Shown here piece after piece: positions 1-47,820 of a DNA stretch of 47,820 bases. The DNA comes from Halalkalirubrum salinum (lineage in GTDB: Archaea; Halobacteriota; Halobacteria; Halobacteriales; Haloferacaceae), in the NCBI RefSeq assembly GCF_005543295.1, contig NZ_SRSG01000014.1, forward strand, positions 1 to 47,820, read 5' to 3'. Position numbers and translations under genes: made by a program. Below the pieces are notes generated by a model. That model ran no database searches, had not been told where the DNA came from, and saw only the letters and a program-made list of their open reading frames with translations. Every line of letters begins with the position of its first letter. Within the stretch, counting starts at the first letter, position 1.

Positions 1-41
1 GTCGCTATAGTTCGGTCAAGTTCTTCTACAGCCAGTACCCC

Positions 42-614
42 TCAGTAAAATTTCACAAATAGGGTCTCCAGATTCACACTTCGCTTGGAAGTACGCGCTG
101 CGCCGACATCGCTTTCAGCATCACCCGCGAGCACCCCCGCATCGGCGGCTGACACACCCAGTTCATCCATCGCAGCGTGGACGGGGGTCGGATCGGGCTT
201 CCAACCAAGTTCCTCAGTACAACACACGATCGTATCGACGCGCTCGCGAAGGCCGAGCGTGTCAACAACCGGCGCTGTGAGGAACTCTTGACAGTGGGTG
301 ACGATTCCGATTGGGGCGTCGATCGTCGACAGTAACGCATCCGCGTCGGGATGGAGATACGTCGCGTCCGCCCGCGCCCGTGGATCCTCGATCGCGTGGA
401 ACGCAGGCCAAAAGACCCTTGGGTCGATCCCCCACGATCGAAGCACCGCATTTCGAGGGCCACCGAGGCCGTGCCACAGCACCTCAGCTTCCCGGTCGCT
501 GAAGGGGCGATCGAGCCGCTCGCCGACGCGATCGAATACTTCGCGAGTGTAGGCAGGGTCGACGTCGACGAGCGTCCCGTCGAGGTCGAACAGCCAAAAG
601 TCGTACCCGGTCAC
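42..614 (-). CDS. HAD-superfamily hydrolase
   Basis: A small haloacid-dehalogenase-like phosphatase of about 190 aa. Motif I is D10-L-D12-G-T near the N-terminus, motif II is IVTHC, motif III contains K in GWKPDP, and motif IV is AGDAESDVG. I chose the GTG at 614 because it overlaps the TGA stop of the upstream dehydratase gene as GTGA. A GTG at 629 would add five residues. The two genes are probably cotranscribed and translationally coupled. Only about 16 residues follow motif IV, where relatives usually have 30-40, so the C-terminus is short or altered. The substrate cannot be named; phosphoglycolate-like or sugar phosphates are typical for the family. Confidence 0.85.
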   Translation of the reverse strand: MTGYDFWLFDLDGTLVDVDPAYTREVFDRVGERLDRPFSDREAEVLWHGLGGPRNAVLRSWGIDPRVFWPAFHAIEDPRARADATYLHPDADALLSTIDAPIGIVTHCQEFLTAPVVDTLGLRERVDTIVCCTEELGWKPDPTPVHAAMDELGVSAADAGVLAGDAESDVGAARTSKRSVNLETLFVKFY

Positions 615-883
615 CGTTCGTCGTTGCACAGCTCCGCGAGTCTGATGTCGTCGTCGGTGATTCCGCCCGCTTCGTGGCTGGTAAAGCGAACCTCGACCGT
701 CTTGTAGCCGATGATGATCTCCGGGTGATGGAACTCCTCTTCGGCGAGTTCGCCGACAGTGCCCGCAAAGCTCACACCGTCGAGATAGTCGTCGAACTCG
801 TACGTCCGGACGATCTCGTCGCCGTCGCGGTCCCAGCCACGAGGCAACGCTTCGTCGATCTCCTCGTCAGATAGCAGTGACAT
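611..883 (-). CDS. phhB: pterin-4a-carbinolamine dehydratase
   Basis: This 90-aa protein has the size and signature of the PCD/DCoH family: the E-x-F-H-H-P-E block at about residues 49-55, followed by V-R-F-T-S-H-E and a run of acidic residues. The family dehydrates 4a-hydroxytetrahydrobiopterin or acts as a molybdopterin or pterin recycling enzyme. In haloarchaea the true substrate is not settled. A TATA-like box lies 26 nt upstream of the ATG, so the mRNA is probably leaderless. The downstream HAD hydrolase starts inside its stop codon. Confidence 0.9.
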   Translation of the reverse strand: MSLLSDEEIDEALPRGWDRDGDEIVRTYEFDDYLDGVSFAGTVGELAEEEFHHPEIIIGYKTVEVRFTSHEAGGITDDDIRLAELCNDER

Positions 884-905
884 ACACCCAGATACGCAGG
901 CGAGG

Positions 906-915
906 AAAATAAGTA
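906..915 (-). promoter_or_regulatory. TATA box of the dehydratase gene
   Basis: Read on the minus strand this is an AT-rich CTTATTTT element centred about 26 nt upstream of the ATG at 883, the spacing expected for an archaeal box A feeding a leaderless mRNA. Confidence 0.55.
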
Positions 916-965
916 TGCGCCATGGAACGATGCGCTACCCGTCTTTGCGCGTATAAGTCGATCAG

Positions 966-2306
966 TTAATCGTCGGATATGCGCTCGAGAACGTGTTGCG
1001 GGATCTGATCTGAGCCGGTTGGTATCTCCGAGCCGGCTATGTCCGAAGGAGACATCGGCGGGTCGTCGAATCCAGGATCGAACAGCTTCATTGCGGTCTG
1101 GATCGTCGTCCAGTCGTCTTCGCCGGCGGCTTCACGGAGGCTCTTGGTCGGCGCGGCGAGCAGCTGTCCGACCAGCGCGTCGGCGAGCGATTCGACAATC
1201 GCTCGCTGTTCGTCGGTGAGGTCGCCGTTTGCCTCGAGCTTCGTGAGTGCCGTTGCCACCTCGCGGGTCTTGACTCGTTCAGCCCCTTCGTACATCGCGC
1301 GGATCGCCTCGTCGGCCTGCTTGCGTTTGAAGCTCGCGAGCAGCCGATCGAACTCCTCGTCGATGATCGCCTCGACCGCCTCGGCGGCTGCTTCGCGATC
1401 GGATCGTGTTTCCTCAGTCACCGCTTCCAGTGAATCAATGTCGTACAGCGACACGCCGTCGATTGCGTCAGCCGCCGGTTCGATATCGTGTGGTTGGGCG
1501 ATATCGATGCAGACAATCTGGTCTGTCTCTGTGAGGTCCGCCTGCGAAATGAGGTGCTCGGGGCTATTGGTCGCTGAAATCAACACGTCGACATCTGCGG
1601 CCGCCGCTTGGATGGCATCAAGGTGGACGGCGCTTGCATCAATGTCGAGTTCAGCCGCGATGTGTTCGGCGTGTGGGACGGTCCGGTTAGCGATCGTGAG
1701 TCGATCGACTCCCGCTGCAGAGAGCGCCCGTGCCGAGAGCAGCCCCATCTCGCCAGCGCCGACAATGAGCGCCGATGACCCGTCGAGATTGAGCTCCCGT
1801 TGGGCCAACTCCACAGCGGCGCTGCCGAGTGAAAGCACGCCCTGATTGATTGCTGTTTCCGTCCGTGCGGTCTCGCCGACGTGGACTGCCTTCATTAGCG
1901 TTTCGTCGAGAACGGTGGCAATTCCACCGACTGCACGGGATTCGTCGATCGCGGTTTTGAACTGGCCAATGATCTGGTCCTCGCCGAGTACGAGCGACTC
2001 CAACCCGGCGGCAACGCGCATCAGATGTCGGATGCTCTCCTCGTGGGACAGCCAGGTCACCGCGTCCGAGCGAACGTGGCTGACGCGATCTGAAAGGACC
2101 GATCGGCCATCAGCCGCGCTGTCGACAACGACGTACGCCTCCGCGCGGTTACACGTCTGCAGCGCAAACGCCTCGCTGACGCGGCGATCGGCAAGTAACT
2201 CGGAGACGACCGCACGGACACTGTCACCGCTGGCGGCGTCGATCTCCTCGACGCGCGCATCCACATGTGAAACGCTTACCCCGGTGATGATGCCTGTCTG
2301 GAACAT
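966..2306 (-). CDS. hemA: glutamyl-tRNA reductase
   Basis: The first committed enzyme of C5 tetrapyrrole synthesis: it reduces glutamyl-tRNA(Glu) to glutamate-1-semialdehyde with NADPH. The 446-aa protein has the catalytic cysteine C52 in LQTCNRAEAY, the conserved H94 preceding RVAAGLESLVLGEDQI, a Rossmann NADPH site with the VGAGEMG motif at about residues 182-188, and a C-terminal helical dimerisation domain. The ATG overlaps the preceding TAA stop as TAATG, so it is the third gene of the ahbAB-sirC-hemA operon. The usual partner hemL is not in the window. Confidence 0.97.
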   Translation of the reverse strand: MFQTGIITGVSVSHVDARVEEIDAASGDSVRAVVSELLADRRVSEAFALQTCNRAEAYVVVDSAADGRSVLSDRVSHVRSDAVTWLSHEESIRHLMRVAAGLESLVLGEDQIIGQFKTAIDESRAVGGIATVLDETLMKAVHVGETARTETAINQGVLSLGSAAVELAQRELNLDGSSALIVGAGEMGLLSARALSAAGVDRLTIANRTVPHAEHIAAELDIDASAVHLDAIQAAAADVDVLISATNSPEHLISQADLTETDQIVCIDIAQPHDIEPAADAIDGVSLYDIDSLEAVTEETRSDREAAAEAVEAIIDEEFDRLLASFKRKQADEAIRAMYEGAERVKTREVATALTKLEANGDLTDEQRAIVESLADALVGQLLAAPTKSLREAAGEDDWTTIQTAMKLFDPGFDDPPMSPSDIAGSEIPTGSDQIPQHVLERISDD

Positions 2307-2992
2307 TAGGTGTCACCCACAACCTGGTCAATGACGCGTTCGGCTTCTTGTTCGCCCTTCGAATCACCCGTATGTAAAGCCTTCCAAACCGCGTCGGATC
2401 GGACGACCGCCCTGATCGCCGCCCGGCGATCCGACGGCGAAAGCCCTCGGTCGCGCAGCGAATGCCTGAGTCCGCCAGAGAGTTCGGCCATCGCACCCGC
2501 GCCGTCGATCTCGGCTTCGATCCGCTCGCGGAGGTGTTTCGCCAGCGCCGGACTCTGCGCCCCAGTTGAGATCGCAACCGAGACCGGACCGTCCGTGACG
2601 GTTGCTGGAATCGTAACGCTTCCCGGATCACGGCTGCCCGATCGGACCGCGTTGTTTCTGAGCACACCCCTGTTGCGGGCTGCGTCAACCGCGGCCGCGT
2701 TTACCGCGTCGTTATCGGTCGCAATCACGACAAGCGCAGGCTCGAGACGATCGAGCCACGCGTCGACGTCTGCGGGCGACGGCGCAGCGCGGACCAGTTT
2801 GATCGAGCCACGGTCGTTGCCCCCATCCACAAATCGATCGTCGTCGACATCGTCGAAGCGATCGTCAAATTGGGGACTGACGACGACAACATCGGCTTCA
2901 GCGGCAAAGCGTCGCGCTTTCCGATAGCCGACGCTGCCGCCGCCGAATACAAGCACCGTTTCGTCTTCGAAGTCGTGATAAAGCGGTATCAT
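2306..2992 (-). CDS. precorrin-2 dehydrogenase / sirohydrochlorin ferrochelatase-type protein
   Basis: A 228-aa protein with an N-terminal NAD-binding fold containing the V-F-G-G-G-S-V-G motif at about residues 15-22, followed by the MET8/CysG N-terminal-type region. The family oxidises precorrin-2 to sirohydrochlorin, and some members also insert iron to make siroheme. I start it at the ATG at 2992. The frame is open further upstream, but that part lies inside ahbAB and does not look like the family. The gap to the ahbAB stop is 17 nt, and its own stop overlaps the hemA start. Siroheme made here would feed the AhbAB decarboxylase next door. Confidence 0.88.
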   Translation of the reverse strand: MIPLYHDFEDETVLVFGGGSVGYRKARRFAAEADVVVVSPQFDDRFDDVDDDRFVDGGNDRGSIKLVRAAPSPADVDAWLDRLEPALVVIATDNDAVNAAAVDAARNRGVLRNNAVRSGSRDPGSVTIPATVTDGPVSVAISTGAQSPALAKHLRERIEAEIDGAGAMAELSGGLRHSLRDRGLSPSDRRAAIRAVVRSDAVWKALHTGDSKGEQEAERVIDQVVGDT

Positions 2993-3009
2993 TTCACCCG
3001 TCGGATTGG

Positions 3010-4071
3010 TTACTCCGTGTTTGCCTCGGCCCGTTCGGCGAGTCTGATTCCTGTCTTTTTCAGGATCTGGGTCGAGAACAGTGTGTCCCATGCCTCGGGT
3101 GTTACGTCCCAGTACTCGTCCATAGTATCGCGAACGTGTTCGATTCGGCGCTGACTCTCGGCCTCACTTCGGCCATGTGTCATCGCAAAGAAGTTGTACG
3201 GCCACACGCCCTCGTGGCGTGGCCGTTGATAACAGTGGGTCACGAAGTCCAACGAGGCGACTGCAGGCCCGACATCGCCGATCAGCTCGTCAGGAACATT
3301 CCAGACGGTCATTCCGTTTTCGGTATAACCGAGCGCGTAGTGGTTCGGTACCACACCAATCCGTCTGATTTTCCCCTCGAGGTTGAATCTCGCGATCGTC
3401 TCACGAACCCATGCCCGATCGGCGTCGATCGCCGTCGCAACATCCGCATACGGCGTCTGTGTCAACGGGAGCCCGCCTTGAATTTCGAGCACAAGGTCGC
3501 GTTCAGCCGGCGTGAGCGTCGTCCGGCCCGACGGTGTCACCGAAGGACCAAGCTCGGTCAGATCGAAGTCCCCGTCGGCGATCGGGCCATCCAAGAGGAA
3601 TTTGGCCTCGACACGGAACTCTTGTTGTTTCGGGAGGTTGTACGTCTCTTGACCGGTTTCGGCCTCGATTTCTTCGAGGACCGTCTCGATGCGATCGGCG
3701 TCGGCGACCGACACGACGAACCACATGTTGAGATACGGGTGTTCCCGTTCGTAGTTGTGAGCAACCTCGAGGAATCCGTTGACCGATTCGGCCACCTCGT
3801 CGAAACGCTCCGGCGGCGCGTGCATCGCAACAAGTGAGGCGTTTCCGCCGATCTCCTGGGCGTTGACGAGCGCGCCAAACCGCGAGAGCACCCCTTCTTC
3901 GTCGAGGTGACGAATCCGATCGAGGAGTACAGGACCGTCAAGATCGAGCCCGCGTTCGGAAAGCGCCGACGCGGTCGCGTCGAACGGTCGCTCGACGACC
4001 GGAAAGCCGCCCTGTAGGGCATTTATGATACCCCTGTCTGTCGTCGAGAGATCCGCGTCGATTCGCTGCAT
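3010..4071 (-). CDS. ahbAB: fused siroheme decarboxylase AhbA-AhbB (Lrp/AsnC type)
   Basis: A 353-aa protein made of two tandem Lrp/AsnC-like units, each with a winged helix plus ligand domain (about 1-165 and 185-353). The first half has A-H105-N-Y-E-R-E...YLNMWF and the second VTH279CYQRP...WPYNFFAMTH. These are the conserved histidine and arginine motifs of the AhbA/AhbB (NirDL-like) siroheme decarboxylases, not of ordinary regulators. The known reaction is siroheme to 12,18-didecarboxysiroheme in the alternative heme pathway. I chose the ATG at 4071; an open frame extends 81 codons upstream but does not resemble the family. It is first in the operon with sirC and hemA. Automatic annotation may call it a transcriptional regulator. 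Confidence 0.9.
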   Translation of the reverse strand: MQRIDADLSTTDRGIINALQGGFPVVERPFDATASALSERGLDLDGPVLLDRIRHLDEEGVLSRFGALVNAQEIGGNASLVAMHAPPERFDEVAESVNGFLEVAHNYEREHPYLNMWFVVSVADADRIETVLEEIEAETGQETYNLPKQQEFRVEAKFLLDGPIADGDFDLTELGPSVTPSGRTTLTPAERDLVLEIQGGLPLTQTPYADVATAIDADRAWVRETIARFNLEGKIRRIGVVPNHYALGYTENGMTVWNVPDELIGDVGPAVASLDFVTHCYQRPRHEGVWPYNFFAMTHGRSEAESQRRIEHVRDTMDEYWDVTPEAWDTLFSTQILKKTGIRLAERAEANTE

Positions 4072-4189
4072 ACTGGTGTTCGGGGCTACGGAGGAATAAG
4101 GCTCTCGGAGCGACAAAATCGACCGCATGCAACGTGGTTTGGCAGAAACGGATCGCCACGACGCAAGACTCTTGATCCCGCTCGCGGAC

Positions 4190-4201
4190 GTACACGTGTA
4201 C
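4190..4201. promoter_or_regulatory. 12-bp palindrome touching the lipoprotein start codon
   Basis: GTACACGTGTAC is a perfect palindrome ending one base before the ATG at 4202. Its position suits an operator on a leaderless or short-leader transcript of the lipoprotein-crcB-crcB operon. It could also be chance; no regulator is known. Confidence 0.35.
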
Positions 4202-4879
4202 ATGGTCTCGATCGCCCGCCGGCAACTCCTGTCGGCGCTCGCTGGTTCAACACTCACCGCGATCGGTGGGTGCACCACCCCTCGAAGCGACGACGCGCCC
4301 GATACCGAGCCCACGACTGACCCAGACGACTGTGAATCGCCGTCGATTATCCCAGAGGGAATCGATCCAGACGAGGGCTTTCCGTTCGCTCGGGTGGTGA
4401 GCGATCCCGTCGAGACCGACGCGTTCGCGATCGACGCGGAAGTGACTCGAGCGTTCAGAGAAGATCGACCCGCGTTGGTTGTCGTCCAGTACCGGAATAA
4501 GCGCTCGGAGCCGTATACATTCGAGGGCGGACTGACACCACCGTACAGTGTCTACCACGGTCGTCACGAGTCGATCGATGATGCCGGGCTCGTCGCCATC
4601 CCAGAGGTCGATCGTGATCTCGAAGCGGCGATCCCAAATAGTCCGGAAGAGGGCTGCTGGCAGCTGCGAGAGCCGATTGAGATCGAACCTGTCGAAACGG
4701 TCACAAAGCTCGACGAATGTGATACGATTACACGGACGTATCGACTCTACGCCGACACCAGCACTGACACCGAAACCGAACAGTGTCTGGTACCGGGACG
4801 GTATGTTTTCGAAGCGCGTGCGTACGATGCGGACCAGCAATGGGCGCTCGAAATTGAGCTCTCCGCCGAAAGCGAATAG
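4202..4879 (+). CDS. Tat-exported lipoprotein preceding the fluoride channels
   Basis: The 225-aa product starts with a twin-arginine signal (A-R-R-Q-L-L), a hydrophobic stretch and a lipobox-like A-I-G-G-C, so it is probably exported folded and lipid-anchored outside the membrane. A Thr/Asp-rich linker follows, then a domain with predicted beta character (VVVQYRNKR..., GRYVFEARAY) that suggests an Ig-like or BsuPI-like sandwich. I found no catalytic motif and do not recognise the family. The ATG at 4202 is used because the signal starts there. Its TAG stop is immediately followed by the ATG of the first crcB, so the three genes look like one operon. Confidence 0.75.
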   Translation: MVSIARRQLLSALAGSTLTAIGGCTTPRSDDAPDTEPTTDPDDCESPSIIPEGIDPDEGFPFARVVSDPVETDAFAIDAEVTRAFREDRPALVVVQYRNKRSEPYTFEGGLTPPYSVYHGRHESIDDAGLVAIPEVDRDLEAAIPNSPEEGCWQLREPIEIEPVETVTKLDECDTITRTYRLYADTSTDTETEQCLVPGRYVFEARAYDADQQWALEIELSAESE

Positions 4880-5287
4880 ATGGTCGAAAGCCATCCCCTC
4901 GAACGGGTTGAACCCGTCCTCTTGATCGCAATCGGCGGCTTCGCCGGCGCGAACGCACGCTTCGCGATCGACACCATTCTCGCGGGAGCTTTGCTTTCGA
5001 CGTTTCTCGTAAATGTGGTCGGGAGCTTTGCTCTCGGGGTGTTAGTGTACGATTCGCTTGCCCGCGGCGTTGTTGGATCGAAGTCACGTCTGGTATTTGG
5101 AACTGGATTTCTGTCGTCGTTTACCACCTACAGTACCTTCGTTCTTGCAACGGTGACCCATCCGGAAACTGCTGTCGTCTACGTCCTCGGGAGCTACGCC
5201 TGTGGGTTTGGAGCTGTCTTCGTAGCACGAGAGACCATTGGGTGGATGAACGGACATGCTCTCGAAGAGCGCGTGGGAGGGAGCTAA
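4880..5287 (+). CDS. crcB: fluoride channel CrcB/Fluc, subunit 1
   Basis: This 135-aa protein has four predicted membrane helices and the Fluc landmarks: G-G-F-A-G-A-N-A-R near the N-terminus, N45 in FLVNVVGSFALG, and the F-T-T-Y-S-T-F signature at about 81-87. Fluc proteins are dual-topology dimeric channels that export toxic fluoride. Here, as in several archaea and Gram-positives, two different copies are adjacent, which suggests an antiparallel heterodimer. It has an extended N-terminus and a polar C-terminal tail of about 20 residues that the second copy lacks. Confidence 0.93.
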   Translation: MVESHPLERVEPVLLIAIGGFAGANARFAIDTILAGALLSTFLVNVVGSFALGVLVYDSLARGVVGSKSRLVFGTGFLSSFTTYSTFVLATVTHPETAVVYVLGSYACGFGAVFVARETIGWMNGHALEERVGGS

Positions 5288-5632
5288 ATGGAGCCAGCGT
5301 TTCTCGTCGGTACCGGTGGCGCGATCGGGGCAGTTGCTCGCTACGCTGTCGGCGAATACATTGGGACCGCGGAGTTTCCCCTGGCAACACTCATCGTGAA
5401 CCTCCTCGGCAGTTTTGTGCTCGGGGCGATCACCGCTGCAGGTGCCGGAAACGATGTGGTACTGTTTATCGGAACCGGTGTGTGCGGCTCGTTCACCACG
5501 TACTCGTCGTTCAGCGTCCAGACTGTGCTCTTGTTCGAAGAGGGCAACCGCGGGGCAGCCATCGCCAACGCGATCGGCAATCTCACGCTCAGCGCAGGGG
5601 CGATCGGGCTGGCGTGGCTACTCGTTGGGTGA
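5288..5632 (+). CDS. crcB: fluoride channel CrcB/Fluc, subunit 2
   Basis: The second, shorter Fluc protein (114 aa) has the N-terminal G-G-A-I-G-A-V-A-R motif, N38 in LIVNLLGSFVLG and F-T-T-Y-S-S-F at 69-75, within four predicted helices. Its ATG follows the TAA of the first copy without a gap, so the two are surely cotranscribed. The diverged N- and C-termini fit an obligate pair with fixed opposite topologies rather than a recent duplication. No fluoride riboswitch was recognised upstream of the operon. Confidence 0.93.
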   Translation: MEPAFLVGTGGAIGAVARYAVGEYIGTAEFPLATLIVNLLGSFVLGAITAAGAGNDVVLFIGTGVCGSFTTYSSFSVQTVLLFEEGNRGAAIANAIGNLTLSAGAIGLAWLLVG

Positions 5633-5676
5633 ATATAGACAGTGGTTGCAACACCAACAACCCGTTAGGACACCGA

Positions 5677-6069
5677 TTACGGAACGGGCGTCACGTCGTA
5701 GCCCATGTCTTGGATTTCCGCAACGATCGCGTCCTGATCGGCGCTGGCCTCGTAGTAGAACACGAGTTTGAACACGCCGTCACGGATCAACTGTTGGCAC
5801 TCCCATACGAACGCCTCGTCTTCCAGTGTGCGGCCGTGGAACTGGTTAGAGGCGAAATCAGGGTCATCATTGCCGGCGTAGATGTACGTCTCGCCCTTTC
5901 CGGCGTGTTCGGCGATCACGTCGTTCAACTCGACGGTGAGTTCGTGCATTTCGAGATCTTCTGCGCTCGTGTATTCAGTGTGGACGATCACACCGACGAG
6001 ATCGATCTCGCCGGGTTCGAGCAGCGCTTTAGTCCGATTGTATAGGTCTTTGTCGAGAACGCTGGTCAT
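5677..6069 (-). CDS. conserved haloarchaeal protein, DUF5778-like
   Basis: A soluble, acidic 130-aa protein with no signal peptide or membrane helix. From memory it resembles the haloarchaea-specific DUF5778 family; this was not checked. Visible features are a histidine/glutamate-rich middle (H-T-E-Y-T...E-M-H-E-L) and an aromatic stretch KLVFYYEA near the C-terminus. Function is unknown. A TATA-like element 26 nt upstream of the ATG supports this start. It is divergent from the membrane-protein gene at 6228 and convergent with crcB. Confidence 0.8.
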   Translation of the reverse strand: MTSVLDKDLYNRTKALLEPGEIDLVGVIVHTEYTSAEDLEMHELTVELNDVIAEHAGKGETYIYAGNDDPDFASNQFHGRTLEDEAFVWECQQLIRDGVFKLVFYYEASADQDAIVAEIQDMGYDVTPVP

Positions 6070-6090
6070 TGAACGATAGTTTGGCTGGTG

Positions 6091-6100
6091 GGATTAAACG
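6091..6100 (-). promoter_or_regulatory. TATA box of the DUF5778-like gene
   Basis: The minus-strand sequence CGTTTAATCC is centred about 26 nt upstream of the ATG at 6069, as expected for box A of a leaderless transcript. Confidence 0.5.
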
Positions 6101-6106
6101 ACTAAT

Positions 6107-6148
6107 GATTTGATCGCGTCAGCGGAGACGATCGAGATTTGATCGCGT
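6107..6148. repeat. 13-bp direct repeat in a divergent promoter region
   Basis: GATTTGATCGCGT occurs at 6107-6119 and again at 6136-6148. The two copies are 29 bp apart start to start, roughly three helical turns. They lie between the promoters of two divergent genes and may be a shared regulator site. Confidence 0.5.
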
Positions 6149-6197
6149 TACTAAGCATCACAGCCCGAAATATCAATCGTGTTAATTAGAGACGTAG

Positions 6198-6207
6198 ATT
6201 TATATTT
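6198..6207 (+). promoter_or_regulatory. TATA box for the membrane protein at 6228
   Basis: TTTATATTTT is centred about 26 nt before the ATG at 6228. This favours that codon over the ATG six bases upstream and implies a leaderless mRNA. Confidence 0.55.
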
Positions 6208-6227
6208 TCAGCCGAGTACATGTGTGT

Positions 6228-6869
6228 ATGTTCGGCCCGTTGCGTCGATTTCTGATCGGCCGCGATACTCACGTCGCGGCCCAAATTATGGCGATGACGC
6301 TGCTTTTGACGCTCACGGCGTTCGGGACGCTTGCGCTGCCGGCACTTTGGGAACAGCTCGGTGGCCCAATGGGATCGGCGACAATGCAGTACACTGCCGC
6401 AGCTGCGTTCATTGTAACAGTATTGGCGTCAATTTATATTCTTTCGGAGGCTGGGGGAATCGATCCGTGGCTCCCGACCGGAGCCGTCCTGATCGTGCTC
6501 ACCGGCTACGGCGTCACCGGGATTGTTGACGGCCCGGAGCTGGTGTTTTTGATCGGTCCGTCGCTGCTTTTGGGAGTCCTCGCCGCACTGGCGGGATACG
6601 CAAACGACGGTGCGCTCGTCGCGTTTTCACTCGTGTTGTTTCCGGTGTTCGGCTACATGGTCAACGCGCCGTACGGCCCGATCGCCGAGGGCGACCTGCT
6701 CACGCGGGTCCGGTTAACACTGCTTTTTGCGCTGTTGTTTACGTTTGCGATTGGGACGGCCGGCTTCCTAGTCGGAGTCGCACTCAATCGTGCGGGCACC
6801 TACAGTGCCGCGGGACTGGCCGACGAACTCACACATCCCGACGAAATCACGGCCGAGTCTCAAGAATGA
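6228..6869 (+). CDS. conserved multi-spanning membrane protein
   Basis: A 213-aa, strongly hydrophobic protein with about six predicted helices, a short basic N-terminus (LRRFLIGRD) and an acidic hydrophilic tail. I do not recognise the family and see no transport or catalytic signature. The start at 6228 is preferred because a TATA box lies 26 nt upstream; the ATG at 6222 would add two residues. It precedes uppS by 82 nt on the same strand, so a link to isoprenoid or envelope metabolism is possible but only positional. Confidence 0.75.
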   Translation: MFGPLRRFLIGRDTHVAAQIMAMTLLLTLTAFGTLALPALWEQLGGPMGSATMQYTAAAAFIVTVLASIYILSEAGGIDPWLPTGAVLIVLTGYGVTGIVDGPELVFLIGPSLLLGVLAALAGYANDGALVAFSLVLFPVFGYMVNAPYGPIAEGDLLTRVRLTLLFALLFTFAIGTAGFLVGVALNRAGTYSAAGLADELTHPDEITAESQE

Positions 6870-6951
6870 CCGACAAAGTCCTTTTATCAGAAAAATTGAA
6901 AACGATCTGAAGCGGAAAGTTCTCATACGAGTATCAAGAATAAACTGACAG

Positions 6952-7890
6952 ATGTTGGGATCGCTTCGCCGCGCATTCGTCGACGGGTACGAGCGCTTGC
7001 TTCGGCGAGAGATTGGCCAGACCCCAACCCACGTGGCAATCATCCAGGATGGGAATCGCCGCTACGCCCGGTCGAACGGCGAAGACGCGCCAAAAGGACA
7101 CGAGGCCGGAGCAGACACGACCGAGCAGGTCTTAGACTGGTGTGCAGAGCTTGGAATCAAGGAACTGACCCTGTACGCGTTCTCAACGGAGAATTTCGAA
7201 CGGCCAGATGAAGAACTCGAACCCCTATTTGATCTGATTGAAAACAAACTCTATGAGTTCGCCGACGCCGATCGAGTCCATGACGAGAGCGTGCAGATCC
7301 GAGCGATCGGTGAGATTGAACGACTGCCAGATCGAATCCAGGACGCGGTCGAATACGCCGAAGCGCAAACATCGGAGTACGACGAGTTCCGGTTGAATAT
7401 CGCACTCGCATATGGCGGTCGAAACGAGCTTCGGCGTGCGGCCCGCGACGTCGTCGCCGCGGTCGATCGCGGTGAGCTCTCGAGTGAAGCGATCGACGTC
7501 AGCGAGATCGAGTCCCGGCTGTATCGAAACAGTGTCAGGGACGTCGATCTCATTATTCGAACTGGCGGTGACGAGCGCACGTCGAACTTTCTCCCGTGGC
7601 ACGCAAATGGCAACGAAGCCGCAGTGTACTTTTGTGCGCCGTACTGGCCGGAGTTTTCGAAACTCGACTTCCTGCGTGGGCTCCGAACGTACCATTCTCG
7701 CGAAGAGTCCTGGCAAGACACACAGACACGTCGAGCGATCGCACTCGTCAGGGCGGTCGCTACGGTCGAGCTTGAGGAGGCACGATCGGTTGCCACGCGG
7801 CTCCGCGAGACGCTTCCGGCCGGAAACAGATCCACACTCGCCGACGAGCTCGACGAGGTAGACGTTCGGAGCGACGAGTCCACAAATTAA
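6952..7890 (+). CDS. uppS: catalytic cis-prenyltransferase (UppS family)
   Basis: A 312-aa cis-prenyltransferase that extends an allylic diphosphate with isopentenyl units to make the C55-C60 polyprenyl (dolichol-type) carrier. The catalytic motif H-V-A-I-I-Q-D33-G-N-R-R is present, with GHEAGAD, the YAFSTENFERP loop, LAYGGRNEL and the C-terminal RTGGDERTSNFLPW diphosphate-binding motif. The C-terminal tail of about 60 residues is Arg- then Asp/Glu-rich and has no RxG motif. It faces a second, degenerate family member whose stop codon lies 34 nt away. Together they may form a heteromeric enzyme like the archaeal and eukaryotic two-subunit cis-prenyltransferases. Confidence 0.93.
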   Translation: MLGSLRRAFVDGYERLLRREIGQTPTHVAIIQDGNRRYARSNGEDAPKGHEAGADTTEQVLDWCAELGIKELTLYAFSTENFERPDEELEPLFDLIENKLYEFADADRVHDESVQIRAIGEIERLPDRIQDAVEYAEAQTSEYDEFRLNIALAYGGRNELRRAARDVVAAVDRGELSSEAIDVSEIESRLYRNSVRDVDLIIRTGGDERTSNFLPWHANGNEAAVYFCAPYWPEFSKLDFLRGLRTYHSREESWQDTQTRRAIALVRAVATVELEEARSVATRLRETLPAGNRSTLADELDEVDVRSDESTN

Positions 7891-7924
7891 CCGCAAAAAC
7901 AAGTGGTCCGAAACCAAATGTTGA

Positions 7925-8533
7925 CTACCGGCCGAAGCGGCGCTGACGGTTCTTGTAATCGAGAATCGCTCGCAGATAATCGCGTTTGCGGAGGTCTCGC
8001 CAGTTGACGTCAGTGAAGTACAGCTCGGAGTATACCGACTGCCAGATCATAAAGTCCGAAAGCCGCTCGGCACCGGTTTTAATGAGTAGATCAGGATCGT
8101 CCGGAAAGACCAGCCGATCGGCGATCGTCTCGTCGTCGATATCTGTAGTGGTAAGCTCACCAGCTTCAACATCCGCAGCGATCCGAGCAACTGCGGCCGC
8201 AAATTCGTGTTTCCCACCGAGGCCAATATTCACCCGGATCGGCGTATCTGCTGGGTCAGTGTCGTCGGGGCCACGAATTGCGATCGCTTCTGTCGCGTCA
8301 ACTGCGGCAAGCTGTCGACGAAGTGTTGGAATAACGGCCTCGTCGAGCACACTCACAGAGATCGTGACGCGCGAAGAGCCGTATTCGAAAACCCAACCGA
8401 GTAAGGACTCGAGGGTCGAATATGCGCCTTTTTCCAACAGATCGCGTTCAGTGAGAACAATTGCCACGTGTTCGGGCGGTGGGGCGTCGTGTCGAGTAAC
8501 CCGAATGCCAAGATATGTATCGTACAGCCGCAC
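7925..8533 (-). CDS. non-catalytic cis-prenyltransferase partner subunit (NgBR/Nus1-like)
   Basis: A 202-aa UppS-family protein. The core aligns with UppS (HVAIVLTERD at 22-31; SDFMIWQSVYSELYFTDVNW near the C-terminus), but the catalytic D-G-N is replaced by T28-E29-R30, and the STENF loop by SVSVLDE. It ends exactly in R199-F-G-R202. From memory this is the terminal RxG plus basic residue arrangement of human NgBR (R290-L-G-K293), which completes the active site of the catalytic subunit. It is therefore probably the accessory half of a heterodimer with the neighbouring UppS. The start is a GTG at 8533, divergent from the DUF92 gene. It could instead be an independent or inactive homolog. Confidence 0.85.
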   Translation of the reverse strand: MRLYDTYLGIRVTRHDAPPPEHVAIVLTERDLLEKGAYSTLESLLGWVFEYGSSRVTISVSVLDEAVIPTLRRQLAAVDATEAIAIRGPDDTDPADTPIRVNIGLGGKHEFAAAVARIAADVEAGELTTTDIDDETIADRLVFPDDPDLLIKTGAERLSDFMIWQSVYSELYFTDVNWRDLRKRDYLRAILDYKNRQRRFGR

Positions 8534-8580
8534 TGGCGGACCAACGCGGCGGACCCGAATAACAGCTTCGACGATGTCGG

Positions 8581-8590
8581 GAATATTAAG
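8581..8590 (+). promoter_or_regulatory. probable TATA box of the DUF92 gene
   Basis: GAATATTAAG is the only AT-rich block between the two divergent genes. It lies about 29 nt before the GTG at 8615 and supports that start. Confidence 0.45.
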
Positions 8591-8614
8591 TACGCGACGG
8601 CGATATCCGAGAGT

Positions 8615-9934
8615 GTGACCGGACGGCTCCGACGGGCAACGGCGTTTGCAGCGATCGGCTCGCTGACAATAGCCGCGCCGTCGCTCGGACTCGTGAGTGC
8701 GGTTCCGTTCGCTGTGATCGCACTCGTGGCCGTATTCGTCGTCTCTTCAGGACCGGTGTTTGAGCTGTTCGCCCGGCCTACCGATCGAGAATCCGGACAG
8801 CTCTATGGGCTCGCTGGCTTTGCGTTTGCGGCTGCAGCGCTCACAATACTCGCAACAGCACCCCGATCGTCGATGCCAGATGCCGTCCTCGTGGCAACCG
8901 TCGTCGCAATTAGTGCCGGCCAGGTCGGCAGCGAGCTCTGTCACCAGTGGACGGATGATGAACTGATTCGCGTCGGCGGCTTCGTCGGCGGGGGAACCGC
9001 AGCAGCAATGCTCGCCCAAGGGCTTGTTGCGCTTCAACTCGGAACGCCGATCGACCCTGCACGCTTCGGCTTTCTCGGCGTCATTGCCTCGCTCATCGCC
9101 GCGATCATCAGACAGTTGTTGTACGAACGCGACGATCCAGTTGTCGTGATCACGACGGGGCTGCTCCTGTGGGGGGCCGCGGCACTCGTCTCGTCGCACG
9201 ATCCGGTGTACCTCCTCAGCGCATTGATCGTGACTGGTGCACTGGGATATGTCTCGTACGCACTAGGGACGGCATCAATAGCCGGCGCGCTGACAGGGGT
9301 CCTCCTCGGACTCGTGACGATCGTCTACGGCGGATTCGGCTGGTTCGCCGTGCTCATCACGTTTTATGGAACGGGCGCACTCGCCTCGAAGTTCCGGTAT
9401 GAAAAAAAGTACGAACGCGGCGTCGCCGAAGACAACGACGGCGCACGCGGCACCGGAAACGTGTTAGGAAATTCGACGGTTGCGCTCGTCGCCGTACTCG
9501 GATTTGCGGCCGCAGACGGCATGGAGGTCTCGACGATAGTGTTCGTTGTTGCGTTCTCAGGGTCGCTCGCGACAGCGCTCGGCGATACGCTGTCGAGCGA
9601 AATTGGTGGCCTCTTCGATACACCGCGACTCATTACGACCCTCGAGCAGGTTGAGCCAGGGACCGATGGCGCGATCACGTGGCAGGGAGAAGTCGCCGGG
9701 CTGGCCGGCTGTGTGGCGATCGGTGCGGTTTCGGCAATCGCATTGCCTGTCACAAATGGGCCGCTGACGGCGGCGGCGATCGCGATCGGCGGCGTAGTCG
9801 GCATTACAGTTGACAGTATTCTCGGGGCAACCGTCGAGGGCGGTCGGATCGGCAATCAGGGCGTGAACTTTCTCGCCACTGTGGGAGGTGCAGTTGGGGC
9901 GATCACAGCGGCGATCGGACTCGGACTGACGTAA
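8615..9934 (+). CDS. DUF92 membrane protein (VTE6-like, possible prenyl-phosphate kinase)
   Basis: This polytopic protein of about 439 aa has the DUF92 signature in its C-terminal half: a small-residue-rich helix, SLATALGDTLSSEIGGLF, then TTLEQVEPGTDGAITWQGE and a closing NFLATVGGAVGA helix. The N-terminal half carries extra predicted helices. The plant member VTE6 is known as a phytyl-phosphate kinase, so archaeal copies may phosphorylate or recycle prenyl alcohol phosphates. I start it at GTG 8615 (V-T-G-R-L-R-R), which has a TATA-like block upstream; the longer open frame runs into the neighbouring gene. Its place beside two cis-prenyltransferase genes fits polyprenol metabolism. The exact reaction is unproven. 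Confidence 0.85.
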   Translation: MTGRLRRATAFAAIGSLTIAAPSLGLVSAVPFAVIALVAVFVVSSGPVFELFARPTDRESGQLYGLAGFAFAAAALTILATAPRSSMPDAVLVATVVAISAGQVGSELCHQWTDDELIRVGGFVGGGTAAAMLAQGLVALQLGTPIDPARFGFLGVIASLIAAIIRQLLYERDDPVVVITTGLLLWGAAALVSSHDPVYLLSALIVTGALGYVSYALGTASIAGALTGVLLGLVTIVYGGFGWFAVLITFYGTGALASKFRYEKKYERGVAEDNDGARGTGNVLGNSTVALVAVLGFAAADGMEVSTIVFVVAFSGSLATALGDTLSSEIGGLFDTPRLITTLEQVEPGTDGAITWQGEVAGLAGCVAIGAVSAIALPVTNGPLTAAAIAIGGVVGITVDSILGATVEGGRIGNQGVNFLATVGGAVGAITAAIGLGLT

Positions 9935-9936
9935 AC

Positions 9937-11589
9937 TCAGGCGGCTTGCATGAGCTGATCGGCAGTCAACACTCGGGTCGCGATCGGTTTTTTCACGAAT
10001 TCACCGCGGGCGGTCCCGATCACTGTTTTGACCCCTCGTTGGGCTGTGAGGTCCAAGAGTCGTTGGGTAACCGTGCCGTCGAGCACGATTGTCTCTGGAA
10101 CGACATCGCTGGATTCGAGCGCAGCAAAACAGTCATCCACAGGGACCGTTTCGATCGGCTCGCCGTCGGCTCGCAAAAATCGGGCAGTTTCGGAGTCCGC
10201 AACAACCTCGCTGACGTGCTCTCTGAGCGTCATCGGCGGGACTGACTCATCGGTTGCGTCCGGCTCACGCGTCCCTGTAGCAGATTCCGCGTCGTCTGTA
10301 GTAGGAGTGGATTTCGCGTCGTCTGTAGTAGGAGTGGATTTCGCGTCGTCTGTAGTAGGTGTGGATTCCGCGTCGTCTGTGGTGGGTGCTTGCGTATCCG
10401 TAGCCACGTCTTCGGGATCTACCGCTGGGACGGCACCGCCAGTAGCCTCCGGGCCGAGCGGAGCGTCCACTGATGGATTCGGTTCAACAGCCGTCTCACC
10501 GGATGATTGACGGTTCGCAGATGACGGTTTTGTGGTGTTTGCAGAAACAGCGGCCTCAGCACTGCCAGCGTTGGTCGCTTCGGGATGTTCAGTGTCTTTA
10601 ACCGCGGCGTCGACTGCGAGATCTTCAGATGGCTCGTTCGGAACGACGTCTACGGCAACAGAAATATCTTCGTCGGTCGCAGTGCCGTCCGTATGGGTCG
10701 CACTCGGGTTACTCTTCGAGTGCGACCCGTTTCGAGGGCCCGCAGCACCCTTGTGTCCGGACATAGCCGCCCTGATATCAGACTCGTCGGCGAGCAGATC
10801 GAACGGCACCTTCTCGCGGAGTGCGGCTAACACTGCAGTCCGGTCGAGATCTTCAACAGAGCTGCCAGGCGGGGCGAAGGCGACATAGTCGACCGATCCA
10901 ACTTGGGCGAGTTCCTTGAGGATGAGTTCGCCGCCGCGATCGCCGTCGAGGAACGCCGTTACCGTGCGCTCTTCGGTGAGGTCAGCGACGGACTCGGGGA
11001 CATTCGTCCCCTCGACGCCGATCGCGTTCTTGATGCCGTATTTTAACAGCTGTAACACGTCTGCGCGCCCTTCGACGATGACGATCGCATCAGAGTCGAC
11101 AACCCGCGGCCCCGCGGGGAGTCCCTCGTACTCGGTAATATCCTCGACACGTGCGGATCGGCGAACCTCCGCGAGTAACTCCTCCGAAGACATGATACTC
11201 TCGTCGAAGCCCTCCGCGAGCAGCTCCTTGGCTCGATCGACGACGTCACGGCGCTTTGCCGCTCGAACGTCTTCGATCTCCGATACTTCAAGCTGTGCTC
11301 GGCACGGGCCGACCCGTGTGATCGTTTCGAGGGCTGCGCCAAGGATCGCCGTTTCGGCCTTATCCAGACTCGTCGCAATCGTGAGTTCGCCGAAAGACTG
11401 GCCGTTTTCGGAGTCGATCGAGACATCGATCCGACCGACTTTTGAAGACTGTTGGAGATCCCGCAGGTCAAGTTCGTCGCCGAGTAGTCCCTCCGTCTGT
11501 CCGAACACCGCGCCGACGACGTCGCTTCGTTCGACGACGCCCTCGGCGGCGATCCGAGCGTGAATGAGATATTTGGTTGTATCGTCCAT
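9937..11589 (-). CDS. dnaG: archaeal DnaG primase-like protein
   Basis: A 550-aa archaeal DnaG. The N-terminal region (1-160) precedes a TOPRIM domain with E173 in IVIVEGRADVL and D215-G-D-R-G-G. The C-terminal block (about 453-550) is also conserved. Archaeal DnaG proteins bind the exosome (with Csl4/Rrp4) and can synthesise RNA primers. Between TOPRIM and the C-terminal block lies a low-complexity Thr/Ser/Asp/Ala-rich linker of about 175 aa (275-452) with a nine-residue repeat. It converges with the DUF92 gene, two bases apart. A minus-strand reading of the AT-rich block at 11665-11675 would give a leader of roughly 55 nt. Confidence 0.95.
   Translation of the reverse strand: MDDTTKYLIHARIAAEGVVERSDVVGAVFGQTEGLLGDELDLRDLQQSSKVGRIDVSIDSENGQSFGELTIATSLDKAETAILGAALETITRVGPCRAQLEVSEIEDVRAAKRRDVVDRAKELLAEGFDESIMSSEELLAEVRRSARVEDITEYEGLPAGPRVVDSDAIVIVEGRADVLQLLKYGIKNAIGVEGTNVPESVADLTEERTVTAFLDGDRGGELILKELAQVGSVDYVAFAPPGSSVEDLDRTAVLAALREKVPFDLLADESDIRAAMSGHKGAAGPRNGSHSKSNPSATHTDGTATDEDISVAVDVVPNEPSEDLAVDAAVKDTEHPEATNAGSAEAAVSANTTKPSSANRQSSGETAVEPNPSVDAPLGPEATGGAVPAVDPEDVATDTQAPTTDDAESTPTTDDAKSTPTTDDAKSTPTTDDAESATGTREPDATDESVPPMTLREHVSEVVADSETARFLRADGEPIETVPVDDCFAALESSDVVPETIVLDGTVTQRLLDLTAQRGVKTVIGTARGEFVKKPIATRVLTADQLMQAA
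10289..10392 (-). repeat. 27-bp tandem repeat inside dnaG
   Basis: Just under four copies of a 27-bp unit encode the nine-residue repeat T-T-D-D-A-(K/E)-S-T-P at about residues 403-436. Copies 1 to 3 differ at only a few positions and the fourth is partial and more diverged. The array lies in the flexible linker and is in frame, so copy-number changes would be tolerated. Confidence 0.9.
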
Positions 11590-11666
11590 GTGTTGTGAAA
11601 CCTCGTGATGATGATGGTGAGATGCTGTCCACGTGATGCGATCGACAGTGTCGATCGCCCGGACGT

Positions 11667-11674
11667 TTTATATA
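11667..11674 (+). promoter_or_regulatory. box A promoter element TTTATATA
   Basis: A perfect archaeal box A, TTTATATA, centred about 26 nt before position 11697, where the foldable GC-rich stretch begins. The block is nearly symmetric (ATATAAA on the other strand), so it could also serve dnaG on the minus strand. Confidence 0.55.
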
Positions 11675-11696
11675 CTTGTCCAGTCGGCAAATAGCT

Positions 11697-11770
11697 GTCG
11701 CAGTGACCCGCCTCGGGGTCGAGCCCCGAGGCACTCGGCCTGCCCCGCCTGTAGATAGTTGCCACTGCGA
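11697..11770 (+). ncRNA. candidate small structured RNA upstream of dnaG
   Basis: A stretch of about 74 nt, roughly 72% GC, inside an AT-rich intergenic region. An 8-bp closing stem pairs TCGCAGTG at 11698-11705 with CACTGCGA at 11763-11770. An internal hairpin has a perfect 9-bp stem (11710-11718 with 11724-11732) and a five-base loop. A box A sits at the right distance for transcription to begin at the closing stem. It is not a tRNA: no T-arm precedes the 3' strand of the stem. No C/D boxes or convincing H/ACA tail were found on this strand. No protein is encoded. Alternatives are a regulatory leader or a chance inverted repeat. Confidence 0.4.
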
Positions 11771-11931
11771 ATCTCCGGTCGATTACGAATTGGTCTGGTT
11801 AGTTGATCCCGGAATCAACGGTATATATTTGGAACCCCCATCGATCGTTTTGAAGAAAAATTTTCATCGATAAATTATATCGTTGATAAATAGCAATATT
11901 TAGGTAGAACCGTCTACTATTTGCTGGTGAT

Positions 11932-12147
11932 ATGGGTTATCGAATGACCGATGTACTGTGGATCGCCGTCTTTGCGATCCTCGTCGCGTTCGCGGTCCCG
12001 TGGTTTCTCTGGGGAGACGCGACCGTGATCGCCGGGCTGCCGGTGTGGTTGTGGTGGCACATCGGCTGGATGGCTGTCGCGAGCGTCGTCTTCTGGGCAT
12101 TCACGAACCGTGCGTGGGATCGCGGTATGGGGGTGAAACATGGCTGA
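11932..12147 (+). CDS. DUF3311 small membrane protein
   Basis: This 71-aa protein has two predicted helices separated by a loop (WFLWGDATVIAGLPVWLWWHIGW), the pattern of DUF3311 proteins that accompany sodium:solute symporters. Its 3' end overlaps the symporter gene by 8 bp, so the two are cotranscribed. It is probably an accessory subunit needed for symporter assembly, as proposed for similar small partners. The start is ambiguous: ATG 11932 has a GGTGA only one base before it, while ATG 11944 (M-T-D-V-L-W) has that motif 13 nt upstream. Confidence 0.85.
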   Translation: MGYRMTDVLWIAVFAILVAFAVPWFLWGDATVIAGLPVWLWWHIGWMAVASVVFWAFTNRAWDRGMGVKHG

Positions 12148-13642
12148 ACTGGCCGTCCAGGTCGGCGTTATCCTGGGCTATCTACTCGTTGCGTTGATTG
12201 TCGGCGTCGTCGCCTATCGCGTCACCACGAACGCCGCCGAGGATTACTACCTCGCTGGGCGATCGATCGGAACCGTCGTATTGCTGTTTACGACGTTCGC
12301 GACACTGCTGTCGGCGTTTACGTTCTTCGGCGGCCCCAACGTCGCCTACGCGGCGGGCCCCGAGTGGATCCTCGTCATGGGCGTCATGGACGGTGTGCTT
12401 TTTGCCATCCTGTGGTACGTTCTCGGGTACAAGCAGTGGCTCGTCGGCCGCAAGCACGGCTACGTAACGCTTGGGGAGATGCTGGGCGATCGATTCGGGT
12501 CAACGCTGCTCCGCGGGACGGTTGCCGGGATCAGTCTCCTGTGGCTGTTCCCCTATGTCATGCTTCAGCAGATGGGAGCAGGCGAAGCGCTGGTTGGACT
12601 GACAAACGGCGCGATTCCCTACTGGGCGGGCGCGGCGCTCATCACACTATTCATGATACTCTACGTGACAGTCGCCGGGATGCGCGGCGTCGCCTGGACG
12701 GACACGATCCAGGGACTGTTCATGCTGTCAGTCATCTGGATCGCCGTCGTCTGGGTACTCTCGTCAGTTGGCGGGCTTAGCGGTGCAACAGGCGCGGTTG
12801 CGGCGTCGAACCCTGAGTTCCTCTCACTCGGTGGCGGGCTCTACACGCCGGCATACATCATCTCAACGGCGGTAGTGATCGCGTTCGGGGTAACGATGTT
12901 CCCACAGATCAACCAGCGCTTTTTTGTTGCCAAGTCCGATCGCGTGTTGAAGCGATCGTTTGCGCTGTGGCCCGTGCTCGTGATACTACTGTTCGTGCCG
13001 GCGTTCCTGCTCGGCACGTGGGCTGCGGGGCTCGGAATCTCCGTGCCGGAGGGGGCGAACGTACTTCCGGTGTTGTTGAACGAGTATACCCCGGCGTGGT
13101 TCGCTGCACTCGTGATCGCCGGCGCGATCGCCGCAATGATGTCCTCGTCGGACTCGATGTTGCTGTCCGGGTCGTCGTATTTCACCCGCGACTTGTACCG
13201 GCCGTTTATTGAGCCAAGCGTCTCTGAGAGCCGCGAGGCGACGATCGCCCGCGTCGGCGTCGCGGTCTTTGCGATCGGCGCGTTCTTTGCGAGTCTCACC
13301 CGACCGGGGACACTCATTGAGATCGGCAACACCGCCTTTGGCGGCTACGCCCAACTCGCGCTGCCGGTCATGCTCGCACTGTACTGGGACGGCGTAACGA
13401 GATCTGGGATGTTCGCGGGGATCCTCGGCAGCCAAGCGCTGTATCTCGCGCACGTGTTCGTTCCCTCGGTCCCGATCGAGATCGCAGGAACAACGGTCAC
13501 ACTGTTTGCGCGGGCCTATGCCGGCTGGGACGTTGCGCTGGCCGGAATGGTTGTCGGGCTCGTGCTCACCGTCGCGGTTTCGGCCGCGACGACGGCAACT
13601 GCAGCCGAGCGGCCCGATCGATTCGTCACCGGTGCAGACTAG
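12140..13642 (+). CDS. sodium:solute symporter family protein
   Basis: A 500-aa SSS-family transporter with about 13 predicted helices. Landmarks are the N-terminal AEDYYLAGRSIGTVVLL, the FTFFGGPNVAYAAGP segment, G-M-R-G-V-A-W-T-D at about residues 189-197, and AAMMSSSDSMLLSGSSYFTRDLY at about 333-355, which corresponds to the sodium-site helix of the family. It couples solute uptake to the sodium gradient. The substrate cannot be read from sequence; relatives carry pantothenate, proline or carboxylates. The DUF3311 partner overlaps its start. Confidence 0.93.
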   Translation: MAELAVQVGVILGYLLVALIVGVVAYRVTTNAAEDYYLAGRSIGTVVLLFTTFATLLSAFTFFGGPNVAYAAGPEWILVMGVMDGVLFAILWYVLGYKQWLVGRKHGYVTLGEMLGDRFGSTLLRGTVAGISLLWLFPYVMLQQMGAGEALVGLTNGAIPYWAGAALITLFMILYVTVAGMRGVAWTDTIQGLFMLSVIWIAVVWVLSSVGGLSGATGAVAASNPEFLSLGGGLYTPAYIISTAVVIAFGVTMFPQINQRFFVAKSDRVLKRSFALWPVLVILLFVPAFLLGTWAAGLGISVPEGANVLPVLLNEYTPAWFAALVIAGAIAAMMSSSDSMLLSGSSYFTRDLYRPFIEPSVSESREATIARVGVAVFAIGAFFASLTRPGTLIEIGNTAFGGYAQLALPVMLALYWDGVTRSGMFAGILGSQALYLAHVFVPSVPIEIAGTTVTLFARAYAGWDVALAGMVVGLVLTVAVSAATTATAAERPDRFVTGAD

Positions 13643-13752
13643 GACACAATCAACGGGGTTCGATCTGGCGGTCACAACAGCGACCACCCCCAGCACTCTC
13701 ACGTGATGGAGATTCCCGAAGGATACTATTGTGCGGACACCCTACTGAATTT

Positions 13753-14583
13753 ATGAACGAACCCGGCGTACAGGTGCTCCTTGATCAGGAAACGATCGAG
13801 TCCCGGATCGAAGACGGATCGGTCCCCGACTGGGTGAAAAAACACTTTCGGACGTTCAAACGATCGATGCTCGGCGAGCGCAACGATGCGCCGTTTCCGT
13901 GCTATTTCGGTATCGAGGTAATGAAACAGGGAGATCTATTATACACCGCAGTTGGCTCACCGACCGACAAGGAAGACCTGCTGCGATTTCGGGACACACT
14001 ACTGGAATACCTTGACACGTATCCTGGCCACGCCGATCGGGCACCCCTCGTCGCGTTCTTTCGACCGCCAGACCGAGAACTCTCAGAGGCAGCGTATCAC
14101 GAGCGGCTGTGGAACGTCCTCCAGTTTTTGCACGTCCACGATCCAGAACCATGGCCCGAGGATATCCCGACTGATCCCGACACACCGCGATGGGAGTTCT
14201 GCTTCGGTGGCGAGGCGATGTTTCCGACGTCTCGGGCGCCGTTTTACGACGATCGGATGAGCCGGTACTGTCCGATCGGCCTCGAAATCACCTTCCAGCC
14301 AAGGGCTGTTTTCGAGGGGATCACTGCCGATACTGTGGCCGGACAGCGCGCCCGCAAAGTGATTCAGGATCGACTCGAGGACTACGACGGCGTCTGTCCG
14401 CACGCGAACATCGGCGACTGGGGCGTAGAGGGCGATCGCGAGTGGCACCAGTATCTGCTCCCATCGGACGACGAGCAAGCACCAGAAACGTGTCCAATGG
14501 AACCGAGCCGTGAGCATCCAAAAGTGTCCGAGAGACTGCTCACGCCAGGCCGACAACGATCGCCGCCCGTGGAGGCCGAGTAG
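13753..14583 (+). CDS. YqcI/YcgG family protein
   Basis: A 276-aa soluble protein with the pattern of the YqcI/YcgG family: A-P-F-P-C-Y-F-G-I near the N-terminus, a middle [16 protein letters not shown], then [23 protein letters not shown] and a [10 protein letters not shown] close to the C-terminus. Three conserved cysteines and several histidines suggest metal or heme binding, but the family has no firm biochemical role. The ATG at 13753 is chosen over one 24 bases upstream because family similarity starts there. The isochorismatase-like gene follows after 16 nt, so the two probably form an operon. Confidence 0.85.
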
Positions 14584-14599
14584 CGTGTGCGATCGCACA

Positions 14600-15202
14600 A
14601 TGTCTGCCGGTGGCACCAGCGCCGCGTTGACACTCCCAGCAGATGCCGTCTTGGTGTTGATCGACATGCAGCGGGGATTCGACGAACCGAGGTGGGGCAC
14701 GCGGAACAACCCAGACGCCGAATTCATCGCAGCGACGCTGTTAGACGCGTGGCGCACAGCCGATCGACCCTGTGTCCACGTGAGGCACAACTCGACAGAG
14801 TCGAATTCACCACTCCGAGCAGATACCGCGGGGTTCGCGTTCAAGCCGGAAACTAAACCCGTTGACAACGAGCCTGTCTTCGAAAAACGCGTCAACAGCG
14901 CCTTCATCGGAACGGACCTGCAAGCGTGGCTGGACGACCGCGGCTACGAGCGCCTCGTAATCGTGGGGTTGACCACTGATCACTGTGTCTCGACGACAAC
15001 CCGGATGGCAGAAAATCTCGGGTACGCGCCGGTCGTGGTCTCGGATTCAACGGCAACGTTCGATCGAACGGGACCCGGCGGGGAGCACTTCGATGCGGAG
15101 ACAATTCACCGGACTGCCCTCGCCCAGCTCGACGGCGAGTTCGCGACGATCACCGATTCGGACGCGGTGCTGGCGGCGATCAGAGCACCTGAGACAACGT
15201 AG
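14600..15202 (+). CDS. isochorismatase-family cysteine hydrolase
   Basis: A 200-aa alpha/beta hydrolase of the cysteine-hydrolase family. The triad is visible as D22 ([10 protein letters not shown]), K96 (FEKRVNSAF) and the nucleophile C129 in [11 protein letters not shown]. The family includes nicotinamidases, isochorismatases and N-carbamoylsarcosine amidases. The substrate here is unknown, and the nicotinamidase metal-site histidines are not obvious. The start at 14600 is preferred; an open frame of 30 codons upstream overlaps the YqcI-like gene and has no family similarity. Confidence 0.9.
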
Positions 15203-15292
15203 AGCCGTATCCCACAATTGGCTACCAAGAGTGGACCCGATCAACAGGTAGCTGCGTGTTCATCGTAGGCGCAAGCGGTTCCGAAATCATGG

Positions 15293-16486
15293 TCAGATGA
15301 GCCCCGAGGCGAGACCGAAGCCCACGTAGCCGACCAAACATGAGCCGCCGAGCGCAGAGAGCCACGCCGCAGCGGTGATTGTGATCTTCCGTACGGAGAC
15401 ACCCTCGGCACCGACAACGAGGCCGCTGCCGATGACACTCGAGATGATGATGTTGTTGAGCGAAATGGGAAAACCGAGAAGAATACCAGTCTGGGTGATG
15501 CTGAATGCAGGGACAAGCGCAGCAATGGACCGGCGGATTCCGAGCTGTGAATACTCGTTGGCGACCGCCTGGATGATCCGAGGCGCACCAGTCCACCCCC
15601 CAATGAGGAGTCCGGTAGCACCAACCAGCACGACAGTTCTCGGCGTCAAAATTGCTGCGTCATCGGCAAGGACACCCAGTGGCCCGATCGCAAGCCCGAC
15701 CTGACTACCCCCGCTAGAGAAGGCGACTAGCCCCCCGAGTGCGATCAAAAACCGTCGGACTGCGACGTCGACCGACCGACTCGCCTGATAGCGGAGCACA
15801 AGGAATACTCCGGCGCCACAGACGAGGCTAGTTGTGGCCATAATGAGATCGTATGAGCCGAGGATCGTCGGGGCCGAGCCCAGCGAGCGAGAGACCATGT
15901 TGGCGATCGTCGGCCGAGTGCCGGAACCGGCGGGGAGGATCTCAAGCGTGACGTTGGCGACGACGATCCCAACGAAACCGCCTAACAGTGGAATTGCGAG
16001 CGTGTCAGGCACGCTCTCGCGGCGGAGCATCGAAGCCGTGAGATAGGCGATCGACGCGCCGGTTGGGGGAACGAGCACGCAAAAGAGCGCCAGTTCGCGG
16101 TAGGTCGCGGTAGCCGGATCGCCACCGAGTGCGAGCCCGACTCCGATGATTGCACCGGTCGTCGCGAACGCGGCAGGGATCGGATAGCTGGTGGCAACCC
16201 CAATGGCGATGAATCCGGCAGCGGTGAGCAACCCGACGGCAACGGCAAGGGGCGTCAGCGACGTGCCGAGAATGAGATCGTTCCCAACGGTCTCCGAGAC
16301 GGTTCCACCCTGGAGCATCGCGCCTGCCGCTGCGAGGGCGCCGACCAGGAGCGCTGCTCGCATCACAGAGAGTGCGCGGGCCCCGACTGCAGGAGCCAGC
16401 GGCGGTGACGTACTACTGGCACCGAGTGCCCAGGCCAGCGAGATGCTGGCAAGCAACGCGATCGTCAAAAGCGCCACCGAGGACAT
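15293..16486 (-). CDS. PiT-family inorganic phosphate permease
   Basis: A 397-aa membrane protein with about 10-11 helices and two inverted PiT-like repeats. The N-terminal signature appears as WALGASSTSPPLAPAVGAR, where typical PiT proteins have GANDVANA, and the second as G-F-P-I-S-L-N-N-I-I-I-S-S-V-I-G. The family imports phosphate with H+ or Na+. The changed first signature is seen in some haloarchaeal members but could affect specificity. The promoter area upstream is AT-rich, with a minus-strand TATA-like TTTATTGTAATA. No phoU-like partner gene is adjacent. Confidence 0.85.
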   Translation of the reverse strand: MSSVALLTIALLASISLAWALGASSTSPPLAPAVGARALSVMRAALLVGALAAAGAMLQGGTVSETVGNDLILGTSLTPLAVAVGLLTAAGFIAIGVATSYPIPAAFATTGAIIGVGLALGGDPATATYRELALFCVLVPPTGASIAYLTASMLRRESVPDTLAIPLLGGFVGIVVANVTLEILPAGSGTRPTIANMVSRSLGSAPTILGSYDLIMATTSLVCGAGVFLVLRYQASRSVDVAVRRFLIALGGLVAFSSGGSQVGLAIGPLGVLADDAAILTPRTVVLVGATGLLIGGWTGAPRIIQAVANEYSQLGIRRSIAALVPAFSITQTGILLGFPISLNNIIISSVIGSGLVVGAEGVSVRKITITAAAWLSALGGSCLVGYVGFGLASGLI

Positions 16487-16575
16487 CTATTCGTAATTTT
16501 TCGTCGTATTACAATAAATGTACATTCCAGTGCCACGGGTTCAGCGATGGACGTACGAACCGCATTCAGTGTGTG

Positions 16576-17670
16576 CTACCGATCGAACTCGAGTTCGACA
16601 TCGGAATCGAGCGTGAACACAGTTGACTCCAGGGAGTGTTTCGACACAGTGAGGATACGAAGCAAGTATGAACTAAGCAGGACGTACGGAGAGAGCGCAA
16701 TAACGAACGCGAGATTAACGTAGAGGAGACGGGATCCGAGCCCCAAAAGGGTCGTTTGTGGAAAGAGTCCGGCATCGATCGCGAGCAAGACGTACGCTGT
16801 GAAAACAATGACAGGGAGCGAGAGGATAAGGAGGCTACTCGAGAGGTTCCGAAGTTCTCGCTTGAAATACAGCGTCGTGAAGTACTCCCGACCAGACGCA
16901 AGGACTGTGAGTACCTGAAGCAGCGTCGTGAGCGAACTGTGATCCGCGTTCGTGAGTTCGTCTCCGTGGACAGATTTGAGCCGCCGAGTCACGTTAATGT
17001 GGCGGGCGTAGGGGTACTCGAGTGTGCTCAAGAGGACGATAGAAACCTGTGGGTTTGTTTTTCCCATACGATTTTCGATCAACGACAGTTCGGTCTCGAT
17101 CTCGTCGGCAAACGCTAACAGATCCGCCCGAGCTCGCTCGTCGCCCGTAGAGTTCTCTGCGGTCCGCAGCGATTCCGTTTCGGTGTGGATTCCCTTGATA
17201 ACGTACTCAAGAAACGGCTGTAGTCCAGTCGGGCTGACTCCTCCTTCAACCAGTCCCTCCAGTTCGATCTGGAAGTCGATGGAATCCTCGATACGTGCCA
17301 GTTTGACTTGGAGAGGGGCAAACTCCTGGGCAAGCGCCGCAGTATTGATCGAGATCACGACCGAGACAAAGAGGATGATCCCACCGAGCAACGTGTTGAA
17401 CAGAGCTTGGACCGCTCGCGTCTCGGTGACGAGTCGTTCCATCTCGAATTCCCAGACGGTTCCGACGAACAACAGCGCCGACAGAATGACGATTGTGGTG
17501 ACAATTGCGAGGATCCGCCGATCGCCGTACAGGAGAATCCACCGAACCAACCAACTGACCGGATTCTGTAGAGTGCCTCCAGACGCGTCGGCACCGTCTT
17601 CCGGATCGGTTGTATTTGTAATCTGGTTGGAAATAAACACATCACGTCGATTGATTCCACTAATCGGCAT
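16576..17670 (-). CDS. unknown membrane protein with large cytoplasmic domain
   Basis: A 364-aa protein that I do not recognise. Two hydrophobic segments lie at about 52-73 and 88-112, a hydrophilic helical region with many Glu and Arg residues spans about 115-265, and two or three helices follow at about 272-340. This four-helix layout with a central soluble domain resembles bestrophin-like or DUF4239-like channels in outline only; no signature was seen. Hydrophilic termini flank the membrane parts. It is read in the same direction as the PiT permease, 89 nt upstream of it. A 17-bp palindrome lies directly before its ATG. Confidence 0.75.
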   Translation of the reverse strand: MPISGINRRDVFISNQITNTTDPEDGADASGGTLQNPVSWLVRWILLYGDRRILAIVTTIVILSALLFVGTVWEFEMERLVTETRAVQALFNTLLGGIILFVSVVISINTAALAQEFAPLQVKLARIEDSIDFQIELEGLVEGGVSPTGLQPFLEYVIKGIHTETESLRTAENSTGDERARADLLAFADEIETELSLIENRMGKTNPQVSIVLLSTLEYPYARHINVTRRLKSVHGDELTNADHSSLTTLLQVLTVLASGREYFTTLYFKRELRNLSSSLLILSLPVIVFTAYVLLAIDAGLFPQTTLLGLGSRLLYVNLAFVIALSPYVLLSSYLLRILTVSKHSLESTVFTLDSDVELEFDR

Positions 17671-17672
17671 GC

Positions 17673-17689
17673 GCTAATTAGTAATTAGC
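17673..17689. promoter_or_regulatory. 17-bp palindrome adjoining a start codon
   Basis: GCTAATTA-G-TAATTAGC is a perfect inverted repeat beginning three bases upstream of the ATG at 17670. The position over the probable transcription start makes it a candidate repressor operator for the unknown membrane protein gene. Confidence 0.45.
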
Positions 17690-17859
17690 TGTTAGAGACG
17701 GTAGGATGCAGATATCGGGGGAGTACCACCCAGGAGTGTATGAGCATGCTCGCTTACCTTCAAAAATAGATGAGATAAAACGGGCTCCGCACTCACGATC
17801 GACCGATTGAACTGTGTGTCGCGGCTCGATCAAGGACCCGTATCGTGCTTCAGCCACTA

Positions 17860-18102
17860 TCAGACGTTGAGCCGAATGGTCGTGTCGGTGATGTTCGAGA
17901 TGTACTGGTTAGGCAAGCCATGGCTCTGCTGGTTTACTGTTCCGTCCCAGTTCAGTTCTGAGAGCGTCTCCGGATCGGCGTCTGGGCCGACTTCGACGTA
18001 TAGCTCGCCGTTGCGTACGTCGGTCACAGTCCCGATCTCGATGCCGCTCTGGTCGACAACCCGCTTTTCGATGTGTTTGTCGGTGTACTGCGCAACCGTG
18101 AC
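17860..18102 (-). pseudogene. PRC-barrel-like small protein gene interrupted at its 5' end by the tnpB element
   Basis: The minus-strand frame ending at the TGA at 17860-17862 encodes about 80 residues of a PRC-barrel-like protein: YTDKHIEKRVVDQSGIEIG, then a short acidic linker, then ISNITDTTIRLNV. This layout matches small haloarchaeal PRC-barrel proteins that normally begin a few residues before this point. No start codon precedes the conserved part. Instead the frame runs directly into the right end of the IS1341-type element and on to the tnpB stop at 18160. Only the first few codons appear to have been separated, so a transcript from the element might still express it. Confidence 0.6.
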
Positions 18103-18250
18103 ATCCTCCCCGTCGTAAACGAAGGGGCTTCCCGTACCGCAGTTGGGATATTTGCCGGTCTACGACACGACCTGCTCTCTCGTGCGAAACATTCCGCTCT
18201 CGCGGTCGAACAAGTATGTCGATGGCTGTGCCACACAGCCGTTACTCCTA
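18098..18250 (-). ncRNA. probable tnpB-associated guide RNA (omega/reRNA, sotRNA)
   Basis: In IS1341-type elements a noncoding RNA overlaps the 3' end of tnpB and finishes at the element's right end, its 3' part reading the flanking DNA as guide. Sense overlapping RNAs of this kind are known in Halobacterium. Here the terminal hairpin is CCCCTTCG-TTTA-CGACGGGG (18108-18127 on the minus strand, one mismatch), followed by AGGATGTCAC. The natural guide would begin with GGTTGCGCAGTACACC at 18097, inside the PRC-barrel-like gene. The 5' limit given is approximate. Confidence 0.55.
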
Positions 18251-19410
18251 TCCTCACCATGAGGACTCGGAGTTATCTTCTGACGCATATTCTCCGCCCC
18301 GTTGCAATCCGCGTTCCCGACTAACCCGCACGACGAGCAGACGTACAGGCCACGTTCGGCACGGTTCGACTTCGTGTCATCACCACACTTTGAGCAGGTT
18401 TTCGACGTATCCCACTCGTTCTCCTTCAGTACCTCGACACCACGAATCTCACCTTTGTATTCGAGGTACTGGTAGATGCGGTCGAAGGCCCAGGTGTGGA
18501 GTTTCTTATTGCCGGTCTTGCCCCAATCAGATTCGCGCACGTCTTCGGGCCAACTTACTGCGAGCGTGCCAACACCGCGTTCGACACACTCTGTGATGAT
18601 GGTGTCCGTCAGTGTGTGGTAGAAGTGCGTCTCACGGTCAGCGAGTTTCCGGCGTGCCCACATCGACCTCTCGGACGGGCCGTTCTCTCCCTCCGTGTCG
18701 TATTCAGCGCGTTTGAAGTAATGCTTGTCTTCTTTGAGCGAGTTGCCGGGGTAGAGAACGTATTGGTTGGGGAATGCGACTGTGGCGATGTTCTTAATGC
18801 CAAGGTCGATACCTGCCACTTCATCGCCTGCCAGGTCGTTGGTTTCGAGTCTGACTTTGCAGACGAAGTGCAGTTCCCACTCGTCGCCGTTCCAGACGGC
18901 GCGAACGTTCTGTACCGACTCAACCTCTGAGAGGTCAACGTCCGGGCGAGTCTGATACTCGCAGAGCAGGAAGTCCGACCAATACTCCTTGAGATTCTTC
19001 CCCTTGCTGAGTCGAACGCGGTTGTTCTCAGGGTCGTGGTTGAATCCGTCTGTTTTGAACGTGACCGTGGCACGCGGTCGAGAGTCGCCGTGTTTGCGGT
19101 AACCGGGTGGATTCGCCTCGTCAAACTTGTGTCTCAGGTCAAACCACGACTGGAAAGCGTCGGAAAGTTCTTCGATGACTTTCTGACTGGATTGTGCGTT
19201 CAAGTCTTTCCAGCACGACTGGTTCTTCATATACGATTTCAGCACGCCCTCGTCTGGGATTTCGCCAGTTGCGTTCCAGATGCGGTCGGCTGTCCATCGG
19301 GCGACGTTCCAGATTTTCGAGGCGGAGTCTCCGAGCGAGTCAAGGCCATCGCAGACCTGTCGGTGGTTCTGGATGGAACCAACGTAGGTACGAGTGGCCT
19401 CAATCGCCAT
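18160..19410 (-). CDS. tnpB: RNA-guided nuclease TnpB
   Basis: A full-length 416-aa TnpB. It has an N-terminal helical and wedge part, RuvC-I with D202 in VAGIDLGIKNIAT, and the NKKLHTWAFDRIYQYLEYK bridge. A zinc finger holds C339, C342, C358 and C361, and RuvC-III has D368 in NADCNGAEN. At RuvC-II the text is LAVSWPEDVRE: the usual Glu position appears to be S286, with a glutamate three residues later (E289). Without tnpA in the element, transposition would need a Y1 transposase in trans. TnpB is known to cut the donor site using its guide RNA, which favours element retention. Confidence 0.93.
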   Translation of the reverse strand: MAIEATRTYVGSIQNHRQVCDGLDSLGDSASKIWNVARWTADRIWNATGEIPDEGVLKSYMKNQSCWKDLNAQSSQKVIEELSDAFQSWFDLRHKFDEANPPGYRKHGDSRPRATVTFKTDGFNHDPENNRVRLSKGKNLKEYWSDFLLCEYQTRPDVDLSEVESVQNVRAVWNGDEWELHFVCKVRLETNDLAGDEVAGIDLGIKNIATVAFPNQYVLYPGNSLKEDKHYFKRAEYDTEGENGPSERSMWARRKLADRETHFYHTLTDTIITECVERGVGTLAVSWPEDVRESDWGKTGNKKLHTWAFDRIYQYLEYKGEIRGVEVLKENEWDTSKTCSKCGDDTKSNRAERGLYVCSSCGLVGNADCNGAENMRQKITPSPHGEDRSNGCVAQPSTYLFDRESGMFRTREQVVS

Positions 19411-19440
19411 ACATAGCCTATGTAGACAAATCTACTTAAT
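19410..19440 (-). promoter_or_regulatory. tnpB promoter with palindrome at the start codon
   Basis: A TATA-like ATTAAGTA block on the minus strand is centred about 26 nt upstream of the tnpB ATG at 19410, giving a leaderless mRNA. Between them TACATAG-C-CTATGTA (19410-19424) is a perfect 15-bp palindrome that includes the first base of the start codon. It may be a left-end hairpin or an operator. Confidence 0.5.
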
Positions 19441-19509
19441 AGTGTGGATTAGCGTGGAATATCCGGTCTGCCATCGACGGTGGATTGGGTAGGAGTTGTC
19501 GGATTCACT

Positions 19510-19527
19510 CCCGCCGTAAACGGCGGG
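19510..19527. repeat. TTTA-loop hairpin related to the tnpB element end
   Basis: Read on the minus strand, CCCGCCG-TTTA-CGGCGGG is a perfect 7-bp stem with the same TTTA loop as the right-end hairpin of the neighbouring element, and it is followed by AGTGAATCC. Its form is that of a haloarchaeal IS1341-type right end, so it may be an orphan end of a lost element, or else the left end of the present one. Confidence 0.6.
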
Positions 19528-19530
19528 ATT

Positions 19531-19883
19531 CTCTCCTCGAAGAAAGATAGAAGAACATACGCACGCCAACGGGGAATGCGTTTGGGAGGGGGGTGCTGGC
19601 AGCTGTCGCTGGGAGTCTCTGCAGGGTTTCGGTCCCGATCGGAAAGTTCGGCGGCGAGGGAGTATGGGTCTGTACGCTCGATTTTGTCCCGGCCGATGTG
19701 TGCGATCAGGCTACCGCCGATATTACTCGAAGTAACAAAGTATTGCCCGTTTATTTCAATAGCGGCGCGATCATAGTAATAATCAGTTACACCTGACTAA
19801 GCCCGGCTTGGATTTTTGTAAGCACAGATGGGCGGAGTTATATTTTAATAATTTGATAATAACAATACTGCAATGTTTTAGTT
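19531..19883. other. gene-free gap between the two mobile elements
   Basis: About 350 bp with no credible gene on either strand. The left part is of ordinary composition; the right part (about 19740-19880) is AT-rich. I see no transposase remnant, tRNA or clear repeat here. Confidence 0.6.
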
Positions 19884-19915
19884 GGCCGTGGTGAATTGTC
19901 AGACGTAGCTTAATT

Positions 19916-20769
19916 TCATGGGTTTAGAGACTGCTTGATGTTGTGAACCGTACACGTCAAGACAAGTTCACGAAATTCACCGTACCAAGTTCGCGCACGC
20001 ACGGCGTCGCCGAGCGTGCGCTTGATCGTCGAAAAGACGGTCTCACACATCGCTCGTTGGCGGTAGCGAGGCCCATCGATCCGCGCGTTGTGCTCGTGAT
20101 CGATGGGCCGGAACTCCCGATGTTTAATCAATGGTCTTACCCCCTCTTCGCGGAGTTTCTCGCGTAACTCCATCCAGTCATAACCTTTGTCGGCGGCGAG
20201 GCTGGCGAGGTCGCCTGCGTTGCGGCAGGCGACCTGCCAGCCGAGCTGTGTGTCGTGACGTTTCTCGGTCGTACAGTGAACGTCAAGAATCGCTTGGCTT
20301 TCTGTGTCGACGAGAGCAGTCGTTTTGATTGTCTGGACACGGTAATTCGTCCGACAACAATAGTGTTTGCTCGCGTTTTCGCGGTCGAAAAATGTCGCGT
20401 CAATGGCGGCGTGATCGCTCGGGTCGTGCAGCTGCATCCCAAAATCGTAAACGATTTTATGGGCTCGCAAAAGCAAGCTTTTGCGAACGCCGAAAGGCGC
20501 AGCAGCACTCGCCAGAGTGCTGTCTTGATCCTATCAAACCATTTTACTAACGTCGAGTGATGCGGGAGATCGGTCGGTTCGAGGCCGATCTCCCCGAGAA
20601 TATGTGGCATCTCACTCAGCAGATCTAACGCCTCTCGGTAGGACTTCTCCAAGTAAACCCGAAGACAATGGAGCGATACGACGGCGTAATCGGCGACTTC
20701 GCCTCGGCCACCGACAGCATTTTTAGCTAACTGAACCGCTTTCTTCGTGAAGCGGGAGCTCTTCAACAT
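19916..20769 (-). pseudogene. IS5-family transposase, split by a 53-bp insertion
   Basis: Two overlapping frames together make an IS5-type transposase. The first (from 20769) runs from MLKSSRFTKKAVQ to DRIKTALWRVLLRLSA. The second continues with QLHDPSDHAAIDATFFDRE, later RPLIKHREFRPIDHEHNARIDG, and the C-terminal YRQRAMCETVFSTIKRTLGD, which carries the DDE-type catalytic D and E. Intact relatives, as I remember them, read LRLSA directly into QLHDPS. Here 53 bp (20435-20487) lie between these codons and shift the frame. Otherwise the sequence is well preserved, so the break is recent. Confidence 0.88.
20435..20487. repeat. 53-bp double-hairpin insertion in the IS5 transposase
   Basis: The inserted segment consists almost entirely of two inverted repeats. 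AAAATCG-TAAA-CGATTTT is at 20441-20458, extended by CCC and GGG on its sides, and TCGCAAAAGC-AA-GCTTTTGCGA is at 20465-20486. Such a small palindromic insertion looks like a REP- or MITE-like sequence. It has no coding capacity. Confidence 0.75.
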
Positions 20770-21026
20770 GGATCATCGGCGGTTTCCCGCTTCATTCCAC
20801 TAGTTCTGACGGTCGAAGCTGACGCAGTCTAGCGATTCACTAGAGCCGAATTACTGCTTTTTGATCGGGGCTCTATTCTTGACCCACCGGAATCTGTCCC
20901 TTCTCTCTTGGAAACGTTTCGTATGACTCTCGTCGGAAAATCCTGCCAGTTCAGGTGATAGGCTGCAGCCAGTTCAGAGCAATTATATGTATATTTATAT
21001 AATATGACGTATATTTTATCGAGAAG

Positions 21027-21323
21027 ATGGGAACGATTGACAGGGTTGGGAAGACCACAGAGGAGGATGTGAAACCGACGAGACGACGCCTGCTTGCAGG
21101 GATCGGTCTTATCATTGCAGTTGGGTTGGCGGGGTGTTCAGATCTCAGGAACCAACAATTCGAAGCGACGTCTGTGATACTTCCGGAAGCTGATCGTGAG
21201 GCGTTTGGATACGCTATCTTGGCCGACGAGTCGACCACTTTCGAGCGCGAGCAAGCCGGCGTCTCCGTGACAATCACAAGCCATGGGGCCGTGTACGTAC
21301 CCGACTTTGAGGATGATAACTGA
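21027..21323 (+). CDS. short Tat lipoprotein, N-terminal part of a DUF6517-like protein
   Basis: A 98-aa product with a twin-arginine signal (T-R-R-R-L-L-A-G), a hydrophobic core and the lipobox G-L-A-G-C at about residues 33-37. After the cysteine the sequence FEATSVILPEADREAFGYAIL resembles the start of mature DUF6517-type haloarchaeal lipoproteins. It stops with TGA and overlaps the ATG of the next gene by one base (TGATG). It could be the exported half of a split protein or an independent small lipoprotein translated with its neighbour. The upstream region is very AT-rich. Confidence 0.7.
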   Translation: MGTIDRVGKTTEEDVKPTRRRLLAGIGLIIAVGLAGCSDLRNQQFEATSVILPEADREAFGYAILADESTTFEREQAGVSVTITSHGAVYVPDFEDDN

Positions 21324-22504
21324 TGGCGGCGAGAAAAAAAGGGATCGTTCTTCATAGTGTTGGTGGTAGTTTCACCCACGAAACCAACGCAGGTGGCCTC
21401 AGCGACGGTGGCCTCGTCGTCACACCAGCGGCGGTCGGCATCGAGACGGTCGAACTCGGCTTCGCCGACGGCGGCGCAGTTGACCTTCCTGGCACGGAGG
21501 CGTCGTTCCTTGTTCCGACGGAAGCACGTATGACGGACGGTGCGCCCCTGCCGGGCATGTTGTTCGCGAGCGCAACATCCACTGGAGTCGAGAAGTTCCA
21601 GAACACCGGTGATGAAGGCCTCCTCATTGAGCAGCCGTGGCGCGTGTTTCCAAACGAGTCCTGGGTCGAGGAACACGACGAGGAGACTGGCGAAGGCTGG
21701 AGCCCAGCCGCATCGTGGATCCCCGGTAGTTCCTGGAGCTCCGACAAACAGCGATCCGTGTCAACGTTCGTCCCGACTGATGAGGCCACGTTTGCCGCGC
21801 GGATGGGTGTCGAGACCCGTGAGCTCCGCGATCGGTTTGGCCCGTACCGGACAGTCGAGGCGGACGAGGAGCTTCGAACCGACGAGCTCTTGATCGCTGC
21901 GTTTACCGACGAACGCACATTCCCATCAACACCGCTGACGTTGCCCGACGAGATCGATATTGGGCAGTTGTTCAATGCGGGCGTGCCTGCCCCGTTACCG
22001 GGAGCGACGTTCGGCTTCAGCGTCCTCGCGACGCCCAACGCGAGTGTCGCCGGACAGAACCTCAACCCCTTTGCCGGGCTCGCATTCGAAGAGATCCTCG
22101 CCCGCGAGGAGGTTCGCAACTTGCTGTACCGGGCGGGAGTTACCGACGCGCGAACGGTCGAGTGGCTTACCGGGCCCGACCCCGTCGATGGCGACCGGGT
22201 CCCGCCGCTCGTCGCGGATCCGGACCCAATTCTTGCGGCCGACCCCACGACGCCACTGCTCGGCGACGAGGTCGACCTCCGGACCTTTGTTGGCGTGTTG
22301 AACGGACAAGCCCAGCCCTGGGCGATCGCCATCCACGCCGCGCGGTTAACAGATGACGACCTCGTCTTTGTCACAGGCATCAACCGCCGACCCGTAGCCG
22401 ACGCGGACGCAACTGGTGTACTCGACGGAGAGACACTCACCAGAGCACGTGAACTGACTGCGGCGACTACAAGGACACTTCTTAAAGCCGATGGCGGCGA
22501 GTGA
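21323..22504 (+). CDS. DUF6517-like protein lacking a signal peptide
   Basis: A 393-aa protein. Its C-terminal third (FGFSVLATPNASVAGQNLNPF ... LLGDEVDLRTFVGVLNGQAQPWAIAIHAAR ... VFVTGINRRP) resembles the C-terminal half of haloarchaeal DUF6517 lipoproteins, as I recall them. The region 65-215 contains Trp- and Pro-rich segments I do not recognise. There is no signal sequence; the preceding gene supplies one and overlaps by one base. Either the pair is a natural two-gene arrangement or an ancestral gene has been split. Cellular location is therefore unclear. Confidence 0.7.
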   Translation: MAARKKGIVLHSVGGSFTHETNAGGLSDGGLVVTPAAVGIETVELGFADGGAVDLPGTEASFLVPTEARMTDGAPLPGMLFASATSTGVEKFQNTGDEGLLIEQPWRVFPNESWVEEHDEETGEGWSPAASWIPGSSWSSDKQRSVSTFVPTDEATFAARMGVETRELRDRFGPYRTVEADEELRTDELLIAAFTDERTFPSTPLTLPDEIDIGQLFNAGVPAPLPGATFGFSVLATPNASVAGQNLNPFAGLAFEEILAREEVRNLLYRAGVTDARTVEWLTGPDPVDGDRVPPLVADPDPILAADPTTPLLGDEVDLRTFVGVLNGQAQPWAIAIHAARLTDDDLVFVTGINRRPVADADATGVLDGETLTRARELTAATTRTLLKADGGE

Positions 22505-22620
22505 ACTACCCCTGGCGATCTACTTGCGGCGACTGCTGCTCAGTGCTTAAGATGGGGTCAGAAACCCTCTGATCCAGCTAATTCATTGATAATCTCGGAA
22601 ACACCGCCGCTGACTTTTGA

Positions 22621-23415
22621 TTATTTTGGTTTTCTCGCGACGAGCGCGTCACCACTTTCGGGCGGGGACTCAACCAGTGCCGCTTCCGTGAATCCGACAT
22701 CAAGTGCCGTCCGCAACACGCCGGTCGGCCGGTATCCTCGGATTGAGGCGGTCGCACTCACCCGGGCGGTTCGGTTGGTTCGGTGATCCTGGATTTTGTA
22801 GGCGTACGTATACCGACCGGCTGGTCCGAGTCCGCCTGCGTCCGGATCGGTCACTCGTGTCACGATCGTACGCGTAATCTGGTATGGATCATCCGTCGCG
22901 ATAGCTTCCATGACGTGCCCGTCGATCACTGACGATGGAGAGATGAAGTCACAAAGCAGTACGCCGCCTGGTCGAAGCGATTCGAACACATTTGAAAACG
23001 AAAGCTCGAGTGGGTCGGGGCCATTGTTTTTAGGAGCGAGGTGGGCGAGCGAGTTGCCGAGGATCGTGATAACGTCGAACCGGCCCTGAACGACGCACGT
23101 GCGGAGGTCAGCAACGACGATCGCTGCGTCGGTCCGTGCGGTCGCCTGCGAAACCATCGCGGAGCTCCTGTCGAACCCCACCGCAATATCGTAGCGGTTC
23201 GCGACGGTCGCAAGGAGCCGGCCCGTTCCGCAGGCGAACAACCCAATGGCGGACGTATCCTTGGGCTCGTGCCTTCTGATGAACGATGCATACGCATCGT
23301 AATCAATCGTCTGTGCGAAAACGTCATATACCGGTGCAAGAAGGCTGTAAACGTCATCTGATGGAGGTCGGCATTCGGCTGAGGCAGCATCAATCACGTC
23401 GGCCACGGTTTGCAT
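22621..23415 (-). CDS. class I SAM-dependent methyltransferase
   Basis: A 264-aa methyltransferase with a short helical N-terminus (LLAPVYDVFAQTIDYDAYA) typical of small-molecule methyltransferases. Motif I is I-G-L-F-A-C-G-T-G-R-L at about residues 57-67, motif II VGFDRSSAMV, and motif III ITILGNSLAHLA; RPGGVLLCDF follows. Motif I has F-A before C-G-T-G where D/E-x-G-x-G is usual. The acceptor cannot be predicted. A TATA-like block lies 26 nt upstream of the ATG, and no neighbour is cotranscribed. Confidence 0.88.
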   Translation of the reverse strand: MQTVADVIDAASAECRPPSDDVYSLLAPVYDVFAQTIDYDAYASFIRRHEPKDTSAIGLFACGTGRLLATVANRYDIAVGFDRSSAMVSQATARTDAAIVVADLRTCVVQGRFDVITILGNSLAHLAPKNNGPDPLELSFSNVFESLRPGGVLLCDFISPSSVIDGHVMEAIATDDPYQITRTIVTRVTDPDAGGLGPAGRYTYAYKIQDHRTNRTARVSATASIRGYRPTGVLRTALDVGFTEAALVESPPESGDALVARKPK

Positions 23416-23437
23416 TCGTCAATAGAGGTGAGATATG

Positions 23438-23445
23438 TATTTATA
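23438..23445 (-). promoter_or_regulatory. TATA box of the methyltransferase gene
   Basis: TATAAATA on the minus strand (within GAATATAAATACAT) is centred about 26 nt upstream of the ATG at 23415, indicating a leaderless mRNA. Confidence 0.6.
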
Positions 23446-24180
23446 TTCAGCGAGCGCAAATCGATCGACGCATAAGGAATAGTCCGGCCGCGGCATTCAG
23501 AATGTACTCTACTCAACAGTTACCAAACCCTACATGACCTCTATCCTCTCTCAGAGGGTAGCGTAACGGTAGTAGACGCAATTCTCTGACGTTTGTTCAC
23601 TTCTTGCCGAAAATGTGCAGATAGAACGCTGGCCTCGGCACTCATAGGGATCGTCACCACGGGCTGCCACACCCGATCGGATCGGTGTGCGTCGTCATCG
23701 GCCGATCGATATTTCTAACCGAAGCCAAAAGATCGTATCGTCTCGATCGCCGCCTCCTGAGTCACCCATCTTGCGGATCGACCATCGCCTGATTATTCCG
23801 ATCGACCAGATTCCCAAGCCGCCGAGTACACCTGGTGTCAAACATCGCCGGGGCGCGATCGCACGCCGATCGCTCCGGAGCCTCGATCGTCTCTGGGTCC
23901 GGGCCGATCGCTCGCGGAGTCGAAATGCTGTCTGGAGTCTGTGCAACGCCGGTGGTCGCTGTCGAGTGTGTGTGCATGTTGGTCGGTGAAACGGTCAGCA
24001 GTCGGTACAGCCTGCGAAAAGGATCGTTACCGTCCTACACCTACGACCAACATTTGTATTTCCACCAACAACCCAATACTACATAAACTTTCGTTATAGA
24101 TCAAAGCCTGCCGATCGGCGGGTGGTCGATCGCGGATGGCAGTTCCGCGAACGCTTCGAAGACACCGCTATCGGGCCGCC
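23446..24180. other. gene-free region of about 730 bp
   Basis: No reading frame here looks like a protein on either strand, and no tRNA, CRISPR or IS remnant was seen. CGATCG-type palindromes are frequent in the middle. A CCTGCCGATCGGCGGG-like hairpin near 24106-24122 lies 3' of the deoxyhypusine synthase gene and could help end its transcript. Confidence 0.5.
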
Positions 24181-25290
24181 TCAATCGTCGATCCGTTCGC
24201 GTGCGGCAGCCACGAGCATCGGGAGGAAGACCGTCGCATCGCCAGTGATCGTCGCGTTCCGCGCGTCTTTGCGGAGTTTTCCCCACGATCGCGCCTCATC
24301 GAGCGACGCCCCCGAGAGCCCGCCCGTGGCAGCGGGATCCATCGTGATCTGGACCGCGTAGTCGTATGCCCCTGGCGTGACGAGCATCGTCTGCAGCGTG
24401 AAGTTCTTCGGGACGCCCCCGCCCACGAGCAGACAGCCGGCCCGATCGGCGTAGTAGGCGGTGTCGGTGAGCGCAGTCATATCGGAGAGCGCATCGAGCG
24501 TGAGCCCGGAGGTTTGTGCGTACATCCACGCCTGCAAGCCCAGAATGGAGTCCTGGACGGCCGGACAGTAGATCGGCACGTCCGATTCGTACGCCGCCGC
24601 GGCGATCCCGGGGTCCTCCGCGATGTCGTCGCGCTCGTTGGCCTCGGCGTTCGCTCGACCCAGTTGCGCACACAGCTCTTCGATCCCGACAGAATCCTCT
24701 TCGGCCAGCGGCGGGAACACCGACTCCCGGAGGTGGCCCTCGAAGAGCGTGAAGTGCTCCTGTGGGAGATAGACGTTGTAGATCCGATCGACCTCCTCGT
24801 CGCGCAGCGATTCGTCGAACTCGCGTTCGTCCATGTCGGGATGGTGATGTCTGCCGTGGTGGTGTTTACCGCCGATCGCCTCGATCGAGTCGTGGGTGAG
24901 GTTCGCACCAGTCGTCACGAGCACGTCGACGTAGCCGTCGCGGATGAGTTCGGAGACGACCCGCCGCATCCCCGTGGGAACCATCGCACCCGCCAGCGAC
25001 ATGAACACCGTACAGTCGTCGTCTGCGAGCATCTCCGCGTAGATATCGGCAGCCTCGTGAACGCTTTGTGCGCCGATCCCGGCATTACCGTACTCGGCGA
25101 CGAGGTCCCCGACCGTCATCCCGCCGCTGACGCGGGTGTGGCCGATCGGATCGTGATCGAACTCCGATCGCTCCGGCGGTTCATACCCGCCCGTGTCGTG
25201 ATCGTTGTGATCGCCGTTGGCATCGTGATCCCTGTGATCGCCGTGGCCCCCGGCTTCGTCTGGCGAGCCGTGGTTCTCCTCGTCAGTCAT
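24181..25290 (-). CDS. dhs: deoxyhypusine synthase with His-rich N-terminal extension
   Basis: This 369-aa enzyme transfers the aminobutyl group of spermidine (or agmatine in archaeal variants) to a lysine of initiation factor aIF5A. Family features include TGANLTHDSIEAIGG, the CPAVQDSILG segment, VGGGVPKNF, and the catalytic lysine K338 in S-W-G-K-L-R near the C-terminus. Two His clusters are notable: residues about 7-32 alternate His and Asp with Gly, and GGKHHHGRHHHPDMD lies inside the domain. The ATG at 25290 is used; the frame upstream overlaps samp1 and has no similarity. It follows samp1 by 64 nt and ends a minus-strand run that begins with two TrkA-C genes. Confidence 0.93.
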   Translation of the reverse strand: MTDEENHGSPDEAGGHGDHRDHDANGDHNDHDTGGYEPPERSEFDHDPIGHTRVSGGMTVGDLVAEYGNAGIGAQSVHEAADIYAEMLADDDCTVFMSLAGAMVPTGMRRVVSELIRDGYVDVLVTTGANLTHDSIEAIGGKHHHGRHHHPDMDEREFDESLRDEEVDRIYNVYLPQEHFTLFEGHLRESVFPPLAEEDSVGIEELCAQLGRANAEANERDDIAEDPGIAAAAYESDVPIYCPAVQDSILGLQAWMYAQTSGLTLDALSDMTALTDTAYYADRAGCLLVGGGVPKNFTLQTMLVTPGAYDYAVQITMDPAATGGLSGASLDEARSWGKLRKDARNATITGDATVFLPMLVAAARERIDD

Positions 25291-25354
25291 GGCTTCGTCT
25301 CCGGCGGCGATCGGTTTGAAGCGCACGGATCGCGATCGGGAAATTCCACAGCCG

Positions 25355-25630
25355 TCATCCGCCGCTGACGGGCGGGAACAGCGCCAGTTCGGTGTCGTCG
25401 TCGATCGGGGTGTCGAGCCCATCGAGTGCGGTGACGGCGGTTCCGTCGACGAGGAGATTGATGTGGTCGGCAACCTCGCCGTCATCGTTCAGTACCTCTG
25501 CAGAGAGGTCGGGATACGCATCCAACAGTGTGTCGAGGGCGTTGCCGACCGTTTCGTCTGTGCCACGATCGAGTTCGATCGTCCGATCCCCAGCGGCTTC
25601 CGCCAGGGTTGCGAAGAGCTTCCAGTGCAT
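25355..25630 (-). CDS. samp1: ubiquitin-like small archaeal modifier protein SAMP1 (MoaD family)
   Basis: A 91-aa beta-grasp protein that closely follows remembered Haloferax SAMP1: it begins M-H-W-K-L-F-A-T-L-A-E, has a central DHINLLVDG and ends LALFPPVSGG. The C-terminal diglycine (G90-G91) is the site of adenylation by the E1-like UbaA and of attachment to target lysines; SAMP1 also serves as a MoaD-like sulfur carrier for molybdopterin synthesis. It lies between the second TrkA-C gene (59 nt upstream) and deoxyhypusine synthase, a grouping that is not obviously functional. Confidence 0.93.
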   Translation of the reverse strand: MHWKLFATLAEAAGDRTIELDRGTDETVGNALDTLLDAYPDLSAEVLNDDGEVADHINLLVDGTAVTALDGLDTPIDDDTELALFPPVSGG

Positions 25631-25689
25631 ATTCCAGAGAAACCACCCCCACCGTATGAGCGTTGTGCCGGCGGCGAAGGAGACAACTG

Positions 25690-26979
25690 CTACGACGTTT
25701 GTGAATCAGTGGACGTGGTAGTGTTCGCGCTCGTACTTTCGGCAGGGGATTCCGGTGATTCCCCGGCAGAATCGCCGTCACCAGCGGACCCGTCATCTGT
25801 AGAGCGCTCGGCCTCTTTCGGGGTGTGTGCACGCTCTTCGAGCCGCCGCAGCACGTCCGGGCGGCCGAGGGCGTACACCGTGTCGCCGTCGGCAAAGCGC
25901 CGATCGCGATCGGGGATTGGCGCAGTCGTGCCGTCGGCCGATCGGATCGCGACCACGATCACGCCCGCCTCTCGGACGACAGTGCCTGAAAGTTCACTTC
26001 CAGGGTCAACGTCGATCGCCGCCATCGTCTCGTCGACACCGCGAAGCAGTGTCGCAAACTCCCGATCTGGCTGCGGTTCTTCGGGTAACGTGACGACCCG
26101 ATAGCGCTCGGTCGGATCGATCCGATCGGCATCGGCCGAATCAATCGCGACGGTGACCACGTCAGATGCGACCCCACGGAGCTCCCCAGAGACGAGCCGC
26201 TTCGGCTGCTCGCCGGTGCACCAGATCTGTATCAGATCACCCGGAGAGGCGTTATTCGGTGGGTCTGCGGACAGCGCAACCGCGACAGTTCCCGGTGCAA
26301 GCGTCGGACCGACGCCAGCCATCCGCGAACCGACCGCGAGGTACTCAACATCCCCCTTCTCTGTTAGATCGACATCGACGTAACCGATCGCGTAGTCTTC
26401 TTTGATCCGCGATATGAGTCGTTCCCGAAGCGCGCCAACGGTGAGCCGACGCGGGAAGACGAGCTGTTTGCCTGCCATCTCCGTTTTTGTTTCTTCAGGG
26501 ACTGGATCGTAGCTTACCATGTCTTCGATCTCATCGGGGAGCGTTACTGTGGTGGCGCGGCCGGCCGATCGCACGACAGTTCCCATATCTCCTTCAAACT
26601 GTCTGAGCGCCGGCATCGACAGCACGTTCGTCGCAACCGCATCTCCGGCCCGCCTGCCAACCGGAGCCGCAAGGCTTGCGACACCCAACACGACCACGTT
26701 GAAAAGCACCGTCTCTATCTGAAAGAGATCGGTGCCGCCACTGCTGACGATTGCACCGAGAGAGGCGGTATTAATGTACAACGCGACCACAGCGACACCG
26801 ATCAACACCGCAATCCCCTCTGGAACTTCCTCTGCGAAGTACCACCGGTACACGAGCGCGATCGCGGCCGCGCCGAGAAGTGACAGCAACGCGAACACGA
26901 CAAGCGTGACGATCGCTGCCAACGGATCCCCAAAGGTGACGCCCGTCTGGCCCACACCGATGGCAAATGTCTTGATCAC
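25690..26979 (-). CDS. membrane-anchored TrkA-C (RCK_C) domain protein 2
   Basis: A 429-aa protein with three N-terminal helices (about 17-105), a soluble region of about 300 aa, and a C-terminal TrkA-C domain (EAGVIVVAIRSADGTT...FADGDTVYALGRPDVLRRLEE). An acidic low-complexity tail rich in Asp, Ser, Glu and Thr follows. It has no NAD-binding TrkA-N fold. The GTG start at 26979 overlaps the TGA of the preceding gene as GTGA, so the two are translationally coupled. The likely role is sensing or gating in K+ or related cation transport, by analogy with RCK_C domains. The ligand is unknown. Confidence 0.85.
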   Translation of the reverse strand: MIKTFAIGVGQTGVTFGDPLAAIVTLVVFALLSLLGAAAIALVYRWYFAEEVPEGIAVLIGVAVVALYINTASLGAIVSSGGTDLFQIETVLFNVVVLGVASLAAPVGRRAGDAVATNVLSMPALRQFEGDMGTVVRSAGRATTVTLPDEIEDMVSYDPVPEETKTEMAGKQLVFPRRLTVGALRERLISRIKEDYAIGYVDVDLTEKGDVEYLAVGSRMAGVGPTLAPGTVAVALSADPPNNASPGDLIQIWCTGEQPKRLVSGELRGVASDVVTVAIDSADADRIDPTERYRVVTLPEEPQPDREFATLLRGVDETMAAIDVDPGSELSGTVVREAGVIVVAIRSADGTTAPIPDRDRRFADGDTVYALGRPDVLRRLEERAHTPKEAERSTDDGSAGDGDSAGESPESPAESTSANTTTSTDSQTS

Positions 26980-28202
26980 GCTGCGGCCTCCGTGAACGTC
27001 TTGATCGCATCGGGTGCACCGATCACGTACAGTTCGTCGCCTGCTGACAACAGCTGAGATCCCTGCGGGGCGACCTCCCACCGCTTGTGTTTGACTGCGA
27101 GAATCGCCACATCGTAGACCTCCCGGACGTCAACCGCACCGATCGTATGACCGGCGAGCGGCCCGACAGCGTCGACAGTAACCCGCTTGAACCGAACGCC
27201 CGCTCGCTTGAGCAGTGTTGTCAGTTCGATCTCATGGTGCGTCCCACGGGAGAGGACGACGACCTTCCCGTGATCGACCCCGAGCAACCGTTTGGCCTCT
27301 TTGGGTGTGACCGCAACCGTCACGCGGCCCTCCCCACCGGTGGTGACTGCTGCAGCCGGAGCCGCTTGTACCTCTTCGGAGCCCCCGTCAGTTACGACCG
27401 GCTTCGGATCCGACGTCGGCTGGTCCTCTTTCGATTTCGCTCCCGTTTTGGCGGCGATCAACACGCCTTCGACGGTTACGTCCTCGGCGACAATGCGGAC
27501 CTGTTCGCCGCGGGCTAATCCGGTGGGAACGAGCGCCGAGATCGACACTGCGCGTTTTCCCGCTGGGACGCGCTTCGATATCGTCCCGGTCGGCGGGGCC
27601 GCAGAAACCACCGCCTCCGCGTTAGCGTTCAACTCCACGGAGACGGCCGCGAGGTCAAGTTTGGATCGAAGCCGATCGGCGAATCGGGTCTCGAGCTCCT
27701 CGACGGGGAGGTCTGCGGGGAACCGCCACTCTCCGTCGCGGATTGCAGCCCGATCGGCCGCCGAGAGCGGCGGATATCCTTCGAGGTCGCCGATCTCGCC
27801 GATGACCGTGATTTTGACCTCGTTTCGACCACCTACGAGTTCGATCACGTCAGTGTTGAGTGTCCGGTCTCGGAGTTTTCGAAACGAGACCCGCCGGGGT
27901 ACGCTCGCGCCGAGTTTGTCGCCCTGTGCGTGTGCGTACAGTGCGAGCATCAACACGACGAGAATCGCCGTCACGATTGCCGTTGCGTTCTCCGAAGAGC
28001 GGATTGTCGGGTCGTTGAGTGCCATCAGGCCACCGTTGATGCCGGCGATCGCCAGCGCCAACACGACGACACCTAACCCGGGGATCGTCACCCCCGTGAA
28101 GTATTTGAATACGAACCCGAGCACCCCAGCGATTACGGCCGGGATGATCCCGGTAATGATCCCTAAATAGATCCCCAGAAGGATTTCGAACGGAAGCGCC
28201 AT
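26976..28202 (-). CDS. membrane-anchored TrkA-C (RCK_C) domain protein 1
   Basis: A protein of about 408 aa with three predicted helices in the first 90 residues (LLGIYLGIITGIIPAVIAG, VVVLALAIAGINGG, TAIVTAILVVLMLALYA), a soluble region, and a C-terminal RCK_C domain (YDVAILAVKHKRWEVAPQG...SAGDELYVIGAPDAIKTF). It parallels the next gene in layout, so the two are probably paralogous subunits of one membrane complex. I start it at ATG 28202 because a TATA box lies 26 nt upstream; an ATG at 28223 would sit inside that promoter. The K+ channel gene is divergent 130 bp away. Confidence 0.83.
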   Translation of the reverse strand: MALPFEILLGIYLGIITGIIPAVIAGVLGFVFKYFTGVTIPGLGVVVLALAIAGINGGLMALNDPTIRSSENATAIVTAILVVLMLALYAHAQGDKLGASVPRRVSFRKLRDRTLNTDVIELVGGRNEVKITVIGEIGDLEGYPPLSAADRAAIRDGEWRFPADLPVEELETRFADRLRSKLDLAAVSVELNANAEAVVSAAPPTGTISKRVPAGKRAVSISALVPTGLARGEQVRIVAEDVTVEGVLIAAKTGAKSKEDQPTSDPKPVVTDGGSEEVQAAPAAAVTTGGEGRVTVAVTPKEAKRLLGVDHGKVVVLSRGTHHEIELTTLLKRAGVRFKRVTVDAVGPLAGHTIGAVDVREVYDVAILAVKHKRWEVAPQGSQLLSAGDELYVIGAPDAIKTFTEAAA

Positions 28203-28223
28203 ATCCACCCAGATAGTCGCCAT

Positions 28224-28231
28224 TTATAAAA
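28224..28231 (-). promoter_or_regulatory. TATA box of the TrkA-C operon
   Basis: TTTTATAA on the minus strand is centred about 26 nt upstream of ATG 28202. It decides the start in favour of 28202 over 28223. Confidence 0.6.
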
Positions 28232-28303
28232 GTCATCGCCCGCTGACTGCGAGCAACCTGACTTACCGCACGCTGATTGGTATCCTCGCTGGACGACGGG
28301 CTA

Positions 28304-28311
28304 TTTATTTA
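28304..28311 (+). promoter_or_regulatory. TATA box of the K+ channel gene
   Basis: TTTATTTA (within CTATTTATTTATACT) is centred about 26 nt before the ATG at 28334, so the channel mRNA is probably leaderless and starts there rather than at 28277. Confidence 0.6.
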
Positions 28312-28333
28312 TACTGAAAAAAGAGGGCAGGTA

Positions 28334-29482
28334 ATGGCGTGGAGTCGCGAGCTCGTAACCGTCCGGGCGTCGGTCCTTTTGACCTTCGCAGTGGCCACGC
28401 TCTCGATCGTCGTTGGGTTGGTCCATATCTCGACCGGCGGTGTCGATAGCGCATACGCACAGATCGTCCCGCCGGCGATCCGCCGAACGGTTGGGTTCAC
28501 CGGGACCCTGACTGGCTTCACCATTCTCGCGGGCGCGTGGGCGCTTCGGAGTCGATACCGGATCGGCTGGTATGTGACCGTGGTGTTGCTGCCGATCACG
28601 GCCGCACAGGGGTTGTTGCAGGTTTCGCCGTTTTCAGTGCCGCTGGTCATCCTGTCGGTCGTGTCCATCCCGGCGCTTGTCTACAACCGAAGCCGGTTCG
28701 ATCGGAACTTCTCACCCTCGATGACCCAGATGGCCGCCAGCCTCTCGCTCGTCACAGCAGTCGCGTATGGCACGCTGGGATCGTATGCGCTGCGCGAGGA
28801 GTTCAACAACCTCAACACGATCACCGACGCGTTCTACTACACGATCGTCACCGCAAGCACAGTCGGCTACGGTGATATTACTCCCGAATCCGAACTCGGC
28901 CTGTTGTTCGGGATCTCGGTGCTCGTGTTGAATGTTTCCGCCTTCGCGGTCGCACTCGGTGTCCTCTTGACCCCGGCGATCGAAGCACAACTCTCCAAAG
29001 CCCTCGGACGCATGACAGAATCACAGTTCAACCTCCTCGACGACCACATCCTCATCCTCGGCGATGGGGATCTGACTGAACCGATCATCGAACACATTGA
29101 CAACGGAACGGATTTTGCGATCGTCACGACGAACGAAACACGAGCGCGCCGGTATGCCGATAACGACTATCCAGTGCTTACGGCCGATCCAAGTGACGAA
29201 GAGCCGCTCGTTCGTGTCGGCATAAAAGACGCCCGCGCCGCGATCGTCGCGACCGAAAACGACGCCCAGGACGCCCTGGCGATCCTCACAGCCCGACAGC
29301 TCAATCCCGACCTCACGATCCTCGGGGCGGCCACCCAACGAGAGAACGTCGCCAAACTCCGCCGGGCCGGCGCGGATCGAGTCATCAGTCCGGCAATGAT
29401 CGGTGGCCGACTGCTGGCGGCTTCGGCGATCGGCGGCCGCGACGCCGAAGATGCCTCCCAGCAGCTACTCGGCGAGGATTGA
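28334..29482 (+). CDS. potassium channel with cytoplasmic RCK (TrkA-N) domain
   Basis: A 382-aa protein with about four N-terminal helices, then a two-helix pore module carrying the K+ selectivity filter T-V-G-Y-G-D (about 176-181). A cytoplasmic RCK domain begins ILILGDGDLTEPIIEHI. The Rossmann motif reads G-D-G-D, not G-x-G-x-x-G, so nucleotide binding may be altered. Residues AAIVATENDAQDALAILTAR match the regular RCK core. There is no C-terminal TrkA-C domain, whereas the divergent operon encodes two TrkA-C proteins without TrkA-N. The two units may therefore complement each other. Confidence 0.93.
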   Translation: MAWSRELVTVRASVLLTFAVATLSIVVGLVHISTGGVDSAYAQIVPPAIRRTVGFTGTLTGFTILAGAWALRSRYRIGWYVTVVLLPITAAQGLLQVSPFSVPLVILSVVSIPALVYNRSRFDRNFSPSMTQMAASLSLVTAVAYGTLGSYALREEFNNLNTITDAFYYTIVTASTVGYGDITPESELGLLFGISVLVLNVSAFAVALGVLLTPAIEAQLSKALGRMTESQFNLLDDHILILGDGDLTEPIIEHIDNGTDFAIVTTNETRARRYADNDYPVLTADPSDEEPLVRVGIKDARAAIVATENDAQDALAILTARQLNPDLTILGAATQRENVAKLRRAGADRVISPAMIGGRLLAASAIGGRDAEDASQQLLGED

Positions 29483-29515
29483 CCTCCCAGAGCTGCCAAC
29501 CAGACGTCGGTCCTA

Positions 29516-30241
29516 CTACAGTGTCGCAGCCGCCGAGAGCGTGATCGCGATCGCCCGCTCGACGTTGTTTTTCGCCTTCTCGGGGAGTTCCTCGTCGCTG
29601 TCAGCTCCTTTTTGTGTCCCCTCGACGAGGTTACCGTCGACCGTACAGATCGCGCCGGCGCGCATCCCCTTGCGGCGAGCGATCGAGAAGACCGCCGCTG
29701 CCTCCATCTCGATCGCGAGCAGATTCGCGGCCTCCCAGTCGCGAACGTACTCGTCAGACTCGTTGTAGAAGGCGTCGTCGGAGACGATCGGGCCGACGTG
29801 GACGTCCTCGTCGTTCGCCTCGGCGGCGTCGACGAGCGCGGTCAACACGCCATAGTCAGGAACCGCCGGGTAGGTCGCAGACTCGTAGCGCTTTGACGTG
29901 CCCTCTTCTTTCGCCGCGCCGGTCGCGACGACCATATCGCCGATCTCGATCCCGACCTGCAGGGCACCGGTTGTTCCACAGCGGACTACCGTTTTGACGC
30001 CGGCGGCATTGAGCTCCTCAACGGCGATCGCGGCAGACGGACAGCCAATCCCTGTCGAGCAGATCGTGAGCTCACGGCCCTCGTAGGTCGCGTTGACGAG
30101 TTTGTACTCGCGGTTTTCCGCGATCGTCTCGGCGTTCGTACACTGGGCGGCGATACGATCGACGCGGCCCGGATCGCCGGGAATGATCGCGATGTCGTGG
30201 ACGTCGCCTTCCTCGATGAGCAGATGCGGCTGTTTTGCCAT
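29516..30241 (-). CDS. udp: uridine phosphorylase (nucleoside phosphorylase family)
   Basis: A 241-aa PNP/UDP-family enzyme that splits nucleosides with phosphate, probably uridine to uracil and ribose-1-phosphate. It has the phosphate-binding I-P-G-D-P-G-R-V-D-R-I at about 20-30, the STGIGCPSAAIAVEEL segment, RCGTTGALQ, and the ribose-contacting A-I-E-M-E-A-A-A-V-F. The QKGADSDEEL segment near the end fits uridine phosphorylases. It converges with the K+ channel gene and is transcribed alone or with the membrane protein gene 67 nt upstream. Confidence 0.92.
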   Translation of the reverse strand: MAKQPHLLIEEGDVHDIAIIPGDPGRVDRIAAQCTNAETIAENREYKLVNATYEGRELTICSTGIGCPSAAIAVEELNAAGVKTVVRCGTTGALQVGIEIGDMVVATGAAKEEGTSKRYESATYPAVPDYGVLTALVDAAEANDEDVHVGPIVSDDAFYNESDEYVRDWEAANLLAIEMEAAAVFSIARRKGMRAGAICTVDGNLVEGTQKGADSDEELPEKAKNNVERAIAITLSAAATL

Positions 30242-30308
30242 GTGCAGTCACTCGTGCGTCCGCGAGAAAAACGGTCCGATCGCGGGCCTCCACGCCGGCG
30301 GCGTTCTG

Positions 30309-30794
30309 TCACGCGACGACAGTGGTCGCAAGCACCGGAACCGCGACAGTCATTGTCACGCCAAAAATGAGAGACGAGCGGAGCCACTGTCCACGAACCG
30401 CCGTCGACTGTTCCTCATAGATCTGTCCGCCCGCGTGTGGGAGGACAATGTGTGCAAAGAGGAGGTAGATGAATCCGACGACGATCGCCGTCGCGACGAC
30501 GTGAGCAGCCACCTCAACGCCGGACAGCGACAGCGAAACCGCAGCGGGAATCGTCCGACCGAGCCCGGTTACGAGCACGCCGTACAGTGCTCCGGCGAGG
30601 ACGCCGGCGACGTGGTGGGCAATCACGGCGTCGCGAAACGGAACGGACTCGGGCGATCGACGGGTGGCGACCGCTGCGGCTACGTACGCGGGCGTAAAGC
30701 CGTCGTCCCATGCCCGCATCGGCCAGTTCATTGCAATCGCTGCAAGGAGCCCAGCGGCCGAGCCGATCACAAGAAAAAACAACAGCTCGTTCAT
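30309..30794 (-). CDS. conserved membrane protein, four helices
   Basis: A 161-aa hydrophobic protein with four predicted helices (about 3-23, 62-85, 90-118, 139-161). A polar segment after the first helix contains WPMRAWDDGFTPAYVA, and there is a histidine pair A-H-H-V-A-G. I do not recognise its function; similar small membrane proteins occur in haloarchaea. It lies downstream of the DUF63 gene on the same strand, separated by the 25-bp tandem repeats. Confidence 0.72.
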   Translation of the reverse strand: MNELLFFLVIGSAAGLLAAIAMNWPMRAWDDGFTPAYVAAAVATRRSPESVPFRDAVIAHHVAGVLAGALYGVLVTGLGRTIPAAVSLSLSGVEVAAHVVATAIVVGFIYLLFAHIVLPHAGGQIYEEQSTAVRGQWLRSSLIFGVTMTVAVPVLATTVVA

Positions 30795-30880
30795 TCGCTA
30801 TCTCTTCGGGTGTTGTCTCCCAGCGGCATAAACGTTCGTCGGACATGATCGACGGTGGCGATGGAGGTGGACGCCGATCG

Positions 30881-31005
30881 TCGCCACAGGGCTACGCGCC
30901 GCCCGTCGCTACAGGGCTACGCGCCGCCCGTCGCTACAGGGCTACGCGCCGCCCGTCGCCACAGGGCTACGCGCCGCCCGTCGCCACAGGGCTACGCGCC
31001 GCCTG
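30881..31005. repeat. 25-bp tandem repeat, five copies, at the DUF63 3' end
   Basis: Five contiguous 25-bp units (starting 30881, 30906, 30931, 30956 and 30981) differ only at a C/T position and one base in the last unit. The last unit overlaps the final codons and TAG stop of the DUF63 gene, so the array looks like successive duplication of that gene end into the spacer. The unit has a GGC...GCC core that can fold. There are no spacers, so it is not a CRISPR. Confidence 0.92.
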
Positions 31006-31840
31006 TCGCAATGAACAACAGCACGTTGTGAATCCCCGGACCAAGACCCACCGCCGCAATGAAGCCCAACAGTAGCCGGCCCTCAGTCGGTTCAGTTTCG
31101 ACGTACTCCGCAAAGAGGACGACGATCGCTCCCGCGAGCCCCAGTTTGACGAGGATGAAAAGCCACCCGGTGCCGAGGATCGCTTCGGTTGGCAGTGATT
31201 CTGCGATCGACAAAATCGCCTGCGACAGCGGCGTTCGCTCCCCAAAGCCGAGGATGTCGACGCCGACCGCCGTCGTGGCGGCGTCAAGTGCGTGTCCAAA
31301 GAGCACAAATATCCCGACCGAGCCAGTCACCGCCGCAGCCTCCGGGCGTTGGCGATCGAGGATCGTCCACGCGATCGCAGTGAGCGGGATCGACACGAGT
31401 ACCCCGGCGAGCGGCCACGCGACCGCCAGCGTTCCGCGCGCGGCGCCGTTCGCGAGGATTACCCCAGTCAACGCGAGCGCGATGATTCCACCCAGTACAG
31501 CGAGTGCGAGCGGAACCCGCTCTGGAGGGCCGATCTGGTCGATCGTGAGCCACGCCGCAGCGGCGATCGCACCTGTTGTGAGATACACCGCAGGGGTGCC
31601 GCCGAGCGGTTCGATCGCCGGCGGGAGCGCACCCAACACGAACAGCACGTGGCTGGCCGCCCCCACCGCGATCCACGGCCCAAACGCGAGGATGTGTGCG
31701 GCGGTGACCGGCGGGCGACGGCGGATGAGGCCGAATCCGACCGCGGCGATCGCGGCCGTGAGCACGAGCAGATACGGATGCGGCGGTAACGCAAAGCCCG
31801 CAGGGAGAAATGGGACCTGTCCGAGAACCGGCTGAGACAT
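30992..31840 (-). CDS. DUF63 family membrane protein
   Basis: A polytopic archaeal protein of 282 aa with about eight helices. Typical parts of the DUF63 family are the N-terminal P-F-L-P-A-G-F-A-L-P-P-H-P-Y, ILAFGPWIAVGAASHVL, VLFGHALDAATTAVGVD with a conserved H and D, and the C-terminal AVGLGPGIHNVLLF. The function of the family is unknown; the conserved polar residues within helices hint at an enzyme or transporter. I use the ATG at 31840. The frame continues 22 codons upstream into the neighbouring gene. Its 3' end has been duplicated into a tandem repeat. Confidence 0.88.
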   Translation of the reverse strand: MSQPVLGQVPFLPAGFALPPHPYLLVLTAAIAAVGFGLIRRRPPVTAAHILAFGPWIAVGAASHVLFVLGALPPAIEPLGGTPAVYLTTGAIAAAAWLTIDQIGPPERVPLALAVLGGIIALALTGVILANGAARGTLAVAWPLAGVLVSIPLTAIAWTILDRQRPEAAAVTGSVGIFVLFGHALDAATTAVGVDILGFGERTPLSQAILSIAESLPTEAILGTGWLFILVKLGLAGAIVVLFAEYVETEPTEGRLLLGFIAAVGLGPGIHNVLLFIATGGA

Positions 31841-31889
31841 GTCTCGACAGCCGACGCGATGGGGTGAAAGCGTTACGAAGGGGACCGAG

Positions 31890-32858
31890 CTATTTTGCAG
31901 CCGCAATTCGCTCGAACTGCTCGGCCGACAGCGTCACCTCGGCGGCTGAAAGATCCTCTTCGAGCTGCTCGACCGTTCGCGCGCCGACGATCGGCGCGGT
32001 GACCTGCGGATGCGCACACAGCCACGCAAGGCTGACCTGTGCGGGCGTTGCGTCGACCTCGCTTGCGACGGATTCGACAGCATCTAAGGCGTCGAAGTTC
32101 GCCTCGGTGAGGTACGACGTGGCGAATCGCTCGTCAGTTGCGCCCCGGGAGCCCGCTGGCGGCTCGGCGTCGCGGCTGTATTTTCCCGTCAAGAAGCCGC
32201 CGGCAAGCGGCGACCACGGGACCACGCCGATGTCGTAGTGATCGCACATCTCGAGGTAGTTGCCCTCGATCTCGCGGTTGACCGCGTTGTAGCGCGGCTG
32301 GGCGATCGTAAACGGCTCGTAGCCGCGGCGATCGGCGAGTTCGTTCGCCAGCGTCACCTTCCAGGCGTTCGGCTCGAATGTGGAGGCACCGAGATAGTTG
32401 ACCTTCCCGTCGCGGACAAAGCCGTCGAGGGTCCGCATGAACTCCTCGACCGGCGTGTCGTCGTCCCAGCGGTGGATATAGAGCACGTCGAGATAGTCGG
32501 TGCCAAGGCGATCGAGGATGCGACCGATCGTGTCTCGGAGGTGTTTCCGGCCGAGTCCGCGGCCGTTTGGATCCTCGCGCGTTGGCCAGAAGACTTTCGA
32601 GGCGAGCACGAACGCCTCGCGGTCGCGATCGGCCAGCCAGCTACCGATGTACGACTCCGCGCGGCCGTCGCCGTACATGTCGGCGGTGTCGATAAACTGC
32701 CCACCGGCGGCCGCGTAGGTGTCCAAGAGCTCGTGGGCTCGCGGCTCGTCGATCTCGATCGCTCCGGCGTCGTTCTCGCGGCCGAATCGCCACGTCCCGA
32801 AGGCGATCTCAGAGACCGCTGTCCCGGTTCGTCCCAACGAAACCGTATCCAGCGACAT
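31890..32858 (-). CDS. aldo/keto reductase
   Basis: A 322-aa AKR-family NADPH oxidoreductase with the (alpha/beta)8 pattern. The catalytic tetrad is visible as D57, Y62 (FIDTADMYGDGRAE), K88 (VLASKVFW) and H129 (VLYIHRWD). The C-terminal cofactor region reads VTAPIVGARTVEQLEEDL. The GTADMYG-type active site and length fit the Kvbeta/YajO-like branch acting on small aldehydes. The substrate is unknown. It ends 49 nt before the DUF63 start on the same strand, so they may share a transcript. Confidence 0.92.
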   Translation of the reverse strand: MSLDTVSLGRTGTAVSEIAFGTWRFGRENDAGAIEIDEPRAHELLDTYAAAGGQFIDTADMYGDGRAESYIGSWLADRDREAFVLASKVFWPTREDPNGRGLGRKHLRDTIGRILDRLGTDYLDVLYIHRWDDDTPVEEFMRTLDGFVRDGKVNYLGASTFEPNAWKVTLANELADRRGYEPFTIAQPRYNAVNREIEGNYLEMCDHYDIGVVPWSPLAGGFLTGKYSRDAEPPAGSRGATDERFATSYLTEANFDALDAVESVASEVDATPAQVSLAWLCAHPQVTAPIVGARTVEQLEEDLSAAEVTLSAEQFERIAAAK

Positions 32859-32969
32859 ACCGGCCGTTCGCCTCCAGGGCGATAAAATTGCCCGATCTTC
32901 GCTTTGACCGCCGGCAACGCTCGGGGGCGATCGCGGTACTTACCACCGCGGCGGCAGAACCAGCGATCG

Positions 32970-33854
32970 ATGGATGCCCAACGGAGCGGAGCAGTCTTTG
33001 TGTTGATCGCGTCGGCAGGATTTGGGACACTTGCGATATTCGGCAAACTCGCCGCAGAGGCAGGATTGAACACAACGACACTGCTCGCGTTTCGGTTCAC
33101 GATCGGCTCGGCGTTGCTCTGGATCGGTTTGCGGCTTCGCGGGCCGATCCAGCTGCCGCCCGCTCGTGAGTTTCGGGTCGCGGTGGCACTTGGTGCGTTG
33201 TATGCGGTCTTTTCGGCGCTGTACTTCTGGGGGCTGTTGTACGTCCCCGCGGGGGTCGCCGGAATCACGTTTTATACCTTCCCGGTGTTCGTCTACGCGC
33301 TCTCGGTGACCGTACTCGACGAGCAGCTCTCGCGGTACAAGCTCGCGGCGCTCGCGTGTGCGATCGTCGGCGTCGCGTTGATGATCGGCGCGGACACCGC
33401 GTCGATCGACGCGATCGGCGTCCTGTTGATTCTTCTGGCCGCCTTTGGCTATGCGACGTACATCACCGGCAACCGCGCGGCGGTCGCGAACACCCCGCCC
33501 GACATGCTGGCGGCGATCGCGCTCGTCGTCACCGCCGGCCTGTTCGTCGTCGGTGGCGGTGTGACCGGCCGGCTGTCGGTGCCGAGTGGTCCCGATCAGT
33601 GGGCGATCATCGTCGGCATCGCCGTGATCGGCACTGCGATGCCGCTTTTGTTGTACGTAACCGGCCTCCAGCGGATCGAGGCCAGCCGGGCGGCGATCGT
33701 GAGCACCTCTGAACCGGTCGTCACAGTCCTGCTCGGAATCCTCGTTCTCAACGAACTGCTCACAGTCTCGGTCATTCTCGGTGGCGCACTCGTCCTCATC
33801 GGTGTGTTGCTCGCACAGACTGATGTGACCGGGAAAGTGCGCACCCCACAGTGA
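32970..33854 (+). CDS. EamA/DMT family transporter
   Basis: A 294-aa drug/metabolite transporter with ten predicted helices in two EamA repeats. The first repeat includes G-F-G-T-L-A-I-F-G-K-L-A and the second S-T-S-E-P-V-V-T-V-L-L-G-I near the C-terminus. Such proteins export metabolites or amino acids. The ATG at 32970 is chosen since helix 1 begins soon after; the frame is open 22 codons upstream without similarity. It is divergent from the aldo/keto reductase. Confidence 0.9.
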   Translation: MDAQRSGAVFVLIASAGFGTLAIFGKLAAEAGLNTTTLLAFRFTIGSALLWIGLRLRGPIQLPPAREFRVAVALGALYAVFSALYFWGLLYVPAGVAGITFYTFPVFVYALSVTVLDEQLSRYKLAALACAIVGVALMIGADTASIDAIGVLLILLAAFGYATYITGNRAAVANTPPDMLAAIALVVTAGLFVVGGGVTGRLSVPSGPDQWAIIVGIAVIGTAMPLLLYVTGLQRIEASRAAIVSTSEPVVTVLLGILVLNELLTVSVILGGALVLIGVLLAQTDVTGKVRTPQ

Positions 33855-33974
33855 GTCGAAGGGATCGTTCCCACAGTGAGTTGGCTCTGGTGAAATCCTA
33901 TTCTTCAGACACAGTATCGTCTGAAACAACTGTTTGCTAAAGACTGCATATTGATCGGTAGTTTCATTCATCTC

Positions 33975-33991
33975 CGTAAGGAATTCTTACG
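33975..33991. promoter_or_regulatory. inverted repeat before the antitoxin start, probable operator
   Basis: CGTAAG-GAATT-CTTACG is a perfect 6-bp inverted repeat with a five-base centre, ending one base before the antitoxin ATG at 33993. AbrB-type antitoxins commonly bind such palindromes over their own promoter. Confidence 0.5.
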
Positions 33992-33992
33992 T

Positions 33993-34256
33993 ATGAGTGT
34001 AGACGACCCCGAAGTGACGACGGTTACCTCGAAGGGACAGATCACAATCCCAAGCCGGCTTCGAGACCAGTTCGGACTCGAAAAAGGAACGAAGCTAATG
34101 GTCGTTCCGACGGACTACGGCCTCGTGTTGAAAAAGATCGAACTCCCGTCAGTTACGGAGTTCCAAGAGCGCATTGCCGAACGCGCCGAGGAGAACGACC
34201 TATCCATCGAAGAGGTGAATCAACTGGTTCACGCCGCGCGCGATACCGACCAATGA
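33993..34256 (+). CDS. AbrB/SpoVT-type antitoxin
   Basis: An 87-aa protein with an N-terminal swapped-hairpin AbrB/MazE DNA-binding domain (T-T-V-T-S-K-G-Q-I-T-I-P-S-R-L-R...LEKGTKLMVV) and a C-terminal acidic helix (AERAEENDLSIEEVNQLVHAAR) suited to wrapping a toxin. The stop overlaps the toxin start as ATGA. An inverted repeat sits directly before the ATG, consistent with autoregulation. An upstream ATG at 33951 would place that repeat inside the gene and is less likely. Confidence 0.9.
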   Translation: MSVDDPEVTTVTSKGQITIPSRLRDQFGLEKGTKLMVVPTDYGLVLKKIELPSVTEFQERIAERAEENDLSIEEVNQLVHAARDTDQ

Positions 34257-34666
34257 AGGCTGTCCTCGATACAAACGTCCTTATTTCCGCGGTTATTGCG
34301 ACCGGGACACCGCACGAGATCGTCGTGGCGGGCTATACGAACGAGTACCAAATCGTTGCATCTGTGCCGACGCTCACGGAATTCCGCAAAACATTGCAAA
34401 AATATCCCGAACGCTTCGGATTGGACGATGAAGAGATTCAGACCGAAGTCGAAACGCTTCGATACTTCGCGGAATTCGTCGTCCCCGATGAAGAAATTAC
34501 GGCCGTCGAAGCGGACCCGGATGACGACAAGTTTCTAGAGGCAGCTGTGGCAGGCAATACGGATTACATCGTATCCGGTGACCACCATTTACTTGATCTG
34601 CAGTCATTCCGTGGGATCGACATCGTTACACCTAGAGAATTTTTCGATGTGCTAAACGATCGATGA
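34253..34666 (+). CDS. PIN-domain toxin (VapC-like ribonuclease, COG1569 type)
   Basis: A 137-aa PIN nuclease. The acidic active-site residues are visible: D6 in AVLDTNVLISA, E43 in TLTEF, D91/D92 in DPDDDKFLEAA, and D110 in YIVSGDHHLLDL. PIN toxins cleave tRNA or other RNA when released from the antitoxin, whose gene overlaps by four bases. The pair occupies a gap between two transporter genes, as expected for an accessory module. No membrane part is present. Confidence 0.92.
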   Translation: MKAVLDTNVLISAVIATGTPHEIVVAGYTNEYQIVASVPTLTEFRKTLQKYPERFGLDDEEIQTEVETLRYFAEFVVPDEEITAVEADPDDDKFLEAAVAGNTDYIVSGDHHLLDLQSFRGIDIVTPREFFDVLNDR

Positions 34667-34805
34667 GCCACCTGTACCGCCGGATACGGGTCGAAATGTG
34701 TCACTTGCTGAGGATTTCAACAAAACCGGTGAGTTGGAAGTGTCTCACCCGCGATGATCCGCACAGAAGACAAGCTATTCGTGAATATCGACCGTACACC
34801 AGTGC

Positions 34806-35084
34806 ATGGCAGATCTGAACCCGATCGCGAAGCGAATTCACAGCATCACTCCCGATCGCGTCCGTGTCACCCTCGACGATGGCACCGAGGCGACGTTTCA
34901 GTTCTCCTGGACGGAGTTCTTCCAGCAGGAGTTCCAGGCCGAAGGAACGAGAGACGGGGACGATGCCGACTACCGACTCGTGTCGAGCGAAGACAACGAG
35001 ACGATTCTCGTCGGTCGGCAACGGACGGGCGAGGACGGCTGGGAGATGATCGGTGCGATCGAATCGGTGACGCGCGCGGAGTGA
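34806..35084 (+). CDS. small conserved haloarchaeal protein
   Basis: A 92-aa acidic soluble protein with no signal or helix spanning the membrane. It looks like a small beta-rich fold (RVRVTLDDGTEATFQFSWTE, ETILVGRQR, GWEMIGAIESVTR). I do not recognise a named family or a motif. The ATG at 34806 gives a complete protein. It converges with the EamA gene six bases away. Confidence 0.7.
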   Translation: MADLNPIAKRIHSITPDRVRVTLDDGTEATFQFSWTEFFQQEFQAEGTRDGDDADYRLVSSEDNETILVGRQRTGEDGWEMIGAIESVTRAE

Positions 35085-35090
35085 CCGCGA

Positions 35091-36020
35091 TCAATCTGCT
35101 GCCGGCGTCTGTCGGTACCGCCGCAGCTCCGCGCGGATTGCCTCGCGTTTGATCAACACGAACCCCGAGAAAATCAGCACAAAGCCGACGACTGTTGTCG
35201 CGGTGAGTCCTTCACTGAGGATGAGCCAGCCGGCGATCGCCGCAAAGACGGGCGCGACGTAGGAAACGAGGTTGATCTCGATCGGCCCGAGTCGGTCTAA
35301 CAGGTCGAAGTAGATCAGAAAGCCGATCGCGCTGGCGGCGATCGAGAGGTACCCAAGCGAGAGGATAGCGTCTGTCGTCCAGGCGATCGCCGCGACCGAT
35401 TCACCGCGGACCGCGGCGATCCCGTGCATCAACACACCGCCGAGCAGCATCGACCACGCCTCCATGGGTTCAATTCGAAGGTCGGCGTCGATCCGGCGAG
35501 TGAGCACACTGCCAAGCGCAAACGCGATCGCAGCCACAAGTACGAACAGCTTCGCGATCGCCCCCTCGCCGAGAAGGTCATTCGGATCTGGATTCGCGAG
35601 CACAACCGCGCCGGCGAACGCCAGCGCCAATCCAACAATTCCAACGAGCGTGAGCCGCTCGCTTGGCAACAACAGCCGCGAGAACGCAGTCGTGAGTACC
35701 GGGCTGAGGCTGACAATCGTGGCGGCAATCGCGCTCGTCACGAGCGGGTCCGTCTGGCCAATAAAGAGAAACGAGTGATACCCCGCGATGAGGAACGTCC
35801 CGCCGACGGCGACGAGCGCCCACTGGCCCCGAGACCGCGGGATCGGATCGTCGAGGACCCAGACGGCGTACGCGAGCATCAACACACCAGCAATGTCGTA
35901 GCGAATCGCGGCGAACAGGACCGGCGGGAAGAACTCGAGTCCGAGGTTGATCGCCATGAAGGCCGAGCCCCAGATCGCCGCGAGGAGTAAAAACAGCGAG
36001 AGGTTTCGATACGTGGACAC
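35091..36020 (-). CDS. EamA/DMT family transporter
   Basis: A 309-aa ten-helix drug/metabolite exporter with two EamA repeats: LLLAAIWGSAFMAINLGLE at the N-terminus, SLSPVLTTAFSRLLLPSERLT ending the first repeat, and VSYVAPVFAAIAGWLILSEGLT ending the second, followed by a basic cytoplasmic tail (REAIRAELRRYRQ). The substrate is unknown. It is not close in sequence to the EamA protein at 32970, so the two are separate family members. It is divergent from the peptide ABC operon. Confidence 0.92.
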   Translation of the reverse strand: MSTYRNLSLFLLLAAIWGSAFMAINLGLEFFPPVLFAAIRYDIAGVLMLAYAVWVLDDPIPRSRGQWALVAVGGTFLIAGYHSFLFIGQTDPLVTSAIAATIVSLSPVLTTAFSRLLLPSERLTLVGIVGLALAFAGAVVLANPDPNDLLGEGAIAKLFVLVAAIAFALGSVLTRRIDADLRIEPMEAWSMLLGGVLMHGIAAVRGESVAAIAWTTDAILSLGYLSIAASAIGFLIYFDLLDRLGPIEINLVSYVAPVFAAIAGWLILSEGLTATTVVGFVLIFSGFVLIKREAIRAELRRYRQTPAAD

Positions 36021-36158
36021 ATCCGATCTCTTGGCGGTAGCGAATAGAAGCTTACGAAGCCGGGTGAGGTCGCCGAGTCGTCAAACAACCGAGACGATCA
36101 CGACAAAAACGCAGGTCGCTGCGTTAGGTTCAAGACGTTTGGTCGTATTTGGAGGTCT

Positions 36159-37760
36159 ATGGCACCGAATGACACTAATGACATAAACCGACGAACCCTT
36201 CTCACCTACGCTGGGAGCGCAGCCGCCGCGGTGACTGTGGCTGGGTGTACCGGTGACGGAAACGGCGGAAACGGCGGAAACGGCAACGGTGATGGGAACG
36301 GCGACGGGAACGGCGACGACGAGCCGTTCGAAATCGGTGTGACAATGGGACAGATGGACTCTGGATTAGACCCACAGGACCACGCCGAGACCAACACCGA
36401 AATCGTCGTCGGACAGGTCTACGAGGGCCTGCTCGATCGCGACAAGGTCGGCGAGATCATCGAGGGCCTCGCAACCGACTGGGAGCGCGGCGACGGTAAC
36501 TCAGTCACCTTCACCCTTCGCGAGACGAACTTCCACAACGGCGATCCACTGACCGCCGAGGACGTAAAGTTCAGCATCGAACGAATTGAGTTCGAAGATG
36601 TGGGTATTGCGAGCCCACAGGCGGGCGATCTTGGCAGTGTTGAGGAGGTTGAGGCCGGTGACGGAGAGGTGACAGTCACATTCTCGGGATTCAATCCGAT
36701 TGCTTTCCAGCTATTTGCGACGAACGGCGAGATTATGCAGCAGTCGTGGGTCGAAGAGAACAGCCGCGACTACATCAACCAGAATACCAACGGTACTGGA
36801 CCGTTCCAGGTTACTGAGTACGACTCGGGTAACGAAGTGGTTTATGAGCCCTACAACGACTACTGGGACGGAGAACCCGAGGTCGACGAGCTCACCATGG
36901 CGTCCTCGAGCGAATCGAGCACTCGGGTCAACCGCCTCTTGGCTGAGGAGACCGATATCGTGACCAACGTCCCCCCGAACGAAGTATCACGCATTGAGGA
37001 GGAGGACGTTGCCACCGTCGAGTCGGTGCCAAGCGCGCGGATAATTTTCTTGCAGATGCGCTACGACGTCGAACCGTTCTCGAGCCAAGAGTTCAGACAG
37101 GCGATGAACTACGCGGTCGATGTCGAGAGCATCATCGAAAACGTGCTCAATGGCTTCGGAGAGATTACTAGTCAACCAACCCTTCCCGAGCACGTCGGCT
37201 ACAATCCAGATCTCGATCCATACCCCTACGATCCCGAAGAGGCAGAGCGATTGGTCGACGAATCCGGCCACGCTGATGTCGAGATTACGCTTGAGACGCC
37301 GATCGGCCGGTACCTTCGGGATGTCGAAATCGCCCAGGCGGCGGCTGACCAGATCGACCAGCTCTCGAACGTCTCCTGTGAGCTCGAACAGCGGGAGTTC
37401 TCGTCGCTCGTCCAAGATATTACGACAGGTGACATCGAAGACAAACCCCACTTTAATCTCCTTGGGTGGGGGAACGGCGAGTTCGACGGCAGCCAGACGA
37501 TCGGCCCCCTCATGACGACAGGCGGTTCGCTCACTATCCTCGAAAACGAGGAGCTCGATCAGCTGATGACTGATGCCGAGAACGCGACTGACTCAGACGA
37601 TCGGGTTGAAATCCTCCAGGAGGCAAACGAGCTGGCACACGAACTAGCGCCATGGGTATTCCTCCACCAGCAGTTCAGTGTGTACGGCGTCTCCAACAAA
37701 ATCGAGTGGGAGCCACGGTCCGACGAATTTATCGACCCCGACACGGCTACGAGACAGTAA
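36159..37760 (+). CDS. oligopeptide-type ABC transporter substrate-binding lipoprotein (SBP_bac_5)
   Basis: A 533-aa family 5 binding protein exported by Tat: N-R-R-T-L-L-T-Y, then the lipobox V-A-G-C30. Residues 31-53 form a Gly/Asn/Asp linker encoded by short tandem repeats (36254-36320). The mature part has VVGQVYEGLLDRD, LTAEDVKFSIERI, NGTGPFQVTEY at 211-221 and SQEFRQAMNYAVDVESII, all typical of dipeptide/oligopeptide or nickel binding proteins. The ligand is unknown. GGAGGT lies only two bases before the ATG. It is followed by dppB after 30 nt and heads an intact five-gene operon. Confidence 0.94.
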   Translation: MAPNDTNDINRRTLLTYAGSAAAAVTVAGCTGDGNGGNGGNGNGDGNGDGNGDDEPFEIGVTMGQMDSGLDPQDHAETNTEIVVGQVYEGLLDRDKVGEIIEGLATDWERGDGNSVTFTLRETNFHNGDPLTAEDVKFSIERIEFEDVGIASPQAGDLGSVEEVEAGDGEVTVTFSGFNPIAFQLFATNGEIMQQSWVEENSRDYINQNTNGTGPFQVTEYDSGNEVVYEPYNDYWDGEPEVDELTMASSSESSTRVNRLLAEETDIVTNVPPNEVSRIEEEDVATVESVPSARIIFLQMRYDVEPFSSQEFRQAMNYAVDVESIIENVLNGFGEITSQPTLPEHVGYNPDLDPYPYDPEEAERLVDESGHADVEITLETPIGRYLRDVEIAQAAADQIDQLSNVSCELEQREFSSLVQDITTGDIEDKPHFNLLGWGNGEFDGSQTIGPLMTTGGSLTILENEELDQLMTDAENATDSDDRVEILQEANELAHELAPWVFLHQQFSVYGVSNKIEWEPRSDEFIDPDTATRQ

Positions 37761-37790
37761 CGCGGTACGAGTATTCGGTCGCCAGTATAC

Positions 37791-38783
37791 ATGTCATTTG
37801 GGAGATTCGTATTCACACGGAGCCTGCAGGGTCTCGGGGTAATCTGGGGCGTGATTACCGTTGTATTCGCCCTCCGGTTCGTCACGCCGGGGGATCCGAT
37901 CAACGCGGTCGCGCCGTTAGACGCCACCCAGGAGACGCGGCGGGCGATCGCCGCCGAGCTCGGGCTCGATCAGCCGCTGTACATTCAGTACGGACAGTAC
38001 CTGTTCGACCTCATGGTTGGCGATATGGGCTTTTCGTACATTAAGGGACAGGAAGTCACGGGGCTCGTGTTCGCACGGGTACCGGCGACCGTCGAGCTCG
38101 CAGTGACGGCGACTATCGTTGCGATTGCGTTGTCGATTCCACTCGGGGTTATCAGCGCGACACGGCGAAACGAGCCTGTCGACTACGGCGCGACGCTGTT
38201 TTCGCTTGCGGGAATCAGTACGCCGAACTTCTGGCTCGGCATAATGATGATCCTCATCCTGGCCGTTGAGTTCGGAATCTTCCACACAAGCGGACGAGAG
38301 ACGGACCTCGGCGATGTTGTCATTTCTGTTGTCGGTCCCGAACCGTTCATTTCGACGCTTGCGTCCTGGCTGAAGTATATCACGCTGCCCTCGATCGCGC
38401 TTGGCACGTACTTTATGGCCCTCATTACCCGGTTGACTCGATCGGGTATGCTGGACGAACTCGGCAAAGCATACGTCACCGCGAGCCGAGCGAAAGGTAT
38501 CCCCGAAACGCTCGTCCGGTACAAACACGTCCTTCGAAACACCCTCATCCCAGTCATCACGGTTCTCGGCCTCCAGCTGGGGACGCTGATCGGCGGGGCA
38601 GTGATTACCGAAGCCGTGTTCTCGTGGCCGGGGCTCGGGACGCTCGTCATTCAGAGCATCAACCTCCGCGATTGGCCCGTCTTACAGGGTAGCCTCATCG
38701 TGATCGGCACCAGCTTCGTCTTAGTAAATATCCTCGTAGATACGGTGTACGCGTATCTCGACCCCCAGGTTGTGTACGACTAA
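37791..38783 (+). CDS. dppB: ABC transporter permease, DppB-type
   Basis: A 330-aa inner-membrane permease with six predicted helices. The N-terminus (RFVFTRSLQGLGVIWGVITVVFALRFVTPGDP) and the EAA loop (ASRAKGIPETLVRYKHVLRNTLIPVIT) are typical of DppB/OppB. It forms the channel with the next gene product. The stop overlaps the dppC start (TAATG). Substrate specificity comes from the binding protein and is not readable here. Confidence 0.94.
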   Translation: MSFGRFVFTRSLQGLGVIWGVITVVFALRFVTPGDPINAVAPLDATQETRRAIAAELGLDQPLYIQYGQYLFDLMVGDMGFSYIKGQEVTGLVFARVPATVELAVTATIVAIALSIPLGVISATRRNEPVDYGATLFSLAGISTPNFWLGIMMILILAVEFGIFHTSGRETDLGDVVISVVGPEPFISTLASWLKYITLPSIALGTYFMALITRLTRSGMLDELGKAYVTASRAKGIPETLVRYKHVLRNTLIPVITVLGLQLGTLIGGAVITEAVFSWPGLGTLVIQSINLRDWPVLQGSLIVIGTSFVLVNILVDTVYAYLDPQVVYD

Positions 38784-39802
38784 TGGTTTCAGCACGTGTT
38801 ATCCGGAATCTCAAATCAGAGTTCAAAACCAGCGCGCTCGCAAAGATCGGCCTTGCGCTCGTCGTCGGGATCATCCTCGTCGCGACGTTCGCGCCGTTTA
38901 TTGCGCCGCACAATCCGACCGAACAGCGCCTCCCAGAGAGCGAACTGCCACCGATCGGTTTCACCGACACGAACGAAAAGACGAGTTCGGAGATGGTCGA
39001 TGGTGAGATCCAAACTGTTACCGAGACGGAGGTAATCCGCGCAGACAGCGACTATGTCCTTGGAACCGACGGGCTTGGCCGAGATATGCTGTCACGGATC
39101 ATCTACGGCGCACGAACCTCACTCGCGGTTGGCGTCCTAGGAACGCTGCTGGCTGCGGTGATCGGCGTCCCGGTTGGGATGTACGCCGGCTATCACCGCG
39201 GACGGATCGACGACACACTGATGCGGATCGCTGACGTCAGCCTCGCGTTTCCCTCGCTCGTGCTCGCAGTCGCCCTCATCGGACTGTGGGGGCGCGCAGC
39301 GATTCGCGTGCCGGATCCCTTCGTTGTCACCGGAATGGTGTCAGATATGCCCGAATTCTTTGTGTTGCCGATCACAGTGGTGATCGTCGTCGGCCTCGTC
39401 AACTGGGTGTGGTTTGCCCGTGTCGCCCGTGGGGAGGCGATGTCGCTTCGCAGCCAGGAGTACGTCAAGGCTGCACGAGCGCTCGGCGCGAGCGACAACC
39501 GGATTATCTTGAGCCACGTCCTCCCGAACGCGATCACCCCGATCATCGTGCTTGGAACCGTCCAGGTTGCGGCGATCATCCTCCTCGAAAGCGCGCTGTC
39601 GTTCCTCGGGTTTTCCGGGACGACGCTCTCGTGGGGCTTCGACATCTCGCAGGGACGTGACTACATCTCCTCTGGACAGTGGTGGATCGCCTCGATCCCC
39701 GGGCTTGCGATCATGCTCTCGGTGATTGGCATCAATCTCCTTGGCGATTGGCTCAGAGACGCCCTCGATCCAGGAATCCAGGGTGAAGGGGGTGCCGCAT
39801 GA
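38783..39802 (+). CDS. dppC: ABC transporter permease, DppC-type
   Basis: A 339-aa permease. After the first helix there is an extracellular segment of about 60 residues ending in the conserved DYVLGTDGLGRDMLSRIIYGAR, then five more helices. The EAA loop is VKAARALGASDNRIILSHVLPN. Together with DppB it forms the translocation pore. Its last four bases overlap the start of the first ATPase gene as ATGA. Confidence 0.94.
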   Translation: MVSARVIRNLKSEFKTSALAKIGLALVVGIILVATFAPFIAPHNPTEQRLPESELPPIGFTDTNEKTSSEMVDGEIQTVTETEVIRADSDYVLGTDGLGRDMLSRIIYGARTSLAVGVLGTLLAAVIGVPVGMYAGYHRGRIDDTLMRIADVSLAFPSLVLAVALIGLWGRAAIRVPDPFVVTGMVSDMPEFFVLPITVVIVVGLVNWVWFARVARGEAMSLRSQEYVKAARALGASDNRIILSHVLPNAITPIIVLGTVQVAAIILLESALSFLGFSGTTLSWGFDISQGRDYISSGQWWIASIPGLAIMLSVIGINLLGDWLRDALDPGIQGEGGAA

Positions 39803-41001
39803 GCTACGAGCAGACGAGCCGGCCCGCAGCCGATTCTGTCCTCAGCGTCGAGGGGCTTTCGACGCGGTTTTTCACCGAGGAGGGACAGATCAACGCGGTC
39901 GAATCAGTCTCGTTCGACCTCCGCGAGGACGAGATCCTCGGGATCGTCGGCGAGTCCGGCTCCGGAAAGTCGGTTACTGCACTGTCGCTCGTCGATCTCG
40001 TTGGGTCCCCCGGGCGGATCACCGCGGGATCAGTGTGGTACCGCAACCCCGATCTCGCCGAGGAGTTTCGTGGAAACGACTCGGTCGAAGTTTCGGGCGA
40101 TCACGTCGATCTGCGGACCCTCCCGCCGCGAGTTCGACGATCGCTCCGTGGCCCCTCCTTTAGTATGATCTTCCAGGACCCGATGAGCAGTTTCAATCCC
40201 TCGATCACCGTCGGCGAGCAGATCGCCGAAGCGGTTGAGGTCCAACGCCGTGCGCGGGCGAACCCGCGATCGACCCGCTCGCGCACACAGGGGTACGGTC
40301 TGTCGAACTACTTACTCGACGGAATCGTCCCCGGTCGGAGCTATACGAGCAAAGCGAGTACCGAGCACGCAGTCGAGTTGCTCGAGCAGGTCGGCATTCC
40401 CGATCCCGAAGAGCGCGTCGACGAGTACCCAAACCAGTTCTCTGGGGGCATGTTACAGCGCGCGATGATCGCCCAGGCGCTGGCTGGCGAGCCAGACGTG
40501 TTGATCGCTGACGAGCCGACAACCGCGCTCGACGTGACGATCCAGGCACAAATCCTGAACCTCTTACGCGACATTCAGCGCGATCGAGGGATGAGCATCG
40601 TCCTGATCACCCACGACCTGGCAGTCGTCGCCGAGATGTGCGATCGGGTCTGTGTGATGTACGCCGGTGAGGTCGTCGAGCGAGGGCCGCTCGAGACGGT
40701 GTTTGGTGATCCTGTCCACCCGTACACCCAGGGATTGTTGGGCTCAATTCCGGAGCCAGATGCGGCCAAGTCGCGGCTTGAACCAATCACCGGCAACGTG
40801 CCCGGACTGCTCGATTCGGAGATGGGCGATCGGTGTTACTTCGCCGATCGCTGTCCGAAAGCGATGCAGGCGTGTTTAGAAAAGCCAGCCGATCTCCCAG
40901 CATCGGCCGATGGCGAACACACCGCAAAGTGTGTGCTCGCAGAGCAGCCGTACGATCCAGACGAGGCGCTCCCAGACGAGTACTTCCGAGGTGACGAATG
41001 A
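39799..41001 (+). CDS. dppD: ABC transporter ATPase, DppD-type
   Basis: A 400-aa ATP-binding subunit. Walker A is G-E-S-G-S-G-K-S at 51-58, the signature is F-S-G-G-M-L-Q-R-A, and Walker B reads [12 protein letters not shown]. Between the Q-loop and signature is an insertion of about 50 residues ([20 protein letters not shown] and following), usual for haloarchaeal DppD. The C-terminal oligopeptide domain has the Cys-bearing [15 protein letters not shown]-like segment seen in this subfamily. ATGA overlaps couple it to both neighbours. Confidence 0.94.
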
Positions 41002-42044
41002 GCGAACCGCTGTTGCGCGTCGACGGGCTCAAAAAGTACTACGACGACGGCTCGTCGATCGTCGATCGGATCCTCGGCGCGGAGACCCAAAGTGTCAAAG
41101 CCGTCGATGGGGTCTCTTTCGAGATCGAGCAGGGAGAGACACTCGGGCTCGTCGGCGAGTCCGGCTGTGGGAAGTCGACAACCGGCGAAACCGTGCTTCG
41201 GTTGCGGGAGGCGACCGCCGGCGAGGTTGTCTTTGACGGCGACGACCTCCTCTCGATGGGGCCGGACGATCTGACGGAGTTTCGCACTCGTGCACAGATC
41301 GTCTTTCAGGATCCGTTTTCGAGTCTCGATCCACGGATGACCGCCGGTGACATTATCACCGAGGGATTGCGGATCCACGACATTGAAACCAAACAGGAGC
41401 GCCGAAACACCGCCCTCGAACTGCTCGAACAGGTCGGGCTTTCGGCCGATCAGATCGATCGATACCCTCACGAGTTCTCGGGCGGCCAGCGCCAGCGGAT
41501 CGGGATCGCGCGGGCGCTGGCGGTCGATCCAGAGTTCGTCGTTCTCGACGAGCCAGTGAGTGCCCTTGACGTCAGCGTTCAGGCGCAGATTCTCAATCTG
41601 CTCGACGATCTGCAGGCGGAGTTCGGTCTCACGTACCTCTTTATTGCCCACAATCTCGGGGTAGTTCGACATATCTGCGATCGGGTCGCGGTGATGTACC
41701 TCGGCGAGATCGTCGAGATTGGGCCCGTCGACGAAATCTTTGGAAATCCCGCACACCCCTACACCGAGGCGCTCTTAGAGAGCGTCCCGAAGTTGGATGC
41801 CGACGGCAGCGAACGACGGATGCAGACGCTCGAAGGCGACGTCCCATCGCCGCGGAATCCCCCAGCTGGGTGTCGGTTCCACACCCGCTGTCCGCACGCT
41901 CGTGAGGTGTGCCGAAACGAAGCACCGCCGACCTACCAAGCCACAGAGACCCAGCAGGCCGCGTGCTTCCGGGTCGACAGCGACCACGAGTACTGGGAGA
42001 GCGAGCCGATCGCTTCGGAACAGTATCCCGATCAGTCGAGATGA
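40998..42044 (+). CDS. dppF: ABC transporter ATPase, DppF-type
   Basis: A 348-aa second ATPase. Walker A is G-E-S-G-C-G-K-S at 53-60, the signature is F-S-G-G-Q-R-Q-R-I, and Walker B is VLDEPVSALDVS. The C-terminal domain ends with CRFHTRCPHAREVC and a final Cys. It pairs with DppD to energise the transporter. The last 13 bases overlap the 3' end of the minus-strand paralog, so the two operons are convergent and their transcripts would overlap at the 3' ends. Confidence 0.94.
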   Translation: MSEPLLRVDGLKKYYDDGSSIVDRILGAETQSVKAVDGVSFEIEQGETLGLVGESGCGKSTTGETVLRLREATAGEVVFDGDDLLSMGPDDLTEFRTRAQIVFQDPFSSLDPRMTAGDIITEGLRIHDIETKQERRNTALELLEQVGLSADQIDRYPHEFSGGQRQRIGIARALAVDPEFVVLDEPVSALDVSVQAQILNLLDDLQAEFGLTYLFIAHNLGVVRHICDRVAVMYLGEIVEIGPVDEIFGNPAHPYTEALLESVPKLDADGSERRMQTLEGDVPSPRNPPAGCRFHTRCPHAREVCRNEAPPTYQATETQQAACFRVDSDHEYWESEPIASEQYPDQSR

Positions 42045-43291
42045 CACGCTGCGGAATGTGTGTCCCCGTCGAGCTCTGGATTCGATCGTTCACAGATACT
42101 AGTATACGCCGACATCGCATCGGCTGCGGCATCCCATTTGCCTTCGGCTATTGACTCGAAGGCCGTTTCCAATCGCTCGCGGTGCACCGCTGGGAGTGGG
42201 CTGTCAACGGTACGATCGTACAGCTGTTCGACAGTCGTCTCAACGGACGCGTCCTCGGGGATTGTAAACGCCCGATCGTCAATTCGCTGTCGAATTGTCT
42301 GGATCGCGCGATAGCTCTGTTGATCAATATCCATTTCATCGGGCGGGATGATGTGTGGACATCGTGTTCTAAACCGGCAGCCAGATGGCGGCTGTCGAGG
42401 TGAGGGAACGTCCCCAGAAATCACAGTGATATCTCGTTGGGCCTCTTCGGTTGTCGGCCGCGGAACACTGTCAAGCAGTGCTTCAGTATAGGGGTGTCGT
42501 GGTGCAGTAAAGATCTCTTCAATCGGCCCCATTTCGACGATTTCGCCGAGATACATCACTGCGACACGATCACAAACCTGACGGATGACCGAGAGATCGT
42601 GGCTAATCAACAGGTAGGTGAGGCCGAACTCCGTTTGCAGTTCGTCGAGTAGGTTCAACACCTGTGCTTGCACACTCACGTCAAGTGCGCTTGTTGGCTC
42701 ATCAAGGACTACAAAGTCAGGATCAAGCGCGAGTGCTCGTGCAATCCCGATCCGCTGGCGTTGGCCGCCGGAGAACTCGTGGGGATATCGATCGAACTGA
42801 TCCGCTGAGAGTCCGACACGCTCGAGTAGGTTTCGAACTCGCTCGTTTCGTTCGTCGAGTGTTCCCCGGCCGTGGACATCGAGCGGCTGTCGGACCGTTG
42901 CGCCAATCGTCTGTCTGGGGTCGAGACTCGAAAACGGATCTTGAAAGACGATCTGTGCCCGTTGTCTGAATTCTGTGAGGGCTGCCCCCCCGAGCTCGAA
43001 AACAGGCTCTCCGTTGAACGTAACAGATCCGTCGGTCGGTTCCTGCAACCGTAAGACGGTCTCGCCGGTTGTCGACTTCCCACAACCGGATTCGCCAACC
43101 AACCCGAGTGTTTCTCCACGAATAACGTCAAAAGAGACGCCATCGACTGCACGTACCGGTGAAGTCTCATCGCCAAAGAGTCGATCGAGAAATCCAGGCG
43201 CAGTCTCAAAGTATTTTTTGAGGTTTTCGACAGAGACCAGTGTGTCACCACCCGATGTAGTGTCTGCGTTGTTGTGCTCGAGGGTGCTCAT
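42032..43291 (-). CDS. dppF: ABC transporter ATPase, DppF-type, second copy
   Basis: A 419-aa paralog of the plus-strand DppF with the same motifs ([29 protein letters not shown]). It carries an additional C-terminal stretch of about 70 residues between [13 protein letters not shown] and the last cysteines, rich in Glu and Arg, as in longer haloarchaeal DppF proteins. It overlaps the upstream dppD by four bases (ATGA) and meets the convergent dppF tail to tail. Confidence 0.94.
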
Positions 43292-44481
43292 GAGTCACCC
43301 CCGGAACTCTCGAAGTATCCTGCCGGTAGCGCCTCCTCCTCGGCGTATCCATCGGAGACGAGATAACACTGTGCGGTGTGCGATTGGCTCCCCGATGCAT
43401 CAAGCTCCGAGGGCTCGTCAAGACAGCGTTGCATCGCTTTCGGACAGCGATCAGCGAAGGCACACCGAGTTCCCATCTCCGAATCGAGCAGGCTTGGAAC
43501 GTTACCGGCGATCGGCTGCAAGCGATTGCCACCGGGCGTGTCGATATCTGGGATACTGCCGATCAGTCCCTCTGTGTAGGGGTGTGCTGGTGTATCGAAG
43601 ATATCACTAACAGTACCACGCTCGACAATTTTCCCGGCGTACATGACCCCGACACGTTCGCACATCCGCGCAACGACACCGAGGTCGTGTGTAATGAGCA
43701 AGATTGACATCCCGAACTCTGCTTGGAGATCGTTGAGTAACTCGAGTACCTGCGCTTGAATGGTTACATCTAGTGCTGTCGTCGGTTCGTCAGCGATCAA
43801 CACGTCGGGTTCGCCTGCCAGTGCCTGCGCGACCATCGCGCGCTGTAACATTCCCCCAGAGAACTCGTGAGGATACTGTCCAACCCGCTCTTCCGGATCG
43901 GGAATCCCGACCTGTTCGAGCAGCGAGATTGCCTCTTGTTTGCTCGATTCGGAGACGTATCCTCGCGAGGGGAACACGGTCGACAACAAAAAGTCGCTAA
44001 AGCGATACTCCGGCCGCGTACTCCGTGCAGAGACCGATCGTGGTCGCGTGGTTGCGCGGCGTTGGACCTCAACCGCTTCCGCAATCTGCTCGCCGACAGT
44101 GATTGAGGGATTAAAACTACTCTCTGGATCTTGGAAAATCATACTAAATGACGTTCCGCGAAGCGACCTGCGGACATGTTTCGGGACAGCCAGCAAGTCC
44201 ACGTAGTCACCATCGACTGCGTCAGGATGGCGTTCGGCAATAGACGCGGCAAACTCCGGGTTTCGGTACCTGACGGTTCCGGCAGTTATTTTTCCGGGAT
44301 CTTCGACCAGATCCATAATCGACAAGGCAGTCACACTCTTGCCGCTGCCGCTTTCACCGACGACGCCAACTGTCTCGCCCGGATTGATCGTGAGATCGAC
44401 GTCGGAGACCGCATTTATCTGTCCTTCACCGGTGAAAAATCGGGTTGTAAGGCCTTCTATATCCAGAATTGGATCTACCAT
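43288..44481 (-). CDS. dppD: ABC transporter ATPase, DppD-type, second copy
   Basis: A 397-aa ATPase closely related to the plus-strand DppD over its whole length, including Walker A GESGSGKS, the haloarchaeal insertion ([19 protein letters not shown]), SGGMLQRAM and [11 protein letters not shown]. The Cys-containing C-terminal segment is [14 protein letters not shown]. The start follows the dppC stop by two bases. Codon-level differences from the plus-strand copy suggest an old duplication or separate acquisition, not a recent copy. Confidence 0.94.
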
Positions 44482-44483
44482 CG

Positions 44484-45503
44484 TTAGGCACCTCGCGTGC
44501 TGTTGTCAACATTCGGATCAAGCGCGTCTCGAAGCCAATCACCAATCAGATTGACGCCAATCACAGTGAGCATGATCCCAATACCAGGAACTACTGCGAC
44601 CCACGGTCTGGTACGGAGCACATCTTGGCCACGTTCGATCTCATACCCCCAAGACAGTGTCGTTCCTGAGAAGCCAAGATACGCGAGCGACGCCTCAAGG
44701 AGGATAATAACAGCCACCTGAATCGTTGCGAGAACGATGATCGGAGTGACACTGTTGGGCAACACGTGTCGCCACAGGATCGATCGATCCGGCGTGCCGA
44801 AGCTCTTGGCGGCTTTGACGTACTCTTCGCTGCGAAGCGACAGTGCCTCGCCACGGGCAATTCTCGCAAACCACACCCACGTCACGAGCGCGGCGACGAT
44901 AGTTACCGTCCCAGGGATCGGGATCGCAGTGGGCATCCCATCGGCAACGCCGATATCCAGGAACGAATCAACGTACACGATCGGATCGGGCACAAAAACG
45001 GGCGATTCACCAAACACACCGATAAGCGCAAGCGCGAGCACGAGTGCAGGGAACGCCAACATCACGTCTGCGTTGCGCATCAATACGTCGTCAACCCGGC
45101 CGCCGTAGTACCCAGCGACGAGCCCAAGCGGGACCCCAATTGCGAGTGCCATGAGTACGCCAAGTATGCCGACTACCAACGAAACCCGCGCGCCGTACAG
45201 AAACCGTGAGTACACATCCTGGCCAACGGTGTTCGTTCCGAGTAGATGCTCGTCGGATGGTTCGATGGCTACCTCGGTTATTTCACCGTCCTGTGAGATC
45301 TGCGTCTCATAGGACGTACCGGTTGGGGGGTATGGTTGTCCGCTATCATCATAGTATCCGGTGCGCGTCGGATCGTGGGTCGCGAGAATCGGTGCGAATA
45401 TTGCGAATAACACGATGCAGATCAGAATCGCGACGCCGAGTTTCGGCAGCAGACTCTCGGTGAACGACTCTGAGAGATTCGACTTAATCCGTTCAGAGAT
45501 CAT
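44484..45503 (-). CDS. dppC: ABC transporter permease, DppC-type, second copy
   Basis: A 339-aa permease, the same length as its plus-strand paralog, with six helices, an N-terminal extracellular segment ending HLLGTNTVGQDVYSRFLYGAR, and the EAA loop VKAAKSFGTPDRSILWRHVLPN. The ATG overlaps the dppB stop by four bases. The extracellular segment (YYDDSGQPYPPTGTSYETQ) is the least conserved part between the copies, which fits a different docking partner. Confidence 0.94.
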   Translation of the reverse strand: MISERIKSNLSESFTESLLPKLGVAILICIVLFAIFAPILATHDPTRTGYYDDSGQPYPPTGTSYETQISQDGEITEVAIEPSDEHLLGTNTVGQDVYSRFLYGARVSLVVGILGVLMALAIGVPLGLVAGYYGGRVDDVLMRNADVMLAFPALVLALALIGVFGESPVFVPDPIVYVDSFLDIGVADGMPTAIPIPGTVTIVAALVTWVWFARIARGEALSLRSEEYVKAAKSFGTPDRSILWRHVLPNSVTPIIVLATIQVAVIILLEASLAYLGFSGTTLSWGYEIERGQDVLRTRPWVAVVPGIGIMLTVIGVNLIGDWLRDALDPNVDNSTRGA

Positions 45504-46489
45504 TCGAGAGCCACCTCGGGATCAACGTAACTGTACACCGCGTCGACAGCGATATTGATCGCGACGAACGCGACGGCAATGAAGACAATAATTCCCTGCA
45601 TCAGCGGCCAATCACGCGCGTCAAGCGCGTCAATGAGCCGTTGACCCAGTCCAGGCCAGTTGAACACCGTTTCGGTGATAACCGCCCCTCCCATCAGCGT
45701 GCCGAGTTGCAGACCAAGGACAGTGACAATTGGGATCATCGTATTTCGGAGGACATGTTTGTACCGAACAAGCAGTTCGGGAAGGCCTTTCGCCTCGGTG
45801 GCAGTGACGTAGGGCTTTCCGAGTTCGTCAATCATCCCACTGCGAGTCAGCCGGGTAATAAGGGCGGTAAAGTACGTCCCTAGGGTGACAGCTGGCAAGG
45901 CAATGTAGTGTATCCAGGTTGTGAGCTCGCTGATCGAACCAGTTTCGGCGAGCGTCAAAACCGCCGGGCCCAACCCAACAGGTCGACGGCCGGTCGGAAA
46001 GAGTCCAGCCCAGACACCCAACACCAAGATCAACATCAGCCCGAGCCAGAAATTCGGCGTACTAATTCCCAGCAGTGAAAACAGCGTCGCGCTGTAATCT
46101 GCGGGGGTGTCCCGTCGAGTCGCGCTTATTACGCCGAGCGGAATCGCGATGACCATTGCGACGACTGTTGCCGCGAGTGCAAGTTCGAGCGTCGCGGGGA
46201 TTCGTTCGATAACCATCAGCGCGACATCGCGCTCTGATCGCCACGAATAGCCCAGGTCACCGACGAGCAGTCCTTGCACATAGTCTGCGTACTGGATGTA
46301 CACCGGGTCGTTCAGTCCCTCTGCCTCCCGGACCTGTTGGATTAACTCCCTGCTCGCGCCCTCCCCGAGCATGAGGGTCGCCGGATCACCCGGAGAGACT
46401 GCACGGAGCCCGAAGAGAATCGTAACAACTCCCCAGAGGACAAATATCCCCTGCAAGAGCCGTTTAGTCAGAAACTTTGCTATCGACAT
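45500..46489 (-). CDS. dppB: ABC transporter permease, DppB-type, second copy
   Basis: A 329-aa permease with six predicted helices, beginning LTKRLLQGIFVLWGVVTILFGLRAVSPGDP and with the EAA loop ATEAKGLPELLVRYKHVLRNTMIPIVT. It is the paralog of the gene at 37791. Upstream, 204 bp of spacer separates it from the truncated binding-protein gene, compared with 30 bp in the intact operon. The spacer holds no gene that I can see, and may carry its own promoter. Confidence 0.94.
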   Translation of the reverse strand: MSIAKFLTKRLLQGIFVLWGVVTILFGLRAVSPGDPATLMLGEGASRELIQQVREAEGLNDPVYIQYADYVQGLLVGDLGYSWRSERDVALMVIERIPATLELALAATVVAMVIAIPLGVISATRRDTPADYSATLFSLLGISTPNFWLGLMLILVLGVWAGLFPTGRRPVGLGPAVLTLAETGSISELTTWIHYIALPAVTLGTYFTALITRLTRSGMIDELGKPYVTATEAKGLPELLVRYKHVLRNTMIPIVTVLGLQLGTLMGGAVITETVFNWPGLGQRLIDALDARDWPLMQGIIVFIAVAFVAINIAVDAVYSYVDPEVALE

Positions 46490-46693
46490 GTATTGGCTGA
46501 TTCAGGTGTGACCACGATGATTATCTTTTCGTTTCAGTCGAGCGTTCCGTGATCGATCCGAGGTTGTGGGCCCATCAGACGATACGTTCGATCGCACGGT
46601 CCCAGCATCTGTCGATCGACCGTGATGAGCCTACAGAGAGCGATCGCCGTGAACAGAGGGTAAGGCTACCGACAGCTCCCCCAAGAGTGCTGT

Positions 46694-47785
46694 TTACGCG
46701 TCCATTCCCCAGATGTAGACCGTCTCGTCTTCTCTGGGTTCCCACTGAATGGCATCGTTGACGCCGTAAATGCTCTCTTGGGTGTGCAAGAAGACGAAGG
46801 GGCACTTTTCGTGGGCAAGTTGGTTGACCGCTTCGAGCTGTTGGACGCGCTCTTCGGGGTCTTCGATCTGTTGACTCTCGAGGATCGCATCGCTGAGCTC
46901 CTCGTCTTCGAACGTCCGCGATTCGTTATCAGGAATCGTAAAGAAGCCCTGAACACCGTAGTCGGTGTCGCCCGTGATCGTCCCCCAGCCGATCATATAG
47001 AAGGGGATCTCCCACGTCTCGCCATACTCGTCAGGATTAACTCCCGCCTGGTTGGCGTCGGAGACGACGCCGAAATCAACAATGCTCGCCTCACACGAGA
47101 CGTTGGGCAACTGATCGATCATATCTGCACACGTCTCACCAATATCGGCGTCGTTGAGGTACCGGCCTTGTGGCGCGACAAGTTCGATCTCGATGTCACC
47201 GTAGCCGCTTTCTTCGACGAGGCTCTCGGCCATTGCGAGGTCTTGCTCGTACGGCTCGATGTCCGAATTAAACCCGTTGATTCCCGGCGCGACGGGCTGT
47301 CCCCGCGCTTCGCCGAAGCCGCTCAGAACGGTATTAACGATCTCTTCATTGTCCACGGCGTAGTTCATTGCCTGCCGGAACTCGAGGCTGTCGAACGGCT
47401 CGACCGTGTTTTTCATCGGCAAAAAGATGTTCCGGAAGCTCGTGACCTGTCGAATCTCGACACCATCGGCGTTCTGGACAGTCGAAGCATCCTCTGGGAG
47501 GATGTTTATTGTCAGATCGGTTTCGCCAGTTTCGAGCGCCGCAACCCGGCCGCTGGACTCGCCGTCGGCGTTGATGACGACGCGCTCGAACGGCGGCTCT
47601 TCTCCCCAGTAGTCGTCGAAGGCTTCGAGCACGACCTCCTCGCCCGAGGTAAATTCGACGACCTCATACGGGCCTGTTCCATTGAAGTCCTCTGGGTCCG
47701 CGCCAGAGATCGCATCGTTCTCAGCAGATCTATCCAAATGAAGTGTGATCGTGGAAGCTACACAGAGACTCCTCTCAGAACTCAA
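46694..47785 (-). pseudogene. 5'-truncated ABC substrate-binding protein (SBP_bac_5)
   Basis: The reading frame encodes the C-terminal two thirds of a family 5 binding protein: DFNGTGPYEVVEF, LEFRQAMNYAVDNEEIV, PFVFLHTQESIYGVNDAIQWEPRE. Relative to the intact copy about 175 N-terminal residues are missing, including the Tat signal, lipobox and first part of lobe I. Upstream similarity fades at about 47730, and a TGA stop in frame at 47786-47788 precedes a possible TTG start, so no full-length gene exists within the window. A breakpoint, perhaps from an insertion continuing beyond the right edge, is the simplest cause. The dppBCDF genes downstream stay intact. Confidence 0.75.
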
Positions 47786-47820
47786 TCAGGAATACCGCGT
47801 TCTGCTAAAGAAATAACGGA

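Follow-up and report, generated by a model that had tools for sequence, protein, structure and literature searches.

A widespread haloarchaeal family of 56-bp double-hairpin repeats often found inside transposase genes of insertion sequences

In a 47,820-nt stretch of Halalkalirubrum salinum DNA (the window, meaning the whole stretch analysed), an IS5-family transposase gene is broken by a frameshift, which raises the question of what broke it and whether the same thing has happened elsewhere. A sequence-only reading blamed a 53-bp segment at 20435-20487 made of two inverted repeats, one of them with a 10-bp stem and a 2-nt loop, and proposed a mobile REP- or MITE-like palindromic element that lands in other insertion sequences. 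The coordinates, both inverted repeats and the stem-loop dimensions were found as described, and the locus is laid out as follows (slashes mark junctions).

20435..20487, minus strand: inserted double-hairpin element, 53 bp against a family norm of 56 bp; in gene sense it reads CG/TTCGC...GGGATG/CAG.
20465..20486, minus strand: hairpin B, on the gene-sense 5′ side; 10-bp stem TCGCAAAAGC/GCTTTTGCGA with a 2-nt loop, as TCGCAAAAGC-AA-GCTTTTGCGA.
20438..20463, minus strand: second hairpin (A); 8-bp stem AAAATCGT/ACGATTTT, as AAAATCGT-AA-ACGATTTT at 20441-20458, plus a CCC/GGG foot (CCC 20438-20440, GGG 20461-20463) across a 2-nt bulge.
20488..20489, no strand: CG dinucleotide flanking the gene-sense 5′ end of the element; target CG or core.
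20435..20436, no strand: the element's second CG, now TG on the minus strand (CA on the plus strand); relatives end in GGACG in 66 of 71 distinct 56-bp copies.
19884..20847, minus strand: host insertion sequence, IS5 family, ISH28/ISH19-like, 964 bp; the related copies L001 and L003 are ~937 bp.
20488..20769, minus strand: 5′ part of the transposase gene; the frame up to the insert ends in ...RVLLRLSA (ORF 20137-20769, joined frame).
19916..20434, minus strand: 3′ part of the transposase gene; the frame begins with QLHDPS... and includes AIDATFFDRE (ORF 19916-20476).

Folded as single-stranded DNA, the element reaches −14.9 kcal/mol against −4.7 ± 1.7 kcal/mol for shuffled sequences (z −5.9; none of 200 as good). 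In-silico removal of the 53 bp gives a single 267-aa frame that reads RLSA/QLHDPS at the junction and matches DDE_Tnp_1 with 8.7e-25 over its joined length; the frameshift of this otherwise well-preserved gene is thus due to the insert. The segment had been said to be missing from intact relatives, and the intact relatives examined do lack it: in all four fetched plasmid copies (L001-L004) the gene reads straight through, lacking the 53 bp, with edges ambiguous by 1 bp. A wider plasmid blastn returned 35 records in which 80% or more of the region is covered at one place and, among the matches listed, full-span rows were shorter in the record than in the query, typically 632 versus 658, i.e. 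−53 +27, as read off the listing.

The host insertion sequence, whose ISH28/ISH19 naming is taken from the annotation of plasmid relatives, has imperfect ends (GGCCGTGGTGAAT.../...ATTCACTAGAGCC; 15 of 24 terminal bases match), and no exact target duplication of 2-11 bp was found at 19884/20847. Near 20702, L001-L003 have 27 bp in frame, part of a TTC-loop hairpin, that the window gene lacks; small in-frame hairpins may be gained and lost over time in this gene. Upstream in coordinates, a tnpB-like gene recognised by eye lies on the minus strand at 18160-19410, and at its 3′ end (18107-18278) there is a match to the Rfam family sot0042 of 85.7 bits, below the cut-off of 88.

The window element is no one-off but a member of a widespread haloarchaeal double-hairpin family. 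When 391 Halobacteria genomes were searched with the 60-bp sequence, seven others (G075, G104, G212, G230, G017, G032 and G302) proved to carry the same insert at the corresponding position of related IS5 genes, with stems changed on both sides, and the same design is also present at locus L014 in a different, IS6-type transposase. A covariance model built on nine copies, for which 13 candidates per genome were scored and E-values are rough, matched 354 of the 391 haloarchaeal genomes and 81 of the 86 genera (E ≤ 0.01). Across a sample of the phylum, 22 of 148 genomes matched at E ≤ 1e-4, namely 20 of 24 Halobacteria and 2 of 124 others (a split made from genome handles), and the two non-Halobacteria matches are A+T-rich variants of the same architecture from one genus. 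A degenerate-pattern scan of named genomes yielded 26 loci in Natrinema, Natrialba, Natronococcus, Halorientalis, Haloferax, Halobacterium and others. Within the genome of H. salinum itself, sequence searches with the insertion sequence and with the insert found one copy each, the one in the window, plus two chance matches of 14-15 nt; the covariance model scored the window element at 67.3 bits (E 5e-16) and added three further, divergent copies, including one within a tnpB gene. At L100 (C6:49466-49529 of this genome), a tnpB gene contains a 57-bp version that leaves the frame open, so that translation through the insert could add 19 residues.

The sequence-only reading had expected identical copies elsewhere. 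Relatives do occupy many sites in many genomes and, with the segment missing from the intact copies examined, neither of the two outcomes that would have refuted that reading occurred. Identical the relatives are not: from one target gene to the next the stems change, and they covary. For this reason, searches by exact pattern or by blastn with the 60 bp are uninformative: exact 21-22 nt hairpin patterns gave nothing useful in viral contigs, and neither did blastn in plasmids and phages. A degenerate 41-nt pattern had 0 matches in viral contigs. Rfam returned no match over the window element (E ≤ 1) nor in L076, L140 and L071 (gathering threshold). A haloarchaeal description of this repeat was not found in open-licence PubMed Central, as judged by titles and the starts of abstracts.

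One relative locus invites suspicion of an artefact: inside an IS5 copy of a public genome (L014 at ~1870-1890, and L088), a transposon-adaptor-like sequence stands beside N, probably an assembly chimera. That the element as such stems from assembly or cloning, or from a random palindromic insertion, we regard as having practically no chance, being refuted by the recurrence of this structure across hundreds of independent assemblies, some of them complete plasmid and chromosome records.

The family can be described from 104 located copies, obtained from 133 + 51 model matches after dropping reverse-strand, refetched and some weak matches as well as L013, whose hairpin is interrupted. These 104 retain some double fetches (86 distinct sequences; 95 copies after repeats are removed), and the loci are the best-scoring or exact-pattern ones rather than a random sample. 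Exactly 56 bp is the length of 89/104, with the consensus design CG/TYC-hairpin-CRGCCCA-hairpin-GGA/CG. Stems are 9 bp and loops 3 nt (5 nt if the closing C-G is left uncounted), the hairpins start 2-3 nt from the flanking CGs and the inverted ends span only 5 bp. Across 71 distinct 56-mers, every one of the 18 stem pairs is present in 65-71, the foot has a U-A pair in 42 and a C-G pair in 26, the linker is CAGCCCA or CGGCCCA in 59, and the right tag is GGACG (CGTCC reversed) in 66; the left tag is CGTTC in 59 and CGTCC in 35 of the 104 copies. A left half was followed by a right half in 17/17 matches, which come from 15 of 30 genomes. Measured against this design, the window copy is an IS5-specific version in which decay has begun, as seen in its 53 bp and in the change of its terminal CG to TG.

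It is structure more than sequence that defines the family. The nine-sequence alignment has both-side changes in 9 pairs (4.3 in shuffles; 1 of 500 as high) and a covariation score of 0.287 versus 0.171 in shuffles (0 of 500), and further pair types were no more numerous in this set than in shuffles. Among 31 copies at one ISH17 site, divergence is 57% in loops, 4% in stems and 3% in the rest of the element, compared to 37% at third codon positions of the host gene (ungapped, over 150 nt around the junction). Constraint is far stronger on stems and ends than on the interrupted gene, and nearly absent from loops. A three-way junction with the ends CGUYC and GGACG paired was considered by eye and set aside, given that the Y-R covariation of the foot favours two separate extended hairpins.

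Several copies have variants or neighbours of their own. In three genomes of one genus (G038, G103 and G206; L093-L122), tens of matches to a 55-bp variant lie inside a larger dispersed repeat. In G212, a sequence of ~110 bp with GAGTG...CACTC ends sits in the first-hairpin loop of an IS5-site element (L013, ~1505-1670), which resembles the behaviour of SMR-A repeats. In G075, the same-genus IS5 copy is seemingly split again by ~1.4 kb only a few bases from the element, going by match positions (L030/L031).

Which sites does the family occupy? The hosts include IS5, IS6 (ISH17/ISH15-like) and TnpB genes, and in-silico removal restores their long frames. The suggestion that the element lands in other insertion sequences fits these data, with 22 of 26 exact-pattern loci in IS6-family transposase genes by our own reading of frames and flanks. 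IS6-type genes have the element at three places and one gene contains two copies (L065/L092); of the 10 recognised transposase sites, seven have it in sense and three in antisense orientation.

Exact empty sites exist in close relatives. An ISH17-like gene of Natrinema zhouii aligned to N. gelatinilyticum has an exact 56-bp gap at 94.6% identity, and the tnpB of L140 has a 56-bp gap against two Haloplanus plasmids, at 87.6% and at 88.9% for the blastn-aligned part; in both comparisons there is one CG when the site is empty and two when it is filled. The ISH15-like gene of Halorientalis regularis has a 56-bp gap against H. litorea at 95.8% identity, where CA replaces CG in the empty site and a further 2-bp gap follows downstream. 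A target duplication had been anticipated too, and here the dinucleotide CG is all that could qualify, and it could equally be a recombination core.

For the target test, the 102 of 104 sites with flanks were grouped into 31, which are not all independent, hence a stricter set of 22. CG precedes the element at 29 of the 31, the two exceptions being model matches of 30.9 and 39.5 bits. Empty targets of 50 nt fold at −10.5 kcal/mol on average, versus −7.1 kcal/mol at other CGs of the same loci; the excess reaches q ≤ 0.1 at 11/31 sites (KS p 3e-4) and, once related and weak sites are dropped, at 8/22 (p 0.004). By eye, L039, L144 and L160 lie inside IS605-type palindromes. At two loci of genome G021 (L221 and L222), five or more different double-hairpin units follow one another in tandem, again by eye, each closed by CG and inside an IS605-type palindrome; these arrays look like serial insertion at CGs. 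At site ii of the ISH17-type genes L163-L212, the empty target is itself a covarying coding hairpin, GACGGC nnn GCCGTC, with the variants GTCGGC/GCCGAC and GAGGGC/GCCCTC.

Taken together, we consider it probable that these repeats form a family of miniature, transposon-like elements of haloarchaea that code for nothing and consist of two back-to-back hairpins, ~56 bp in all, with inverted CGTYC/GGACG tags. A protein supplied in trans would recognise the hairpins, perhaps while single-stranded, and the element would be joined to a CG so that a CG is left on both sides. The interrupted transposase would be dead, and the copies that survive would accumulate in hairpin-rich DNA that the cell can spare, i.e. 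in other transposons, since a 56-bp frameshift would not be tolerated by essential genes. The mobile REP- or MITE-like reading is supported in this form, with transposition itself inferred, the comparisons made having caught no insertion event between isogenic strains. Also against this reading, 20 of the 31 sites have no exceptional target hairpin (q > 0.1), and the association between element versions and targets described below departs from what random transposition out of a single pool would give.

Half-element searches returned no autonomous version or partner and no full-length element with the family's ends, which likewise counts against the main reading, as does the failure to find an enzyme. 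Nor were there lone halves: 12 apparent ones are degenerate full copies by eye, one being interrupted by a run of N. A MITE of a DDE transposon would share terminal inverted repeats with an autonomous insertion sequence and have a target duplication; the family has inverted ends of 5 bp and CG on both sides, its autonomous partner having been sought by these half-element searches.

TnpA typically acts on hairpins that have a bulge close to the foot, and 16 of the 18 genomes searched have Y1 transposase genes, so a mobiliser of this type deserves consideration. The element could be an IS200/IS605 remnant, a PATE of which two terminal palindromes are left, moved by a TnpA-type HUH transposase. 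The portions of the Haloquadratum study drawn on here (PMC3119063) include terminal-only forms as short as 52 bp, which are palindrome-based and have no target duplication, as here. The forms published there arise by loss of the core and of one of two repeated palindromes, leaving one near-terminal palindrome with terminal stretches outside it (PMC3119063), whereas our family keeps two different palindromes that start 2-3 nt from the CGs, with no 20-50 bp terminal stretch outside them. In addition, the half-element searches found no lone halves flanking a tnp gene, a right half is present for 17/17 left halves, and genomes G192 and G230 gave no Y1 match despite 12 element matches each (some perhaps the two strands of one copy). 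An IS605 origin is, in our judgement, unlikely.

Do the repeats move on their own, or are they carried? The TCC version occupies 34/35 copies at the ISH17 site and 2/60 elsewhere (p 3e-22, with related copies non-independent), and the AAAATC stem is found at 8/8 IS5 sites compared to 1/87 other places. Distances between elements correlate weakly with those between their flanks, with Mantel r 0.27 (p 0.008) upstream and r 0.16 (p 0.06) downstream. Either the association stems from recurrent gains via recombination between copies of the same insertion sequence, or the element sequence influences target choice; the ISH17-site element could mainly spread with its flanks by recombination between IS copies. 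Pushed to its extreme, the first option makes the element immobile now, the version at each target having entered once and then spread by homologous recombination and by transposition of the insertion sequence in trans. The version-target association and the weak flank correlation both speak for this scenario. It has to accommodate, however, at least about 22 distinct element sites, two different sites within one gene (L065/L092) and the contrast in the ISH17 set of 4% in stems and 57% in loops against 37% at host third positions, which is hard to obtain from old immobile junk. We deem it unlikely.

A more elaborate idea, to which we would give only a slim chance, is that the 54 nt between the CGs act as an address: foot and stem variants (TCC/CGG for ISH17, AAAATC for IS5) would be tied to hairpin targets, a recombinase would join hairpin to hairpin at a CG core, and the family would be a dispersed homing silencer of haloarchaeal transposons.

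The fate of the interrupted genes bears on any of these readings. That the insert shifts the frame of the gene it enters is plain; that the interrupted transposase is dead is our inference. It would be wrong if the element were removed from RNA as a mini-intron of the bulge-helix-bulge type, or skipped by the ribosome, so that the transposases keep working. The exact 56-nt length and the strongly conserved structure suit such a scenario, as do the whole frames restored by removal: 87+149 aa in L014, L065, L076 and L088, 194+262 aa in the TnpB of L140 and 204+212 aa in L153, while the IS6 gene of L065/L092 is whole (236 aa) only when both copies are removed. However, three of the 10 transposase sites are antisense, likewise with whole frames, whereas an archaeal mRNA intron of this type would follow the orientation of its host gene. 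Insertion phase varies as well (0 in IS5/IS6, 1 in TnpB), and no bulge-helix-bulge was seen by eye at the junctions. A codon-matched ribosome bypass was dropped as a candidate given that phases differ between host genes.

The distribution of the insert on the host tree weighs on the same question. On a tree of 80 ISH17-type genes, 30 insert-bearing and 50 empty, the insert is gained or lost no fewer than 15 times, and well-supported branches force at least 8 of these changes; 29 of the 30 insert-bearing genes come from one family. This scatter implies repeated gain or loss at one nucleotide position, and it means that whole frames and low pairwise ratios can reflect recent insertion. The tree was built by a quick method from 80 of 81 rows (the repeat L088m omitted), with 34 of 77 inner forks open and some long branches, and its empty sites were collected with a pattern that tolerated up to 3 mismatches and so favours conserved copies. 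For the tree and for the ratios over all pairs, L065 kept its second insert, the gene being counted as intact from its double-removal frame.

Within family f4, 8/30 insert-bearing and 6/16 empty copies are intact (p 0.51), and the intact insert-bearing ones have low dN/dS, 0.20 among themselves (4 pairs), compared to 0.14 in mixed pairs (11) and 0.12 in empty pairs (3), as expected if these genes were still working; the three ratios show no more than a slight trend. For all pairs below 13% divergence, the ratios are 0.24 with insert (24 pairs), 0.18 mixed (36) and 0.13 empty (124). Counting all copies, in contrast, 9/31 with insert and 27/50 without are stop-free (p 0.04). Three close insert-bearing pairs differ by 24 nonsynonymous and 7 synonymous changes (ratio ~1.2), against 10 and 27 in three close empty pairs (ratio ~0.12; Fisher p 7e-5), a contrast that is partly built in, for other stops are present in five of the six insert-bearing genes and every empty one is intact. 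Most of the evidence, namely antisense whole frames, scattered presence and varying phase, speaks against splicing or bypass, and the selection data lean the same way without being decisive; removal from RNA or ribosomal skipping strikes us as very unlikely.

The nearest known kinds are the bacterial CGTC-tagged REP dimers and the SMR-A repeats of Haloquadratum, and the family shares some defining features of each while differing in others. REPINs, i.e. REPs driven by RAYTs, are mobile inverted pairs of short palindromes moved in trans; they bear a GTAG tag, are longer and are tied to RAYT genes. The haloarchaeal family shares with them the pairing of short palindromes and, probably, mobility, but the GTAG tag and a RAYT-type partner gene were not seen in it.

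According to the sections of Di Nocera, De Gregorio and Rocco (2013; PMC3733652) drawn on here, CGTC-tagged REPs are short palindromes with 8-9 bp stems, 4-5 nt loops and an outer CGTC/TGTC tag. They mostly form head-head dimers, often of unlike units, apparently without a dedicated transposase, and some lie inside larger palindromes and inside genes. Short palindromes are common to both, and unlike halves are paired here in 17/17 cases, like the head-head dimers. Yet the left tag is mostly CGTT here (59/104) while the right one is CGTC (66/71), the stem is 9 bp with a loop of 3 nt (5 nt without the closing C-G), and in place of an inner CCA tail there is CRG, with TGG on the other strand (linker CRGCCCA). 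The haloarchaeal dimer is moreover one rigid 56-bp unit whose usual homes, as far as seen, are transposase genes.

SMR-A repeats are ~110 bp long with prominent terminal inverted repeats, comprise three families in one species and insert into IS605/PATE palindromes by an unknown route, as reported in the parts of Dyall-Smith et al. (2011; PMC3119063) considered here. They are likewise haloarchaeal, tiny and non-coding, have no clear target duplication and insert into palindromes of other transposons. This last habit recurs in our family as the excess of target hairpins (p 3e-4; 0.004 in the stricter set), yet 20/31 sites are unexceptional. The 56-bp length and 5-bp inverted ends set it apart from SMR-A, a comparison made by description and not by sequence.

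Mitochondrial double-hairpin elements and GC clusters offer an analogy in design and in stem/loop evolution, not by sequence: going by the passages of PMC4478555 and PMC2800124 used here, they are short hairpins with conserved stems and variable loops, have a dinucleotide flank (AG for GC42), insert into genes and stay in transcripts.

These data extend REP-dimer-like repeats, described in bacterial phyla in the sections of PMC3733652 drawn on here, where archaea appear only in the reference list, to a whole class of archaea. In this family the empty sites are exact, the junction is defined by a CG, and the target rule can be measured. How repeats of the CGTC type move has been left open in print, as far as those sections go (PMC3733652), and the reoccupied transposase sites together with the version-target association turn the identity of their mover into a testable question. 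If the interrupted genes are dead, the repeat would be a parasite that silences transposons, and it could account for some of the frameshifted transposase genes of haloarchaea.
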